Source: Henriciella sp. (lineage in GTDB: Bacteria > Pseudomonadota > Alphaproteobacteria > Caulobacterales > Hyphomonadaceae). Taken from it: a stretch of DNA of 64,000 nucleotides. The stretch lies in assembly GCA_029238175.1 (NCBI GenBank), contig JAQWGO010000129.1:1-64000 (forward strand), in the 5' to 3' direction. A program made the translations under genes and the position numbers. The notes beneath the pieces are model-generated. The model was given only the letters and a program-made list of their open reading frames with translations, was not told the origin of the DNA and ran no database searches. Below are positions 1 to 64,000 of the stretch, one piece after another (within the stretch, counting starts at the first letter, position 1; each line of letters starts with the position of its first letter).

Positions 1-87
1 CATGCAGATTTTGTAATCTCGCGTAAAGCGATCCCTTGAACGTAAGCCAAGTGCTCTCTGGAAATTCTAGATCACAGAATAGAACGC

Positions 88-119
88 AAAAAAAAGGCCG
101 TATCCGAAGATACGACCGT
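88..119 (-). terminator. Rho-independent terminator downstream of the 146-448 minus-strand gene
   Basis: On the minus strand: GGTCGTATC-TTCG-GATACGGCC followed by a T-run (plus-strand run of A's at 88-95). Confidence 0.75.
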
Positions 120-145
120 GAGGAGGAGTGAGGTAAATAAATCAG

Positions 146-448
146 TTATGATTTTGCAGCGGCGTTGCAAGTCTCAAGATCGGCAGCGGAAAGCGCGCCA
201 TTTTTGTTTGAGAATTCAGCGACTTTGCCAACTTCCTTGACGACCTTCTTACAGGTTTTGACGTTGACTGTTTTGCGCGATAGTTCAGCGACGCATGTAT
301 CTGCTTTACAGTTCCAAAGAACTTTAGCGGCTACGATTTTTTCTGCTTTCGGCATTGGTGTTTCAAGCTTGGCCGTGAATGCGGTACCTGCGAATGCGGT
401 GCCAGCGAAACCTGCGGCGATAACAGATGTGATAACGGTACGGATCAT
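146..448 (-). CDS. Small secreted protein, CC_3452-like hypothetical
   Basis: ORF with an N-terminal signal peptide when started at the internal MIRTVITSVIAAGFAGTAFA. The tracked start at 511 adds a non-signal extension. Two-cysteine motif WNCKADTC. Confidence 0.6.
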   Translation of the reverse strand: MIRTVITSVIAAGFAGTAFAGTAFTAKLETPMPKAEKIVAAKVLWNCKADTCVAELSRKTVNVKTCKKVVKEVGKVAEFSNKNGALSAADLETCNAAAKS

Positions 449-696
449 GGGAGGAAAACCTTTCAAAGAACTGTAATTGTGAGCCGACGTGTTCGCCTGA
501 CATGCACCCAAACTATAACGAATGAATAATTTGTCAATCGTTCAGCGTACATTTTTTCAAGCTTATCTCAGTCAATTTGGAATACGGGTCGGCGCAACGT
601 CATGAGTGTCTCGTCTTTAGATTGACGCGACGATGTGGATTGCGGGACAGGCGTCTCAACCTATCGTATTATTGAAGATACGGAGGGAGCTATAAA

Positions 697-1974
697 ATGG
701 ACTTCAACATTCCGCAGGACCTAAAGGACTATCTTAGTGTGCTCGATCAATTCATCGAGGATGAGATCAAACCGTTAGAGCAGCAAGACGACAATATCCG
801 CTTCTTCGATCATCGCCGGGAATGGGCGCGTACAGACTTTGAAAATGATGGATTGCCTCGTAAAGAGTGGGAAGAACTGCTTGGCGAAGCGCGGCGTCTT
901 GCAGATACCGCTGGCCATTTCCGCTACGGACTTCCAAAAGAATATGGCGGCCAAGATGGCAGTAATCTTGGCATGGCCATCATCCGAGAGCATTTGGCGC
1001 GCAAAGGCTTAGGTCTTCATAATGATCTTCAGAACGAACATTCGATTGTCGCGAATTTTCCGCAAATTCTGATGTTGCGTGATTTTGCCCGCGAAGATCA
1101 AAAGCATCTTGCGGAAGAGGCGCTTGCGGGTCGGTTTCGTGCAACCTTCGGTTTGACTGAGCCGGATCATGGTTCCGATGCCACCCATATGGAAACCAAG
1201 GCTGTCCGCCATACGCGTGACGGCGTTGATGGCTGGCTGATCAATGGGGAGAAAATGTGGATCACTGGGATGCACCATGCCAGTCATATGATGTGCTTTG
1301 CCCGGACCAGCGGTGAAGACGGCGACGCCAAAGGCATTACCTGTTTACTGGTTCCTGCAGATGATCCCGGGATTACGATCACTGAATATATGTGGACGTT
1401 CAACATGCCGACGGATCACCCGCGCCTAACGATCGAGGATGTGTGGGTCCCTGAAAGTGCCGTCTTCGGCCCACCCGAGGGTGGTTTGGCTCTGGCGCAG
1501 CATTTCGTGCACGAAAACCGCATTCGGCAAGCCGCCAGTTCCGTGGGGGCGGCGCTTTACTGTATCGATGAGAGCGTCGAATATGCTCGCCAGCGCAAAC
1601 CGTTCGGTAAACCTCTGGCCGTCAATCAAGCGATCCAGTTCCCGCTCGTCGAACTTGCGACCGAGGCCGAGATGCTGCGCCTTCTGATCTTCAAAACCGC
1701 ATGGGAGATGGATCAGATGACCAAACCAGAAGTCGCAATTCGTCTGTCAGATAAGGTGTCCATGTGCAATTATCGCGGCAACCGTCTGTGCTGTAACGCG
1801 GCAGACCAAGCGATGCAGACACATGGCGGCATGGGGTATTCGCGCCACAAACCGTTCGAGCATATCTATCGCCACCACCGCCGTTACCGGATCACAGAAG
1901 GCTCTGAAGAGATCCAAATGCGCAAAGTTGCGGGCCACTTGTTCGGCTTCATGGGCGAAAACAAAAGGCGTTAA
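697..1974 (+). CDS. Acyl-CoA dehydrogenase family protein
   Basis: Translation contains FGLTEPDHGSDATHMETKA, the C-terminal QTHGGMGYSRHKPFEHIYRHHRRYRITEGSEEIQ motif, and full length (425 aa). Confidence 0.9.
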   Translation: MDFNIPQDLKDYLSVLDQFIEDEIKPLEQQDDNIRFFDHRREWARTDFENDGLPRKEWEELLGEARRLADTAGHFRYGLPKEYGGQDGSNLGMAIIREHLARKGLGLHNDLQNEHSIVANFPQILMLRDFAREDQKHLAEEALAGRFRATFGLTEPDHGSDATHMETKAVRHTRDGVDGWLINGEKMWITGMHHASHMMCFARTSGEDGDAKGITCLLVPADDPGITITEYMWTFNMPTDHPRLTIEDVWVPESAVFGPPEGGLALAQHFVHENRIRQAASSVGAALYCIDESVEYARQRKPFGKPLAVNQAIQFPLVELATEAEMLRLLIFKTAWEMDQMTKPEVAIRLSDKVSMCNYRGNRLCCNAADQAMQTHGGMGYSRHKPFEHIYRHHRRYRITEGSEEIQMRKVAGHLFGFMGENKRR

Positions 1975-2002
1975 TCGTAAATTCTCCCGTCGCTATTGAT
2001 GG

Positions 2003-2017
2003 TTAGCCACAAGTTAA
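2003..2017 (+). promoter_or_regulatory. Possible CtrA binding site (TTAG-N7-TTAA)
   Basis: TTAG CCACAAG TTAA matches the TTAA-N7-TTAA consensus at 7/8 positions with exact spacing, ~75 bp before the likely start of the vWA gene. Confidence 0.4.
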
Positions 2018-2092
2018 GAAAATCAACTGGCACGCGAATTGCTACCGTTGGATGCAAATGGGTATTGTCCCGATGCGTCATGGGTGGCGAGT

Positions 2093-3277
2093 ATGTTGAA
2101 AGTAAATTCTCTCGATATTGTAGCGGATACGCGCGGCAACGTTGCGATGCTGATGGCAATCATGATGATTGCTGGGTTTGCAGTCGACTCTTCGCGGCAA
2201 GTGACAGCTAAGCGCCATCTCCAGGCGGCGATCGACTCCGCTTCCTTGATTGGGGCTCGGACATTGGAAGACGCCAGCAAGACAGATGCCGAAGTGAAAT
2301 CAATCACGTTGGATGCTTACAAATCAAATCTTCTCACGACACATGAAGACCAATTCTGTTTGGACGCCGACATCACGATTGACCGTGATGCGGGTACTGT
2401 CAAAGTGGATGCGGACTGTACGATCGATACACTGTTCGGGGACGCATTCTGGGCACCTGAAATGGATGTCAGCAACAGTTCGACCGCACAAGCTTCGGTT
2501 ACGAAACTCGACTTGGCTCTAATGCTTGATGTTTCAGGATCTATGGGCGGGCAGAAACTGCTAGATCTCAAGAAGGCTGCTAAAGATGCAGCAGCAACGC
2601 TCATCACACCGCAAACCGGTGATCGGGTGCGCATCTCATTCAACACTTACTCCACGTCGGTAAATGCAGGCATATATGCGAAAGATGTCCTGGAAGATTA
2701 TGACGCTGGTGACCCGACATGCGTGTCAGAGCGTGAAGGCACCGCCGCGTGGAAAGATGATGAGCCAAGACCTGGCAGATGGCTCGGCGATGAGGCAACC
2801 GCGTGCCCCGCATCATCCGTTCTTCCGTTAACTTACGATGTTGATGCGTTTAACACTGAGATCGACAAGTTAAACGCTGGCGGATGGACCGCAGGTCACC
2901 TTGGCGTGGCTTGGTCTTGGTATCTGATCTCTCCAGATTGGGATAGCGTTTGGCCGACAGCGTCAAAACCCCGCGCCTATAACGAGCCTAACTCAACGAA
3001 AGCCGTCATTCTGATGACGGACGGCCAGTTCAATACAAAGTACGCAAATGGTATGGGTAATTCCAACGCACAGGCAAAAAAGATGTGCCGAAAGATGCGC
3101 GATGAAGGCGTGTTGGTTTATGCAGTGGCGTTTCAGGCGCCCAACAATGCCAAGAACACGCTAAAGCACTGCGCAGGTGACCCTGACCGCTTTTTCGACG
3201 CTGGAAATGGTCAAGAATTGCAGGACGCTTATAACAAGATTGCCAGCGAACTTTCTGCACTTTCACTCGTCGGTTAA
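2093..3277 (+). CDS. TadE/G-like pilus-associated protein with von Willebrand factor A domain
   Basis: N-terminal RGNVAMLMAIMMIAGFAVDSSRQVTAKRHLQAAIDSASLIGA (TadG-like) plus MIDAS motif DVSGSMG and MTDGQFN. The start at internal MLKVN fits better than 2039. Confidence 0.75.
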   Translation: MLKVNSLDIVADTRGNVAMLMAIMMIAGFAVDSSRQVTAKRHLQAAIDSASLIGARTLEDASKTDAEVKSITLDAYKSNLLTTHEDQFCLDADITIDRDAGTVKVDADCTIDTLFGDAFWAPEMDVSNSSTAQASVTKLDLALMLDVSGSMGGQKLLDLKKAAKDAAATLITPQTGDRVRISFNTYSTSVNAGIYAKDVLEDYDAGDPTCVSEREGTAAWKDDEPRPGRWLGDEATACPASSVLPLTYDVDAFNTEIDKLNAGGWTAGHLGVAWSWYLISPDWDSVWPTASKPRAYNEPNSTKAVILMTDGQFNTKYANGMGNSNAQAKKMCRKMRDEGVLVYAVAFQAPNNAKNTLKHCAGDPDRFFDAGNGQELQDAYNKIASELSALSLVG

Positions 3278-3292
3278 AACTATCCACAAGCT

Positions 3293-3314
3293 GGCGGCAA
3301 ATAGACTTGCCGCC
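3293..3314. other. Stem-loop between the vWA gene and the glycine riboswitch
   Basis: GGCGGCAA-ATAGAC-TTGCCGCC, 8 bp perfect stem. No clear T-run, so terminator status is unclear. Confidence 0.5.
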
Positions 3315-3349
3315 ATTCCGGATTCGGACTAACTGCAATTCCAGTTCAA

Positions 3350-3540
3350 CTCTGTTTCGGGAGAGAATTGGTACTCCAATCGCCGAAGGCGCAACCGCCC
3401 CGGAAACGCTCAGGCAAACGGACCGAGACAGAGACAACACGCTGGAAAGAGGCGGGCCATTGCGGCCGCAGCCTCGCCGAAGGAGCAAGCCGCGCGTTTA
3501 GGCGGTGGAATCTCTCAGGCGCCGAGACAGCGGGGGCGGC
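3350..3540 (+). promoter_or_regulatory. Tandem glycine riboswitch (two aptamers) upstream of gcvT
   Basis: First aptamer CTCTGTTTCGGGAGAG...CGCCGAAGGCGCAACCGCCCCGGAAACGCTCAGGCAAACGGACCGAGACAGAG. Second aptamer CTGGAAAGAGGCGGG...CGCCGAAGGAGCAAGCCGCGC...GGTGGAATCTCTCAGGCGCCGAGACAGCGGGGG. Directly precedes the glycine cleavage operon. Confidence 0.92.
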
Positions 3541-3588
3541 CTTTGGCTCAGCGATGAGACACGGGCTGTCGAATCAAAGGCGCCGCTT

Positions 3589-4743
3589 ATGGCTGACACC
3601 GCATCTGAAACGCTAAAGCGCACGCCGCTTTTTGATCTACACGTCGAATTGGGCGGCAAGGTCGTACCCTTCGCTGGTTATGAAATGCCCGTCCAATTTG
3701 AGGGCGTGAAAGCCGAACACCTTTGGACCCGCGAAAAAGCGGGCCTGTTTGACGTGTCGCACATGGGGCCGTGCTTCCTCTTCTTGAAAGAAGGCCTCGG
3801 CCAGCCCGGTGCACACGAAAAAATCTCCGCATTGATAGAGCGTCTCGTGCCCAGCAATATTGCGGGCCTTAAGCCGGGGCAGGGACGCCTGACCGTGTTG
3901 CTCAACCAAGATGGCGGTATCCTCGACGATCTCATCATCACCCGCATGCCCGATCCATCATTGGAAGGTATGCTCTATATCGTCGTCAACGGCGCGGTGA
4001 AAACTGAAGATTGGGCATTGATAGAGCGTGAATTGGGCGGCGAGGCGATGTTACAACGCGCTGACGACCGCATGCTGGTCGCGCTGCAAGGCCCGGAAGC
4101 CGAAGCGGTTCTGGCTCCCCATTTTCCTGAAGCGGCTGACCTTAGCTTCATGCGTTGTGCCTACGTGCAGCGCGGCAGCGAAAAGTTCATGATAACGCGG
4201 TCCGGCTACACCGGCGAAGATGGCTTTGAATTGCTTCTGCCCAATAATGAAGTTGGTCTCGGCATTGTAAAAGATCTACTCGCGGACGAGCGCGTAAAAC
4301 CGATCGGTCTTGGCGCGCGCGATAGTCTGCGCCTCGAAGCCGGGCTTTGCCTCTATGGCCATGATATGGACCCTAGCCGCGACCCCGTAGAAGCTGAACT
4401 GCAATGGGTGATCCAGAAAGTCCGCCGCGAGCGTGCCGACTTCCCGGGCGCTGACCGCATCCTAAAAGCAATCTCCGAAGGCCCAGCGCAAAAACGCGTC
4501 GGCATTCAGCCGCTAGAACGTGCGCCTGCGAGCGAAGGAACCGAAATCCATATCGACGGACAGAAAGTTGGCATCGTCACATCGGGCGGCTTCGGTCCCA
4601 GCGTCGATAAGCCAATCGCCATGGGCTATATCCGCGCCGACCTGACAGCGCCGGGAACGAAAATCGACTTGATGATCAGAGGAAAAGCCAGACCTGCTGA
4701 GGTCTGCGCTCTGCCATTCGTAACACAAAACTACAAACGCTAA
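3589..4743 (+). CDS. gcvT: Glycine cleavage system aminomethyltransferase (T protein)
   Basis: [44 protein letters not shown]. The start at [14 protein letters not shown] replaces the tracked 3505 start, which lies inside the riboswitch. Confidence 0.95.
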
Positions 4744-4754
4744 GGGCCAAAACG

Positions 4755-5126
4755 ATGAGCACATATTATACAGAAGACCATGAATGGATCGCCGTAGAAG
4801 GTGATATCGGCACCGTTGGCATCACAAAATACGCTGCCGAACAGCTTGGCGATGTCGTTTTTGTCGAAGTCCCAGAGGCCGGCATTACCTTCACCAAGGG
4901 CGATGACATGGCCGTGGTCGAAAGCGTCAAAGCCGCCTCAGACGTCTATGCGCCCGTCGCTGGCGAAGTTGTGGAAGGCAATGGCGATCTGGCCGACGCC
5001 CCTCAAACCGTCAACGAAGATCCAGAAGGCAAAGGCTGGTTCTGCAAGATCAAAATATCTGACGCCGCTGAAGTGTCTACATTGATGGATGCCTCGGCTT
5101 ACAAAGCATTCTGCGAGGGGCTCTAA
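4755..5126 (+). CDS. gcvH: Glycine cleavage system H protein
   Basis: [56 protein letters not shown]; lipoyl-lysine region ESVKA. Confidence 0.96.
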
Positions 5127-5130
5127 ATCT

Positions 5131-5210
5131 AGCCGTGTCCCCGGACTTGATCCGGGGGCTCGCGGCTAGAAAGCGGAACATGTTGAAAGAGACGCCGGAT
5201 CAAGTCCGGC
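5131..5210. repeat. REP-like inverted pair (CCGGACTTGATCCGG / CCGGATCAAGTCCGG)
   Basis: CCGGACTTGATCCGG at 5141-5155 and its reverse complement CCGGATCAAGTCCGG at 5195-5209, in the gcvH-gcvPA gap. Each copy is itself near-palindromic. Confidence 0.75.
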
Positions 5211-5227
5211 GCAATCGGAGCGATAAG

Positions 5228-6571
5228 ATGAGATACCTCCCCCTAACACCTGAAGATCGCGCCGCGATGCTGAACACAATCGGCGCAGCGTCCGTTGATG
5301 ACTTCTACCAAGACGTCCCACAAAGCGCGCGTCTCGGCGGCCAAATTGAAGGCTTGCCTAATCATCAGGGGGAGTTGGCTGTCGAGCGTCATATGTCCCG
5401 CCTGGCGGCGCTAAACACGACGGCGTCTGATGTGCCATTCTTCGTCGGATGCGGCGCATATAAGCATCACGTCCCGGCCAGCGTCGACATGGTGATCCAG
5501 CGCTCTGAATTCCTGACAACTTACACGCCGTACCAGCCGGAAATTGCACAAGGTACGCTGCAAACCTTGTTCGAGTTTCAAACCCAAGTTGCGTCAATGA
5601 CCGCGATGGATGTGGCCAACGCATCTATGTATGACGGCTCAACCTCCTGCGCCGAGGCGGCGGTAATGGCCTGCCGTGTCACCAAGCGTAAAAAGGTGGT
5701 GCTGTCCGGCGGCATCCACCCTCACTATGCCGCTGCAACGCGCCTTCTTTGTGAAGCGCAGGGTATCGAAGTCGTACAATTGCCAACCGCCGTCGATGGC
5801 GAGCTAGAGCTGGCAAACCACGTCGACGAAACCACGGCGTGCGTCATCGGTCAGTCACCGAATGTTTTTGGCACCGTGACGGACCTCAGCTCCGTTGCAG
5901 ATGCCGCGCATGAAAAGAAAGCCCTCCTTGTCAGCGTCTTCACCGAAGCTGTATCACTCGGCCTCGTAACCCCGCCCGGCGAAATGGGCGCGGATATTGC
6001 GGTGGGTGAGGGCCAATCTATTGGCGGCGCGCTGAACTTTGGCGGACCTTATGTAGGTCTCTTTGCATGCACCAAAAAACTCGTCCGCCAAATGCCAGGC
6101 CGACTATGTGGTGAGACAGTTGATGCGGAAGGAAAGCGCGGATTTGTTCTGACGCTCTCCACGCGTGAGCAACACATTCGCCGTGACAAAGCGACCTCAA
6201 ATATCTGTACAAATTCGGGCCTTTGCGCATTGGCCTTCACGGCACACATGACGCTGCTCGGCGGCAAAGGGTTGCGCGACCTTGCCGTGCTCAACCATGA
6301 AGCGGCTTGTGATCTGGCCGACGCTTTAGAGGCAATTGACGGGGTCGAAATCGTCACCCCCCGCTTCTTCAATGAGTTTGCGTTCACCACACCGCTAGAT
6401 GCCGAAGCCGTCATCGCCATGCTCGAAGAGCGCGGCATCCTCGGCGGCGTCCGCGCTTCCCGCTTGTTGCCAAATGGCCAGATGAACAATGTCATCATCG
6501 CTGCGGCGACGGAATGTACAACAGAAGAAGACATCGAAGCCTACGCGGCAGCGCTGAAGGAGATTGTGTAA
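5228..6571 (+). CDS. gcvPA: Glycine dehydrogenase (decarboxylating) subunit 1
   Basis: [27 protein letters not shown]...[23 protein letters not shown]; the tracked 5135 start would translate the repeat. Confidence 0.94.
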
Positions 6572-8139
6572 TGGGTATGCAAACGATTGGCCGCCCAACG
6601 GCTCCTTTCGCATCAGATGCTATCGCCAACGATACGATTTCTGGCTCTCGCGGCCTATTACAGCACGAAGGCCTCATCTTCGAGGTTGGCTCGCCCGATA
6701 AGACTGGCGTTGACCTCCCAAAACCCAAAGGCCGAACAGACCGTCTCGGCGGTGTAGCGCGTAAAGTCGATACAGGTCTTCCCGGCCTGACCGAACCAGA
6801 AGCTGTGCGCCACTATATGCGCCTCAGCCAGCGTAATTATGCCATCGATCTTGGCTTCTTCCCGCTTGGCTCATGCACGATGAAGCATAATCCACGCCTG
6901 AATGAAAAGGCCGCGCGTCTACCGGGCTTCGCCGATATTCACCCAATGCAACCCCAATCGACGGTGCAGGGCGCGCTCGCCCTTATCGACGAGCTGGCAA
7001 CGTGGCTCAAAACCCTAACCGGTATGCCTGCTGTCGCGATGAGCCCTAAGGCAGGCGCACACGGCGAACTCTGCGGTATGCTCGCCATTCGCCAAGCTCT
7101 CATCGCGCGCGGCGAAGCCGGTACGCGCAAACGCGTACTCGTGCCAGCTTCTGCGCATGGTACAAATCCTGCGACAGCGATCCAGTGCGGCTTTATCGTT
7201 GACGAAATCAAAGCCGATGCCCGCGGACGTGTCGACATGGACGACTTCAAACGCAAGCTTGAGCATACAGATGACGTTGCCGGTATCATGCTGACCAACC
7301 CAAACACGTGCGGCCTGTTCGAAACTGACATCAAAGAGATCGCCGACTTGATTCACGATGCTGGCGGCTATTTCTATTGTGATGGCGCGAACTTTAACGC
7401 CATTGTTGGCCGTGTCCGTCCGGGTGACCTTGGCATCGATGCCATGCACATCAACTTGCACAAGACGTTTTCAACGCCGCACGGCGGAGGTGGCCCCGGT
7501 TCTGGACCAACCGTCCTGTCCGACGCGCTCGCGCCTTTCGCGCCGGTGCCATATGTGACCTATGACAATGACGGTTATCACCTGATCGAACAGATCGAGG
7601 GTGAGGCCTCAGACGCATTTGGCCGAATGGTCGCGTTTCATGGCCAGATGGGCATGTTCGTCCGTGCGCTGGCTTATATGCTAAGCCACGGCGCTGATGG
7701 CCTTAAACAGGTTGCTGAGGATGCGGTGTTGAACGCAAATTACGTTCAGGCCCGTCTAAAGAATGTCATGACGCCAGCCTTTGATGGTTTCTGCATGCAT
7801 GAGGCGCTATTCTCCGACGCGTTCACCGCAGATGGAATTGAGACAATTGATATCGCCAAAGCCCTCATCGACGAGGGGTATCACCCAATGACCATGTATT
7901 TCCCATTGGTCGTCCATGGCGCAATGCTGATTGAACCAACCGAGACCGAAAGCAAGCAAGAGCTAGATCGCTTTTGTGACGCGCTCGAAGGGATTGCGAA
8001 ACGTGCTGCGGCAGGTGATGAAGCTATGAAAGGCGCGCCATACCTCGCGCCAATGAAACGTCTTGATGAAACGCTCGCTGCGCGTAAGCCCGTCCTGAAA
8101 TGGACACCGCCTGCGCCAGAAGCCATCGCGGCCGAATAG
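6571..8139 (+). CDS. gcvPB: Glycine dehydrogenase (decarboxylating) subunit 2
   Basis: YAIDLGFFPLGSCTMKHNPRLNE; INLHKTFSTPHGGGGPGSGP (PLP lysine region). The ATG overlaps the gcvPA stop (TAATG). Confidence 0.95.
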   Translation: MGMQTIGRPTAPFASDAIANDTISGSRGLLQHEGLIFEVGSPDKTGVDLPKPKGRTDRLGGVARKVDTGLPGLTEPEAVRHYMRLSQRNYAIDLGFFPLGSCTMKHNPRLNEKAARLPGFADIHPMQPQSTVQGALALIDELATWLKTLTGMPAVAMSPKAGAHGELCGMLAIRQALIARGEAGTRKRVLVPASAHGTNPATAIQCGFIVDEIKADARGRVDMDDFKRKLEHTDDVAGIMLTNPNTCGLFETDIKEIADLIHDAGGYFYCDGANFNAIVGRVRPGDLGIDAMHINLHKTFSTPHGGGGPGSGPTVLSDALAPFAPVPYVTYDNDGYHLIEQIEGEASDAFGRMVAFHGQMGMFVRALAYMLSHGADGLKQVAEDAVLNANYVQARLKNVMTPAFDGFCMHEALFSDAFTADGIETIDIAKALIDEGYHPMTMYFPLVVHGAMLIEPTETESKQELDRFCDALEGIAKRAAAGDEAMKGAPYLAPMKRLDETLAARKPVLKWTPPAPEAIAAE

Positions 8140-8143
8140 TATA

Positions 8144-9295
8144 TTAAGTCGAAGTCGGGCGCGTTTCTCCAAAAAGACGCGTCCGCGCTTTCCTATACCA
8201 ACCGATCACAGGCTTCTCGAACAGTTCATATGTCATCCAAGACACAAGGATTGACGCTGTTGCCGCGACAAGGATGAAGCCGAGATTGTCCAAAACCCGA
8301 CCTTCAACGTTTCCGACAAGTGGAAAATATATTCGGGCAACGGCGCTTAGTACAAGAATATGACAGAGGTAGAGCGCATAACTCCAGTCGCCAATCCTTA
8401 CCGCAAGGGTTGGAATGTAACGTCCAAGCCCCTTGTCCAATTCCAAACAAACTAGCCCGTGCAACAGTAAAGCGGCAGGAATACCGAACATCAACGTTCT
8501 GCCCCAGCCCAGCGTAAAAGCACCCGGGTCTGCCAACTCAAACGGTGCGACAAGCGCGCCACCAGTTTTAAAATTGAACGTTACGAAGACGACGATAAGG
8601 CTGACCAAGCCCAGTACTGCTGTAAAGGGCGCTAGCTTTCGCCAGCCTGCTTTAACCGCATAGGCGGTCAACGCTCCCAACAAAAACTGTATACTCATTG
8701 GATAGAACGCAAGTTCCACAAAATTCTTCGCTGTCTTATCCGATAGCCCTGCAACGGCGCCGCTGGCCACGACAATGCCCCACACAAGTAGCGCTAAAAG
8801 CCTGTGCTTAGCAGGCACCAAAAGCACCATCAGCGCAAAGACAACATAGAAATACATTTCATGCACGAGGGTCCAGCCAACTCCCAAAACTGGATGCTCG
8901 GCTTGTGGCAACAAGAACACGGATTTCACCAAGTGCGTGACACCCTCATCGAGCCCCCCACCGATCCGCTCAGGATCCCAAGCTTGGCCATAGGTTGCAA
9001 AAAAATAGAGCGCCATGGCCCCGGCAAACAGCCACCATAACGGATATATCCGCGCAATTCGCGCAAACAGAAACTGACTCGCGGCTTTAGGGCCTAGAGG
9101 GCCTTCGCCTGCAACCCAAACCATGATGAAGCCTGAGATAACAAAGAACAGATCAACACCAGCTGCGCCATTAATCCAGAATTCAGATATCAAGGGCGTG
9201 CCAACGGCCTTTGTGCTCTCAATCGAATGAAGGTGGCAAACCAGAACGGCTAGCGCTGCAATCGCGCGGAGCATCTGAACGGTTCGCAGCTTCAT
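8144..9295 (-). CDS. Acyltransferase 3 family membrane protein
   Basis: RTVQMLRAIAALAVLVCHLHSIE..GAAGVDLFFVISGFIMV and many TM segments. Confidence 0.88.
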   Translation of the reverse strand: MKLRTVQMLRAIAALAVLVCHLHSIESTKAVGTPLISEFWINGAAGVDLFFVISGFIMVWVAGEGPLGPKAASQFLFARIARIYPLWWLFAGAMALYFFATYGQAWDPERIGGGLDEGVTHLVKSVFLLPQAEHPVLGVGWTLVHEMYFYVVFALMVLLVPAKHRLLALLVWGIVVASGAVAGLSDKTAKNFVELAFYPMSIQFLLGALTAYAVKAGWRKLAPFTAVLGLVSLIVVFVTFNFKTGGALVAPFELADPGAFTLGWGRTLMFGIPAALLLHGLVCLELDKGLGRYIPTLAVRIGDWSYALYLCHILVLSAVARIYFPLVGNVEGRVLDNLGFILVAATASILVSWMTYELFEKPVIGWYRKARTRLFGETRPTST

Positions 9296-9445
9296 TTTGA
9301 AATAGACCTTCGTTCAGCAAAGTTTGCTCTCAAAATTCACGAGAGTTCAATCACTTACCTTTAGTCATACCGCCTCAGTCTTGCCAGACTCATTATTCAT
9401 ACAAATGGTGTTGGCTAACTGACGATAAGGACCATATAAGATAAA

Positions 9446-9796
9446 ATGCCCGACGGTCAGTCCCCTTTCGATAAAGAGCGCTTGAAAAACGGCGCTTCTG
9501 CTGCACCGCTAGGCGCGGTTGGGGCGGGCGTACGAACACTCGTTCGCCAAGCGTTTGCTTTACTGGGCCTCCTTTTGATCGGGATTTCTATACCGATTGC
9601 TTTTGTGACGCCTTTTCTGCCGATCGGTTTGCCAATTGGTATTCTGGGTGTGGTGCTGCTCGGGCGAAACTCGCTTTGGGGGCGTAACTGGATGGAGGGC
9701 ATTCTGGCCAAACATCCACGGGTAGAGCGAATGGCCCCAAATTGGTTGATGAAAGCCGTCTTTGGGCGAGAGAAATTTTCGAGAGAGAATCAATAA
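9446..9796 (+). CDS. Small membrane protein, PGPGW-like
   Basis: Hydrophobic segments ...IAFVTPFLPIGLPIGILGVVLLGRNSLWGRNWMEG. Confidence 0.6.
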   Translation: MPDGQSPFDKERLKNGASAAPLGAVGAGVRTLVRQAFALLGLLLIGISIPIAFVTPFLPIGLPIGILGVVLLGRNSLWGRNWMEGILAKHPRVERMAPNWLMKAVFGREKFSRENQ

Positions 9797-9830
9797 AAAA
9801 GCCCGCCTAATTCGGCGGGCTTTTTTATTG
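9792..9830. terminator. Bidirectional Rho-independent terminator between convergent genes
   Basis: AATAAAAAAGCCCGCC-TAATTC-GGCGGGCTTTTTTATT; A-run and T-run flank the GC stem. The upstream gene's TAA lies in the stem base. Confidence 0.92.
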
Positions 9831-9851
9831 ATGTCAGGTTTTGAGACGCTT

Positions 9852-10457
9852 TTAGTTCAAGCGGCCGTCAATTTCCTTGAGTGCCTTCTCAAACAGATCA
9901 TCGCCTTCTGATGAACCGGATAGAATAGTGCGCGCCGCTTCAGTCGCAGCATCTGCCGCAACCTTACGAACATCGCTAGCCGCATCAGCTTCAGCGCGCG
10001 CAATACGAGCTTCGGCCTGGGCTTCGCGGCGTGTGACCTTGGCTTCAAGGTCGACCTTGGCTTGCTTCATCATCGCATCAGCGTCGGCTTTGGCACGCTT
10101 TACGATCTCCTCAGCCGCAGCATCGGCTTCAGCTGCTTTGGTTTTCGCCTCGGCGAGCGCCTTCATCGCTTCTTCGCGAAGGGTTTTAGCTTCTTCCAGC
10201 TGGCTTTTAATATCCTCAGCTCGCTTATCAAGCGCGCCAAAGATCATCTTGAACCCGCCAACCCACCATACGAAGGCCAAGAAAACGACGAGGGCAAAGA
10301 ATGCCACAACCGTCGTTGTGTCGGTAAGTCCGTAGGCCAAATAACCGAACCCTACGGCTTCATCGCGGGCTTTGCCTGTCGCTTCACTTGCTGCGAAAGC
10401 AACAGGAGCGAGTACGCTTGCCAATGCGATTAGGGAGAAAGTTTTTTTCATGGTCAT
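9852..10457 (-). CDS. atpF: F0F1 ATP synthase subunit b
   Basis: TM segment followed by a charged coiled coil (KRAEDIKSQLEEAKTLREEAMKALAEAKTKAAEADAAAEE), last gene of the F0 operon. Confidence 0.88.
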   Translation of the reverse strand: MTMKKTFSLIALASVLAPVAFAASEATGKARDEAVGFGYLAYGLTDTTTVVAFFALVVFLAFVWWVGGFKMIFGALDKRAEDIKSQLEEAKTLREEAMKALAEAKTKAAEADAAAEEIVKRAKADADAMMKQAKVDLEAKVTRREAQAEARIARAEADAASDVRKVAADAATEAARTILSGSSEGDDLFEKALKEIDGRLN

Positions 10458-10462
10458 TTCTC

Positions 10463-11008
10463 CTAGCTGTCCAGCGCTTTGCCGACGGCAGAGCTCGCCG
10501 CTGCGGTCGTCGTCTTGACCCCGAAGCGGTCGGTTATCGCTTGTGTCGCATCTGCTGCGATTTGGCTTACATTACTCATCGCTTCATCGCGCAGATGCGT
10601 AATGCGTGCTTCTGCAGCATCGAGTTTCGTTGCAAGATCGGCATCAACTTTCGCCGTTTCTGCATTAATTTGAGTCTCGATCTTAGCACGTGCCTTATCA
10701 GCTGTTTCGCGTGACTTGGCGCGAGCTTCAGCCATACGAACTTCAAGCGCCTTTTGACCAGCGTCTGCTTCGTCAGCAAGACGTTGAGCTTCGTCGAGAT
10801 TATCAGCGATCGTGCTGTGACGCGTTTCAATCGTGCTGCCCAGTTTAGGCAGGATGAAGCGCGAGAGCATAAAATATAGAAGTCCGAACAACAGAAGTGT
10901 CCAGAAAATCTGGGACGGGAAGTGCCAAGTGTCCAACGGAGGAAAAACCGCCGGTTCTTTGGCCGCTGCATCTGCAGCGAAAGCTGTAAGATATGATACT
11001 GCTGTCAT
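10463..11008 (-). CDS. F0F1 ATP synthase subunit b'
   Basis: PPLDTWHFPSQIFWTLLLFGLLYFMLSRFILPKLGSTIETRHSTIADNLDEAQRLADEAD. The start at MTAVSYL is preferred to the tracked GTG inside a hairpin. Confidence 0.88.
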   Translation of the reverse strand: MTAVSYLTAFAADAAAKEPAVFPPLDTWHFPSQIFWTLLLFGLLYFMLSRFILPKLGSTIETRHSTIADNLDEAQRLADEADAGQKALEVRMAEARAKSRETADKARAKIETQINAETAKVDADLATKLDAAEARITHLRDEAMSNVSQIAADATQAITDRFGVKTTTAAASSAVGKALDS

Positions 11009-11036
11009 CACACGCGCCCTAGAAAAATTAGATAAC

Positions 11037-11065
11037 GCTTGAGCGGTGAAAAGCACCGCTCAAGC
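11037..11065 (-). other. 12-bp perfect stem-loop in the atpE-b' intergenic mRNA
   Basis: GCTTGAGCGGTG-AAAAG-CACCGCTCAAGC (plus-strand reading), between the atpE stop and the b' start. Confidence 0.8.
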
Positions 11066-11098
11066 TATAGTGTCTTATAACTACGTTATGTAGCGATC

Positions 11099-11335
11099 TT
11101 AGGCTGCGAAGAGCAAAAGCATCGCAACAACAAATGCGAATAGACCAAGTGCTTCAGCAAGCGCGGCACCAACAAAGAGGTTACCAGTTTGCTGCGAGGC
11201 AGCTGATGGATTGCGCAGAGCACCATCAAGGAAGCTACCAAAGATGTTACCAACACCGATAGCGGCGCCGATCATGCCGAAACAGGCTAGGCCTGCGCCG
11301 ATGTATTTCATTCCAAGTGCGATATCGCCTTCCAT
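11099..11335 (-). CDS. atpE: F0F1 ATP synthase subunit c
   Basis: [63 protein letters not shown]. Confidence 0.96.
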
Positions 11336-11422
11336 GGGAATCTCCTATTTGAGGGAAGTCTTTAAGGTTGCGACGCCCGATAACGCTTTGAGACGGGACG
11401 TCAAGTTAGTGTTAGGCATTCA

Positions 11423-12214
11423 TTAGTGCGACGGATGCAGCGCATCGTTGAGATAGATGACAGTCAAGATTGCAAATACAAACGCTTGAAGGAAAGCCAC
11501 AAGGAATTCCAAAGCGTTGATCGTTGCGCCAGCGAGGAATGAAACCACGGCGCCGAAAATCAAAAGGCCGCCAGCCGAAGCCATCATTACGGCAAAACCT
11601 GCGAAGAGTTTCAAGATGATGTGGCCTGCCAGCATGTTAGCAAACAGACGCAATGCCAGCGTTAGAGGGCGGGCAAGGAATGAGATCAACTCGATAGGGA
11701 TAAGCAGTGCATACAAAACGAACTTCGCTATCGGGTGCATGTCGCCAAGCGGCGGCGCAAACAGGTTTAAAAACCCAAGTCCGTTCTTGTAGAAGCCGTA
11801 ACCGATCACGATGGAAATCACCATAACGGCAAGCGTTGCTGTAACCGCAACATGGCTCGTCGTTGTGAACGCGAATGGCAGCATGCCTACAAGGTTAGCG
11901 GACAGAATGAAAAAGAATATCGTGAATACGAGCGGGAAGAATTTCAAACCTTCCTCGCCAGAGATGCCGCGAATCATATCGGCGATGAATGTGTAACCAA
12001 GTTCACCAACGCTTTGCAGTCGGCTTGGGACAAGCGCTTTGCGGCTTGCGGCCACACCAAAGAAGGCAAGGGTCAAAAAGACACCAACAACCATCCAGAA
12101 CGTTGAATTGGTGAAATCGAGCTGAAAGCCCGCGACATCAATGTCTAACAGGCTTTTGATCTTGAATTGCGAAATCGGATCATTCGCTGCGGCGCCGCCA
12201 AAGAACTGGTTCAT
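11423..12214 (-). CDS. atpB: F0F1 ATP synthase subunit a
   Basis: SFLARPLTLALRLFANMLAGHIILKLFAGF; LEFLVAFLQAFVFAILTVIYLNDALHPSH. Confidence 0.96.
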   Translation of the reverse strand: MNQFFGGAAANDPISQFKIKSLLDIDVAGFQLDFTNSTFWMVVGVFLTLAFFGVAASRKALVPSRLQSVGELGYTFIADMIRGISGEEGLKFFPLVFTIFFFILSANLVGMLPFAFTTTSHVAVTATLAVMVISIVIGYGFYKNGLGFLNLFAPPLGDMHPIAKFVLYALLIPIELISFLARPLTLALRLFANMLAGHIILKLFAGFAVMMASAGGLLIFGAVVSFLAGATINALEFLVAFLQAFVFAILTVIYLNDALHPSH

Positions 12215-12573
12215 GGGGTATCTGTCCCGTTTATCTCATCTTGGTCAGCTTGCGCCAACGCTTGAACTTCTAACTCTATATTGAAGTTTCGGTAGGCGCG
12301 TATACCACTCATAACACCTGCGGCAACCCCGAAGCCGAACATAATCAGCAGGAAAAGGGGCGACGTTTTGAACCACCTATCTAGCCCGATACCGATGGCC
12401 AAACCAACCAGTGTCGCTCCCGTGAACTCCGCCGCAAGACGCAGCGCGATTCCGGCACCAGAAATCGACTCATAACGCTGAACCGTTTCCTCGCTCGGAC
12501 CTTCACTCGCGCGGCGCGCTTCTTGCGCCTTTGCAAGCCGATCTTTCAACGTGGATTTGTCTGGTTCGGTCAT
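12211..12573 (-). CDS. atpI: ATP synthase protein I / AtpZ-AtpI family
   Basis: GIALRLAAEFTGATLVGLAIGIGLDRWFKTSPLFLLIMFGFGVAAG; first gene of the F0 operon. Confidence 0.85.
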   Translation of the reverse strand: MTEPDKSTLKDRLAKAQEARRASEGPSEETVQRYESISGAGIALRLAAEFTGATLVGLAIGIGLDRWFKTSPLFLLIMFGFGVAAGVMSGIRAYRNFNIELEVQALAQADQDEINGTDTP

Positions 12574-12591
12574 GGCGTTCGCCTAATCCTG

Positions 12592-15500
12592 TTACTCTGC
12601 AGCGACAAGGTCTTCAGCTGTGTCGAGATCGACGGAAACCAGTTTGGAGACGCCTTTCTCCCGCATGGTTACACCGAATAGGCGATCCATTCGGCTCATC
12701 GTAACTGGGTTATGCGTGATCACGATAAACCGCGTATCTGTCCGCTCTCGCATCTCGTTCAGCATCCGGCAGAAACGGTCCACGTTCGCATCATCCAGCG
12801 GCGCATCAACCTCATCCAGCACACATATCGGCGATGGTTGAGACAGGAAGACCGCAAAAATAAGCGCCGTTGCCGTCAACGCTTGCTCGCCGCCAGACAT
12901 TAGGGAAAGGGTCCCGAGGCGCTTCCCTGGAGGCTGCGCAAAGATCTCCAAACCCGCCATAAGTGGGTCATCTGCGTCAACGAGCCGCAATTCGGCTTCA
13001 CCGCCGCGAAACAGTGTGGTGAACAGAGCTTTGAAATGCTCGTTCACTTGCTCAAAGGCTTTTAGTAAGCGGTGTCGACCTTCTTCATTCAGTGCCGCAA
13101 CACCTTCGCGGAGCTTTCCAATGGCGCCTGAAAGATCGGCTTTTTCTTCTGCTTGAGTGCCGAGGCGCGATGCTAAATCTTCGGCCTCTGATTCGGCTTC
13201 CATATTCACGCCGCCTAGACCTTCACGGTCGCGGCGCAGATAATCGGCCTGACGCTCAACCTCTTTCAGGTCGGGCTCGGTCAGTTCTTCCTCGCTCAGC
13301 CCAGCTTTCGCAAGACCGATCAGGCCCTCCGGCGTACGCTGAAACTGCGTTTGCGCTGTTTCGGATGCTTCGCTCAAGCGACCCGTAGCATTCTCTAATT
13401 TGGCATTGGCAATCGCAAGTGTTTCACGCGCGCTCATGGCGAGGTTTGCGGCTGACCGCGCCGCTTGCTCAACGTCGCGTATCTCTGCCTCGCGTGTCGC
13501 CAAAGTATCAGCAGCAGCCTTACGTTCGGCCTCAAGGTCTTCAACGCGCTTCGACAGTGTTTCCAGTTGCTCTTGCAACGCTTCCGGCCGGGTTTTTGCC
13601 GCCGCGGCTTCTTGCGCCGCTTCGGCGCGTCGGCTCACCAGGCTTTCAACGCGCGTGCCAGCAGCGTTTAGACGGCTGCTCCAGCGTTCCACATCTTTCT
13701 CTAGTGCGTCTCGGCGCGCCATGGCTTGCTGACGGTTTCGCGTCAGATCGCTCAGGCGGCCGCGGGTTTCGGTTTCCCGGTCACGTGCCTTGGCGAGTGC
13801 AGCTTTCGTTTCTTCAACGTCTTGCTCAAGCGAAATCAGAATGTCTCGGTTTTCAGGCTTCGCCGCCGTTTCAAACGCCTCGGTTGCGATCCGCAGATCC
13901 GACTCGAAACGTGCCAGATTCTCCTTCGCAGCATCCGCCTTCAAGCTCGCTTGATCAGATGTTTTTAATATCGTCGCGAGTTCTCGGCGGGCCGTATCCA
14001 GCCTGTTACTGGCGTCCTGAACTTGTCGGCGAAGGGTCTTTAAATCTTCTTCCGCACCTAAACGCGCGCCTTTTGCTTCAGCATATTTACCCTGAAGGCT
14101 GGAAAGGTTCTGTCGGGCGGGGCCCAAGGACGCTTGCGCATCTTCTAATCGGGCTTGTTGTTCTAGCCGTTCAGCCGCCGCAATTGGCGCAGCAGGCGTA
14201 CGCGTGAACCCATCCCAGCGCCAAAGATGCCCATCGAGCGTCACCAAACGCTGGCCCGGTGCAAGGCTACTCGCAAGCTCACGACCTTCCGATGCAGAAA
14301 CGACACCGCATTGCGACAGACGCGCGGCTAATTCGCCCGGCGCTTCAACAAAATCAGTCAGAGGCTTGGCGTATCCCGGAAGCTTTTGCGTTTTGGCTTC
14401 GCTGCCGGCCCAATAGATGGATGCAGAGCGATCTGTCGTGGCTTGCAAGTCGTCACCGAGCGCTGCGGCAACAGCTTTCTCATAGCCCTCGCGCGTGCGC
14501 ATTTGTTCAATAACGGGCGGGCTGCTCGGTCCCGTCGCTTTGCGAAGCAATCTGGTCAGGCCTGCAATCTCTGTTTCCAAAGTCCGGAGTGCGTCTTGCG
14601 CTTCATCAGAAGGTGCTTTGGCTTCGACTTCAGCTTCTTGCTTTGCGATGACGGCTAGCTCAGCGGCCTCAAGCGTGTCTTGCGCCGTTTTCAGTGCGGC
14701 CTCTGCATCGGCTTCCGCATTTCTAGCGGTTTCAAGCCGGTTGCTCAGCTCAGATGTGTCTGGAAGCTCGGCCAACGCGCTGCGGGCGCTCTCAACTTCT
14801 TGCTCTAGACGGTCTTTGCGGCGTTTATGGGCATCGGCATTGGCTTCGAGCGCCTGAATCTCGGCGCGTTTCTGCGCCAGTTCATTGCTGGATGCATCGG
14901 CTTTTGCCTGTGCGGACGCTAAGTCTTCACGCGCCTTGGCGAGGACGGCCTCAGCTTCAGCCTCTTTCTCTTTATTCGTCGTGTCGCTTGCAACGGGCAG
15001 GGCGGCGAGCGCTTCTCGCGCATCAGACAATGTCTGCTCAGCTTCGGTTTTTTGAGCCTGCTCGCGTGCAATATCTTCTGCCAGACGCCGGGCTTCGCGC
15101 TCTAGTCCCGCAAGGACATCTGATGCGTTTTTACGTTCAGTTTCGACGCGGGCCAGCTCAATGCGGGCTTGTCCGAGTTTACCAGACGCAACGGCTTCAG
15201 CAGTGCGAAGCGGGCCTATTCCTTCGCTCGATTCTAATCGCGCTGTTTCAGTCGTCGCCGCTTCTCGCGTTAGGCGTTCAACTTCGGTTCGGGCCCTCGC
15301 CAGCGAAACGGCAGCGGTTTCTTGGTCTTGCTTCGCTGAACTCCACTTTAGATGCGCGAGAAACGCTTCCAAAGCTGTGATCTTGGTTGAAAGTTCTTTG
15401 TATTTCCGCGCTTTGCGGGCTTGGCGCTTTAGGCTTTCAAGCTGACGCTCAACTTCAGCTGAAACTTCAGATAACCGCTCCAGATTATTCTCTGCTGCGC

Positions 15501-16053
15501 GTAATTTTAGTTCCGCCTCATGACGGCGTGTGTTTAGCCCCGAAATTCCTGCAGCTTCTTCTAAGATGCGGCGGCGGTTTTGCGGCTTTGATCCGATCAA
15601 TTCACTAATCTGACCTTGGCGCACCAAAGATGGCGAGTTGGCACCCGTCGAAGCGTCCGCGAATAACAGCTTTACGTCTTTACCGCGAACGGTTCGACCA
15701 TTGACCTTATAGCTAGATCCAGCGCCGCGTTTCAGACGGCGCATAATCTCTAACGTGTCAGAGGCGTTAAATTCCGGCGGCGCGGTACGGTCGCTATTGT
15801 CCAGTACCAGCGTCACTTCGGCCAACTCGCGTGCCGGGCGACCCGCCGCGCCAGAGAAGATGAGATCATCCATCTCGCCGCCGCGCATAGCTTTGGCAGA
15901 GTTCGCCCCCATCGCCCAACGCAGGGCTTCCAGAAGATTGGATTTGCCGCAGCCGTTCGGCCCAACAATCCCCGTTAAACCGGGATTGATCGGAACCGCT
16001 TCGGGATCAACGAAGGACTTAAAGCCTGCAATGCGTAGTTCTTTTAACTGCAT
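12592..16053 (-). CDS. smc: Chromosome segregation protein SMC
   Basis: 1153 aa; N-terminal MQLKELRIAGFKSFVDPEAVPINPGLTGIVGPNGCGKSNLLEALRWAMG, long coiled coils, C-terminal LSLMSGGEQALTATALIFAVFLSQPSPICVLDEVDAPLDDANV. Confidence 0.97.
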   Translation of the reverse strand: MQLKELRIAGFKSFVDPEAVPINPGLTGIVGPNGCGKSNLLEALRWAMGANSAKAMRGGEMDDLIFSGAAGRPARELAEVTLVLDNSDRTAPPEFNASDTLEIMRRLKRGAGSSYKVNGRTVRGKDVKLLFADASTGANSPSLVRQGQISELIGSKPQNRRRILEEAAGISGLNTRRHEAELKLRAAENNLERLSEVSAEVERQLESLKRQARKARKYKELSTKITALEAFLAHLKWSSAKQDQETAAVSLARARTEVERLTREAATTETARLESSEGIGPLRTAEAVASGKLGQARIELARVETERKNASDVLAGLEREARRLAEDIAREQAQKTEAEQTLSDAREALAALPVASDTTNKEKEAEAEAVLAKAREDLASAQAKADASSNELAQKRAEIQALEANADAHKRRKDRLEQEVESARSALAELPDTSELSNRLETARNAEADAEAALKTAQDTLEAAELAVIAKQEAEVEAKAPSDEAQDALRTLETEIAGLTRLLRKATGPSSPPVIEQMRTREGYEKAVAAALGDDLQATTDRSASIYWAGSEAKTQKLPGYAKPLTDFVEAPGELAARLSQCGVVSASEGRELASSLAPGQRLVTLDGHLWRWDGFTRTPAAPIAAAERLEQQARLEDAQASLGPARQNLSSLQGKYAEAKGARLGAEEDLKTLRRQVQDASNRLDTARRELATILKTSDQASLKADAAKENLARFESDLRIATEAFETAAKPENRDILISLEQDVEETKAALAKARDRETETRGRLSDLTRNRQQAMARRDALEKDVERWSSRLNAAGTRVESLVSRRAEAAQEAAAAKTRPEALQEQLETLSKRVEDLEAERKAAADTLATREAEIRDVEQAARSAANLAMSARETLAIANAKLENATGRLSEASETAQTQFQRTPEGLIGLAKAGLSEEELTEPDLKEVERQADYLRRDREGLGGVNMEAESEAEDLASRLGTQAEEKADLSGAIGKLREGVAALNEEGRHRLLKAFEQVNEHFKALFTTLFRGGEAELRLVDADDPLMAGLEIFAQPPGKRLGTLSLMSGGEQALTATALIFAVFLSQPSPICVLDEVDAPLDDANVDRFCRMLNEMRERTDTRFIVITHNPVTMSRMDRLFGVTMREKGVSKLVSVDLDTAEDLVAAE

Positions 16054-16069
16054 GCGGCCTCATCCATGA

Positions 16070-16756
16070 CTATTCAGCCACGCCTGCCGCATCGAGCGCT
16101 TTGTCGAGCTCGGCAGCGAATGTGACAGCGGAGAGACGAGCATTTTGCTCCATCAACTCACCGTTCAAAAAGAAGGTTGGTGTGGCGGTAACACCGTCAA
16201 CACGTGCGGCGGCAATTGAAGCTTTAATCGCGTCACGATTATTTTGGTCGGCCATGCAGGCTTGATAGCCTTCATCACCTTCAACGCCATTATTCGCAGC
16301 AACTTGCTTAAGCGCCTCAGAAACTTGTCCACCATTGCGGGCAAGCGTTAGAAATGCGGATTGGCGGTCGAACAATTCTTCAATCGTCGTGTAATATTGA
16401 TCCTCACCGGAGCAGCGCGCGACCACAAATCCTGCAACCGAGACATTATTTGGCGGCGTTGGAAATTCGCGGAAGACAAGCTTCACTTTGCCCGTGTCGA
16501 TATAGTCTGCCTTGATCGTCGGCATAATGCGTGTGTGGAAATCGAAGCATGCGCCGCATGTCCAGCTCGCATACTCGACCAATGTTAGAGGCGCGTTCTC
16601 ATCGCCAACAATAATGTCCTGAACTGCCAGCTTTCCGCTGGTCGGTGCACTTGTTGGTGTCGCGGGTGTGTCTGCCCCAGACCCACCACAAGCGGTAAGC
16701 GCGAGCGCAGCAAATCCAGATAAAGCCAAGCGGCGAGTAAAGCGTAGCATGCTCAT
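16070..16756 (-). CDS. DsbA-like thioredoxin-fold protein, predicted lipoprotein
   Basis: Lipobox-like ALALTACGGS; VEYASWTCGACFDFH (CxxC); GVTATPTFFLNGE. Confidence 0.85.
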   Translation of the reverse strand: MSMLRFTRRLALSGFAALALTACGGSGADTPATPTSAPTSGKLAVQDIIVGDENAPLTLVEYASWTCGACFDFHTRIMPTIKADYIDTGKVKLVFREFPTPPNNVSVAGFVVARCSGEDQYYTTIEELFDRQSAFLTLARNGGQVSEALKQVAANNGVEGDEGYQACMADQNNRDAIKASIAAARVDGVTATPTFFLNGELMEQNARLSAVTFAAELDKALDAAGVAE

Positions 16757-16806
16757 AACCTTTTCTAATCAGTACGAGTCGGGGAAATTGCCAAGTCAGT
16801 CACTGA

Positions 16807-17466
16807 CTATTCGGCGTCCAGTTCAGCGAGTTTTGCGTCGAGGATGGTTTTCATGCCATCCGCTGAGCGCCAGTCATAACCCGGCAGTTTTTGCCCGTTC
16901 ATGAAAACAGTAGGCGTCGCATTTACGCCTTGGGCATCGGCCTTTATAATGGCTTCAACTAAAGCGCCGCGTACCTCTGTGTCGCTCAAACACTCGTCAA
17001 ACTCACCGCCAGAAATACCGTTCTGATCCGCCAGTCCGCGCAAGGCTGCATCAACATCTCCGCCGGAACGGACCAAGTTCAAGACATCAGTTTGCGCGCC
17101 AAACAGGCTATCCAGTGTTTTGTGATAGTTCCCAGCGCCGCTGCACCGCGCGAGAGAAAAGCCTGCGACCGCGATTTGCTGCGGCGGTGTTGGAAACTCG
17201 CGGAAGATGTATTTCACTTTCCCAGTCTCAACATAATCCGACTTCAGCATCGGGATGACATCAGTGTGGAATTGTAGACAGGCCGGGCATGTCCAGCTTG
17301 CATATTCCACGATCGTGATCGGTGCGTCCGCTTCGCCAATGACAATATCAGTCAGGGCCGGGCCCGAAACGTCCGCCACATTCCCTCCAGTTTCAGCTTG
17401 CCCGCAAGCAGTCAGTGCGAGTGCAGCAAAAGCGGCGAGTGTTGAGCGGCGGCTAAATCGGATCAT
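16807..17466 (-). CDS. DsbA-like thioredoxin-fold protein, predicted lipoprotein
   Basis: AALALTACGQAE lipobox; VEYASWTCPACLQFH; GVNATPTVFMNGQ; paralogous to the adjacent gene. Confidence 0.85.
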   Translation of the reverse strand: MIRFSRRSTLAAFAALALTACGQAETGGNVADVSGPALTDIVIGEADAPITIVEYASWTCPACLQFHTDVIPMLKSDYVETGKVKYIFREFPTPPQQIAVAGFSLARCSGAGNYHKTLDSLFGAQTDVLNLVRSGGDVDAALRGLADQNGISGGEFDECLSDTEVRGALVEAIIKADAQGVNATPTVFMNGQKLPGYDWRSADGMKTILDAKLAELDAE

Positions 17467-17481
17467 AAGAAACCTCGTAGA

Positions 17482-18060
17482 TCAAAATGGGAGAGGGGCG
17501 TCTGTCGGCCCTGTGTCATCTGTAACGTCTTCAGAAGCGGTTAGCACGGCTTCGCCCAAAGCAACAATTGCGTCGCGCAGTTTTTTATCTTCAATCTTCT
17601 GTGCGCTAGAGATTAGGGCGTCGCGCTGTTCAGGCGTCAGCGGTATCGTCTTCGCTTTATGCACCGCAGCTTGTCGCCCAAACTTCCCCTGCACAATCTT
17701 GATCGCCGTAATATCCCCGCCCGCTGCCATAGAGACACGCTGCCGGATCATTTCTGTCTGATGCTGCACCAATCCCGCTGCCGCCGGAATCACCTTCAGC
17801 GTCAATAGACGCCCACCGCGCGCCGGGCCCAGCTTCTCAGGCCGACACAGCCGCGCCAGTTGCTCGCCAACAATATCGTCCCATTCCAGCTTCAGCTTGC
17901 TTAGCGTCGCGCCCTTGCTCGGCACTTTCTTGCGCGCCACCCGCATGGCGGCCTTGCCCAGTGTGCCCGGTCCCGGATGCACAGGTTTCGCCTTCGCATA
18001 GCGCAGCCGTATCCGCGCACGTGCTTCTTCTACAGGGTCAAGGGTTGAACGTTTTGCCAT
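17482..18060 (-). CDS. DUF721 (DciA-like) domain protein
   Basis: KLKLEWDDIVGEQLARLCRPEKLGPARGGRLLTLKVIPAAAGLVQHQTEMIRQRV. The start at MAKRSTLDP is preferred. Confidence 0.78.
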   Translation of the reverse strand: MAKRSTLDPVEEARARIRLRYAKAKPVHPGPGTLGKAAMRVARKKVPSKGATLSKLKLEWDDIVGEQLARLCRPEKLGPARGGRLLTLKVIPAAAGLVQHQTEMIRQRVSMAAGGDITAIKIVQGKFGRQAAVHKAKTIPLTPEQRDALISSAQKIEDKKLRDAIVALGEAVLTASEDVTDDTGPTDAPLPF

Positions 18061-18079
18061 TAGGGGCACTTTGCCCGTC

Positions 18080-19114
18080 ATGAGCACAAAAGCAAAGTTA
18101 CCGTTTGCAGACCTTAGCGACCACCTGCTGGATTGGTACGCCGTCACCGCGCGCGATTTGCCATGGCGCGTCGGCCCAACCGACCGCGCAAACGGCGTGA
18201 AGGCCGATCCCTACCGCGTCTGGCTGGCCGAGATCATGCTACAGCAGACGACAGTGCCTCACGCGACGCGCTACTATCTCGCCTTCACGCAGCGCTGGCC
18301 GAAAGTGACAGACCTCGCCGCCGCCAGCGATGAAGACGTCATGGCCGCATGGGCCGGCCTTGGTTATTATGCCCGCGCGCGAAACCTCCTGAAATGCGCC
18401 CGCGAAGTTGCTGCCCTTGGCGCATGGCCAGACACGGTGGAGGGCCTGCGCAAACTCCCCGGCATCGGCCCTTATACCGCTGGTGCAGTCGCTGCGCTTG
18501 CCTTCAACCGCCGCGCCGCCGCTGTGGACGGCAATGTCGACCGCGTCTTCGCGCGCCTGATGGCCCTGAAAGGCGAGTGGAAAGCCGAAAAAGAGGTGAT
18601 CAAAACCACCGTCCAGACACTCGTCCCCGCCGATCGCCCCGCCGAGTTCGCAGAGGCCCTGATGGATCTCGGTGCCACCGTCTGCACCCCCAAATCCCCC
18701 AATTGCCTGATCTGCCCTCTAACAAAGATGTGCGCCGCCAGCGCTGAGGGGCAGCCCGCCCGCTATCCTATCAAGCCAAAGAAAAAAGCCGTCCCCACCC
18801 GCTACGGCCACCTCTATGTCGCCGTGGACAGTACAGGTGGCATCCTAACCGAACGCCGCCCCGATAAAGGCCTCCTCGGCGGCATGCTGGGCCTGCCCAC
18901 CTCAGATTGGCTTGAGGGCAAACGAGGCGACCCAACCTTCCCCCTAGACGCTGACTGGAATCAAGCGGGTGAAGTGAGGCACGTCTTCACACACTTTGCG
19001 CTAGAACTGATCGTCTGGCGCGCGGATGTGGGCGAAGCGCGTGGCTGGATGCCTCGCGATGAAGTCGCCGATGGCTTGCCCAGTGTTTTCGCGAAGGGGG
19101 TGAGGGTGGTCTGA
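18080..19114 (+). CDS. mutY: A/G-specific adenine glycosylase
   Basis: DLPWRVGPTDRANGVKADPYRVWLAEIMLQQTTV; LRKLPGIGPYTAGAVAALAFNRRAAAVDGNVDRVFARL; 4Fe-4S cysteines VCTPKSPNCLICPLTKMC. Confidence 0.96.
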   Translation: MSTKAKLPFADLSDHLLDWYAVTARDLPWRVGPTDRANGVKADPYRVWLAEIMLQQTTVPHATRYYLAFTQRWPKVTDLAAASDEDVMAAWAGLGYYARARNLLKCAREVAALGAWPDTVEGLRKLPGIGPYTAGAVAALAFNRRAAAVDGNVDRVFARLMALKGEWKAEKEVIKTTVQTLVPADRPAEFAEALMDLGATVCTPKSPNCLICPLTKMCAASAEGQPARYPIKPKKKAVPTRYGHLYVAVDSTGGILTERRPDKGLLGGMLGLPTSDWLEGKRGDPTFPLDADWNQAGEVRHVFTHFALELIVWRADVGEARGWMPRDEVADGLPSVFAKGVRVV

Positions 19115-19323
19115 TCTTACTGTGCCGGCCCCGGGCGCGGAGAAGACGTTTTAAAAAGGCCTCTTTATTTTGAGCTTTTTCCCAATCGCCTTTTCTGTCC
19201 ATCCGATGTCCATTTCATCGCTTCATAGCCGTTTAGACTGCCACCCCCAAAATTCCACATTTTGTTAGGTTCACCGAATAACGAATAGTTTTGCAAACGA
19301 ACACCCGAAACCGGGGTCTCTGA

Positions 19324-20091
19324 CTACATCAAACGAGTTATCGTTGCCATCACAGAATCTTCGTTGTCTCTACCAGAGTATTGAATGACGCTGACAATGA
19401 TCGCTGTTCTCTGAACTGATACGTCGGTGGTATCATCGTCGGGCTGCTCGGCCTCTCCGTATGAAATAGCCAGATAACCTTGTCGTTGTTCATCGATGAA
19501 CTTCAGATTGATGAGCGTCCTACACAAATGCAAAGCACGGCTATGGGAAAGTGTCTCGTTTGGTTCGCGTTGGTTTTTCTCAGATGATGCCAATCCCACA
19601 CAAAGAACATACAAGGCTTTCGATATACTCGCCCTCAAGTGCTTTTGATCCAAGGCTTTCTCGATCCCGATGCCGGAACCCACTATAGTATCAAACTTAC
19701 TATCAGAACCGACTGCCCAGGTTTTGTCTTGTACGAAGATCGTCCATTCGAAACGTGTTTGAGAATCCTCGTGAACTCGCGCGACACCAAAAGTGATAGA
19801 CCCATCGGAGTTTTGTGGTTTGCGTTGAAGCTGAGTTATAATGTGGACTTCTCCGTTCGCTGAATGCGATTTTGTACGGAACACTTCTTTGAATCCTTCG
19901 ACTTCATTCGCGGCCAGAATCTTTTCTTGCGACGTTAACGGCGGGGCTTTTTCTGACCTAGTCTCAAGAATCGACCATATAACTGCCACAGCCAGCGCAG
20001 GAACTACTAACACCCAAATCAACTGAAGCATCAGGGGGAACTCTAGGAAACCGCGCACAACATTTTCAAAGAATTTCCACACCATCATCAC
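19324..20091 (-). CDS. Hypothetical protein with one N-terminal TM segment
   Basis: 255 aa ORF with LMLQLIWVLVVPALAVAVIWSIL; no family recognised. Confidence 0.6.
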   Translation of the reverse strand: MMMVWKFFENVVRGFLEFPLMLQLIWVLVVPALAVAVIWSILETRSEKAPPLTSQEKILAANEVEGFKEVFRTKSHSANGEVHIITQLQRKPQNSDGSITFGVARVHEDSQTRFEWTIFVQDKTWAVGSDSKFDTIVGSGIGIEKALDQKHLRASISKALYVLCVGLASSEKNQREPNETLSHSRALHLCRTLINLKFIDEQRQGYLAISYGEAEQPDDDTTDVSVQRTAIIVSVIQYSGRDNEDSVMATITRLM

Positions 20092-20266
20092 CGTTGAGTA
20101 TTCCTGACTTGAAAAATAGATTCGCCTGAGTTTTTTCTTTTACTGTAATTTTGGTTCTACAGCGAACAATCAAATGGCAGACGTCTTTATGTCCGCATCG
20201 GGGATAAACCAGTCCTATATCCACTCCCAAACCCGACCCACTCAAGCCCGCTGCTAAACTCACCCC

Positions 20267-20905
20267 ATGCAGCCCGCGCAATCCTTCCACCAACACGCCG
20301 CCCGCTGGGCGGAGATGTTTGCCGCGAAGATTCTCGCGCGGGATGGTTTGCATCTCTCCCCCAGATATGTTTCCCGCGCCGCGGCGCTGCGGTTGAAACA
20401 GGGGATTGCGGCGCTTGAGGCTTATCTCCGCCGCCTGCTTTTCCTGCTCGCCTTACAGATTGAACATGGTCTGAAACCCGATACGCAAGAGCGAGTGATT
20501 TACGCGCGCAGGTCCCGCAAAAACCATCGGCGAACCGGCTTCCGCGCCCTGCCTTTTTCGGGGATAGATTTCGACTTTTCCACGTTTTCTGACAATGCAG
20601 AATGGGGTACGCGGCAGGCGGCAAAGCCTGTCCGGCTCGGTCCATTATTGCAGCGCCTGAAAAACGTGCGGGCTTTGCTGGCCGATCCGGTGGCCCGCGC
20701 GCGGCGCTTGGCCTTCCATCTCTCCCGTAAGCAGCCCGGTCCACTTCTGGCCCCCGGCGCATCCGGTATGGTGCGCGGGCGTGATGGCACCGAGTTCGCG
20801 GCAACCTACCGCGCCTTGGCCCAAGCCATAGGCGAGGCCAGCCGCGCCCGGCCCCCACCCCTTGGCCCCGTCTTGCGTGCCCGACCCAGAATTAGAACGC
20901 TGTAA
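20267..20905 (+). CDS. Alphaproteobacterial hypothetical protein (Arg-rich)
   Basis: ALRLKQGIAALEAYLRRLLFLLALQIEHGL...GPLLQRLKNVRALLADPVARARRLAFHLSRKQPGPLLAP; composition resembles a recurrent hypothetical family. Confidence 0.55.
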   Translation: MQPAQSFHQHAARWAEMFAAKILARDGLHLSPRYVSRAAALRLKQGIAALEAYLRRLLFLLALQIEHGLKPDTQERVIYARRSRKNHRRTGFRALPFSGIDFDFSTFSDNAEWGTRQAAKPVRLGPLLQRLKNVRALLADPVARARRLAFHLSRKQPGPLLAPGASGMVRGRDGTEFAATYRALAQAIGEASRARPPPLGPVLRARPRIRTL

Positions 20906-20994
20906 CGCAAACCCTGCGAATGCGGGCGGCTATCCACAACCTATAAATCACAATGTTCTTGTAATGTTCTGGTTCTTGTGCTTCCCATATCTGC

Positions 20995-22131
20995 ATGCGG
21001 ACAACACAGAAACTCTCGAAAAAGGGCCGGGTGGACAAGGCTGCGGTGGCAGAGGTTGGGGAGCGCTTTCACCATCGCGGCCGGGGCGCGGTTTCTAATC
21101 AGGCCGGGCGGTTTGAACCTGAAACCCGCGAAGCCCACGATGATGGCTGGGGCACGATAGAAGAGGGGGCCGCCCCGCTCCGCACGACACTGACCAAGGA
21201 AACGCCGCGCACGATCATCACCTTCAATCGGTCGCCGGACATTCCATTTGATCGCACGATCAACCCCTATCGCGGCTGTGAACATGGCTGCGTCTACTGC
21301 TTCGCCCGCCCAACTCACGCCTTTCACGGCCTATCAGCGGGTTTGGATTTCGAAAGCAAGCTGTTCTACAAACCCGACGGGCCAGAACTTTTATTGAGGG
21401 AACTCTCCCGCCCATCTTATGTGCCCAGACCCATCGCCCTCGGCATGAATACAGATGCCTACCAGCCGATAGAGAAAGACCTCAAACTCACCCGCCAGTT
21501 CCTGAGAATCCTCTCAGAATACCATCATCCCGTAACGCTCCTCACCAAGTCAGCCCTCATTCAACGCGACTTGGACATCATCGCCCCAATGGCTGAAAAA
21601 GGCCTCTGCCGCGTCGGCGTTTCCATCACAACACTGGATGGCCAACTCTGCAGAAAGCTGGAACCCAGAGCGGCCGCACCGCGATTAAGGCTCCAAACGG
21701 TCAAAGCGCTCAGCGACGCCGGTATCGATGTCACTGTCATGATGGCGCCAATCATTCCGGCCTTGAATGAGAATGAGATTGAAGACCTCCTCGAAGCCGC
21801 CGCCGATCACGGCGCCGTCAGGGCTGGCTACGTTCTGCTCCGTCTGCCGCACGAACTAAAAGACATCGTCCAAGAATGGCTGGTGCATCATTATCCAGAC
21901 CGCGCCGCCCGGATCATCAATCTCCTACGCGAAATGCGCGGCGGCAAAGACTATGACGCGGATTGGTACCAACGCGGATCTGGCGTTGGAGAGCGCGCTC
22001 GTTTTATCGCTCAGCGGTTTTCTAAAGCGGTTAGGCGTTTGAAACTGAACCAAGTCGATCGCTCGCCGCTGCGGACAGACTTGTTTCGTCCCCCCGTTTT
22101 ACAGGGCGGACAGTATCGAATGGATATTTAG
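20995..22131 (+). CDS. PA0069-type radical SAM protein
   Basis: NPYRGCEHGCVYCFARPTHAF (CxxxCxxC cluster motif); N-terminal HHRGRGAVSNQAGRFEPETREAHDDGW. Confidence 0.92.
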   Translation: MRTTQKLSKKGRVDKAAVAEVGERFHHRGRGAVSNQAGRFEPETREAHDDGWGTIEEGAAPLRTTLTKETPRTIITFNRSPDIPFDRTINPYRGCEHGCVYCFARPTHAFHGLSAGLDFESKLFYKPDGPELLLRELSRPSYVPRPIALGMNTDAYQPIEKDLKLTRQFLRILSEYHHPVTLLTKSALIQRDLDIIAPMAEKGLCRVGVSITTLDGQLCRKLEPRAAAPRLRLQTVKALSDAGIDVTVMMAPIIPALNENEIEDLLEAAADHGAVRAGYVLLRLPHELKDIVQEWLVHHYPDRAARIINLLREMRGGKDYDADWYQRGSGVGERARFIAQRFSKAVRRLKLNQVDRSPLRTDLFRPPVLQGGQYRMDI

Positions 22132-23510
22132 TCGCCAACGCTTGGATTTGTTGTCGCGTGGTCACTCGTTGGGTTCAAAAGGTGCGCCTGTATGGCTGCT
22201 TCTTTCTCTCTGGTCAGTGGGTATTTACGCATGAATATCGTAGCAAGCGCATAGGCCGCCACGGGAACGCCGACAAACACGGTCATCAAACCAGCGATCT
22301 CATCAGGCCCATTCTCACCGCCAGGTCTGTATCCGGCCAGCATTTCAAGCAATATGTAAGGGATGCCAATCCCAAAACTTGCCCCAACTTTATACGCAGC
22401 AGAGTTGAGCGAATAATACAAACCCGCGCGGTTCTCACCCGTCAGCTTGTCTTCCCGATCAATCACATCAGCCATCATTGATCGAAGCAAAACCGGCGCA
22501 GCACCGTACCCAAGGCCGCTAACAACCGCTCCAACAGTCAAAAGAGCTAAACCTCCGCCCGAAAGGCTTAGTGGTAGATAGACAAAAAACGCGATTGAGG
22601 ACCAAAGACAGACGCAAATCACAGCGATATGTTTATCGGCCTTGCGCGAAAGCAATATCCAAAGGGGCATCGCGCCAAAGCCCACCACGAAATATATGAG
22701 AAGGATCAACGGTGCGAGGGCGACCACACCATAACCATCCTTGGCAGCAAATAAGAACGTCGATCCGGTCGCCGCGATAGCAATACCGATCAAAAATTCA
22801 ACGGACAGCAAGCGTACAACTGCAGCATCGGTCAAAGCTGATTTAATCGTTGGCCACGAAAATCTAACAGGTTCTGCGCCAGGTGGCGGTGGTGTATCAG
22901 GTACCAGCCAGCTTGCGAGACCGACGGTTAAAGGCAGTGAGATCAACAAAATAACGCCCATCGCCAGTACCTGCTCGCGAGGCCCAAAGCCCATATAGAT
23001 GGCGAGCAGGGTTGGGATGACGAGCAGTGCTATCAGGGTGAAAGTATTCAAGATTTCGCGCCACAAAAATAGGCGTGAGCGATCATCATAATCGACCGCG
23101 ATCATCGGAACCCATGATGCATACGGCGTTTGCAGCATCGTGAAGCCAAGCCACAAGACGGCAAGCCAAAACGCCAAATAGTATGGGCTCACAGTTTCGC
23201 TTAGTGGAATGAAAACAAAGAAGCCGCCCAGCATCAAAACCGGAACACTACCAAGGATCCAATGCTTAACACGTCCGCGCTTCGTGGGTCGAGAATCAAC
23301 GAGCCACCCCATGACAGGGTCTGTTCCGAGGTCCCAAAACCGCATGATCATTAGCACAAGGCCAACAGTTGCTGTCCCTAATCCGAGTTCCTCTGCGTAC
23401 ATTGGGGCGACGAAGACCGCCATAGGTAGGCCAATCGCAGCGAGAGGAATGCCGAGTCCTGCAAAGGCGAGAACGCGTGGGAGTGAAAGTCGTTGTTGTG
23501 GCTCAGACAT
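22128..23510 (-). CDS. MFS transporter, GPH (glycoside-pentoside-hexuronide:cation) type
   Basis: 12-TM-like hydrophobic pattern; RFWDLGTDPVMGWLVDSRPTKRGRVKHWILGSVP; LRSMMADVIDREDKLTGENRAGLYYSL. Confidence 0.85.
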   Translation of the reverse strand: MSEPQQRLSLPRVLAFAGLGIPLAAIGLPMAVFVAPMYAEELGLGTATVGLVLMIMRFWDLGTDPVMGWLVDSRPTKRGRVKHWILGSVPVLMLGGFFVFIPLSETVSPYYLAFWLAVLWLGFTMLQTPYASWVPMIAVDYDDRSRLFLWREILNTFTLIALLVIPTLLAIYMGFGPREQVLAMGVILLISLPLTVGLASWLVPDTPPPPGAEPVRFSWPTIKSALTDAAVVRLLSVEFLIGIAIAATGSTFLFAAKDGYGVVALAPLILLIYFVVGFGAMPLWILLSRKADKHIAVICVCLWSSIAFFVYLPLSLSGGGLALLTVGAVVSGLGYGAAPVLLRSMMADVIDREDKLTGENRAGLYYSLNSAAYKVGASFGIGIPYILLEMLAGYRPGGENGPDEIAGLMTVFVGVPVAAYALATIFMRKYPLTREKEAAIQAHLLNPTSDHATTNPSVGD

Positions 23511-23603
23511 GAGAAAGAACCTGACGCAGGCGTCATGAAAGGCAAGTAAATTCGAAATGCATTAGCAAATTCACAGGCTTGTCCACAGGCTCAAAGTGAT
23601 GCA

Positions 23604-23619
23604 GTTTCGATATCGAAAC
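23604..23619. promoter_or_regulatory. 16-bp perfect palindrome GTTTCGATATCGAAAC
   Basis: Read directly in the divergent intergenic region between the MFS gene and ccrM. Confidence 0.55.
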
Positions 23620-23649
23620 AAATAGATGTGGATTACATTTGAGGCTTGG

Positions 23650-23707
23650 TAACGAATCGCTAACCCGAATGGGTGGATTTGAACTGCTTCTGATTCGTAA
23701 CTGATTC
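23650..23707 (+). promoter_or_regulatory. Candidate ccrM promoter/leader: CtrA-like site and three GANTC sites
   Basis: GTAA-CGAATCG-CTAAC near 23650-23665 (TTAA-N7-TTAA-like). GANTC at 23654-23658 (GAATC), 23692-23696 (GATTC) and 23703-23707 (GATTC). Confidence 0.5.
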
Positions 23708-23713
23708 GATTAA

Positions 23714-24808
<1,095 letters not shown>

Positions 24809-24817
24809 AGCGCTGAT

Positions 24818-26161
24818 CTAGTTATACTTTGAAAGGGCCTCGTCGAGTATTCGTTCGAGGTCCTTTATCGTTGTAACATGCTGCATGCTGTCACAGTACG
24901 GACGATACCGCAGCATCTCACTATCGCCGCTGCCCCATTGCGTTTCACCTTCTGGTGAGAGCCAAATCGTGCGTTTGGCACGAGCGGCAGCTTCCTGAAA
25001 AATATCAACGCGTGGATCACCGTAATTAGAGCGCCCATCGCCGAGAATGATCAAAGTCGTACGCCGATCGATGATATCCCAGTGGTTCATTTTTAAGTCG
25101 GACAGGGACTGGCCATAGTCCGTCGAGCTCATCCCAATCTTATTGATGATTGTGTCCATTGCCACGGCGAAGTCTTCATTCTCAAGTGTGTCTCCAACAT
25201 TCTCAAGGCGACCTGAAAAGGCAAAGCTTTCGATATCTGGAACTGCTTCGTTCAGGCTGTAGAGAAGCATGAGGAAGAACCGCACGACCCGTGCAACGGA
25301 GCCTGAGACATCGCAAACGGCAACGATTTTGGGCTTATCTCTTTTCGTCTGCTTCCATGCGAGTTCAAATGGGACGCCGTCAAACCCAGCGTTCGCGCGC
25401 AAGGTTTTGCGCACATCCAATTGCCCGCGATTTTTCTTGCGACGCCTGCGTGAGTGTTTGACGGCTAGTCGCTTGGCGATTTTTTGAACCAGGACGCGCA
25501 TGCGTTCCAAGTCACGAACATCTAATGCAGTGATTGCGGTATCGGCGAGAAAATCTTCGCGGAAGGCCAAGGTTGCGCCAGCACCGAAAGTTTCAAACGC
25601 CTGCTTGGCATGCTCGCGGGCGCGGCCAAACATCTCTTTGCGGCCCTCGATCAGTTCTTCCGCGCGGGCATTGCCTTCGTCGGTGCGTTCCCGAAACGCT
25701 TGCATCATTTTGCCTTCAAGCCGCTCAAGCCCAAGAGATTTCATCATTTGCTGCGCGTAGTATGAAATCTGTGTCGAAAAGCGGATGTCGGCAAGTTCTG
25801 CGTCGCGTCCGGCTTGTTCCATGGCCATTGCAATTTGAGTTTCGTCGCCAGCCTCTAATAGCGACAGCAGGTCATCTTCACCGCCGCCATCATCATCAGA
25901 GTTTTCCTGATTGTCTTGCGAAGTGTTTTGCTCTGCTGGCGGGGCCGTACGAGAGAAGTAGAGATCGAACAGGCGATCATGCGCCTCTTTCTCGGATGGT
26001 GACTTCGCTAGAACGCATCGCAACGTATTCAGTAAAAGAGAGCGATCACCGTAGCCGATCAGCTTCACAGCCTCTGCCGCATCGATGGACTCACCGGTAG
26101 AGACGCGCACATCAGCCGACCGAAGCGCGCGAATAAAGTCGGTGAGGACTTGTTCGGCCAT
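24818..26161 (-). CDS. vWA domain protein, CoxE-like
   Basis: FIRALRSADVRVSTGESIDAAEAV; KPKIVAVCDVSGSVARVVRFFLMLLYSL; DIIDRRTTLIILGDGRSNYGDPR. Confidence 0.87.
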   Translation of the reverse strand: MAEQVLTDFIRALRSADVRVSTGESIDAAEAVKLIGYGDRSLLLNTLRCVLAKSPSEKEAHDRLFDLYFSRTAPPAEQNTSQDNQENSDDDGGGEDDLLSLLEAGDETQIAMAMEQAGRDAELADIRFSTQISYYAQQMMKSLGLERLEGKMMQAFRERTDEGNARAEELIEGRKEMFGRAREHAKQAFETFGAGATLAFREDFLADTAITALDVRDLERMRVLVQKIAKRLAVKHSRRRRKKNRGQLDVRKTLRANAGFDGVPFELAWKQTKRDKPKIVAVCDVSGSVARVVRFFLMLLYSLNEAVPDIESFAFSGRLENVGDTLENEDFAVAMDTIINKIGMSSTDYGQSLSDLKMNHWDIIDRRTTLIILGDGRSNYGDPRVDIFQEAAARAKRTIWLSPEGETQWGSGDSEMLRYRPYCDSMQHVTTIKDLERILDEALSKYN

Positions 26162-26162
26162 G

Positions 26163-27107
26163 TTAGCTCGCAGCGCTCGTTCGGGTTAGCTTGCGCAAAT
26201 CCTTATCAACGGCGGCAATATCACTTTCGTGTTTGAGCAGAACATTCAACGTGGTGCGCACCATGTCTTCGTCCAGATCGTTTGCATGCATCAAGATGAG
26301 TGTGCGCGCCCAATCAACGGTTTCAGAGATGGAGGGCTGTTTACGAATATCGAGATCACGAAGCCCTTGAACGAAGACCACAAGTTGGGTCAGAAGATTA
26401 TCTGCAATGTCAGGTACGCGGGCCCGCACGATCGCGCGCTCGCGCTCAGCTTCCGGGAAGCCAATATGCAAGTGCAAGCAGCGGCGCTTTAGGGCGTCGC
26501 CGAGTTCACGAATATTATTCGATGTCAGAATAACCAGCGGCGGTACTTTCGCCTTGATCGTTCCAATCTCGGGAACTGTGACTTGATAGTCAGACAGAAC
26601 TTCCAAGAGGAAAGCTTCAAACTCCTCATCTGATTTATCAATCTCATCAATTAATAGAACCGAGGCAGCTTCTTGTTGCATTGCCGTCAATAACGGACGT
26701 GGCTCAAGGAAGGTCTCTGAGAAGAATAGGTCTTCAAAGCTGGTGAGCTTCGTGAATGCGGCGTCCAGCGTCGCAGCGCCGTCCATAACCTCGCCAAGCT
26801 TTTCCTTTAGAAGCTGGGTATAAAGCAGCTGCTTGCCATACTTCCATTCATACAGCGCTTTACCCTCATCTAGGCCTTCGTAGCATTGTAGCCGGGTGAG
26901 TGGGGCTTCCAGAAAGCGCGCCATAGATGCGGCAAGGTCCGTCTTGCCGACACCTGCTGGGCCTTCAATTAGAATGGGTTTGCGCAAATTGTGAGCGAGA
27001 TAGATTGCCGTCGAAATTTCGCGGGTCGATATATAGCCAACTGACCCAAGGCCAGCAGTAATTGCATCAATCGAAGTCAGGGGCTCATAGCCAGTCTTAT
27101 TGGTCAT
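26163..27107 (-). CDS. MoxR-type AAA+ ATPase (CoxD-like)
   Basis: KPILIEGPAGVGKTDLA (Walker A), SVLLIDEIDKSDEEFEAFLLEVLSDYQVTVPEIG (Walker B), LTSNNIRELGDALKRRCLHLHIGFP. Confidence 0.92.
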   Translation of the reverse strand: MTNKTGYEPLTSIDAITAGLGSVGYISTREISTAIYLAHNLRKPILIEGPAGVGKTDLAASMARFLEAPLTRLQCYEGLDEGKALYEWKYGKQLLYTQLLKEKLGEVMDGAATLDAAFTKLTSFEDLFFSETFLEPRPLLTAMQQEAASVLLIDEIDKSDEEFEAFLLEVLSDYQVTVPEIGTIKAKVPPLVILTSNNIRELGDALKRRCLHLHIGFPEAERERAIVRARVPDIADNLLTQLVVFVQGLRDLDIRKQPSISETVDWARTLILMHANDLDEDMVRTTLNVLLKHESDIAAVDKDLRKLTRTSAAS

Positions 27108-27227
27108 GACGCCTGCCTAACGCGCGCCTGCATACCTCGCAAGAATGCCCGTGGGTCAGGTGCCCATTGCTCTCCTTTCCATTGCGAGAAATTGACGCGG
27201 TCTGATATTCGGATCAAGAATGTGGGC

Positions 27228-28070
27228 ATGACCAGCAAGATAGAAATCGCCCCTTTAGCGGGGGCTCTTGGCGCCGAAATCTACGGCGTTGATTTGACAC
27301 GCAGCCTCACAAACCAAGAGTTTGCTGAAATCATGCAAGCTTTCTTGGATTATCAGGTCATCTTTTTCCGCGATCAGCATGATCTTACGCCTGAGCAGCA
27401 TAAAGCGTTCGCAAGCCGGTTTGGGTCTTTAAACGTGCATCCTTATGTGGCTGGTATGGCGGGGCACCCAGAGCTTCTGGAAATCATCAAAGAGCCTGAA
27501 GACAAATTGAACTTTGGGGGTGGCTGGCATTCGGATATGTCATTCTTGGAGGTCCCAGCTTTGGGGTCCATCCTTTATGCGTTGGAGGTGCCTCAATATG
27601 GGGGCGACACGCTTTTCGCGAGCCAGAGTAAAGCTTATGATGCGTTGTCTGATGGTATGAAAGACATGCTCTCCGGTTTGTCGGCCGTCCATTCCGCAAG
27701 TCGCGAGTATAGCGCAAAAGGGGCATCAGCGCAGGCAAGGTCTTCTATGCAATCGACACAGGTTCAAGAAGCGCCGGAATACGAACATCCGGTTGTTCGC
27801 ACGCACCCTCAAACGGGTCGCAAGGGGCTCTACATCAATCCAGCCTTTACGCTTCGTTTCTCAGGTATGACGAAGCGCGAGAGCAAATCATTGCTCGATT
27901 TCCTGTTCGATCATTCCCGGGACGAGCGATTTACGTGCCGATTCAGGTGGCAGAAGGGATCGCTTGCGTTTTGGGACAATCGCTGCTGCTGGCATTACGC
28001 TTTGAATGACTATCCCGGGCAGCGCCGCCATATGCGCCGCGCAACGATAAATGGGGATAAACCCTACTAG
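27228..28070 (+). CDS. TauD/TfdA-family Fe(II)/2-oxoglutarate dioxygenase
   Basis: GAEIYGVDLTRSLTNQEF; WHSDMSFLEVPALGSILYALEVPQYGGDTLFA; LAFWDNRCCWHYALNDYPGQRRHMRRATI. Confidence 0.93.
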   Translation: MTSKIEIAPLAGALGAEIYGVDLTRSLTNQEFAEIMQAFLDYQVIFFRDQHDLTPEQHKAFASRFGSLNVHPYVAGMAGHPELLEIIKEPEDKLNFGGGWHSDMSFLEVPALGSILYALEVPQYGGDTLFASQSKAYDALSDGMKDMLSGLSAVHSASREYSAKGASAQARSSMQSTQVQEAPEYEHPVVRTHPQTGRKGLYINPAFTLRFSGMTKRESKSLLDFLFDHSRDERFTCRFRWQKGSLAFWDNRCCWHYALNDYPGQRRHMRRATINGDKPY

Positions 28071-29998
28071 TCTTGGGGCATCCATCCGGCTGGAATACGA
28101 AACTTCGGTTTCTTAGTCTTCTTTTGACGCGGCACGCCTTTAGCTGGGAATGTGCCGTCTGAATAAGGTCCAGCAGGCGTCTTCCCGGCCTGAATGTCGC
28201 CCATTCGCATAGGGGCGTACTGTCCCGGCGCATCACCCAGATTGCGATCAACGGGCTTCACCGAATCGACTTTCTTGCCTGAAAGCGGCTTGAGCCATTC
28301 CCACCAGCTCGGCCACCAAGAACCTTGTACTTCTTCTGAGGCGCTTAGCCATTTGCCCGGATTGTCGGGTAGACTTAGGTTCACCCAGTGCTGATACTTA
28401 TTCGCATCTGGATGGTTGATGACGCCGGCAATATGCCCAGATCCGGCGAGCGTGAACGTAACGTCCCCGCCATAATTTTGCGCGCCTTTATAGATCGAAT
28501 GCCATGGGCAGATGTGATCGCTGCGACTGGCCTGCATGTAGACTGGAACTTTGATGTCGCCAACGGATACGGGTTCCCCAAAGACTTTGAAATTGCCCTT
28601 TGAAAGCGCGTTTTCATTGTAAAGGTCTTTTAGATAGGTCTTGTGCGTCGGCCCCGGGATATTGGTTTGATCAGCGTTCCAGAACAGCAAATCAAATGGG
28701 CGCGGCTGCTTGCCCAGCATGTAATTGTCGACCACATAACGCCAAACAAGATCTGCTGGACGCAACCAGTTAAAAGTCTCGCCCATCATCTCGCCGGGCA
28801 TAATTCCGTCATGTTCTTCGACGACATCATCAATCTGCGTTAGCGCGTCATCGCCAGTGAAAATCTTTAACTCACCAGCTTGGGTGAAGTCTGACTGCGA
28901 TGCAAAATATGTCGCCGAGTTGACGCGTTTGTCTTTGGTCTTGGCCATGTGTGCGAGCGCTGACGTTAGTAGCGTGCCACCAATGCAATATCCAATCGCG
29001 TTGACGTCTTTTGATCCGCTAGCTTCCGTAACTGCAGAAAGCGCCGCGAGGACACCGTGCTCAATATAATCATCCCAAGTGAAATTCTTGGTCTCCTCAT
29101 CAGCTGACCGCCAAGATACCACAAATGTGTTCAGACGCTTCGATAATAGCCACCGGATCATGGAGTTGGCAGGCTGCAAGTCTAAAATATAGAACTTGTT
29201 GATCCATGGCGGGAAGATCAGCATTGGCCGTTCGCGCATTTTCTTGCGCGACGGATTATAGTGGATCACCTCAATCAGCTTGTTACGAAAAATGACCTTT
29301 CCCTTGGCCGTCGCAACATTCTCACCAACGGTGAAAGCGTCTTCGTCAGTTTGTTTGATAGACAAACGGCCATCGCCGCGTTGCAGATCGCGGCGGGCGT
29401 TGCGCAAACCATCCAGAACACTTTGTCCGCCGGTTTCAATCATCGCGCGAAGGGCCGCGGGGTTTGTTGCGGGCAGGTTTGTCGGCGCCATCGCGTCGAC
29501 TAATTGTCCGACAAAGAACCGTGCTTTCGACTGTGTCTCGTCATCTAATTCAGGCGCTGCCGCGTCGATCAGGCCGTTCATCCAGTCTGAGTTTAGCTGC
29601 CAAGCGCGGCGCATAAAATCGAACGCTGGGTTCGCCGTCCATTCGGGATCAGAGAAACGACGATCTTTCGGCAATTCTGACCCAGAAGCCATTGATTGAA
29701 ACAGGTTCATCCAGCCCTGCATTAAGGTCATCATCGCATGGCCAGCTTTTTCAGGGTTACGAGCTAGGGCTGCGCCAACCTGCATTTGGGCTTCGAAACC
29801 GCCAAACGGATCAGGCCGTTGCGGTGTCATAGGTCCACCAGCGACCTTGGCCAGCATGTCAGTGATAAGGCCTTGCGCTTCTTTGTTCGCTTCTAAAAGC
29901 GTAGCCGAAAGCTGCTGCATCCTTTGCGGATTCAGATCTTTGAACATGTTTGGCAGCGTACTGCTCCCAATTTGGTCAAATTTTGTACTATTGGTCAT
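28067..29998 (-). CDS. phaC: Class I poly(3-hydroxyalkanoate) synthase
   Basis: PPWINKFYILDLQPANSMIRWL; VNAIGYCIGGTLLTSALAHM (lipase-like box with Cys); GSGHIAGVINHP. The start is uncertain (30031 or 29998). Confidence 0.94.
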   Translation of the reverse strand: MTNSTKFDQIGSSTLPNMFKDLNPQRMQQLSATLLEANKEAQGLITDMLAKVAGGPMTPQRPDPFGGFEAQMQVGAALARNPEKAGHAMMTLMQGWMNLFQSMASGSELPKDRRFSDPEWTANPAFDFMRRAWQLNSDWMNGLIDAAAPELDDETQSKARFFVGQLVDAMAPTNLPATNPAALRAMIETGGQSVLDGLRNARRDLQRGDGRLSIKQTDEDAFTVGENVATAKGKVIFRNKLIEVIHYNPSRKKMRERPMLIFPPWINKFYILDLQPANSMIRWLLSKRLNTFVVSWRSADEETKNFTWDDYIEHGVLAALSAVTEASGSKDVNAIGYCIGGTLLTSALAHMAKTKDKRVNSATYFASQSDFTQAGELKIFTGDDALTQIDDVVEEHDGIMPGEMMGETFNWLRPADLVWRYVVDNYMLGKQPRPFDLLFWNADQTNIPGPTHKTYLKDLYNENALSKGNFKVFGEPVSVGDIKVPVYMQASRSDHICPWHSIYKGAQNYGGDVTFTLAGSGHIAGVINHPDANKYQHWVNLSLPDNPGKWLSASEEVQGSWWPSWWEWLKPLSGKKVDSVKPVDRNLGDAPGQYAPMRMGDIQAGKTPAGPYSDGTFPAKGVPRQKKTKKPKFRIPAGWMPQD

Positions 29999-30081
29999 CA
30001 GACCTGCTCTCGCCATTCTGTGAGAAGCCATATAGGACTAAAACGACTTAAGTTTTATGAGTCTATACCGGGAAATTAATA

Positions 30082-30486
30082 ATGCGCGCTGTGATTTTCG
30101 TAACTTTTGCCCTTTTGGCCGGATGTGCGACCTCTCTTGAGAAGGTTCAGAGCATGCGTGATGCTGCGCCAGAGTGGTATGATGCGCGCAAAGTTGAGAT
30201 TGGTGGCGAAGGTTATCCAAGCGTTGGCGATATTCCAACGATAACACGCGAAAACCGCCCCGGTACGCAGCTTCGTATTTCTCGCGAAGACACGTTAGCG
30301 GCTCTTCGGTTGTTCCAAACTGATCTCAGGGCGACGGGCGCTGAAGAAACTGCTCAGGCCATGCTGTCTTGGGCGATTGCGAATCGACGAGCGGTTGAGG
30401 GGCAGGTTGCTGCTCCCGATTTCCTGACCGACGAAGATGTCCAAGCGCTGAAGGCTGTTTTTGATACGCCGCGTGGACGCCTTTAA
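30082..30486 (+). CDS. Small predicted lipoprotein
   Basis: MRAVIFVTFALLAGCATS lipobox; remainder unassigned. Confidence 0.6.
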   Translation: MRAVIFVTFALLAGCATSLEKVQSMRDAAPEWYDARKVEIGGEGYPSVGDIPTITRENRPGTQLRISREDTLAALRLFQTDLRATGAEETAQAMLSWAIANRRAVEGQVAAPDFLTDEDVQALKAVFDTPRGRL

Positions 30487-30521
30487 ACCTCATAAAATTC
30501 TGAACTATTGGAGATCCGCTC

Positions 30522-31718
30522 ATGCGCGGTGAATTTCACAAAATCCGGCGCTTGCCGCCTTACGTCTTTGAACAAGTCAATCGCCGCAAGGCTGAGCTTC
30601 GTGGCAATGGCGCCGACATTATCGACCTTGGCATGGGTAATCCCGATATGCCGACCCCGCCGCATATCGTTGAAAAACTGGCGGAAACCGCCCGTAAGCC
30701 AGACGTACATGGATATTCTGCATCGCGCGGTATTCCGGGCCTAAGACGCTCGCTGGTCAACTATTACGATCGCCGTTTTGGCGTTAAGCTGGATAAGAAC
30801 CGCGAAGTCGTGGTGACGCTTGGCTCTAAAGAAGGGTTCGCTAACCTCGCTCAGGCGATTACCGCGCCCGGCGATGTCATCTTGGCACCTGACCCATCTT
30901 ATCCGCTGCATCATTTCGGTTTCATCATGGCGGGGGCATCTATCCGGGCGATCCCGGCGCCGACGCCTGAGGAATATTTGCGCGGGATCAGTAAAGCGAT
31001 CCGCTATTCTGTTCCCCCGCCAACTGCGATGGTGCTTTGCTACCCGTCAAATCCGACGGCAGACGTTTGTGATCTGGAATTCTATAAAGATGCAGTTGCG
31101 CTCGCGAAAAAGCACGACCTCTATATCTTGTCAGATCTTGCTTACAATGAGATCTATTTCGAAGAGCCCACCCCCTCGATTTTGCAGGTGAACGGCGCGA
31201 AAGATATCGCGGTTGAGACGACGACAATGTCGAAAACCTATTCGATGGCCGGATGGCGCATTGGTTTTGCTGCTGGCAATGAGCGTTTGATCGGGGCTTT
31301 GGCTCGGGTAAAATCATATCTCGACTATGGGGCATTTACGCCAATACAGGTTGCGGCCTGCGCGGCGCTTGATGGACCACAAGATTGTGTTGATGAGTTT
31401 CGCCAAATTTACAAATCCCGCCGAGACGTTTTGGTGGAAAGCTTTGGCCGCGCCGGATGGGAAATTCCGGTCCCGGAGGCGTCCATGTTTGCGTGGGCAA
31501 AAATCCCGCCGCAATGCGGTGACATGCGCAGCTTGGAATTTGCTCTGAAGCTTATGAACGAAGCCGATGTGGCGGTTGCGCCCGGGGCAGGGTTTGGTGA
31601 GCATGGTGATCGCCATGTCCGTATCGCTCTTGTCGAAAACGAACAGCGCATCCGCCAAGCAGCGCGCAATATTAAAAAGTTTCTAGGGAAGCTGGAAGCT
31701 GAAGGACCATCATCGTGA
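30522..31718 (+). CDS. PLP-dependent aminotransferase (alanine/LL-DAP type)
   Basis: RRLPPYVFEQVNRRKAELRGNGADIIDLGMGNPDMPTPPHIV; SMSKTYSMAGWRIGF-like TTMSKTYSMAGWRIGFAAGN. Confidence 0.92.
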   Translation: MRGEFHKIRRLPPYVFEQVNRRKAELRGNGADIIDLGMGNPDMPTPPHIVEKLAETARKPDVHGYSASRGIPGLRRSLVNYYDRRFGVKLDKNREVVVTLGSKEGFANLAQAITAPGDVILAPDPSYPLHHFGFIMAGASIRAIPAPTPEEYLRGISKAIRYSVPPPTAMVLCYPSNPTADVCDLEFYKDAVALAKKHDLYILSDLAYNEIYFEEPTPSILQVNGAKDIAVETTTMSKTYSMAGWRIGFAAGNERLIGALARVKSYLDYGAFTPIQVAACAALDGPQDCVDEFRQIYKSRRDVLVESFGRAGWEIPVPEASMFAWAKIPPQCGDMRSLEFALKLMNEADVAVAPGAGFGEHGDRHVRIALVENEQRIRQAARNIKKFLGKLEAEGPSS

Positions 31719-32998
31719 AAACAGTAAAACTAGGAATTGCCGGGCTTGGCCATGTCGGCTGCGGCTTGATCGAGCTCGTTGAGCGCCAGACTGAGCTGCG
31801 TCTCCCCGGTAAAGTTGAAATCGTCGGTGTTTCGGCGCGCAGTCGCAATCGAAATCGCCCGGTCGATATTTCAAATTATCGCTGGTTCGATGATGCGGCC
31901 ACATTGGCCGAAGACCCGGAAGTTGATGTTTTTGTTGAATTGATGGGCGGCTCAGATGGCCCAGCCAAGTTCGCTGTTGAAGAAGCGATCAAGTTTAAGA
32001 AACATGTCGTCACCGCCAACAAAGCGCTTATTGCGATGCATGGCCAATCGCTTGAGCGACAGGCACAGGCCGCTGGCGTTGATTTGATGTTCGAAGCTGC
32101 CGTTGCTGGCGGCGTTCCAATCGTTCGCGTCCTTCGCGACTCGCTAACGGGTGTGTCAGTCACGCGTGTCGCAGGCATCCTGAATGGAACGTGTAATTAC
32201 CTGACCACTCAGATGCTTGAGACAGGACGTTCCTATGATGCCGTCCTCGAAGAGGCGCAAAAGCTTGGCTATGCCGAAGCCGACCCGACTCTTGATGTAT
32301 CGGGTATGGATGCTGCCCATAAAGCCGCCATTCTTGCTTCAATCGCGTTCACCGCTGATCTCGATTTCAGTAAAGTGTCCGTCAAAGGCGTCGAAACGGT
32401 TGAGTTGATGGACCTAAACCTCGCTGATCGTCTTGGCTTGCGAATTAAGCTTATTGCCGAAGGTGTTCTGACCGATGAAGGCGTTGTTTGCCGGGTCGCC
32501 CCGATGGCGATGAAAACGTCCCACCCGTTGGCACGTGTAAACGGTGCGCTGAACACGGTTCGTGTCGAAGGTGATCCGCTTGGCGCTGTAACATTGACGG
32601 GCCCCGGGGCTGGTGCAGGCCCAACCGCGAGCGCGGTAATGGGTGACATCGCAAAGCTTTTTAGCCCAACGGCGCGCTCCCCATTTGGCCGCGCTGCGCA
32701 CCACAAAGCACGCACATTTGTCGCTGGAAAATCTGATGAACGTTCTGCGTTCTTCCTGCGCGCAAAACTCGCCGACCGCCCCGGCGCATTGGCAAGTTTA
32801 AGTGAAGCTTTGGCCGCGCATGGTGTCTCTATAGACAAACTTCTTCAGGATTCAGCTGATGACAGCGATGTCTCGCCCGTTGCAATTGTGACGCATGAGT
32901 GTAGTCGCGGAGACATAGATGCCGCGTCGGATCGTCTTGCTGCGCTTGAGACTATTGTGGGGGCGCCGCAGGTCATTCAAATCGACGCCGCCGAATAG
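31715..32998 (+). CDS. hom: Homoserine dehydrogenase
   Basis: LGIAGLGHVGCGLIEL; VTANKALIAMHG; GILNGTCNYLTTQM; C-terminal ACT-like FFLRAKLADRPGALASL. GTG start overlaps the previous TGA. Confidence 0.95.
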   Translation: MKTVKLGIAGLGHVGCGLIELVERQTELRLPGKVEIVGVSARSRNRNRPVDISNYRWFDDAATLAEDPEVDVFVELMGGSDGPAKFAVEEAIKFKKHVVTANKALIAMHGQSLERQAQAAGVDLMFEAAVAGGVPIVRVLRDSLTGVSVTRVAGILNGTCNYLTTQMLETGRSYDAVLEEAQKLGYAEADPTLDVSGMDAAHKAAILASIAFTADLDFSKVSVKGVETVELMDLNLADRLGLRIKLIAEGVLTDEGVVCRVAPMAMKTSHPLARVNGALNTVRVEGDPLGAVTLTGPGAGAGPTASAVMGDIAKLFSPTARSPFGRAAHHKARTFVAGKSDERSAFFLRAKLADRPGALASLSEALAAHGVSIDKLLQDSADDSDVSPVAIVTHECSRGDIDAASDRLAALETIVGAPQVIQIDAAE

Positions 32999-33039
32999 AG
33001 TTTTACAGGGAACCGGGGCGAACCTCGGGGGAGAAAAAC

Positions 33040-33993
33040 ATGACCGAGAGTGTCCTGATTCCACATTTGGCTGATGCCATGGTGCGCGTGACCGAAGTGG
33101 CTGCAATCGCAGCTGAAACAATGGCCGGACGCGGCGACGAGAAGGCGGCTGACGCTGCCGCCGTCGATGCGATGCGCACAGCCTTCAACGCTGTCGATTT
33201 TCAAGGCCGAGTTGTTATCGGCGAGGGTGAACGCGACGAAGCCCCAATGCTTTACATTGGCGAAGAAGTCGGCACAGGCAACGGCCCAGCAATCGACATC
33301 GCGCTTGATCCGCTAGAGGGCACAACCCTTACCGCAAAAGCTATGGCGAACGCACTTGCTGTTCTAGCCATCGCGCCGCGCGGCGGCCTGCTATACGCAC
33401 CCGATACCTATATGGATAAGATCGCTATTGGTGGCGGCTATCCCGAAGGCATTATCGACCTCGACGCGACCGCAGGTGAAAACATTACAGAGATGGCGAA
33501 AGCCAAAGGCATGGCTGTTACTGATATGACGGCCTGCGTTCTGGACCGTCCGCGCCATGCCGATATCCTTGAAAGCCTGCGCAGCGTTGGCGCTCGAATT
33601 AGTTTGATCTCCGATGGTGATGTCGCTGGCGTGATCAACACCACAAACCCGATGACAGGCATTGATCTCTATGTCGGCCAAGGCGGGGCGCCAGAGGGTG
33701 TTCTTGCTGCTGCTGCGCTAAAATGTGTTGGTGGCCAGATGCAGGGCCGTCTAGTTTTCCGCAATGATGACGAACGCCGCCGCGCTGATCGTACAGGGAT
33801 CACTGACTACGATAAAAAGTATGACCTAAACGGCCTCGCTTCTGGCGAAACTGTATTCTGCGCAACGGGCGTTACCAAAGGCGGCCTCGTTGACGGCGTC
33901 ATTCGCCGCGGCGGCGTGATCGAAACAGACACACTTGTGATGAGCAGCGCCGACGGTATGGTTCGCAAAATTAAGTCTTACCATCGCGCGTAA
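33040..33993 (+). CDS. glpX: Class II fructose-1,6-bisphosphatase
   Basis: VVIGEGERDEAPMLYIGEEVGTG; DIALDPLEGTTLTAKAM; GGAPEGVLAAAALKCVGGQMQGRL. Confidence 0.96.
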   Translation: MTESVLIPHLADAMVRVTEVAAIAAETMAGRGDEKAADAAAVDAMRTAFNAVDFQGRVVIGEGERDEAPMLYIGEEVGTGNGPAIDIALDPLEGTTLTAKAMANALAVLAIAPRGGLLYAPDTYMDKIAIGGGYPEGIIDLDATAGENITEMAKAKGMAVTDMTACVLDRPRHADILESLRSVGARISLISDGDVAGVINTTNPMTGIDLYVGQGGAPEGVLAAAALKCVGGQMQGRLVFRNDDERRRADRTGITDYDKKYDLNGLASGETVFCATGVTKGGLVDGVIRRGGVIETDTLVMSSADGMVRKIKSYHRA

Positions 33994-34040
33994 GTGCTAA
34001 GCACGTTTCAAACCTTCTCGAGTCATGATTGAATTCGATC

Positions 34041-35813
34041 ATGACGAACAACTCATTTTCCGTGCCTGATTCTTTCGGTGGCCGCTATTGGTCCATGCGA
34101 GAGCAGGATGATGCCGCTATTCGCGCGCTAACCCCTGCGCTTGGTGGGAATGACCTTCTCGCGCGCCTGTTGGCCCCGCGCGGGACAAAGGCTGATGAGG
34201 TTGAAACGTTTCTAAATCCAACCTTGCGTGCGCTGTTTCCTGACCCAGCTAGTTTTCAGGATATGATGAAGGCCGCTGAGCTTGTTCTCGATGCGATCAT
34301 TGACGGTCAGCAGGTCACCGTGTTTGCCGATTATGATGTAGACGGGGGTACTAGTTCTGCAACGCTCGCGCGATATTTCCGCGCTTGGGGGCGCGAGTTG
34401 GGGCTTTATGTGCCTGACCGTCTGTTGGAGGGGTACGGCCCTAGTCCCGAAGCGTTTGAACACCTCAAAGCGCAAGGCGCTGATCTTGTTATCACCGTCG
34501 ATTGCGGCGCGGCGGCAACGGCTGCCTTAGCTAAAGCGGTCGCGATTGATCTGCCTGTTATCGTGATTGATCACCACTTGATGGGCAAGACGCCGCCAGA
34601 ATGCGCGGCGCTCGTAAATCCAAATCGCGCCGATGATGAAAGCGGGCAGGGGCACCTTGCGGCGGCAGGGGTCGTCTATGTGTTCGTTGCGGCTTTGAAT
34701 AAGTTGGCGCGCGAACGCGGCATCGCGCCAGATGGCGGGTTGCCAAACATCCTCGATTAGTTGGACCTCTGCGCCCTAGGAACGCTTTGCGATATGTCGC
34801 CGCTCGTTGGCGCAAACAGAGCTTTCGTCAAGCAAGGCTTGAAGATTTTGGAACGCGGCGGAAATACCGGATTGCGCGCCCTCGCGGATGTCGCGGGCAT
34901 CGGTAAAATCGAAACCGTCTATCATGCAACTTTTGTGCTTGGGCCGCGATTGAACGCGGGTGGACGCGTGGGTGACCCGTGGCTGGCAGCTAAGCTGCTG
35001 GCAACCGATGACCGAACCGAGGCTTTAGAGTTAGCAGAACGCCTGCACGGCCTTAACGATGAGCGCAAAGCGGTTGAAAGCGCGATCCTAGAACAGGCGA
35101 GTGTCGAAGCTCAAAAACAGATCGATGCTAATCCAGACACAGGCATCATAATTGCTGCCGGTGAAGGCTGGCATCCCGGCGTCATCGGCATCGTCGCTGG
35201 GCGCTTGAAAGACCGCTTTCATTTGCCAGCAATCGTCATCGGCTGGGGCGCTGGCCTGGGCCCAGTGGCGAAAGGTTCCGCGCGATCTGTGCGCGGTGTG
35301 AATATTGGCGACGCAATCTCCGCAGCCGCAAAACAAGGCATTATCCTGTCTGGCGGAGGGCACGCGATGGCGGGCGGTCTGAGCTTGGAGCCAGATCAAC
35401 TGCCTGTGCTGCGCGATTGGATGGACAAGCATATGGCAGATTTCCGCGAAGAGCGCGAAGCCGCCAAAGAGCTAACAATCGATGCACTCCTCGCCACATC
35501 ACAAGTTACGCCTGAGCTGTACGACACGTTGCAAACGCTTGGGCCTTTCGGGCAAGGCGCGCCTGAGCCCGTCTTCGCGCTTCGAGATGTTGAGATTACC
35601 CACACACGCCTGATTGGTGAGAGCCATTTAAAGATTACGGTCGAAGACGCCGGAAGCCGGGTTGATGCTTTGGTTTGGCGCTGTATCGGAACACCGCTTG
35701 GTGATGCCCTAATACAGCGGGGACGGGTCCATCTGGCGGGCCGTCTAAAAGACAATGAATGGAATGGCCGCCGTACCGCGCAAATCGAAGTGATTGATGC
35801 GGCGCGGGCTTAG
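34041..35813 (+). pseudogene. recJ: Single-stranded-DNA exonuclease RecJ interrupted by an in-frame TAG
   Basis: ORFs 34029-34760 and 34761-35813 are in the same frame and abut at a single TAG (34758-34760). N-half: VTVFADYDVDGGTSSATL, VIVIDHHLMG. C-half: LDLCALGTLCDMSPL, LGPRLNAGGRVGD, SGGGHAMAGGLSL. Confidence 0.85.
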
Positions 35814-35947
35814 CGCCTCGACTAATTCATAACCTGCATAGCCCCTATGCCGAACTTGTTACTTTCTGCTGACAGGTTCTGGCACTAAATGTACTCTATA
35901 TTCGAAAGAGACGCCAAAAATGGCGCATGAAATGCAAGGTTCCTCCC

Positions 35948-36496
35948 ATGTTCAAACTTCTGTTTGTGTCCGCTGCGTTGGCAGCGATGACGCCGGTGGC
36001 CTCCGCCGCCTCTAATAATTCTTCGCCTGCCGAATTGCTCGTTTCTGATGCTGCTAGCCAGATCAGTCACGCTGAACGCGAGCGCATTGCTGATTCTGTT
36101 CTTGAGCACATGGACGTCAACGCAATCGCGCGTTTTACGCTCGGTCGCCATGGCAGAGCGATGAGTGAAACTGACAAGGCCCGGTTCGCCAGTGCCTTTG
36201 AAAACTTCTTACGCCGCCAGATCGAAATGAACGCTTCAGAGTTTATTGGTGTCCAAATCAAAGTCACAAAGACCGTAGAGCGTAACGCGCGCGACGCCGT
36301 TGTTACAACGCAAGTCGAAGGCAATGGCTCACCGATCACACTCCGCTGGCGCGTGATTGAACGCGGCGGTAAATGGTCCGTCGTCGATCTTGAGTTCGCG
36401 GGTCTGTGGTTGGCAATTGAGCAGCGTGCGCAGGTGTCTGCGATCCTTGATCGTCCGGGTGTTGATATCGAGGATGTCATCGCAACTTTCGGTTAG
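35948..36496 (+). CDS. MlaC/Ttg2D-family phospholipid-binding protein
   Basis: Signal peptide MFKLLFVSAALAAMTPVASA; MDVNAIARFTLGRHGRAMSETDKARFASAFENFL; GGKWSVVDLEFAGLWLAIEQRAQ. Confidence 0.82.
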   Translation: MFKLLFVSAALAAMTPVASAASNNSSPAELLVSDAASQISHAERERIADSVLEHMDVNAIARFTLGRHGRAMSETDKARFASAFENFLRRQIEMNASEFIGVQIKVTKTVERNARDAVVTTQVEGNGSPITLRWRVIERGGKWSVVDLEFAGLWLAIEQRAQVSAILDRPGVDIEDVIATFG

Positions 36497-36534
36497 GTCT
36501 TTGCGCCGCTAGCTGAATAGCTTAGGTCGCCCAC

Positions 36535-37359
36535 ATGGCTGATTTCCTTTCTCAATATGGCATCTTAATTCTCGCTCTTGTTGGATGCGGACTATTTAGC
36601 GGCCTCGCGGCTGGTCTTTTCGGGATCGGCGGCGGGGCCATTATTGTTCCGGTTCTGATGATTCTGTTTGAGAGCTTGGGGTTCAGTGAAACGGCGAGCC
36701 ACGTTGCAATCGCGACCTCTCTTGCGACCATCATTCTGACATCGGCACGTTCCGTTATGGCGCATAACAAGCTTGGGGCCGTTGACTGGTACGTCGTGAA
36801 AACTTGGGCGCCGTGGATTATGCTCGGCGCAATCGTTGGACAGCTAGTTGCAGGCGGGCTTTCATCGGTCGCGCTAAAGGCTTTTTTCGGTGCGATGGCG
36901 TTTCTTCTTGCCGCGCAACTCTTCTTCGGCCGGCCAAGTTGGAAACTCGCAGATGAATTGCCTAAAGGCGTAGGCCGTGCCGGCCTTGGCGGAGGCATTG
37001 GGATATTGTCGGCCCTCATGGGAATTGGCGGCGGCACGTTTGGCGTCAGTTTGATGACGGTGTGTGGCAAGGCGATCCATAAAGCCGTCGCAACGGCGGC
37101 TGGATTTGGTATCGCGATCGGTCTGCCAAGCGCTTTCACGGCGATCTATACCGGATGGGGGCAAGAGGGATTGCCGCCATTCTCGCTCGGCTATGTCAAT
37201 CTCGCGGCGTTCGGCCTTATTTCGATCTTTACGGTGACGATGGCCCCCGTTGGGGCGAAACTGGCGCATAGCTTAGATGCGGCGCTCTTGAAGCGCCTTT
37301 TCGGCATCTTGTTAGCGTTTGTAGCGGTCAAAATGCTTTGGGATGTTATTGGCGGATAA
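36535..37359 (+). CDS. TSUP (TauE/SafE) family permease
   Basis: GCGLFSGLAAGLFGIGGGAIIVPVL; GGGIGILSALMGIGGGTFGVSLM. Confidence 0.93.
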   Translation: MADFLSQYGILILALVGCGLFSGLAAGLFGIGGGAIIVPVLMILFESLGFSETASHVAIATSLATIILTSARSVMAHNKLGAVDWYVVKTWAPWIMLGAIVGQLVAGGLSSVALKAFFGAMAFLLAAQLFFGRPSWKLADELPKGVGRAGLGGGIGILSALMGIGGGTFGVSLMTVCGKAIHKAVATAAGFGIAIGLPSAFTAIYTGWGQEGLPPFSLGYVNLAAFGLISIFTVTMAPVGAKLAHSLDAALLKRLFGILLAFVAVKMLWDVIGG

Positions 37360-37879
37360 TCATCCGGTCGCCGCGAACCTCATAAGAATAAAGCTCACGC
37401 AAGAAACTCATGCCTAGCAGAGACTGATCCAGGTCCGTCCGTAGGACCATCGCTTCAACATTTTTGATGTGGACCTGATTGATTTTGATTGATTCTATAA
37501 TCACGCTGGCACCCATGGTTCTGCCGCCAGCCGTACGGATTTCCCATTTATAGTCCAAACTCTCCGGGTTTAGGCCCATCTTTCGTGCATCAGATTGGTT
37601 GAGCGCGATGACGCTCGCGCCCGTATCCACCATGAACTCGATAGAGGCTTTCTTGTTGACCAAGGCCCGGGTCCAGTAGTGACCGTCGGCTTTGGCCGTA
37701 ATCGTCGCAGACCGGCGTCCAGTGTTTTTCGGTGCGGCCTCATCTACCGTAACTGTAGCTAGAGTAGCACTCGCTTGCGCTTCGCCGTTCGCTTCCAGTT
37801 TGGGGTTCAAATACATTGAGATGACGGCTGCCAGAGCGCCCGCCGCGACAAGCGTGGAAAGGATATGTGAGACCTTCAC
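37346..37879 (-). CDS. Retropepsin-like clan AA aspartic protease (TIGR02281-like)
   Basis: FMVDTGASVIALNQSDARKMGL; DLDQSLLGMSFLREL. Confidence 0.88.
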   Translation of the reverse strand: MKVSHILSTLVAAGALAAVISMYLNPKLEANGEAQASATLATVTVDEAAPKNTGRRSATITAKADGHYWTRALVNKKASIEFMVDTGASVIALNQSDARKMGLNPESLDYKWEIRTAGGRTMGASVIIESIKINQVHIKNVEAMVLRTDLDQSLLGMSFLRELYSYEVRGDRMIIRQ

Positions 37880-38082
37880 GCCTGCGGCTCCAGCTTACCA
37901 ATGTCGCGCAAATGCTTCATCCGTTCAGGTAAGACATCCATCACACCTCGCCGTCCTTCATCGCCCAATTGCATCCAGCCACCAATCTCTTTCAGCGACC
38001 GACCACAGCCAAGGCACAGGCCGCTCTGTCCATCAACGGCGCAGACCTTTATGCAGGGACTTTCGATGTTTGGTCTGCTCAT
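37876..38082 (-). CDS. DUF1289 family protein
   Basis: IESPCIKVCAVDGQSGLCLGCGRSLKEIGGWMQLGDEGRRGVM (four-Cys pattern). The start at MSRPN is preferred. Confidence 0.88.
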   Translation of the reverse strand: MSRPNIESPCIKVCAVDGQSGLCLGCGRSLKEIGGWMQLGDEGRRGVMDVLPERMKHLRDIGKLEPQA

Positions 38083-38206
38083 GATTATGCCCTTAAAACA
38101 CGATGTATAAGTTACACTTGCGACACTTTCAGTAAAAGTCCAAATCTTTGATTGACTTAAATCGTGAAATAATGGCGTTTTAGACAACCGCACACATTTA
38201 TGAGGT

Positions 38207-39214
38207 ATGCCTGTGACTGACGCTTCAAGCGCCACTCGTCCATTTGAAGATGTCCGCGAATTGGTTGCTAGACCAGCATCGCCAGACGATACCTGTGCGA
38301 CCAAAGTTTACGATGCTCTATTGGGCATGGGACGCGAAGGCGATTTTGGGAAACTGGGTGACGGCGCTGCATGGCTTGCTGGATGGCAAAAGCGTTATCC
38401 GCCGCGTATTGAAATGCCGACGCTAGCGATCTTTGCTGGGTCCCACGGTATTTCTTCGGGCGGTGTCACGCTTTCATCAAACGAAAGTACACGTGAAAAA
38501 GTCGATGCTCTGCGCGAAGGCCGTGCGCCATTATCTGCCATTGCCGCTCAAGTTGGTGCGAACATTCGCGTTTTTGAACTGGCGATTGATAAGCCGACAC
38601 CGAATATTGCTGAAGAAGCTGCGATGAGTGAGCGCGAATGCGCGGCAACAATTGCTTACGGATTCGAAGCCCTTGAGGGCGAACCAGACCTTGTCGCGCT
38701 GGGCGTCGTTGGCGCAGGTATTGGTACCGCTGCCGCTGCTGTCGCATGTGCGCTTTATGGCGGCGCGGCTGAATATTGGTGTCGCCCCGGACCACAAGTA
38801 CCCCGCGAAACGACAGATCAACGCGTGCGCATGGTCAATGAGGCGCTAAAAACGCATCGTGGTCATCTGTCGGATCCATTGGAGGCTTTAAGATGTCTCG
38901 GCGGGCGCGAACTCGCGGCATGTGTGGGTGCAATCATTGCCGCCCGCCATCAAGGGGTTCCGGTTCTCATCGATGGGTTTGCGACAACGATTGCTGCCGG
39001 CATTGTTCATGCGATCAATCCGCTCGCGATTGAACATGTGAAGGCTGCGCATGTTACGCGCCGACCTGCGCATGAAGCTGCATTAGAGCGTCTCGGCCTC
39101 GCGCCAATCGCGGAACTAGAGTTCAATACTGGCGGCGGCATGGGTTCTGCCGCTGCGATAGGCTTGCTGAAAACGGCTTGCGCCCCATTTCTTGGTCAGC
39201 CTATTCCAAACTAG
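38207..39214 (+). CDS. cobT: Nicotinate-nucleotide-dimethylbenzimidazole phosphoribosyltransferase
   Basis: LAIFAGSHGISSGGVTL; ALGVVGAGIGTAAAAVACALYGG; VPVLIDGFATTIAAGI; FNTGGGMGSAAAIGLLKTA. Confidence 0.92.
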   Translation: MPVTDASSATRPFEDVRELVARPASPDDTCATKVYDALLGMGREGDFGKLGDGAAWLAGWQKRYPPRIEMPTLAIFAGSHGISSGGVTLSSNESTREKVDALREGRAPLSAIAAQVGANIRVFELAIDKPTPNIAEEAAMSERECAATIAYGFEALEGEPDLVALGVVGAGIGTAAAAVACALYGGAAEYWCRPGPQVPRETTDQRVRMVNEALKTHRGHLSDPLEALRCLGGRELAACVGAIIAARHQGVPVLIDGFATTIAAGIVHAINPLAIEHVKAAHVTRRPAHEAALERLGLAPIAELEFNTGGGMGSAAAIGLLKTACAPFLGQPIPN

Positions 39215-39254
39215 GTTTCGTGATGAAGGCCAAGCTACGTTGTGATGAGACAAT

Positions 39255-39276
39255 TTGACGTTTACGTTCGCGTCAA
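39255..39276. promoter_or_regulatory. 22-bp imperfect palindrome upstream of acyl-CoA dehydrogenase
   Basis: TTGACGTTTACGTTCGCGTCAA; TTGACG/CGTCAA ends are inverted repeats. Confidence 0.5.
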
Positions 39277-39347
39277 CTTGCTTTTCTGAAGCGTAGGCGG
39301 CAAAAGACACGCACACAAAGATAAATTTTGATCCGGGATGTACCGCC

Positions 39348-40547
39348 ATGAACCTCGACTTTAACCCTGAAGAAATTGCGTTCCGCGACGAAGTTCGCGC
39401 ATTCATTGACGAGAACTATCCAAAAGATCTCGTAGGGATGGGCTCTCGCGAAGACTTAACCCGCGAACAATTCCTTGCATGGCATAAAATTCTTGGTGCC
39501 AAAGGTTGGTCTGCGCCAGCCTGGCCTGAGAAATATGGCGGCACCGGTTGGACGTCGACACAGCGTTATATCTGGTCTGAAGAGAATGCTCGCGTTGATG
39601 CGGTAATGCCGCTTCCTTTCGGCATCGCGATGGTTGCGCCAGTGATCTACTCATTTGGCACAGATGAACAAAAGGCTCGCTTCCTGCCGAAGATTCTGTC
39701 TGGTGAAGAGTGGTGGTGCCAAGGTTATTCTGAGCCGGGCGCTGGTTCTGATTTGGCTTCGGTTAAAACAACCGCTGTTCGCGACGGCGACCACTATGTG
39801 ATCAATGGTCAAAAGACTTGGACAACGCTGGCACAGCACGCGGATTGGGGCTTCTTCCTATGCCGCACGGATCCAGATGCTGCGAAGCCGCAAGAAGGTA
39901 TTTCCTTCATTCTCGTCGACATGAAAACGCCGGGTATTGAAGTGCGCCCAATCATCACGATTGACGGCGGCCATGAGGTTAATGAAACTTGGTTGACGGA
40001 CGTTCGTGTCCCGATCGCAAACCGTGTGGGTGAAGAGAATAAAGGTTGGACTTACGCCAAGTTCCTACTTGCTCACGAGCGTTCTGGTATTGCCGGTGTT
40101 GCACGCTCTAAACGCGGCGTAGAGAAACTGAAGCAAATCGCGTCAACGGAAGTTATCGATGGCAAGCCATTGATGAATGATGACAGCTTTGCGCGTAAAG
40201 TTAGCCAGCTTGAAATCGACCTAACGGCGCTTGAGTTTACAGAATTACGGACGCTCGCAGGTGAAGCACAAGGTAAAGGGCCAGGTCCTGAAAGCTCTAT
40301 CCTGAAAGTCAAAGGCACTGAGATTCAGCAGCGCCTTACTGAGCTGACGCTCGAAGCTGTTGGCACGTATGGCGCGCCTTACTATCGAGGCTTCCCTAAT
40401 GATGACAGCTCGAACGAGTTCCCAATCGGACCGGATTATGCGCACCACAGCGCGCCGATGTATTTCAACATGCGTAAGACATCGATCTATGGCGGGTCTA
40501 ACGAAATTCAGCGTAACATCATCACGAAGATGATTTTGGGCCTGTAA
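39348..40547 (+). CDS. Acyl-CoA dehydrogenase
   Basis: WWCQGYSEPGAGSDLASVKTTAVRDGDHYVINGQKTWTT; SIYGGSNEIQRNIITKMILGL. Confidence 0.94.
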   Translation: MNLDFNPEEIAFRDEVRAFIDENYPKDLVGMGSREDLTREQFLAWHKILGAKGWSAPAWPEKYGGTGWTSTQRYIWSEENARVDAVMPLPFGIAMVAPVIYSFGTDEQKARFLPKILSGEEWWCQGYSEPGAGSDLASVKTTAVRDGDHYVINGQKTWTTLAQHADWGFFLCRTDPDAAKPQEGISFILVDMKTPGIEVRPIITIDGGHEVNETWLTDVRVPIANRVGEENKGWTYAKFLLAHERSGIAGVARSKRGVEKLKQIASTEVIDGKPLMNDDSFARKVSQLEIDLTALEFTELRTLAGEAQGKGPGPESSILKVKGTEIQQRLTELTLEAVGTYGAPYYRGFPNDDSSNEFPIGPDYAHHSAPMYFNMRKTSIYGGSNEIQRNIITKMILGL

Positions 40548-40555
40548 ACTGACTT

Positions 40556-40588
40556 AAAGAGACGTGGATTTGATCCACGTCTCTTTTT
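40556..40588 (+). terminator. Rho-independent terminator
   Basis: AAAGAGACGTGGA-TTTGA-TCCACGTCTCTTTTT following the acyl-CoA dehydrogenase stop. Confidence 0.9.
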
Positions 40589-40692
40589 AATTTTTGACAC
40601 TCGCTAAGAGGGTTCCGCGACGGCGTATCTACACGTACCGGAAACAGAGCGATAAGAAAGACGAAAGCGGCCCGCCGCAGGAGGAATAAATT

Positions 40693-41850
40693 ATGGATTT
40701 CAATTTCACCGAAGAACAAGGCATGATCCGCGATAGCCTCGCGCGTCTTATCCGTGAACAGTATGATTTCGACACGCGCCGCGGCGTTGTTGCTAGCGAA
40801 GCTGGCTGGCGTCCTGAAATGTGGGCACAGTTCGCAGAGCTTGGCCTACTCATGGCGCCTTTCAGCGAAGAAGATGGCGGCCTCGGCGGCGGTTCAATCG
40901 ACGCGATGATCGTCATGGAAGAGTTCGGTAAAGGCCTTGTGGTTGAGCCATTCATCCCAAGCGTTGTCTGCGCTGGTGGGTTCTTGAAGCATGCTGGTTC
41001 AGCAGCCCAGAAAGAAGAGCATCTTGCGGCGATCATGGGCGCTGAAAGCACGTTTGCTTTTGCCTATGCTGAGCCACGCGGCCGCTACAATCTGGCTGAC
41101 CTTGAAACCGTCGCGAAAAAAGACGGTGCAGGTTATGTCCTGAACGGTCATAAGGCTGTCGTTATCGGTGCCCCTTGGGCTGACAAGCTTATCGTCACAG
41201 CTCGCACAGGCGGTGATCGCCGTGATGCTGGCGGTATTTCTGTCTTTATTGTCGACAAGTCGGCCTCTGGCGTCACAACTCGTGACTATCCAACAGTTGA
41301 CGGTCGCCGCGCTTCTGAAGTCTATTTTGAGAACGTTTCTGTTGGTGCCGATGCGCTAATTGGCAGCGAAGGCGAAGCGCTACCGTTGATCGAACGCGTT
41401 GTTGACGAAGCAACTGCTGCGCTTTGTGCAGAAGCCGTCGGCGCAATGGGTGTCGCACACGGTATGACTGTCGAGTATTCACGTCAGCGTAAACAGTTCG
41501 GAACCGCTATTGGTAAGTTCCAAGTGCTTCAGCACCGTATGGTCGATATGTTCATGGAGCATGAGCAGTCAATTTCCATGACTTACATGGCGACCCTGAA
41601 ACTCGACGAAGACGAAGTGACACGTAAAAAGGCTGTTTCAGCTGCGAAAGTCCGCATCGGTCAGGCTGGTCGTTTCGTTGGTCAGGAATCGATCCAAATC
41701 CACGGCGGCATGGGCATGACAGAAGAATTGGCCGTTGGTCACTACTTCAAGCGCCTCACGATGATGAACAGCGAATACGGCAATGTTGATCACCACATGC
41801 GCCGTTACACAGCGCTCAGCGCCGGTGAAATGAAAGCTGCTGCGGAGTAA
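40693..41850 (+). CDS. Acyl-CoA dehydrogenase
   Basis: MDFNFTEEQGMIRDSLARLI; QIHGGMGMTEELAVGHYFKRLTMM. Confidence 0.92.
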   Translation: MDFNFTEEQGMIRDSLARLIREQYDFDTRRGVVASEAGWRPEMWAQFAELGLLMAPFSEEDGGLGGGSIDAMIVMEEFGKGLVVEPFIPSVVCAGGFLKHAGSAAQKEEHLAAIMGAESTFAFAYAEPRGRYNLADLETVAKKDGAGYVLNGHKAVVIGAPWADKLIVTARTGGDRRDAGGISVFIVDKSASGVTTRDYPTVDGRRASEVYFENVSVGADALIGSEGEALPLIERVVDEATAALCAEAVGAMGVAHGMTVEYSRQRKQFGTAIGKFQVLQHRMVDMFMEHEQSISMTYMATLKLDEDEVTRKKAVSAAKVRIGQAGRFVGQESIQIHGGMGMTEELAVGHYFKRLTMMNSEYGNVDHHMRRYTALSAGEMKAAAE

Positions 41851-41870
41851 GCAACAGCTCAAAATTGATG

Positions 41871-41910
41871 AAAAAGCCCCGGCACGTGACCTTACGTGTC
41901 GGGGCTTTTT
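41871..41910 (+). terminator. Rho-independent terminator
   Basis: AAAAAGCCCCGGCACGT-GACCTT-ACGTGTCGGGGCTTTTT; also usable by the convergent minus-strand gene. Confidence 0.9.
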
Positions 41911-41984
41911 GTATCTAGAAGTGACTCTTCATTTGACGCATGAGCGCACAAAAGGGCCAATTGATCGCTGAGTTCGAAAGTATT

Positions 41985-42620
41985 TTACGAAGGTTGCGAG
42001 CTTGGATGCTCGTGATAGTGAGGCGCCTCAATACCTGCGCCTTGGCAAATACGATCCGAAAACGCAACGAATGCGGTAAACAGTAAGACCTGCGCGACAG
42101 CAATGACTGCGACGAGCCCGCGTGCCCAGGACGCTCTAAAGCGCGACCAAAGCGCAGCGCAGGCGATGACGACAATCCCGGTTTCAATACCCGCTCCAAT
42201 CAACCCGTTTGCGCGGGGATCCCAATAAGAAATCGGAGAGAAGAAACGCCAATCTGTAAGCGGCCAAAAGTGGCGATGCGCGTCGTCTGCATGTAGAGGT
42301 AAATCAAGCGCGAGGTGAACCAGGACCGCGCCGCAGGCGATCGCGACAAGCGTCCATTTCCGCCAAATAGCGATCGCCAAAACACCCCCTGCCAACACGA
42401 ATGAGTTTGATGCCGCCCCAAGCGTCTGCCACGGCTCAGTCCAATACCTCACATCCCACGTTTCGGCGCCGCTCCAGCCCATCAGCCGGCTCCAAGCGAA
42501 GAAGATAAACATTGAAAAGTCGGGGATCAGCGCGGCCAGTAAAACAACCCAATTGCGCTTGGGGGCTTCTCTCTTCGCAAACACGGCGGATGCGACGATG
42601 ATGTGAGCGACTGTGTTCAT
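41985..42620 (-). CDS. YdjM/DUF457-like membrane-bound metal-dependent hydrolase-like protein
   Basis: MNTVAHIIVASAVFAKREAPKRNWVVLLAALIPDFSMFIFF...LVHLALDLPLHADDAHRHFWPLTDWRFFSPISYWDPR. The start is trimmed from the tracked 42851. Confidence 0.65.
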   Translation of the reverse strand: MNTVAHIIVASAVFAKREAPKRNWVVLLAALIPDFSMFIFFAWSRLMGWSGAETWDVRYWTEPWQTLGAASNSFVLAGGVLAIAIWRKWTLVAIACGAVLVHLALDLPLHADDAHRHFWPLTDWRFFSPISYWDPRANGLIGAGIETGIVVIACAALWSRFRASWARGLVAVIAVAQVLLFTAFVAFSDRICQGAGIEAPHYHEHPSSQPS

Positions 42621-42713
42621 ATCCACATCCGAACACGAGCATTTCTCTAATGCAAGTGGGTGACAATCCCAAATTGGTCTGCCAAAGCATGCGTTCGAAA
42701 TCAGGAGAATCGC

Positions 42714-43511
42714 ATGTCTGTCATCACACTTGAAAAACAGGGTCCCATCGCGATCCTGACTCTGAACCGCCCGGACATGATGAATGCGCTTGGGCAAGAG
42801 GGCGATGGTGCTGCCGTTGCCGCTGCATGCGCAGAGATTGAAGCAGATCACACAATCCGAACCGCTATCCTCACGGGCGCGGGCAGGGCCTTCTCAGCGG
42901 GCGGAGACGTCAAAGCGATGCGCGACCGAACGGGCGCATTCGCCGGTTCTCCCTATAGCGTTCGTGAAGGCTACCGCCGCAATATTCACCGCATCGTAAA
43001 GTCGCTCTACAATCTTGAAGTACCTTTGATTGCCGCCGTAAACGGTGCAGCGATTGGGCTAGGCTGCGATGTCGCATGTATGGCGGATGTTCGTATTGCT
43101 TCTGATCGCGCTAAATTTGGCGTTACGTTCCTGAAACTCGGTTTGATCCCCGGAGATGGCGGCGCATGGTTGTTGCCGCGCATAATCGGTGCAAGCCGTG
43201 CAGCGGAGCTTCTGTTTACCGGTGATGTTATCGACGCTGCAACTGCCGCTGAATGGGGACTAATCTCGAAAGCCGTTCCCGGTGAGACCTTGATGGACGA
43301 AGCCATGGAGCTAGCCACGCGTATGGCGCAGCAGCCACCGCAATCACTTCGTGTTGCCAAAACGCTTCTGCGTCATGGAACGACCGCCAGCTATGAAACG
43401 ATCATGGAAATGTCGGCCGCCGCGCAGTCGATGATGCACCATACCGACGATCATATGGAAGGCGTCGAAGCCATTCTTGAAAAGCGCAAGCCAACCTTTG
43501 AAGGCAAGTAG
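42714..43511 (+). CDS. Enoyl-CoA hydratase/isomerase family protein
   Basis: VITLEKQGPIAILTLNRPDMMNAL; ILTGAGRAFSAGGDVKAM; GLIPGDGGAWLLPRIIG. Confidence 0.93.
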   Translation: MSVITLEKQGPIAILTLNRPDMMNALGQEGDGAAVAAACAEIEADHTIRTAILTGAGRAFSAGGDVKAMRDRTGAFAGSPYSVREGYRRNIHRIVKSLYNLEVPLIAAVNGAAIGLGCDVACMADVRIASDRAKFGVTFLKLGLIPGDGGAWLLPRIIGASRAAELLFTGDVIDAATAAEWGLISKAVPGETLMDEAMELATRMAQQPPQSLRVAKTLLRHGTTASYETIMEMSAAAQSMMHHTDDHMEGVEAILEKRKPTFEGK

Positions 43512-43937
43512 CTAGCCAACCATGCTCGCCGGGCCCAGCGTGATGTCCCATATCAGAAAGAGACATAGCGCAATCCCGGCGACATAGGTCACAAGCGCGC
43601 CGATCGCTTTCGCCCAATGCGGGGTTGAGAGCGTCTTACAGGTTAGAAACCCGAAAGCGTGCAGGTATCGTGCGCCCGTAATGGCAATCATGAGCGCACC
43701 AACGATTTTGCCATGGTCGCCCATCACTAAGCAAAGCAGAAAGAGCGCGGTAACAGCGCCAGCATACTCGGTCGCGTTACCATGCGCGCGCTGGGCCTTG
43801 GCGAGGCTAGAGCTTGGGTCCAAGGGCTGACCATAATAAACGATCTTGTCGCCAACCGATCGCTGAATTGATGTCCAAAACCCCAAAGCGAAAACTAATA
43901 GAGCATTCAAAGCGATACAAATAATCGGCACAAGCAT
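43512..43937 (-). CDS. MAPEG family membrane protein
   Basis: LARAQRAHGNATEYA-like SLAKAQRAHGNATEYAGAVTALFLLCL; LHAFGFLTC. Start trimmed to avoid overlap with the divergent RidA-like gene. Confidence 0.8.
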   Translation of the reverse strand: MLVPIICIALNALLVFALGFWTSIQRSVGDKIVYYGQPLDPSSSLAKAQRAHGNATEYAGAVTALFLLCLVMGDHGKIVGALMIAITGARYLHAFGFLTCKTLSTPHWAKAIGALVTYVAGIALCLFLIWDITLGPASMVG

Positions 43938-44004
43938 TCGAAAAATCCTGTCTTCGGTTCTGCGGAGACGATAGACTGGCTTTGCTAAAAGAAAAGGATT
44001 CGCC

Positions 44005-44391
44005 ATGCCTAGCGCCCGACGTTTGATTTCAACCGGATCGCCATTTGAGGCGACGATGGGATACTCCCGCGCCGTTGTGCAGGGCGATTGGTGCTTCCTA
44101 TCCGGGGTCACCGGGTATGATTATGCAACAATGTCGATGCCAGATGATATTGCTGACCAGGCGCGCAATTGCTTTGAAACGATCAAGAGCGTTCTGGGCG
44201 ATGCAGGCTTTGCGATGACCGATATCGCACGTGTTCAATACACTGTCATTGACGCCGATATCGTTGACGCTGCCGTGCCCGTGCTTGGCGAATATTTGGG
44301 AACCATAAAGCCTGCGGCAACGATGGTCATTGCTGGCCTAATCAAACCAGAAATGAAGATTGAGATCGAAGTGACGGCCTTTAAAGGCTGA
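44005..44391 (+). CDS. RidA family protein
   Basis: QARNCFETIKSVLGDAGFAMTDIARVQYTVIDADIVDAAVPVLGEYLGTIKPAATMVIAGLIKPEMKIEIEVTAFKG. Confidence 0.9.
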   Translation: MPSARRLISTGSPFEATMGYSRAVVQGDWCFLSGVTGYDYATMSMPDDIADQARNCFETIKSVLGDAGFAMTDIARVQYTVIDADIVDAAVPVLGEYLGTIKPAATMVIAGLIKPEMKIEIEVTAFKG

Positions 44392-44460
44392 GCTTTTTCT
44401 GCCTGCCACCTCAATTTTCGAACGGGTTTTGTCTCTTTCGGTTTGACAGCCAGTTAAAAA

Positions 44461-44472
44461 TGAACATGTTCA
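44461..44472. promoter_or_regulatory. 12-bp perfect palindrome TGAACATGTTCA
   Basis: Located 18 nt start-to-start downstream of a TTGACA hexamer (44443-44448), in the intergenic region ahead of 44569. Confidence 0.4.
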
Positions 44473-44513
44473 ATAAATAGTCTGAATTCCCCTCCCTATC
44501 CCCGGGTGAGGGC

Positions 44514-44535
44514 TTGCCGTTTGCGTAAACGTCCA
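44514..44535. promoter_or_regulatory. 22-bp operator-like sequence similar to the one at 39255-39276
   Basis: TTGCCGTTTGCGTAAACGTCCA; its reverse complement TGGACGTTTACGCAAACGGCAA matches TTGACGTTTACGTTCGCGTCAA at 16/22 positions. Confidence 0.5.
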
Positions 44536-44568
44536 TATTGTCAATTCAGAAACAGATAGGAGATCGCC

Positions 44569-44859
44569 ATGATTGGTGTCGTTGCAACACTTGAGATTCA
44601 GGACGGTAAACAAGCAGAGTTCGAAGGCGTCGCCAAAGACTTGATGGCCAAAGTGAAAGCCAATGAGCCGGGTTGTACGACGTACCAGCTCTACAAGGCT
44701 AAGGGTTCTGAAACGACTTATATTTTCATGGAGCAATATGCGAGTGCCGAGGCTCTCTTCGCACATGGCAAGACTGAGTATTTCACGGCCGCTGGTCCAA
44801 AGCTTGGGCCGTGCCTCGCAGGCGCACCCAAGATCGAAATGTTCGATATCGTAGAGTAG
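44569..44859 (+). CDS. Antibiotic biosynthesis monooxygenase (ABM) domain protein
   Basis: MIGVVATLEIQDGKQAEFEGVAKDLMAKVKANEPGCTTYQLYKAKGSETTYIFMEQYASAEALFAH. Confidence 0.88.
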   Translation: MIGVVATLEIQDGKQAEFEGVAKDLMAKVKANEPGCTTYQLYKAKGSETTYIFMEQYASAEALFAHGKTEYFTAAGPKLGPCLAGAPKIEMFDIVE

Positions 44860-44871
44860 GAGAGCGTAATT

Positions 44872-46095
44872 ATGGACCTATCCTTTACTCAAGAAGAGCT
44901 CGCGTTTCAGGCCGAAGTTCGCGACTGGATCGCTGAGGCTTATACGCCGGAGCTGCGCGCCAGAAACGCACTGTCTAAGAATGGTTATCTCGATAAAGAC
45001 GGCATGCTGGAATGGCAGCGTAAGTTGGATGAAAAAGGTTGGTTTGTCGCCAACTGGCCTGCCGAGTTCGGTGGCCCGGAGCTAACCGCTGGCCAACGCT
45101 ATATCCTAAACATGGAAATGGCCACCGCTGGAACGCCGAACACATCGCCAATGGGTAAGTCCATGGTGGCACCGGTGATTATGGCTTTCGGAAATGATGC
45201 GCAGAAGGCTGAACACCTGCCAAAGATCAAAAATTCGACCGTATGGTGGTGTCAGGTCTATTCAGAGCCGGGCGCAGGGTCTGACTTGGCATCGCTACAG
45301 ATGAGCGCTGTCCGTGATGGCGACGAGTATGTCCTAAACGGCTCTAAAATCTGGACGACACAGGCACAGTTTGCCGATTGGATTTTCTGCTTGGTACGTA
45401 CCTCGAAAGAGGGCAAGCCGCAGGAAGGGATCAGCTTCCTGATCTTCCCAATGACCCTTAAAGGCATTTCGATAGGGTCGCTTCCAACTCTCGATGGGCC
45501 AACTGACGGTCAGCAGGAAATCAACCAAGTCTTCTTCGAAGATGTCCGCGTGCCGATCAAAGAATCGCTCGTTGGCGAAGAAAACAAAGGCTGGACCTAC
45601 GCGAAATACTTGCTGCAGTTTGAGCGCGGTAACGCGTATGCGCCGGGCCTTAAGAACGCGCTAGAGAAAACCAAAAAGCTTGCAAGGGTCGAGCAGTCGG
45701 GCGGCGCACCGCTCATCGAAGACACTGATTTCCGTCGCAAACTTGCCGCTATGGAAATGAAGATCGAAGCATTGAACGCAACTGAGCTACGTATCTTCTC
45801 TGCTTTATCGGCGGGCGAAGCGGTCGGCGCTGAAAGCTCCATGCTGAAATGTGCGGGCTCAGAGGCTCAACAGGCGATTACTGAATTGTCCCTCGAAGCG
45901 GTCGGCGGCTACGCTGCGCCATTTGTTGAAGACACTTTTGCAATCGCGCGGGCAGGGGCCAATTCAGACCTTGCGACGCCAGACTATGCCGCGCCAATCG
46001 CGCCAACTTATTTCAACTATCGCAAAGCATCGATCTACGCGGGGTCAAATGAGATCCAACGTAACATCATGTCGAAGATGGTTCTCGGTCTCTAG
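44872..46095 (+). CDS. Acyl-CoA dehydrogenase
   Basis: WWCQVYSEPGAGSDLASLQMSAVRDGDEYVLNGSKIWTTQAQ; SIYAGSNEIQRNIMSKMVLGL. Confidence 0.94.
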   Translation: MDLSFTQEELAFQAEVRDWIAEAYTPELRARNALSKNGYLDKDGMLEWQRKLDEKGWFVANWPAEFGGPELTAGQRYILNMEMATAGTPNTSPMGKSMVAPVIMAFGNDAQKAEHLPKIKNSTVWWCQVYSEPGAGSDLASLQMSAVRDGDEYVLNGSKIWTTQAQFADWIFCLVRTSKEGKPQEGISFLIFPMTLKGISIGSLPTLDGPTDGQQEINQVFFEDVRVPIKESLVGEENKGWTYAKYLLQFERGNAYAPGLKNALEKTKKLARVEQSGGAPLIEDTDFRRKLAAMEMKIEALNATELRIFSALSAGEAVGAESSMLKCAGSEAQQAITELSLEAVGGYAAPFVEDTFAIARAGANSDLATPDYAAPIAPTYFNYRKASIYAGSNEIQRNIMSKMVLGL

Positions 46096-46159
46096 GCCGA
46101 ATTGAATATCGGTGAGCGGGCCCGCTAAAGAGGCCCGCCACCATTACATTGGAGGAAGT

Positions 46160-47608
46160 ATGAGCCAGACCACTGTGCGCAAAGCAGGCTTGCTGACAAA
46201 GCTGGCCTACGGTTTCGGATCCGTCGCTGACGGAATCAAGAATAACGGCTTCGAATACTTTCTTTTACTCTATTATGGACAGGTCCTTGGGGTCGACTTC
46301 GCACTCGTCGGTGGGGCGTTGCTTCTGGCGATGATTGTCGACGGGGTCACCGATCCGATTGTCGGCTACTGGTCCGATAATTTGCGCACAAGTATGGGGC
46401 GAAGGCATCCGTTTATGTACGCCGCGGCCATCCCTGTCGCAATTGCCTACTATTTCGTTTGGAACCCGCCGTCCGGCTTAAACGGGAACGATTTATTCCC
46501 ATATCTCCTCGCGATAACAATCGCCGTGCGGGTTGCGTTTACGTTCTATGAAGTACCCAGCAGTGCGTTGGTTGCCGAGTTGACCGACGATTATGACGAG
46601 CGAACGTCATTCCTATCGTTCCGATACGTCTTTGGCTGGTTGGGCGGTCTGACGATTGCCGTGCTCGCTTTGGCCGTCTTTCTCGTGCCAAGCGAAGAAT
46701 ACGGAAGCGGCTTTTTAAATCTTGATGGCTACAAGACATATGGCGCTGTCGCTGCGGTCATGATTTTTGTATCCGTGCTGGTCTGCGCAGGTGGAACCCA
46801 CTCACATATTCCACATCTCAGACAGCCGCCTGCCGCGCGTAAAATTACCATTGGTAAAGTCTTTTCTGAGATTGGCGAAACGCTATCGAATAAGTCATTC
46901 CAAGGGCTTTTCATCTCGGCGCTATTTGGGTTCATGGCGGCAGGTATAGCGGCATCATTGAACTATTTCATCAACGGCTTCTTCTGGGAATTCACGACAC
47001 AGCAGACGTCGCTTCTAACGCTAATCGTATTTGTCTCGGCCTTCATGGCTTTGATCATTGCGCCTCTTGTTTCAAAGGCGCTGGGCAAGAAGCGCGCTGC
47101 GATAATTGTCGGTGCCATTGCCTTCACACTCGCACCGATGCCGGTCGTGCTGCGCCTCATCGGCGTGATGCCGCCAAACGGTTCTGATCTTCTATTCTGG
47201 ATCATTCTCATCACGACCATGATCGATGTTGCGTTGATAATTTCCTATCAGATCATCTCTAGTTCTATGATCGCCGACATCGTTGAACAGAGCGAACTCA
47301 AGACAGGGCGTCGCTCAGAAGGTATTTTCTTCGCTGGCATTAGCTTTATGCGCAAACTCGCGCGGGGCAGCGGGCTGTTCCTGGCATCTATCATTCTGTC
47401 CGTCGCCAATCTCTCGCGAGATATGCAGCCGGGAGACTTGTCAGAGCAAACGCTGACTCTGCTAGGGTCTGGATATGCGTTTGGACTGCTTTTCTTGTGG
47501 GCAATGATGATTTTGTTCTTATTCCGCTACCAGATCACCCGCGCAGACCACGAAGCCAACCTCGCAGCGCTTGAACGTACGCGCGGACCCGCTAACGTGC
47601 TGGATTGA
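46160..47608 (+). CDS. MFS transporter, GPH type
   Basis: LAYGFGSVADGIKNNGFEYFLLLYYGQVLG..DGVTDPIVGYWSDNLRTSMGRRHPFMYAAAIP. GGAGGAAG ribosome-binding sequence before the internal ATG. Confidence 0.9.
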   Translation: MSQTTVRKAGLLTKLAYGFGSVADGIKNNGFEYFLLLYYGQVLGVDFALVGGALLLAMIVDGVTDPIVGYWSDNLRTSMGRRHPFMYAAAIPVAIAYYFVWNPPSGLNGNDLFPYLLAITIAVRVAFTFYEVPSSALVAELTDDYDERTSFLSFRYVFGWLGGLTIAVLALAVFLVPSEEYGSGFLNLDGYKTYGAVAAVMIFVSVLVCAGGTHSHIPHLRQPPAARKITIGKVFSEIGETLSNKSFQGLFISALFGFMAAGIAASLNYFINGFFWEFTTQQTSLLTLIVFVSAFMALIIAPLVSKALGKKRAAIIVGAIAFTLAPMPVVLRLIGVMPPNGSDLLFWIILITTMIDVALIISYQIISSSMIADIVEQSELKTGRRSEGIFFAGISFMRKLARGSGLFLASIILSVANLSRDMQPGDLSEQTLTLLGSGYAFGLLFLWAMMILFLFRYQITRADHEANLAALERTRGPANVLD

Positions 47609-47631
47609 TCTCACAATAAAGCAGAACCCAT

Positions 47632-49092
47632 ATGACCGAAGCTGTAACTTACCATAAGCCCGGAATTCTAACCCGTATCGCTTATGGAATTGGCGGCGCC
47701 GCTGGCGGTATTAAGAATAACGGCTTCGACTACGTTCTTCTGCTTTTCTATAGTCAGGTCCTCGGCCTTTCTGCCGTTTTGGTCGCGGCAGCGCTTTGGA
47801 TCGCGCTCATTTTCGACGCTGTTTCAGATCCCGTCATTGGCTATTGGTCAGATAACGCCCGAACCAAGTTGGGGCGGCGACATCCCTATATGTATGCTGC
47901 CATGGTGCCAGTTGCGATTGCTTACTTCTTCGTCTGGAACCCTCCGGCTGATCTTGCTGGGATAGGCCTATTTGGATGGCTTCTGACGCTCACGATTATT
48001 GTCCGCCTGATGTACACTTTGTTTGAAGTGCCCCACCACGCGCTCGCTGCTGAACTATCTCAGGATTACGACTCCAGAACGTCTCTGATGTCGTTCCGGT
48101 ATTTCTTCTCTTGGATGGCCGGGCTTGGTATTCAGGTGACGCTCTTTCTTGTGCTCCTGCAGCCGTCAGAGGCTGACCCGTCAGGTTTCTCATACGTCCC
48201 GGGCTGGCATACGTATGGTCTGATCGGGAGTATCGCCATCTTCACGGCGATCGCGCTCAGCTCTTTTGGGACGCATCGCCATATCCCCAATCTTAAAGCG
48301 CCGCCGCCTCAGCGAATTCTGACGCCGTCGCGGATCATTGGGGAAATCCTTGAGACCATCTCAAACCCATCCTTCCGCGCGCTCTTTATCGCAACGCTGT
48401 TTGGGCTTTTGGCGTCTGGCATTTCGGCGACGCTAAACCAGTATATCAACGGCTTCTTCTGGGGTTTCACAAGCGACCAGATCGGGTTGATCACCTTTGG
48501 TGTGTTCCTTTCTGCTGTCATGGCCCTGATCATTGCCCCACTCGCGGGCAAACGTTTCGGCAAGAAGCGCGCAGCGATCACAATCGGGTTGCTTGCGTTT
48601 ACGCTCGCACCCGCACCAGTATTCGCGCGTTTGCTCGGCCTTCTGCCGGCCAATGGAACAAACGAGCTTTTCTATATCGTTCTGACGGTAACAATTATCG
48701 ATATCGCTCTGATTATTGCGTATCAGATGCTCACCGCCTCAATGGTGGCCGACATCGTGGAGCAAAGCGAACTTGATACCGGACGGCGCTCAGAAGGCGT
48801 TTTCTTTGCGGGCATTAGTTTTATTCGAAAGCTTGCCCAAGGCATTGGCGTCTTGAGCGCCTCAGCGATCCTCGCGTCTGCAGCTATCGTTCCAGGCATG
48901 AAGCCAACGGAAGCCAGCGCTGAATCGATTAGTTCGCTTGGCCTTGGTTATGCGGTGACGCTCCTGACAGTTTGGATGCTTATGATCCTCTGCTTGACCT
49001 TCTACCGCATCAGCCGCGCTGACCACGAGCAAAACCTACGCGACCTCGCAGAGGGAAATTCGCCAGCGAAACAAGAAGATGTCTTCTCTTGA
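47632..49092 (+). CDS. MFS transporter, GPH type (tandem paralogue)
   Basis: IAYGIGGAAGGIKNNGFDYVLLLFYSQVLG..DAVSDPVIGYWSDNARTKLGRRHPYMYAAMVP, clearly aligned with the preceding gene. Confidence 0.9.
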   Translation: MTEAVTYHKPGILTRIAYGIGGAAGGIKNNGFDYVLLLFYSQVLGLSAVLVAAALWIALIFDAVSDPVIGYWSDNARTKLGRRHPYMYAAMVPVAIAYFFVWNPPADLAGIGLFGWLLTLTIIVRLMYTLFEVPHHALAAELSQDYDSRTSLMSFRYFFSWMAGLGIQVTLFLVLLQPSEADPSGFSYVPGWHTYGLIGSIAIFTAIALSSFGTHRHIPNLKAPPPQRILTPSRIIGEILETISNPSFRALFIATLFGLLASGISATLNQYINGFFWGFTSDQIGLITFGVFLSAVMALIIAPLAGKRFGKKRAAITIGLLAFTLAPAPVFARLLGLLPANGTNELFYIVLTVTIIDIALIIAYQMLTASMVADIVEQSELDTGRRSEGVFFAGISFIRKLAQGIGVLSASAILASAAIVPGMKPTEASAESISSLGLGYAVTLLTVWMLMILCLTFYRISRADHEQNLRDLAEGNSPAKQEDVFS

Positions 49093-49131
49093 GAATTCAA
49101 AAGCCTGACTGAAATGTCATGACCTGCCTAA

Positions 49132-50595
49132 TTGCGCCCGCGAACGTGCCGGAATAGAGCCTTATTCATGATCTATCTAAGACCTATGACAAAACACGTC
49201 TCCAAAGTCCTGCTAGCGGTCGTCCTCGTCCTGCTGGCCATATTAGTGTTTGCGATCAGCCCGCTCTATGGCGCGGCTTCTGCGCAAGGCTTCTTCGATA
49301 AGAAAGTTCCGGAAACCCGCGCTGAGGTCGAGTTAAGTTACGCGCCATTGGTGCGTGAAATCTCGCCCGCCGTGGTCAACGTCTACACCAAGAAAACCGC
49401 GCCGCGCCGTATGACGATGCAAGAGCGGATGTTTGGGCGCCAATCTGGCAATGGTCGCGGCAGTCTCGGGTCCGGCGTTATCGTCGGCGAGGACGGCGTA
49501 ATCGTGACCAATAATCACGTCATTGAGGGCGCTGATGAATATCTCGTCGTTCTGTCGGATCGCCGTGAATATCCTGCGGAGCTAATTTTGGCTGACGAAC
49601 GTACGGATCTTGCCGTTCTGCGCATTGATACAGGCGGCGAGCCGCTTCCTGCGCTCGATTATGCGGATACACGAGGGGTCGAGGTCGGCGATCTTGTCTT
49701 GGCTGTCGGAAACCCGTTCGGCGTCGGTCAGACCGTTACAACAGGCATCATTTCTGCGACTGCGCGAACAGATGTTGGTATCTCGGACTACTCGTTCTTT
49801 TTACAGACTGATGCTGCGGTAAATCCCGGCAATTCAGGCGGCGCATTGGTCAATACACGCGGTGACTTAGTCGGCGTGAATACCGCAATCTTCTCCCGCT
49901 CTGGTGGGTCAAACGGTATTGGCTTCGCTATTCCGGCGGAGATGGTGAAGCGTGTCGTCGATGCCGCGGTGAACGAAGGCATGATCGTCCGGCCATGGCT
50001 CGGTCTTAAAGGACAGTCCGTTAGTTTTGATATTGCAAAAGCCCAAGGCTTAGATCGCCCACTCGGCGTGATCGTGACCGAAGTCTATGATGATAGCCCG
50101 GCTGACCGTTCTGGCCTGCGTCGCGGCGATCTGGTGCTTACTATTGATGACCGGGAAGTTTTTGACGAACGCGGTTTGAAATTTCTCGCGGCGACAAAGT
50201 CACCGGGCGAAACGGTCTCCCTAAACGTTCTGCGCGGCGGCAAAGAGCGGACAATCCGAACAATTCTAGCCCCGCCGCCCGGCGCCAGTGAGGCCGAGCT
50301 TGTAATGCTAGAAGGGCGTCACCCGTTCACGGGCGCTGAAGTTGCTGAGCTCTCTCCGCGTTTGGCGGAAGAGCTAGGACGCGATCCTTTTGCCAGCGGT
50401 GTCTTGGTCACCCGCGTACTCCGCCGGGCCTATGCGCGCCGGATCGTACAGCCGGGCGACATTATTGTCTCCATTGACGGCGCTTCGGTTAAAACCATTG
50501 AACAGCTGAACACGGCCTTAGACCGCGAGCGTGGTCGCTGGGCGATTGAGATTGATCGAAATGGTCGCCGGATCAGCGGCTCCGTAACGCTATAA
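49132..50595 (+). CDS. Trypsin-like serine protease with PDZ domains (HtrA/DegP family)
   Basis: GSGVIVGEDGVIVTNNHVIEGADE (His), DAAVNPGNSGGALVNTRGDLVGVNTAI (Ser), two PDZ-like regions. The true start may be at 49168 or 49186. Confidence 0.93.
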   Translation: MRPRTCRNRALFMIYLRPMTKHVSKVLLAVVLVLLAILVFAISPLYGAASAQGFFDKKVPETRAEVELSYAPLVREISPAVVNVYTKKTAPRRMTMQERMFGRQSGNGRGSLGSGVIVGEDGVIVTNNHVIEGADEYLVVLSDRREYPAELILADERTDLAVLRIDTGGEPLPALDYADTRGVEVGDLVLAVGNPFGVGQTVTTGIISATARTDVGISDYSFFLQTDAAVNPGNSGGALVNTRGDLVGVNTAIFSRSGGSNGIGFAIPAEMVKRVVDAAVNEGMIVRPWLGLKGQSVSFDIAKAQGLDRPLGVIVTEVYDDSPADRSGLRRGDLVLTIDDREVFDERGLKFLAATKSPGETVSLNVLRGGKERTIRTILAPPPGASEAELVMLEGRHPFTGAEVAELSPRLAEELGRDPFASGVLVTRVLRRAYARRIVQPGDIIVSIDGASVKTIEQLNTALDRERGRWAIEIDRNGRRISGSVTL

Positions 50596-50690
50596 CTCTA
50601 GGTATGTTCACTTTATGATCTTTTCTTCTTGAACGGATTATGCCACTGCTAGCCCTTACCGTTTGAAGGCTGCAGAGGTATGCGTATCGC

Positions 50691-52001
50691 ATGAGTGATT
50701 TATTCGCCGCCTCTGGCATGTCCAAAGATGCACCGCGTCCGCTAGCGGACCGTATGCGCCCGCAAAGCCTGTCTGAAGTCGTGGGGCAGGATCATTTGCT
50801 GGGCGATGAGGGTGCGATTGGGCGCATGCTCCAAACGGGCCGACTCTCGAGCATTATTCTATGGGGCCCGCCCGGCGTCGGGAAAACCACAATCGCGCGT
50901 TTGCTTGCCGATGAAACTGATCTTCATTTCGAGGCAATCTCCGCGATCTTTTCCGGTGTGAAAGACTTACGCGCTGTCTTCGAAGCTGCCGAGCAAAGAC
51001 GAAATCTCGGCAAAGGTACATTACTGTTCGTTGATGAGATCCACCGCTTCAACCGCGCGCAACAAGACGGCTTCCTGCCCTATGTGGAAGCTGGAACTGT
51101 CACACTCGTCGGCGCAACAACTGAGAACCCTAGCTTCGAGTTGAACGGCGCTCTGCTGTCTCGCTGCGCCGTTCTGGTTTTGGAACGTATTAGCGGCGAA
51201 GCAGCGCTGACATTGCTGTCGCGCGCTGAAGACATGGAGGGGCGGAAGCTTCCCCTCGAAGACCGTGCCCGCTCTGCTCTGATCGACATGGCCGACGGTG
51301 ATGGGCGCTATTTACTCAACCTCGCGGAGCAGGCTTTCACGCTCGGCGACGCGAAGCAAAAACTAACGCTCGAACAGCTTACAGCGGCGCTGCAGAAACG
51401 CGCCCCCGCCTATGACAAAAACCGCGAAGAGCATTACAATCTCATCTCGGCTCTACATAAATCTGTTCGCGGCTCAGACCCCGATGCCGCCTTGTATTGG
51501 TTTACGCGCATGCTGGAAGGCGGCGAAGACCCGCTCTTTCTCGCGAGACGCTTGATCGTCATGGCCAGCGAAGATATCGGCCTGGCTGACCCAACCGCCA
51601 TGATGGTCGCGGGGGAGGCTGCACGTGCCTTTGAACGCTTAGGGGAACCTGAAGGCCTAATCCCGCTTGCTCACGCCGTTGTACACCTTGCAACCGCGCC
51701 AAAGTCCAACGCCTCTTATGTTGGACTAAAGAAAGCCCGCGCCGCTGCCCGCGAGACCGGGTCTTTGATGCCGCCAAAGCATATCCTGAACGCGCCAACG
51801 GGAATGATGAAAGACCAAGGCTATGGCAAAGGCTATCAATACGATCACGACGCTGAGGGCAGCTTCTCAGGCCAAAACTACTTCCCTGAAAGTATGGACC
51901 GCCCCGAGTATTACACGCCGAAAGGCCAAGGCCGTGAGGGCCCAATCGCCGAACGCCTCGCAAAACTAAAAGCATGGCGCAAAGATCGAGGAGAGGGGTG
52001 A
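50691..52001 (+). CDS. rarA: Replication-associated recombination protein A (AAA+ ATPase)
   Basis: PLADRMRPQSLSEVVGQDHLLG; ILWGPPGVGKTTIARLLA; LLFVDEIHRFNRAQQDGFLPYVEAGTVTLVGATTENPSFELNGALLSRC. Confidence 0.96.
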   Translation: MSDLFAASGMSKDAPRPLADRMRPQSLSEVVGQDHLLGDEGAIGRMLQTGRLSSIILWGPPGVGKTTIARLLADETDLHFEAISAIFSGVKDLRAVFEAAEQRRNLGKGTLLFVDEIHRFNRAQQDGFLPYVEAGTVTLVGATTENPSFELNGALLSRCAVLVLERISGEAALTLLSRAEDMEGRKLPLEDRARSALIDMADGDGRYLLNLAEQAFTLGDAKQKLTLEQLTAALQKRAPAYDKNREEHYNLISALHKSVRGSDPDAALYWFTRMLEGGEDPLFLARRLIVMASEDIGLADPTAMMVAGEAARAFERLGEPEGLIPLAHAVVHLATAPKSNASYVGLKKARAAARETGSLMPPKHILNAPTGMMKDQGYGKGYQYDHDAEGSFSGQNYFPESMDRPEYYTPKGQGREGPIAERLAKLKAWRKDRGEG

Positions 52002-53164
52002 CGCTCCGCATATCAAACCGCGATGCGCGTCGCCTTTGGCTTGATGCCAACTTGCTCTCTGCGACGCCCACTGGCCCGCTTGATCTTGAAAAGACCATAA
52101 AGAAACTCGGCTTTGTTCAGCTTGATACGATCCGAGTGGTTTCCCGCGCTCACCACCACATCCTTTGGACCCGAAATCAGAATTATCGCGAGCCGATGTT
52201 AAACAAGCATATGGCTGACCACCGTCTTGTTTTCGAACACTTTACCCATGATGCATCCGTCCTGCCGATGGAGTTCTATCCCATGTGGCAGCGGCGCTTT
52301 CGCCATTTGGAGCAGAAGGTCCGTAAATGGGAATGGCACCGGGGTATGCTTGGCCCGGATGGGCGCAATTCCATTAAAGACCGTATCCGCGATGAGGGCC
52401 CGCTCTGCACCAAGGCCTTTGATACGAAGGTCATCGGTAAGAAAGAGATGTGGAAACGCCCGCCTCATAAACTCGCCTTAGATTACATGTGGTACGCAGG
52501 GGAGCTCTCGACCTCCCACCGTGAGAATTTCACCAAATTCTATGACCTAACAGAGCGCGTCATTCCTGAAGAACATTTGCGCAATGTCCCTTCTGATGAA
52601 GCCCAAATTGACTGGCTATGTCAAGCTGCCCTTGATCGGATGAGTTTTGCAACGATTGGTGACATTCAGCGGTTTTGGGATGCCGTTGAAACACCTGAGG
52701 TTAGAAGATGGACTCAGGCTAAGTCTTCACAATTCGTCCAAGTCGAAATTAAGAGCGCTGATGGTGCTTGGACCCAAGCACTCGCCCCCGGCGACATTGA
52801 ATCGCGTCTATCAAACGCGCCAGCCCCAACGAAACGCCTTAGAATCCTCAACCCCTTTGATCCTGCCATACGCGACCGTAAACGACTGCACCGCCTGTTT
52901 GGATTTGAATATACCGTCGAAATGTTCGTTCCCGCCGCCAAACGCAAGTGGGGATATTACGTCTATCCCATTCTGGAAGGGGATCGTTTCGTTGGGCGGA
53001 TTGAGGTTAAGGCCGACCGAAAGGCAGGGACGCTAAACGTCGTCAACCTTTGGCACGAACCGAAAGTGAAGTGGACTGCTACGCAGGCCGTAAAACTCGA
53101 CGCTGAACTCGATCGCATGGCGCGCTTTATTGGTATTAGAACAGTCGTGTGGGCGAACCGTTAG
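51998..53164 (+). CDS. Winged-helix YcaQ-like (crosslink-repair DNA glycosylase family) protein
   Basis: ISNRDARRLWLDANLL..IKKLGFVQLDTIRVVSRAHHHILWTRNQNY..FEHFTHDASVLPMEFYP; FGFEYTVEMFVPAAKRKWGYYVYPILEGDRFVGRIEVKADRKAG. GTG start overlaps the rarA TGA (GTGA), preceded by GAGGAG. Confidence 0.85.
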   Translation: MTLRISNRDARRLWLDANLLSATPTGPLDLEKTIKKLGFVQLDTIRVVSRAHHHILWTRNQNYREPMLNKHMADHRLVFEHFTHDASVLPMEFYPMWQRRFRHLEQKVRKWEWHRGMLGPDGRNSIKDRIRDEGPLCTKAFDTKVIGKKEMWKRPPHKLALDYMWYAGELSTSHRENFTKFYDLTERVIPEEHLRNVPSDEAQIDWLCQAALDRMSFATIGDIQRFWDAVETPEVRRWTQAKSSQFVQVEIKSADGAWTQALAPGDIESRLSNAPAPTKRLRILNPFDPAIRDRKRLHRLFGFEYTVEMFVPAAKRKWGYYVYPILEGDRFVGRIEVKADRKAGTLNVVNLWHEPKVKWTATQAVKLDAELDRMARFIGIRTVVWANR

Positions 53165-53526
53165 CCGCCAATTTTTGCCATGGCGTCACCCATGATTTTT
53201 TCGCCCATATAAGTGCCGTATAGTTCAGCAGCGTTTTCGAAAGTCGGTGAATCTAATCCCGCAAGATCGAGTCCACAATTGGTCGTTGCAAGGGTAACCA
53301 TGCCCATGCCCATCGCTATGGTGCTCGACATGAGCTCAGCTTCCGGTGCGTCTTGCAGAGCTTTGATCATCATGTCTTTCAGAAGGTCCTCATTGGTGTC
53401 AGTGGAATTTTCTATCATGCAATCAGCTAGGCTTTGCGCCGTCATAGCCTCTTGTGCGATCGCAGGTGAGGAAACAAAGGCAATCGCGACGAGTGCGGGG
53501 GCAATGCATGATTTCATGATTAACAT
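53161..53526 (-). CDS. Small secreted hypothetical protein
   Basis: Signal peptide MKSCIAPALVAIAFVSSPAIAQEA; no recognised domain. Confidence 0.6.
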   Translation of the reverse strand: MLIMKSCIAPALVAIAFVSSPAIAQEAMTAQSLADCMIENSTDTNEDLLKDMMIKALQDAPEAELMSSTIAMGMGMVTLATTNCGLDLAGLDSPTFENAAELYGTYMGEKIMGDAMAKIGG

Positions 53527-53588
53527 CCAATCTGATAAGCTATTTGTCCTAAACTTAGGAATGACACGCCATTTATGTGATGCAAGCG

Positions 53589-54590
53589 CTAGCCTAGCTT
53601 CTGAGCCGCTTTTTCTGCAAAATACGTGACCACGCCGCTTGCCCCGGCACGCTTAAAGCTGAGCAGGGTTTCCATCATCACGCGATCGCCGTCGATCCAG
53701 CCATTTTGCGCTGCTGCTTGGATCATTGCGTATTCGCCGGAAACCTGAAACGCGAGTGTCGGGATTGCAAACGTCTCTGACACCCGGCGAACAATGTCCA
53801 AATAGGGCAGTCCGGGTTTGATCATCACCATGTCGGCCCCCTCGGCGATGTCCATGGCGACTTCACGTAGGCTTTCATCGCTGTTGGCGGGGTTTTGTTG
53901 ATAGGTCTTCTTATCGCCGATCAAAGCTGTCGCAGATCCGATGGCTTCACGATATGGCCCATAAAAGCCGCTGGCATATTTCGCCGCATAGGACAGGATC
54001 AATGTGTTTGTGTGGCCTTCACCCTCTAGCGCTTCTCTGATCGCGCCAATGCGACCGTCCATCATGTCTGACGGGGCCACAACGTCAGCGCCAGCATTGG
54101 CTTGAACAAGGGCTTGTTCGACCAAAATGCTCGTCGTTTCATCATTCAGGACATAACCCGCTTCATCGATCAGGCCGTCATGACCGTGGGTCGTGAAGGG
54201 GTCCAGCGCAACATCACAGATGATACCGACTTCGGGCGCAGCGTCTTTCATGGCTTTGATACAGGATGGGATCAGGCCATCTGGGTTCAAACCTTCACTG
54301 CCTTCTTCATCTTTAAATCGCGGGTCAATGTGCGGGAAAATAGCAATTGCTGGAATGCCCAACGCTTTGGCGCGCTTTGCAGCTTCTGCGGCTTCGGTGA
54401 CGTTAAAGCGTTCCACGCCCGGCATAGCCTCAACTGGAATGCGCGGTGTATTTCCATCATGCACGACCATTGACCAGATCAAATCACTCGGCGTCAGCAC
54501 ATTCTCTGCGGTGAGTCCGCGTATCCAAGGCGCTTGTCGCAGGCGACGAAGACGTGTGGCAGGGAAAGACTGAGGGAAGGGCGTGGTCAT
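53589..54590 (-). CDS. hemB: Delta-aminolevulinic acid dehydratase (porphobilinogen synthase)
   Basis: RLRRLRQAPWIRGLTAENVLTPSDLIW; CDVALDPFTTHGHDG; ADVVAPSDMMDGRIGAIR; KTYQQNPANSDESLREV; DMVMIKPGLPYLDIVRR. Confidence 0.97.
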   Translation of the reverse strand: MTTPFPQSFPATRLRRLRQAPWIRGLTAENVLTPSDLIWSMVVHDGNTPRIPVEAMPGVERFNVTEAAEAAKRAKALGIPAIAIFPHIDPRFKDEEGSEGLNPDGLIPSCIKAMKDAAPEVGIICDVALDPFTTHGHDGLIDEAGYVLNDETTSILVEQALVQANAGADVVAPSDMMDGRIGAIREALEGEGHTNTLILSYAAKYASGFYGPYREAIGSATALIGDKKTYQQNPANSDESLREVAMDIAEGADMVMIKPGLPYLDIVRRVSETFAIPTLAFQVSGEYAMIQAAAQNGWIDGDRVMMETLLSFKRAGASGVVTYFAEKAAQKLG

Positions 54591-54610
54591 GCGAACATCC
54601 AGACGTGAGA

Positions 54611-55351
54611 TTAATTACCTTTGGGGGCATCCCCATGGCGCAGCCACCCGGTGATGGCATAACGATAGCCTTGAGCGAAAGGTGGCACATACGTCACCGC
54701 GTGGCTCTGCGGCACTTTAAACAGGTTCAGCGTGTTGAAAGCCGGGGTAAAGCCTTCAATCACATTCCCCGGCTCATCATAAAACTCTAATGTCCCGCCC
54801 CATTCGGCGCGCCAGTTGGGGGTCAGGTTAAGGACGTAAGCGGCCAGCCTATTCTTGCCCGCAACATTATCATCATGCCGCGTCAAAAACTGACCGGGGC
54901 CATAGCGCGTGATTTGCGCGTCCGCGAATGTGATATCCTTCATACCCGTCAATACACGGCATTGCGCTAGAAAATCGGTGCCATTGATGAACTCATAAAT
55001 CGCCTTCAAAGCGGGGGAGGTTGCTCCCGGACCGTGATACAGGTCGTACAAAGGCACATTATTGAAGAAATACTGAAACCCCGACGCCGCCGTTTGCCCT
55101 AAATGCCCTAGTAAGCCTCGCATTTGTGCTTCGGTCAGCGTTGATAGTGCGCCAGCATTAAGCGGTACATTCTGACCGGCGCGATCAAATACGGCGTTCC
55201 AGTTTGGTTGGCCTTCAATTTCTGAAAGCAGTGACGTCGCGCTCGCAAGTGTCAGCAAGTCAGGCGCTTGCGTCCTGCCTGTCTCTGCGAAGCGGCGCGC
55301 CGCTGCTGATCGATCCGCGATATCGTCAAGCTGCAATATAAGACCCGTCAT
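54611..55351 (-). CDS. 2OG-Fe(II) oxygenase (prolyl 4-hydroxylase-like)
   Basis: ITRYGPGQFLTRHDDNVAGKNRLAAYVLNLTPNWRAEWGGTLEFYDE (HxD) and RYAITGWLRHGD. Confidence 0.88.
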   Translation of the reverse strand: MTGLILQLDDIADRSAAARRFAETGRTQAPDLLTLASATSLLSEIEGQPNWNAVFDRAGQNVPLNAGALSTLTEAQMRGLLGHLGQTAASGFQYFFNNVPLYDLYHGPGATSPALKAIYEFINGTDFLAQCRVLTGMKDITFADAQITRYGPGQFLTRHDDNVAGKNRLAAYVLNLTPNWRAEWGGTLEFYDEPGNVIEGFTPAFNTLNLFKVPQSHAVTYVPPFAQGYRYAITGWLRHGDAPKGN

Positions 55352-55938
55352 ACGTGTTCCTTTTTTCCGAACCGAAAGATCGGTCGGCGGACTTTTCTGC
55401 GCATAAAGCAGCGCTCGTTCACGTCCATATGAGGCCTTTGTGCCTCTTCAATCTCCAGCATGTAAGGCTCCAGCTTGTCGCGGGTGATTTCAACAAAGCC
55501 TAGCGATGCGTAAAACGGTCCATTCCAAGGCAAATCCCGAAACGTCGATAGACTTACATAAGGCAGCTTGCGGCGCTCCGCCTCTTTTATCACGGCGAGT
55601 ACCAGCGCCCTGCCAAGGCCGCGCTGGCCATAATCCGGCGTCACGCTAACTTGGTCTAGGTACAACCCGTTACCGCGGGCGCGCACCATTGCGAATCCAA
55701 CGGCCCAGCCATGTTCGTTCCTAACTGTGAAAACGTTCCCAAGCGGAATTTCTGCCTCAAAAACATCAGCCGGAACATGATCATCAAGTGCATCAGGATT
55801 GATCAGTCCTGTCGGCGCAAAAAGGGCAGAAGCTGCCTTATCCACTGCGATCATCGCAGGGATGTCCTCTACATCGGCGAGAGTGATAGAATATCCTTCC
55901 GGCAAATCGCGCATTGACGGATCAGTCCCCTGTGGCAT
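55348..55938 (-). CDS. GNAT family N-acetyltransferase
   Basis: LYLDQVSVTPDYGQRGLGRALVLAVIKEAERRKLPYVSLSTFRDLPWNGPFYASLGFVEI. Confidence 0.93.
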   Translation of the reverse strand: MPQGTDPSMRDLPEGYSITLADVEDIPAMIAVDKAASALFAPTGLINPDALDDHVPADVFEAEIPLGNVFTVRNEHGWAVGFAMVRARGNGLYLDQVSVTPDYGQRGLGRALVLAVIKEAERRKLPYVSLSTFRDLPWNGPFYASLGFVEITRDKLEPYMLEIEEAQRPHMDVNERCFMRRKVRRPIFRFGKKEHV

Positions 55939-55976
55939 GTGTCAGCTCAGATAGACCAGACTTGAGGCAAAAGCCA

Positions 55977-57116
55977 ATGACGACGCGCCTAACCGAAGAA
56001 CAAGTAATGATCCAAGACATGGCGAAACGCTTCGCCGCTGACCGTCTTGCCCCGCACACAGGCGAATGGGACGAGACCAGTCACTTCCCGGTTGAAACTA
56101 TTCGCGAAACGGCGGAGCTCGGCTTTGCGGGCATTTATACCAGCGAAGCGGGCGGTGGATCGGCGCTTTCTCGCCTCGATGCGGCTCTGATCTTTGAACA
56201 GCTATCATACGGCGATGTCTCAACCGCAGCGTTTATCTCCATTCACAATATGGCGACGTGGATGATCGACACGTTTGGGAATGACAAACAGCGTGAGCAA
56301 TGGGTCCAGAAGCTCACGCGCATGGACTTGATCGCGTCTTACTGCCTCACCGAACCTGGATCTGGGTCCGACGCAGTGTCGATGAAAACCACCGCGCGCC
56401 GCGAGGGCGACGAATATGTCATCACCGGTTCCAAACAATTCATATCCGGCGCAGGGGTCAGCGATGTTTACGTCCTCATGGCAAAGACCGCAGACGAAGG
56501 CGCAAAGGGTGTGTCAGCCTTCATCATCCCACTCGGAACGCCTGGGTTAAGCTTCGGCGCGAACGAGAAAAAGATGGGCTGGAAAAGCCAGCCAACCAAA
56601 CAAGTCATACTCGATGAAGTTCGTATCCCAGTTGAGAACCGTATTGGGGAAGAGGGCCAAGGCTTCAAGTTCGCTATGGCGGGCCTTGATGGTGGGCGTC
56701 TCAACATCGCCGCATGCTCTATGGGCGGCGCGCAACGTGCGCTCGATAAAGCGATTGAGTATGCCAAAGAGCGCAAGCAATTCGGCAAAGCCATCGCAGA
56801 CTTCCAGGCCACCCAGTTCAAACTCGCCGATATGGAAACTGAATTACAGGCCGCGCGCGTCATGCTCTATGAAGCCGCTTCCAAACTCGATGCAAAAGCC
56901 CCGGACGCAACACGCTGGTGCGCTATGGCTAAACGCTTTGTCACGGATACTGGATTCAAGGTCGCCAATGACGCGCTTCAAATCTTTGGCGGCTATGGCT
57001 ATCTATCTGATTACGGCGTTGAGCAAATCGTCCGCGATCTTCGTGTCCATCAAATCCTTGAAGGAACGAACGAGATTATGCGCGTGATTGTTAGCCGCGA
57101 TATGTTGCGAGACTAG
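55977..57116 (+). CDS. Acyl-CoA dehydrogenase (isobutyryl-CoA dehydrogenase-like)
   Basis: SYCLTEPGSGSDAVSMKTTARREGDEYVITGSKQFISGAGVSDVYVLMAKT; QIFGGYGYLSDYGVEQIVRDLRVHQILEGTNEIMRVIVSRDML. Confidence 0.94.
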   Translation: MTTRLTEEQVMIQDMAKRFAADRLAPHTGEWDETSHFPVETIRETAELGFAGIYTSEAGGGSALSRLDAALIFEQLSYGDVSTAAFISIHNMATWMIDTFGNDKQREQWVQKLTRMDLIASYCLTEPGSGSDAVSMKTTARREGDEYVITGSKQFISGAGVSDVYVLMAKTADEGAKGVSAFIIPLGTPGLSFGANEKKMGWKSQPTKQVILDEVRIPVENRIGEEGQGFKFAMAGLDGGRLNIAACSMGGAQRALDKAIEYAKERKQFGKAIADFQATQFKLADMETELQAARVMLYEAASKLDAKAPDATRWCAMAKRFVTDTGFKVANDALQIFGGYGYLSDYGVEQIVRDLRVHQILEGTNEIMRVIVSRDMLRD

Positions 57117-57198
57117 TGCGTAAACGCGATCACTAAAAGGTGATTGGACTGTTGGACGCCCCATCATACTGACGGGGTAAATTCGTCTCTAATTCTCC

Positions 57199-58710
57199 AT
57201 GAAGGAGGCCATGATGCCTTTGCGCTCAATTGCGGCTGCCGCCATTTTCTCTCTGCTCACGGTCATATCGGGCTGCACAACAAGCGCGTTCACATCGGTC
57301 GATAATATCGTCAGCGAAGCAAAAACGCGGACGGGCATGTCATCTGGCACGGCTGTTATCGCCATACGCGATGATGAGATCGTCTATGAGGGCTATTTCG
57401 GATACGCCGATATCGACGCGCAGCGAAAGGTCGATGCGGACACCGTGTTCTACATCGCGTCCACAACAAAGGCGGTCATGGGACTAGCAGTTCTATTGGC
57501 TGAAAAGCGCGATGAAGTTAGCCGCGAAACCACGGTGCAAGAATTGTTTCCAAGCCTTCAATTCCCAAATGTCGATGCTGGCACTGTGACGGTGCATCAT
57601 TTGCTGACCCATACATCTGGTATGGATAACGAGCCTTTGACATGGGCAATGTCTTATACTGGCCTGCATGATGCCGCGTCTCGTTTAGACATGATCGCTT
57701 CATCTTACCCCAGCGCCGCCGCAAAACTTGGCGAGTTTGAGTACAGCAATATCGGCTATAATATCATGGCCGTCTGGATGGATGAAAACTACGGCGTCGA
57801 TTGGCGCGATACAATCAAGTCAACCGTACTGACCCCGCTTGGGATGAACCATGCCAGCGGTTATATCAGTGAAGGCGTCCAAAAATCATGGGCAACGACA
57901 GAGCCTTATTCCTACAAAGTTGGCCGGGGTCAAACACCGCTATATCTACGTAAATCTGACCTCACAATGTATTCTGTCGGCTTGATCGCGACCGCGCGGG
58001 ACACGGCTCGGTTTGTTATGGCAACGATGAATGATGGGCTGATTGATGGAGAGCAGGTTCTACCCGCTGAAGTGTTCCAAACACAGCGCGCAACGCAAAT
58101 CGAAACCGATGGCGGTTACTTTGACGGCTATGCCTATGGCTGGATGACGGGCGAAAAATTTGATCGCCGGCTTCGCCTCCATACGGGCGGCTTTTCAGGT
58201 GCGACCGCATCAATCAGCTACATGCCTGATGAGAAACTCGGCGTCATTGTTTTGCATAATGAAAATGGCCTAAAAGCAAACTGGTTGAACGGCATTGCCG
58301 AAGACGCCGTTTACAGCGCTTTGTTGGGTGAGACTGATGAAGAAGTCGATGCTGTTGTACGCGGCGACATTGAAAAGCTGGTGGCGAGCGCTGCAAAAGC
58401 CCATGACCGACTTGAACGGGAGGCCGAACAACGTCTTGCTGCCGACTTTAGTCTGACTTTGGACAGAACAGAATATCTCGGCGCATATACTCACCAATAT
58501 GCCGGCCTGATTGAGGTTTCGGTGGGTGATTCTGGCCGCTTTAATCTCAACTGGGGCGCATTACGCGCAACTGGGTATCCCGGCGACGCCACTGACCATA
58601 TCGACGTAAACTTCCGGCCCGGTTCGTATGACGCGCTTGAATTCGTCGTTGATGGCGAGGGCGTTACAGGGCTTGTCTTTAACGGCGTCGAATTCACGAA
58701 AACACGTTGA
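57199..58710 (+). CDS. Serine hydrolase, beta-lactamase/class C type, predicted lipoprotein
   Basis: FYIASTTKAVMGLAVLLA (SxxK), YSNIGYNIM (YxN), RLHTGGFSGAT (HTGG); N-terminal LLTVISGCTTS lipobox. Confidence 0.88.
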   Translation: MKEAMMPLRSIAAAAIFSLLTVISGCTTSAFTSVDNIVSEAKTRTGMSSGTAVIAIRDDEIVYEGYFGYADIDAQRKVDADTVFYIASTTKAVMGLAVLLAEKRDEVSRETTVQELFPSLQFPNVDAGTVTVHHLLTHTSGMDNEPLTWAMSYTGLHDAASRLDMIASSYPSAAAKLGEFEYSNIGYNIMAVWMDENYGVDWRDTIKSTVLTPLGMNHASGYISEGVQKSWATTEPYSYKVGRGQTPLYLRKSDLTMYSVGLIATARDTARFVMATMNDGLIDGEQVLPAEVFQTQRATQIETDGGYFDGYAYGWMTGEKFDRRLRLHTGGFSGATASISYMPDEKLGVIVLHNENGLKANWLNGIAEDAVYSALLGETDEEVDAVVRGDIEKLVASAAKAHDRLEREAEQRLAADFSLTLDRTEYLGAYTHQYAGLIEVSVGDSGRFNLNWGALRATGYPGDATDHIDVNFRPGSYDALEFVVDGEGVTGLVFNGVEFTKTR

Positions 58711-58810
58711 GCTTTCTGCGATAAAATAAGCCTCAAACTGCGGTGAAAAATAAATCTATCCCCACCCCTTTAGCCTCAAACTATATTCCACTTATCCCAC
58801 CCTCATGCAG

Positions 58811-59160
58811 GGCTTAACCGGAACGGCTGGTTTCGGGGGCGGGAGCGGCGGTCTGTGGCTGAACATGGTGGTTCCGAAACCCCAAGTCCGGTTACAGTCG
58901 GGGACTTATCGTGCGAACCCTCCAGCGGCGACCCGCTGACAGGCTGGCTTGCCTTTAAGACGTCAAATAGGTCCCAGGATCCTTGCAGCCCTAGAGGCGG
59001 CAAGGACAAGATATGAGGAACGCGCCGCCCCAGGCGCATCCAAATTGGATGCTAACAGCCACGCCGAAAGGCTGGCATTACAACCCGCACCCAATCTGGA
59101 TGCGCCTCAAGCTCTGTGAAAGAGCCTTGTGTCTCGTGAAGCGGAAACGCTGTCCGCTAA
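58811..59160. other. Unassigned structured intergenic region, candidate ncRNA (strand and identity unknown)
   Basis: Pairs read directly: 58815-58822/58887-58894 (TAACCGGA/TCCGGTTA), 58829-58836/58874-58881 (GGTTTCGG/CCGAAACC), 58923-58928/58933-58938, 58980-58986/59000-59006, 59032-59048/59091-59107 (17 bp, one mismatch), AGCG-GAAA-CGCT at 59140-59151. Confidence 0.45.
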
Positions 59161-59178
59161 TTTGTCGTACGCTGAAAA

Positions 59179-60030
59179 CTACCGACGTGGTTCACGATCT
59201 CGAATGCGATCATAAGCGGCCTTAATCGCATCGAAGCGGGCCTGAATGATCGGCTCAAACTCCGTGTCGGTCAGGATATAGTCCCAATCTTCCTCGATGC
59301 CTTCTCGCACCAGTTCTCCAACATAAAGTGGGTCGATGCCTGTCTCGACACGGGCGCGGAATGAGGCGGCTTGCTCATTGTCGCGGTCGCCCGGATTGAA
59401 CAATTCATCGACGCTAGATCCAAATCGGCCCTGAAGGTTACGTCCGGACTCCAAAATCTGTGTGCGAATGATGCCCGGGCACAGAACTGAAACGCCAATC
59501 CCACGCGGCGCAAGCTCAACCCGCAGGCCTTCTGAAAGCGCCACAACACTATATTTAGATGCAAAATAGGGGGCGCTGCTACTCGCCATCAAACCGGCCA
59601 CCGATGCCGTCGAAACAATCTGTCCGCCTTCGCCATGTCCTTCGATCAGGGGACCGAAAATCTCGACACCATACACCACGCCCATAACGTTCACCGCCAT
59701 GGTCCAATCCCATCCGCTTTGGCTCCAATTATCGTAACTGCTGCCGCCGCCGACGCCAGCATTGTTGACCAGAATATGGACCTTGCCGAACCGTTCAATC
59801 GTCGCATCTGCGGCTGCCTGTAATTGATCCTTCAATGAAACATCCGCCAAGACGCCTTCGACATCCGCATTGGTCTGGCGCAGCGCCGTAACAGCTTTGT
59901 CCAGCGCGTCTTGCTCAATGTCGCACAGCATGACTTTCACGCCCGCCTGCGCCAATGCCGTCGTAATCCCAAGGCCAATGCCTGATGCTGCGCCAGTCAC
60001 AAATGCGACTTTACCTTCTAGGTCTTTCAT
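59179..60030 (-). CDS. Short-chain dehydrogenase/reductase
   Basis: KVAFVTGAASGIGLGITTALAQAG; ILVNNAGVGGGSSYDNW; APYFASKYSVVALSEGL (YxxxK). The start at MKDLEGK is preferred. Confidence 0.94.
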   Translation of the reverse strand: MKDLEGKVAFVTGAASGIGLGITTALAQAGVKVMLCDIEQDALDKAVTALRQTNADVEGVLADVSLKDQLQAAADATIERFGKVHILVNNAGVGGGSSYDNWSQSGWDWTMAVNVMGVVYGVEIFGPLIEGHGEGGQIVSTASVAGLMASSSAPYFASKYSVVALSEGLRVELAPRGIGVSVLCPGIIRTQILESGRNLQGRFGSSVDELFNPGDRDNEQAASFRARVETGIDPLYVGELVREGIEEDWDYILTDTEFEPIIQARFDAIKAAYDRIRDREPRR

Positions 60031-60167
60031 TGAACGTCTCCCGTGTCTTGTTTTGTCATCCCTAACAGAATGACGTGACGGCAGCCGAGCATTGCTTTCG
60101 TTTTTGTTTGACGAGCACAATATTGATGTACTTAGACAAACCGAATGTAGGCGATTAGGAAAGCGCT

Positions 60168-60560
60168 ATGGACTATCAAACCGCCTTCACCGCCAGCTTA
60201 GAAGTCGTCGCAAATGCTTGTGAGGATGTCGTGCCTCCAGTCTATGAGGCTCTCTTCAAACGGTATCCAGATTTTGAAGAATTGTTCGTCCTTGATATCG
60301 ATCACGGCGCACGTGGGCACATGTTGAATGAGGCTTTGAGCATGGCTGAGGGGCTCTTGGATAGAGACTTGGTCGCGCATAACTTCGTTGCTGCTGAGCG
60401 CATGAACCATGTCGGCTACGGTATTGAGGATGATGTTTTTGAGGGCTTCTACACCGTTATGGCTGAGACCTTCCAAAACATCGCAGGGCCAGCATGGACA
60501 AGCGATATGGGCGATGCCTGGCGCGAAATTTCATTGCGGGCAAGCCAGGCTAAACTCTGA
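60168..60560 (+). CDS. Single-domain globin-like protein
   Basis: VVPPVYEALFKRYPDFEELFVLD...AERMNHVGYGIEDDVFEGFYTVMAETFQNIAGPAWTSDMGDAWREIS follows the globin CD/F8/G-H pattern. Confidence 0.75.
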   Translation: MDYQTAFTASLEVVANACEDVVPPVYEALFKRYPDFEELFVLDIDHGARGHMLNEALSMAEGLLDRDLVAHNFVAAERMNHVGYGIEDDVFEGFYTVMAETFQNIAGPAWTSDMGDAWREISLRASQAKL

Positions 60561-60659
60561 ACTGGAAATTTTTTCGCATCCAGCTGCATCCAAACGTGCT
60601 TCTGATTGCATCTTACCTAGTGAAGCCACACACTGGCTCTGCAACCTAGGACTAAGATC

Positions 60660-61022
60660 ATGGAACAACTTATCCCAATCGCTCTATTCGCACTGATTTT
60701 TGGCGCGATTTGGCTGTACAGTCACTTTAATTATAAAAAACGCGCCACAGCCCATGAGACACTTCGCCATGCGGTTGATAAAGGTCAGCAAATATCGCCT
60801 GACTTAATCGAGAAAATGTCGAGCTTGTCTGACCCGATAAAATCGGACCTGCGTCGCGGCGTTCTTTTCATCGCTTTCGGAATTGCGTTCATTATTCTTG
60901 GTAGCTTTGTATCAACTCATGAAGGTGAACCGATGGGGCCAATGCTTGGAATTGCTTCGTTCCCGATCATTATGGGGCTTGCCTATCTCGGCCTCTGGCG
61001 CTTCAGCCACGACCGTTCGTAG
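60660..61022 (+). CDS. Small two-to-three-TM membrane protein (DUF6249-like)
   Basis: LIPIALFALIFGAIWLYSHFNYKKRATAHETLRHAVDKGQQISPDLIEKM..DLRRGVLFIAFGIAFIILGSF. Confidence 0.65.
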   Translation: MEQLIPIALFALIFGAIWLYSHFNYKKRATAHETLRHAVDKGQQISPDLIEKMSSLSDPIKSDLRRGVLFIAFGIAFIILGSFVSTHEGEPMGPMLGIASFPIIMGLAYLGLWRFSHDRS

Positions 61023-61043
61023 GCTCGGGCTTCGGGGCGGGTC

Positions 61044-61568
61044 ATGCAAAGCGATACGGATCTTGCTGCCAAGGCAGCTAAAGGCGGGGAGGCGGCGTTC
61101 GAGACACTCGTGCGCCGCCACCAGGCTACGGTTCGCGGCCTGACCCGGCGTTTATCACGGCGACCTGTTGATGCCGATGATATCGCCCAGGCCGCTTTCC
61201 TGACAGCTTGGCGCAAGATCGGATCATATGCAGGCGGGTCGTTCAAAGCTTGGATTTGCCAGATCGCTTACCGGGAGTTCCTACAGGCAAACCGCAAGAC
61301 ACGGCCAGAGGTAGAGTTCGATGAAAGCGCTCATATCATTGCGTTTGATAACTCTGCGTCCCGCATGGCCGAGCGCCTCGACCTGGATCGTGCCTTAGGC
61401 GATTTGCCTGAAAACCAACGTATTTGCGTGGTGATGTGTGTCGCAGCGGGGCTTAGTCACAGCGAAGCCGCCATAGCCACCGGATGGCCGCTTGGAACAG
61501 TTAAGTCCCATGTGACGCGCGGCGTTGTCGCCCTTCGTAAACACCTTGCCGCCGAACACGTGGCGTGA
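61044..61568 (+). CDS. ECF-type RNA polymerase sigma factor
   Basis: GGEAAFETLVRRHQATVRGLTRRLSRRPVDADDIAQAAFLTAWRKIGSYAGGSFKAWICQIAYREFL; LPENQRICVVMCVAAGLSHSEAAIATGWPLGTVKSHVTRGVVALRKHL. Confidence 0.94.
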   Translation: MQSDTDLAAKAAKGGEAAFETLVRRHQATVRGLTRRLSRRPVDADDIAQAAFLTAWRKIGSYAGGSFKAWICQIAYREFLQANRKTRPEVEFDESAHIIAFDNSASRMAERLDLDRALGDLPENQRICVVMCVAAGLSHSEAAIATGWPLGTVKSHVTRGVVALRKHLAAEHVA

Positions 61569-61580
61569 TGGAGTAGAAAA

Positions 61581-61931
61581 ATGCAGACCGAAGATAACTA
61601 TACTGATCTAACAGCCCTGTTTGAGGCGCAAGACGCATCGCTCGACGCTGACACATTTGTAGCGGAAGTGATGAAGCCGATCCGCAACCGCGCACGCTGG
61701 CGGACACCCCTTCTTTTCGGAGCAGGCGGCCTAGGCTTAGGCGCGGCTGTATCTCAGATATCCGTTGTACTATCAGAGCTACCAGTCCCAAGCACGCCCA
61801 ACATCGATGTTTCATTGAGTGCTGCGCAGGAAAGCGTCTCAAGTCTTGCCAATGTTAACCCGGTTTGGGCACTTGCAGCAGGTGTGGTGATTGTTTGCCT
61901 TGGGTTCATAACGTTGACGGAACGCGCTTAG
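61581..61931 (+). CDS. Small membrane protein downstream of the sigma factor
   Basis: 116 aa with two hydrophobic segments (TPLLFGAGGLGLGAAVSQISVVL; VWALAAGVVIVCLGFITL), 12 nt after the sigma gene. Confidence 0.65.
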   Translation: MQTEDNYTDLTALFEAQDASLDADTFVAEVMKPIRNRARWRTPLLFGAGGLGLGAAVSQISVVLSELPVPSTPNIDVSLSAAQESVSSLANVNPVWALAAGVVIVCLGFITLTERA

Positions 61932-62824
61932 GATTCGGTTCTTGACCGCCACGCCGCTTTAATTTCTTCGGTACGATTATGTTTGCCGTCTGGGCTCCAA
62001 CCCGGTGCATTTGCAGCGCGTTTAAACCAAGTCATAGGCTTCAATCCGTCGCTTGCACAATCACGGATCAGGCCGAACAATTCGTGGAATGCGACGACGA
62101 TGGGGTTGAATGTCTCAAGCTGTTTTACAATCCCATAGTCCGGTTTTTCATCCGCGCGCTCTTCGACAAAGCTACCAAACATTTTGTCCCAAGTGATGAA
62201 GACGCCTGCATAATTAGAATCAAGATAACGCGGGTTCGTCGCGTGATGCACGCGGTGGTGACTTGGCGTGTTGAATACCGCCTCAAACCAGCGCGGCATG
62301 CGATCAATCGCTTCAGTATGTATCCAGAACTGGTAGACGAGATTTACCCCGCCAGCGAAGCCAACAAACGCTGGATGGAAGCCCATAAGGATCAAAGGCC
62401 AGCCAATTATAATCAAGCCAGTAAACGGTCCAAACCATGGCTGTCGCAGAGCCGTCGTCAGATTGTAGTGTCTGCTGGAATGGTGCGTGACATGCTCCAT
62501 CCAAAACCAACGTACCCGATGCGCGAACCGATGTTTCCAGTAATAAACAAAGTCGTACAGCACGAAGACAATCAGAAAACTCCACCAATTCATCGGCATG
62601 GTGTAAATCCGGAATGGCCAAACCAAGGACATGATCCAAAGGAATGCGACGCCGCTCAGCGTGTTCACCACAACATTGCCCATGCCCATTACGAGAGATG
62701 TAATCGCGTCTTTCGTTTCATATCGCCCGCCCACGCGCCCTGACTTTACCGCCCACCATTCAATAATGACGGACAAGGTGAAGATAGGTGCAAACCAAGT
62801 TGTTATGGGCGGAAATTCCGGCAT
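61928..62824 (-). CDS. Sterol desaturase / fatty acid hydroxylase superfamily
   Basis: Histidine boxes YYWKHRFAHRVRWFWMEHVTHHSSRHYN and NTPSHHRVHHATN. Confidence 0.93.
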   Translation of the reverse strand: MPEFPPITTWFAPIFTLSVIIEWWAVKSGRVGGRYETKDAITSLVMGMGNVVVNTLSGVAFLWIMSLVWPFRIYTMPMNWWSFLIVFVLYDFVYYWKHRFAHRVRWFWMEHVTHHSSRHYNLTTALRQPWFGPFTGLIIIGWPLILMGFHPAFVGFAGGVNLVYQFWIHTEAIDRMPRWFEAVFNTPSHHRVHHATNPRYLDSNYAGVFITWDKMFGSFVEERADEKPDYGIVKQLETFNPIVVAFHELFGLIRDCASDGLKPMTWFKRAANAPGWSPDGKHNRTEEIKAAWRSRTES

Positions 62825-62867
62825 AGCTTTGTCGAACCTTCTAATCGTCGTTTCGTCTTCTTATCGG

Positions 62868-64000
62868 TTAAGCGGCGCCAACGTAATCCGCCTTGATCAT
62901 ATCGCTGGCTTTCTCAGCAATTGCGATAGTTGGTGCATTTGTATTCCCGCTAACGAGGCGAGGCATAACTGACGCATCGACGACGCGTAGACCAGTAACG
63001 CCGCGTACGCGAAGCTGGTTATCGACAACGCCCATGGGATCACCCTCAGCGCCCATCTTACATGTACCCACTGGATGATAGATTGTGCCTCCTGTTTCGC
63101 GCGCATAGGCCAGTAGGTCCTCATCAGTTTGGACGTCTAATCCGGGCTGCATCTCATGATCAATATACTTCGCCAGGGCCGTTTGCTTTGCGAGCTCTCT
63201 AGCCCAGCGGAGGCCAGCAATAGCCGCCTGTTGGTCGAGCGGGTCTGCAAGATAGTTTGGCACAATCGCAGGGTGCGCGTCATGCTTTGCTGACCTGATG
63301 TGGACACTGCCGCGGCTTTCAGGGCGAAGCTGACATGGGGCAATCGTAATACCGGGTTGCTTCTCTAATTCCATGTCACCGCTTTCGGTCATCTTCTGCA
63401 TATCCATCGTGGCGGGCAGGATATGATATTGCACATCTGGTGTTGCGAGTTCAGGGCGAGTTTTGATGAAGGCCGCAATATGCGCAGCAGAAAGCGTCAG
63501 TAGGCCTTTGCGTTGAAATAGATATTTGAAAACTTCACCGATGAGCGAAAGGCCTCTTGATTGCTGATTTACCGACGGCGCATTGGCTTTCATGCGATAG
63601 CGGTTTCCAATCACGAAGTGATCTTGTAAATTCTCACCAACGCCGGGCAGGGCGGAAACGGTTTCAATGCCATGCTCTTTTAAGCGTTCAGGGTTGCCGA
63701 TGCCTGAGAGTTCTAAAAGCTGTGGGCTATTAATTGCGCCGCCCGATAAAAGAACTTCGCGCTTTGCGGTTGCTGTGTGTGTTTTCCCTTTTTGGGTATA
63801 CTCCACACCAGTTGCTCGTGTTCCGTCAAATGTCACGCGCGCGGCGAGGGCGTGGGTTTCAATAGTCAGGTTGGAACGATTTTTTGCGGGATTCAGATAG
63901 GCGACGGCTGCGCTGCACCGGCGGCCATTCTTCACGGTGAGTTGGTAGTAAGCGATGCCTTCTTGATCTTCACCGTTGAGGTCGGCTCTGTGCTCTAGGC
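62868..64000 (-). CDS. GMC family oxidoreductase (choline dehydrogenase-like), 5' end beyond the window
   Basis: VLLSGGAINSPQLLELSGIG; HPVGTCKMG; LRVVDASVMPRLVSGNTNAPTIAIAEKASDMI. The frame stays open past the tracked start at 63935 to 64000 (..DLNGEDQEGIAYYQLTVKNGRRCSA). Confidence 0.94.
   Translation of the reverse strand, partial: LEHRADLNGEDQEGIAYYQLTVKNGRRCSAAVAYLNPAKNRSNLTIETHALAARVTFDGTRATGVEYTQKGKTHTATAKREVLLSGGAINSPQLLELSGIGNPERLKEHGIETVSALPGVGENLQDHFVIGNRYRMKANAPSVNQQSRGLSLIGEVFKYLFQRKGLLTLSAAHIAAFIKTRPELATPDVQYHILPATMDMQKMTESGDMELEKQPGITIAPCQLRPESRGSVHIRSAKHDAHPAIVPNYLADPLDQQAAIAGLRWARELAKQTALAKYIDHEMQPGLDVQTDEDLLAYARETGGTIYHPVGTCKMGAEGDPMGVVDNQLRVRGVTGLRVVDASVMPRLVSGNTNAPTIAIAEKASDMIKADYVGAA

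Follow-up and report, generated by a model that had tools for sequence, protein, structure and literature searches.

An in-frame amber codon in the only recJ gene of a Henriciella genome, most likely a point mutation that inactivated it recently or a wrong base in the assembly

The bacterial RecJ single-strand exonuclease is described by the NCBIfam recJ family TIGR00644 and by the enzymes of D. radiodurans (5F54) and T. thermophilus (1IR6). In D. radiodurans RecJ, two catalytic metals are bound by Asp79, Asp81, Asp83, Asp135, His159 and Asp223, the last belonging to motif IV, and alanine substitution of the metal ligands nearly abolishes the activity (PMC4846377). Stops within the frame of conserved bacterial genes have been reported widely, and most of them seem to be short-lived (Belinky et al. 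2021, PMC7918605). The recJ gene described here resembles the known RecJ enzymes in its full-length frame, in its DHH, DHHA1 and OB domains and in its catalytic motifs, all of which lie in frame, but differs from them in that a single in-frame stop cuts it after motif III and before motif IV. It is also similar to the stops of Belinky et al. (2021), being a single stop with conserved flanks and an apparently short life; however, the filtered set of that study required a stop to occur in two or more species, whereas the present one was found in one genome only.

The window analyzed is a 64,000-nucleotide stretch of a Henriciella sp. contig, and recJ occupies positions 34041–35813 of its forward strand. 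The frame runs from ATG at 34041 to the terminal TAG at 35811–35813 and comprises 590 codons with one in-frame stop inside, TAG at codon 240 (34758–34760, forward strand), in the context ...GGLPNILD-TAG-LDLCALGTLCDMSPL..., just as had been read from the sequence alone. When the frame was read across this stop, it matched TIGR00644 over profile positions 2–544 of 546 with 508 bits against a curated cut-off of 397, while the halves scored separately gave 198 and 295 bits, so that the cut-off was passed only across the stop; the Pfam domains DHH, DHHA1 and RecJ_OB were all recognized in the read-across frame. The continuous recJ genes of the nearest relatives are ~84–85% identical to it. Since one family match bridges the stop and the relatives keep one continuous frame, the two halves are not chance neighbours, and RecJ is encoded here by one full-length gene that is broken solely by the TAG at 34758–34760. 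The second recJ that might compensate for the break was sought as well, and neither protein nor profile searches of the window's own genome returned another copy.

The position of the stop with respect to the active site requires one correction of the sequence-only reading, which had placed the DHH motifs in the N-terminal half. According to the translation, the alignment to 5F54 and the motif definitions in PMC4846377, the N-terminal piece (34041–34757, forward strand, 239 residues) contains motifs I–III of the DHH domain (DYDVDG, DCG and DHH) without motif IV; the break thus falls within the DHH domain, between motifs III and IV. The C-terminal piece (34761–35813, forward strand, 350 residues) starts upstream of motif IV and, judging from its translation and the family profiles, carries the rest of the protein, including DHHA1 and the OB domain, in agreement with what had been proposed. 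The motif IV residue Asp251, encoded at 34791–34793 (forward strand; codon checked) 11 codons past the stop, was found by counting along the alignment to correspond to Asp223, the metal-binding residue of the D. radiodurans enzyme (PMC4846377). Under the standard code motifs I–IV therefore do not lie on one polypeptide, and because the stop separates motifs I–III from motif IV, neither half possesses a complete active site. This is consistent with the earlier prediction that neither half is a full exonuclease, and neither piece would be expected to work alone. The Leu codon immediately after the stop (34761–34763) is TTG; in the 29 relatives read it is CTN. This TTG places U as the next base and a possible start codon directly behind the stop, which is probably a coincidence.

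Alignment with related RecJ sequences, the check suggested for finding the ancestral codon, gave a nearly uniform answer. Among the relative loci readable at the site, which come partly from the same genomes present in two collections and so are not all independent, the codon matching the internal TAG was TGG in 48 of 49 and CAG in the remaining one. For the 48, the step from TGG to TAG is one base change. A stop at the aligned position was carried by none of the 49, that is, the sharing among relatives that would mark a conserved functional in-frame stop was absent, and no internal stop was detected in any other recJ across 105 genomes of the family. Single stops had been listed for two genomes (G012 and G075), but these matches extend to query position 591, the stop with which the query itself ends, and direct reading of G012 gave TGG at the internal site. 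The recJ of G020 looked split owing to a run of N, which is an assembly gap and not a second case. A two-ORF arrangement in close relatives, named in the sequence-only reading as the result that would count against a break, was looked for, and no two-gene recJ was found among the relatives. No further genome of this species turned up in which the base at the stop could be confirmed.

The remainder of the gene shows no trace of decay. When the window RecJ was aligned with those of 29 relatives, the other sequences proved to be invariant at 240 columns (99 before the stop and 141 after it), and the window protein has the shared residue in all of them; the frame has no frameshift and no further stop beyond codon 240. 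Its dN against sisters lies inside the range of the intact sisters, and its dN to outgroups, 0.256 against 0.238–0.254, stands at the upper edge, which is too little to claim relaxed selection. The marks of an old pseudogene, namely relaxed selection and additional stops or frameshifts, are accordingly missing, with 0 changes at the 240 invariant columns. It follows that recJ was under selection until just now and that, with the nearest relatives at ~84–85% identity, nearly all of the divergence predates the stop. A gene otherwise undamaged in this way implies a stop that is either very young or not real, and the earlier proposal of a recent break or a sequencing error is borne out by this and by the sense codon in all relatives.

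These two possibilities have to be weighed against each other and against the decoding of the stop. We give about an even chance to a recent single-base nonsense change, TGG to TAG, in the sole recJ of the strain or population. A somewhat lower, though still considerable, probability belongs to a consensus base error in a fragmented assembly, or to the calling of a base from a minority strain, in which case the recJ of the organism would be intact. The named neighbours of the RecJ protein are metagenome assemblies of Henriciella and other Hyphomonadaceae. The window's own genome, likely a metagenome assembly as well, amounts to 2.85 Mb in 181 contigs and is 95.4% complete, with 30 of about 40 tRNAs assembled; such fragmentation means that a base error would account for the same facts as a real mutation, including an isolated single base difference with no decay on either side. 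An assembly of poor quality would, however, show an excess of broken genes, and none was seen. About 20 genes of the window align to two relatives (G015 and G028), and recJ is the sole homologous gene with an internal stop in this syntenic part; the other stops in that comparison belong to shadow frames or precede the start codon. The 25 ABC-transporter and 34 short-chain-dehydrogenase matches of the same genome are likewise free of stops. The assembly is not generally poor, yet a single miscalled base among the 2.85 Mb would suffice.

Decoding of the internal TAG, by near-cognate tRNAs or a suppressor tRNA, into a low level of full-length RecJ had been left open by the sequence-only reading and now appears improbable. 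Global reassignment of amber, already considered unlikely there because many genes end in TAG, can be ruled out, as release factor 1 is present and intact in the genome (480 bits) and TAG serves as the normal terminator of 8 of the 21 window genes with homologues, recJ included. The proposed search for an amber suppressor detected no CUA anticodon among the 30 tRNAs found, a set that is incomplete and lacks tRNA-Trp. The tRNA counts of two relatives assembled as single contigs are 39 and 43, and tRNA-Trp, tRNA-Ile, tRNA-Ala(TGC), tRNA-Val(TAC) and tRNA-Thr(CGT), all present in G028, are absent from the present assembly, most likely because of assembly gaps; a suppressor could be hidden among the tRNAs so lost. 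The missing tRNA-Trp was also sought through the neighbourhood of secE, whose contig carries no tRNA; in G028 this tRNA is placed upstream of a frame that we take to be rpsJ. An active suppressor would probably leave further amber-interrupted genes. When the 30 best candidate pairs of ORFs joined in one frame by a TAG, recJ included, were taken from a 0.5-Mb sample of the same genome and scanned with Pfam or NCBIfam profile HMMs, recJ alone gave a family match bridging the TAG, a number of the other pairs being uninformative for want of any family match. A codon-usage scan for split genes proved too weak, ranking recJ 65th of 476.

The full constraint on both sides of the stop would suit read-through, but is equally expected with a very young stop, and a stop found in no relative bears no sign of being kept. 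The internal TAG is followed by U. Such a context goes with low read-through, less markedly in the case of UAG, and genes ending in UAG show no strong preference for U (PMC5289835). According to earlier work as summarized in PMC5289835, tRNA-Gln misreads UAG, and the Gln found in one relative at this position suggests that such a product could be tolerated. A leaky amber setting the RecJ level of the population, through a near-cognate tRNA or a suppressor encoded outside the assembled contigs, seems more doubtful still. Least probable, to the point of being scarcely credible, is the separate synthesis of two pieces that assemble into a working two-chain RecJ. Possible starts do exist: TTG at 34761 adjoins the stop, and ATG at 34794 is preceded by AGGA ~12 bases upstream. 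The break, however, interrupts the DHH domain, and Asp251 would be missing from both chains if translation resumed at ATG 34794, though not if it resumed at TTG 34761. Moreover, a two-gene recJ occurs in no relative, the run of N in G020 having only imitated one. Neither read-through nor a two-chain enzyme has positive support, and the event is most likely ordinary, a recent inactivating point mutation or an assembly base error, rather than a new way of reading recJ.

If the favoured nonsense mutation is real, TGG would have changed to TAG very recently in the single recJ gene of the strain or population, and release factor 1 would presumably stop translation at codon 240. The resulting 239-residue fragment, devoid of the motif IV metal ligand, is predicted to be inactive, and the downstream part of recJ would be made poorly or not at all; RecJ activity in cells with the stop allele would for these reasons be absent or very low. 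Loss of recJ seems to be survivable in this family. No recJ was detected by protein or TIGR00644 profile in two of its genomes, G030 and G111 (genus g3), of which G030 has a listed completeness of 100% in ~10 contigs and five sister species of its genus with recJ, so recJ-less lineages appear to persist. Two further genomes, G023 and G061, which may be incomplete, gave no recJ by the same searches. A real stop would present a natural bacterium just after the loss of RecJ and before decay of the gene, which would help modestly in judging to what extent Hyphomonadaceae depend on this enzyme. If the stop is an error, the case is only a reminder that reads should be checked before a lone stop in a fragmented assembly is interpreted.

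Upstream of recJ lie genes that presumably encode an aminotransferase, a homoserine dehydrogenase and a GlpX-type phosphatase; in G015 and G028, their homologues adjoin recJ in the same order. The common gene order ends right after recJ (window 35927–64000), and no homologues of the downstream window genes were found within ~40 kb in either relative. Elsewhere in the family comparison, second, divergent recJ-like genes were observed in G084 (C1:14947–16560) and G096 (C11:4–1392), with 35% and 43% identity, respectively.
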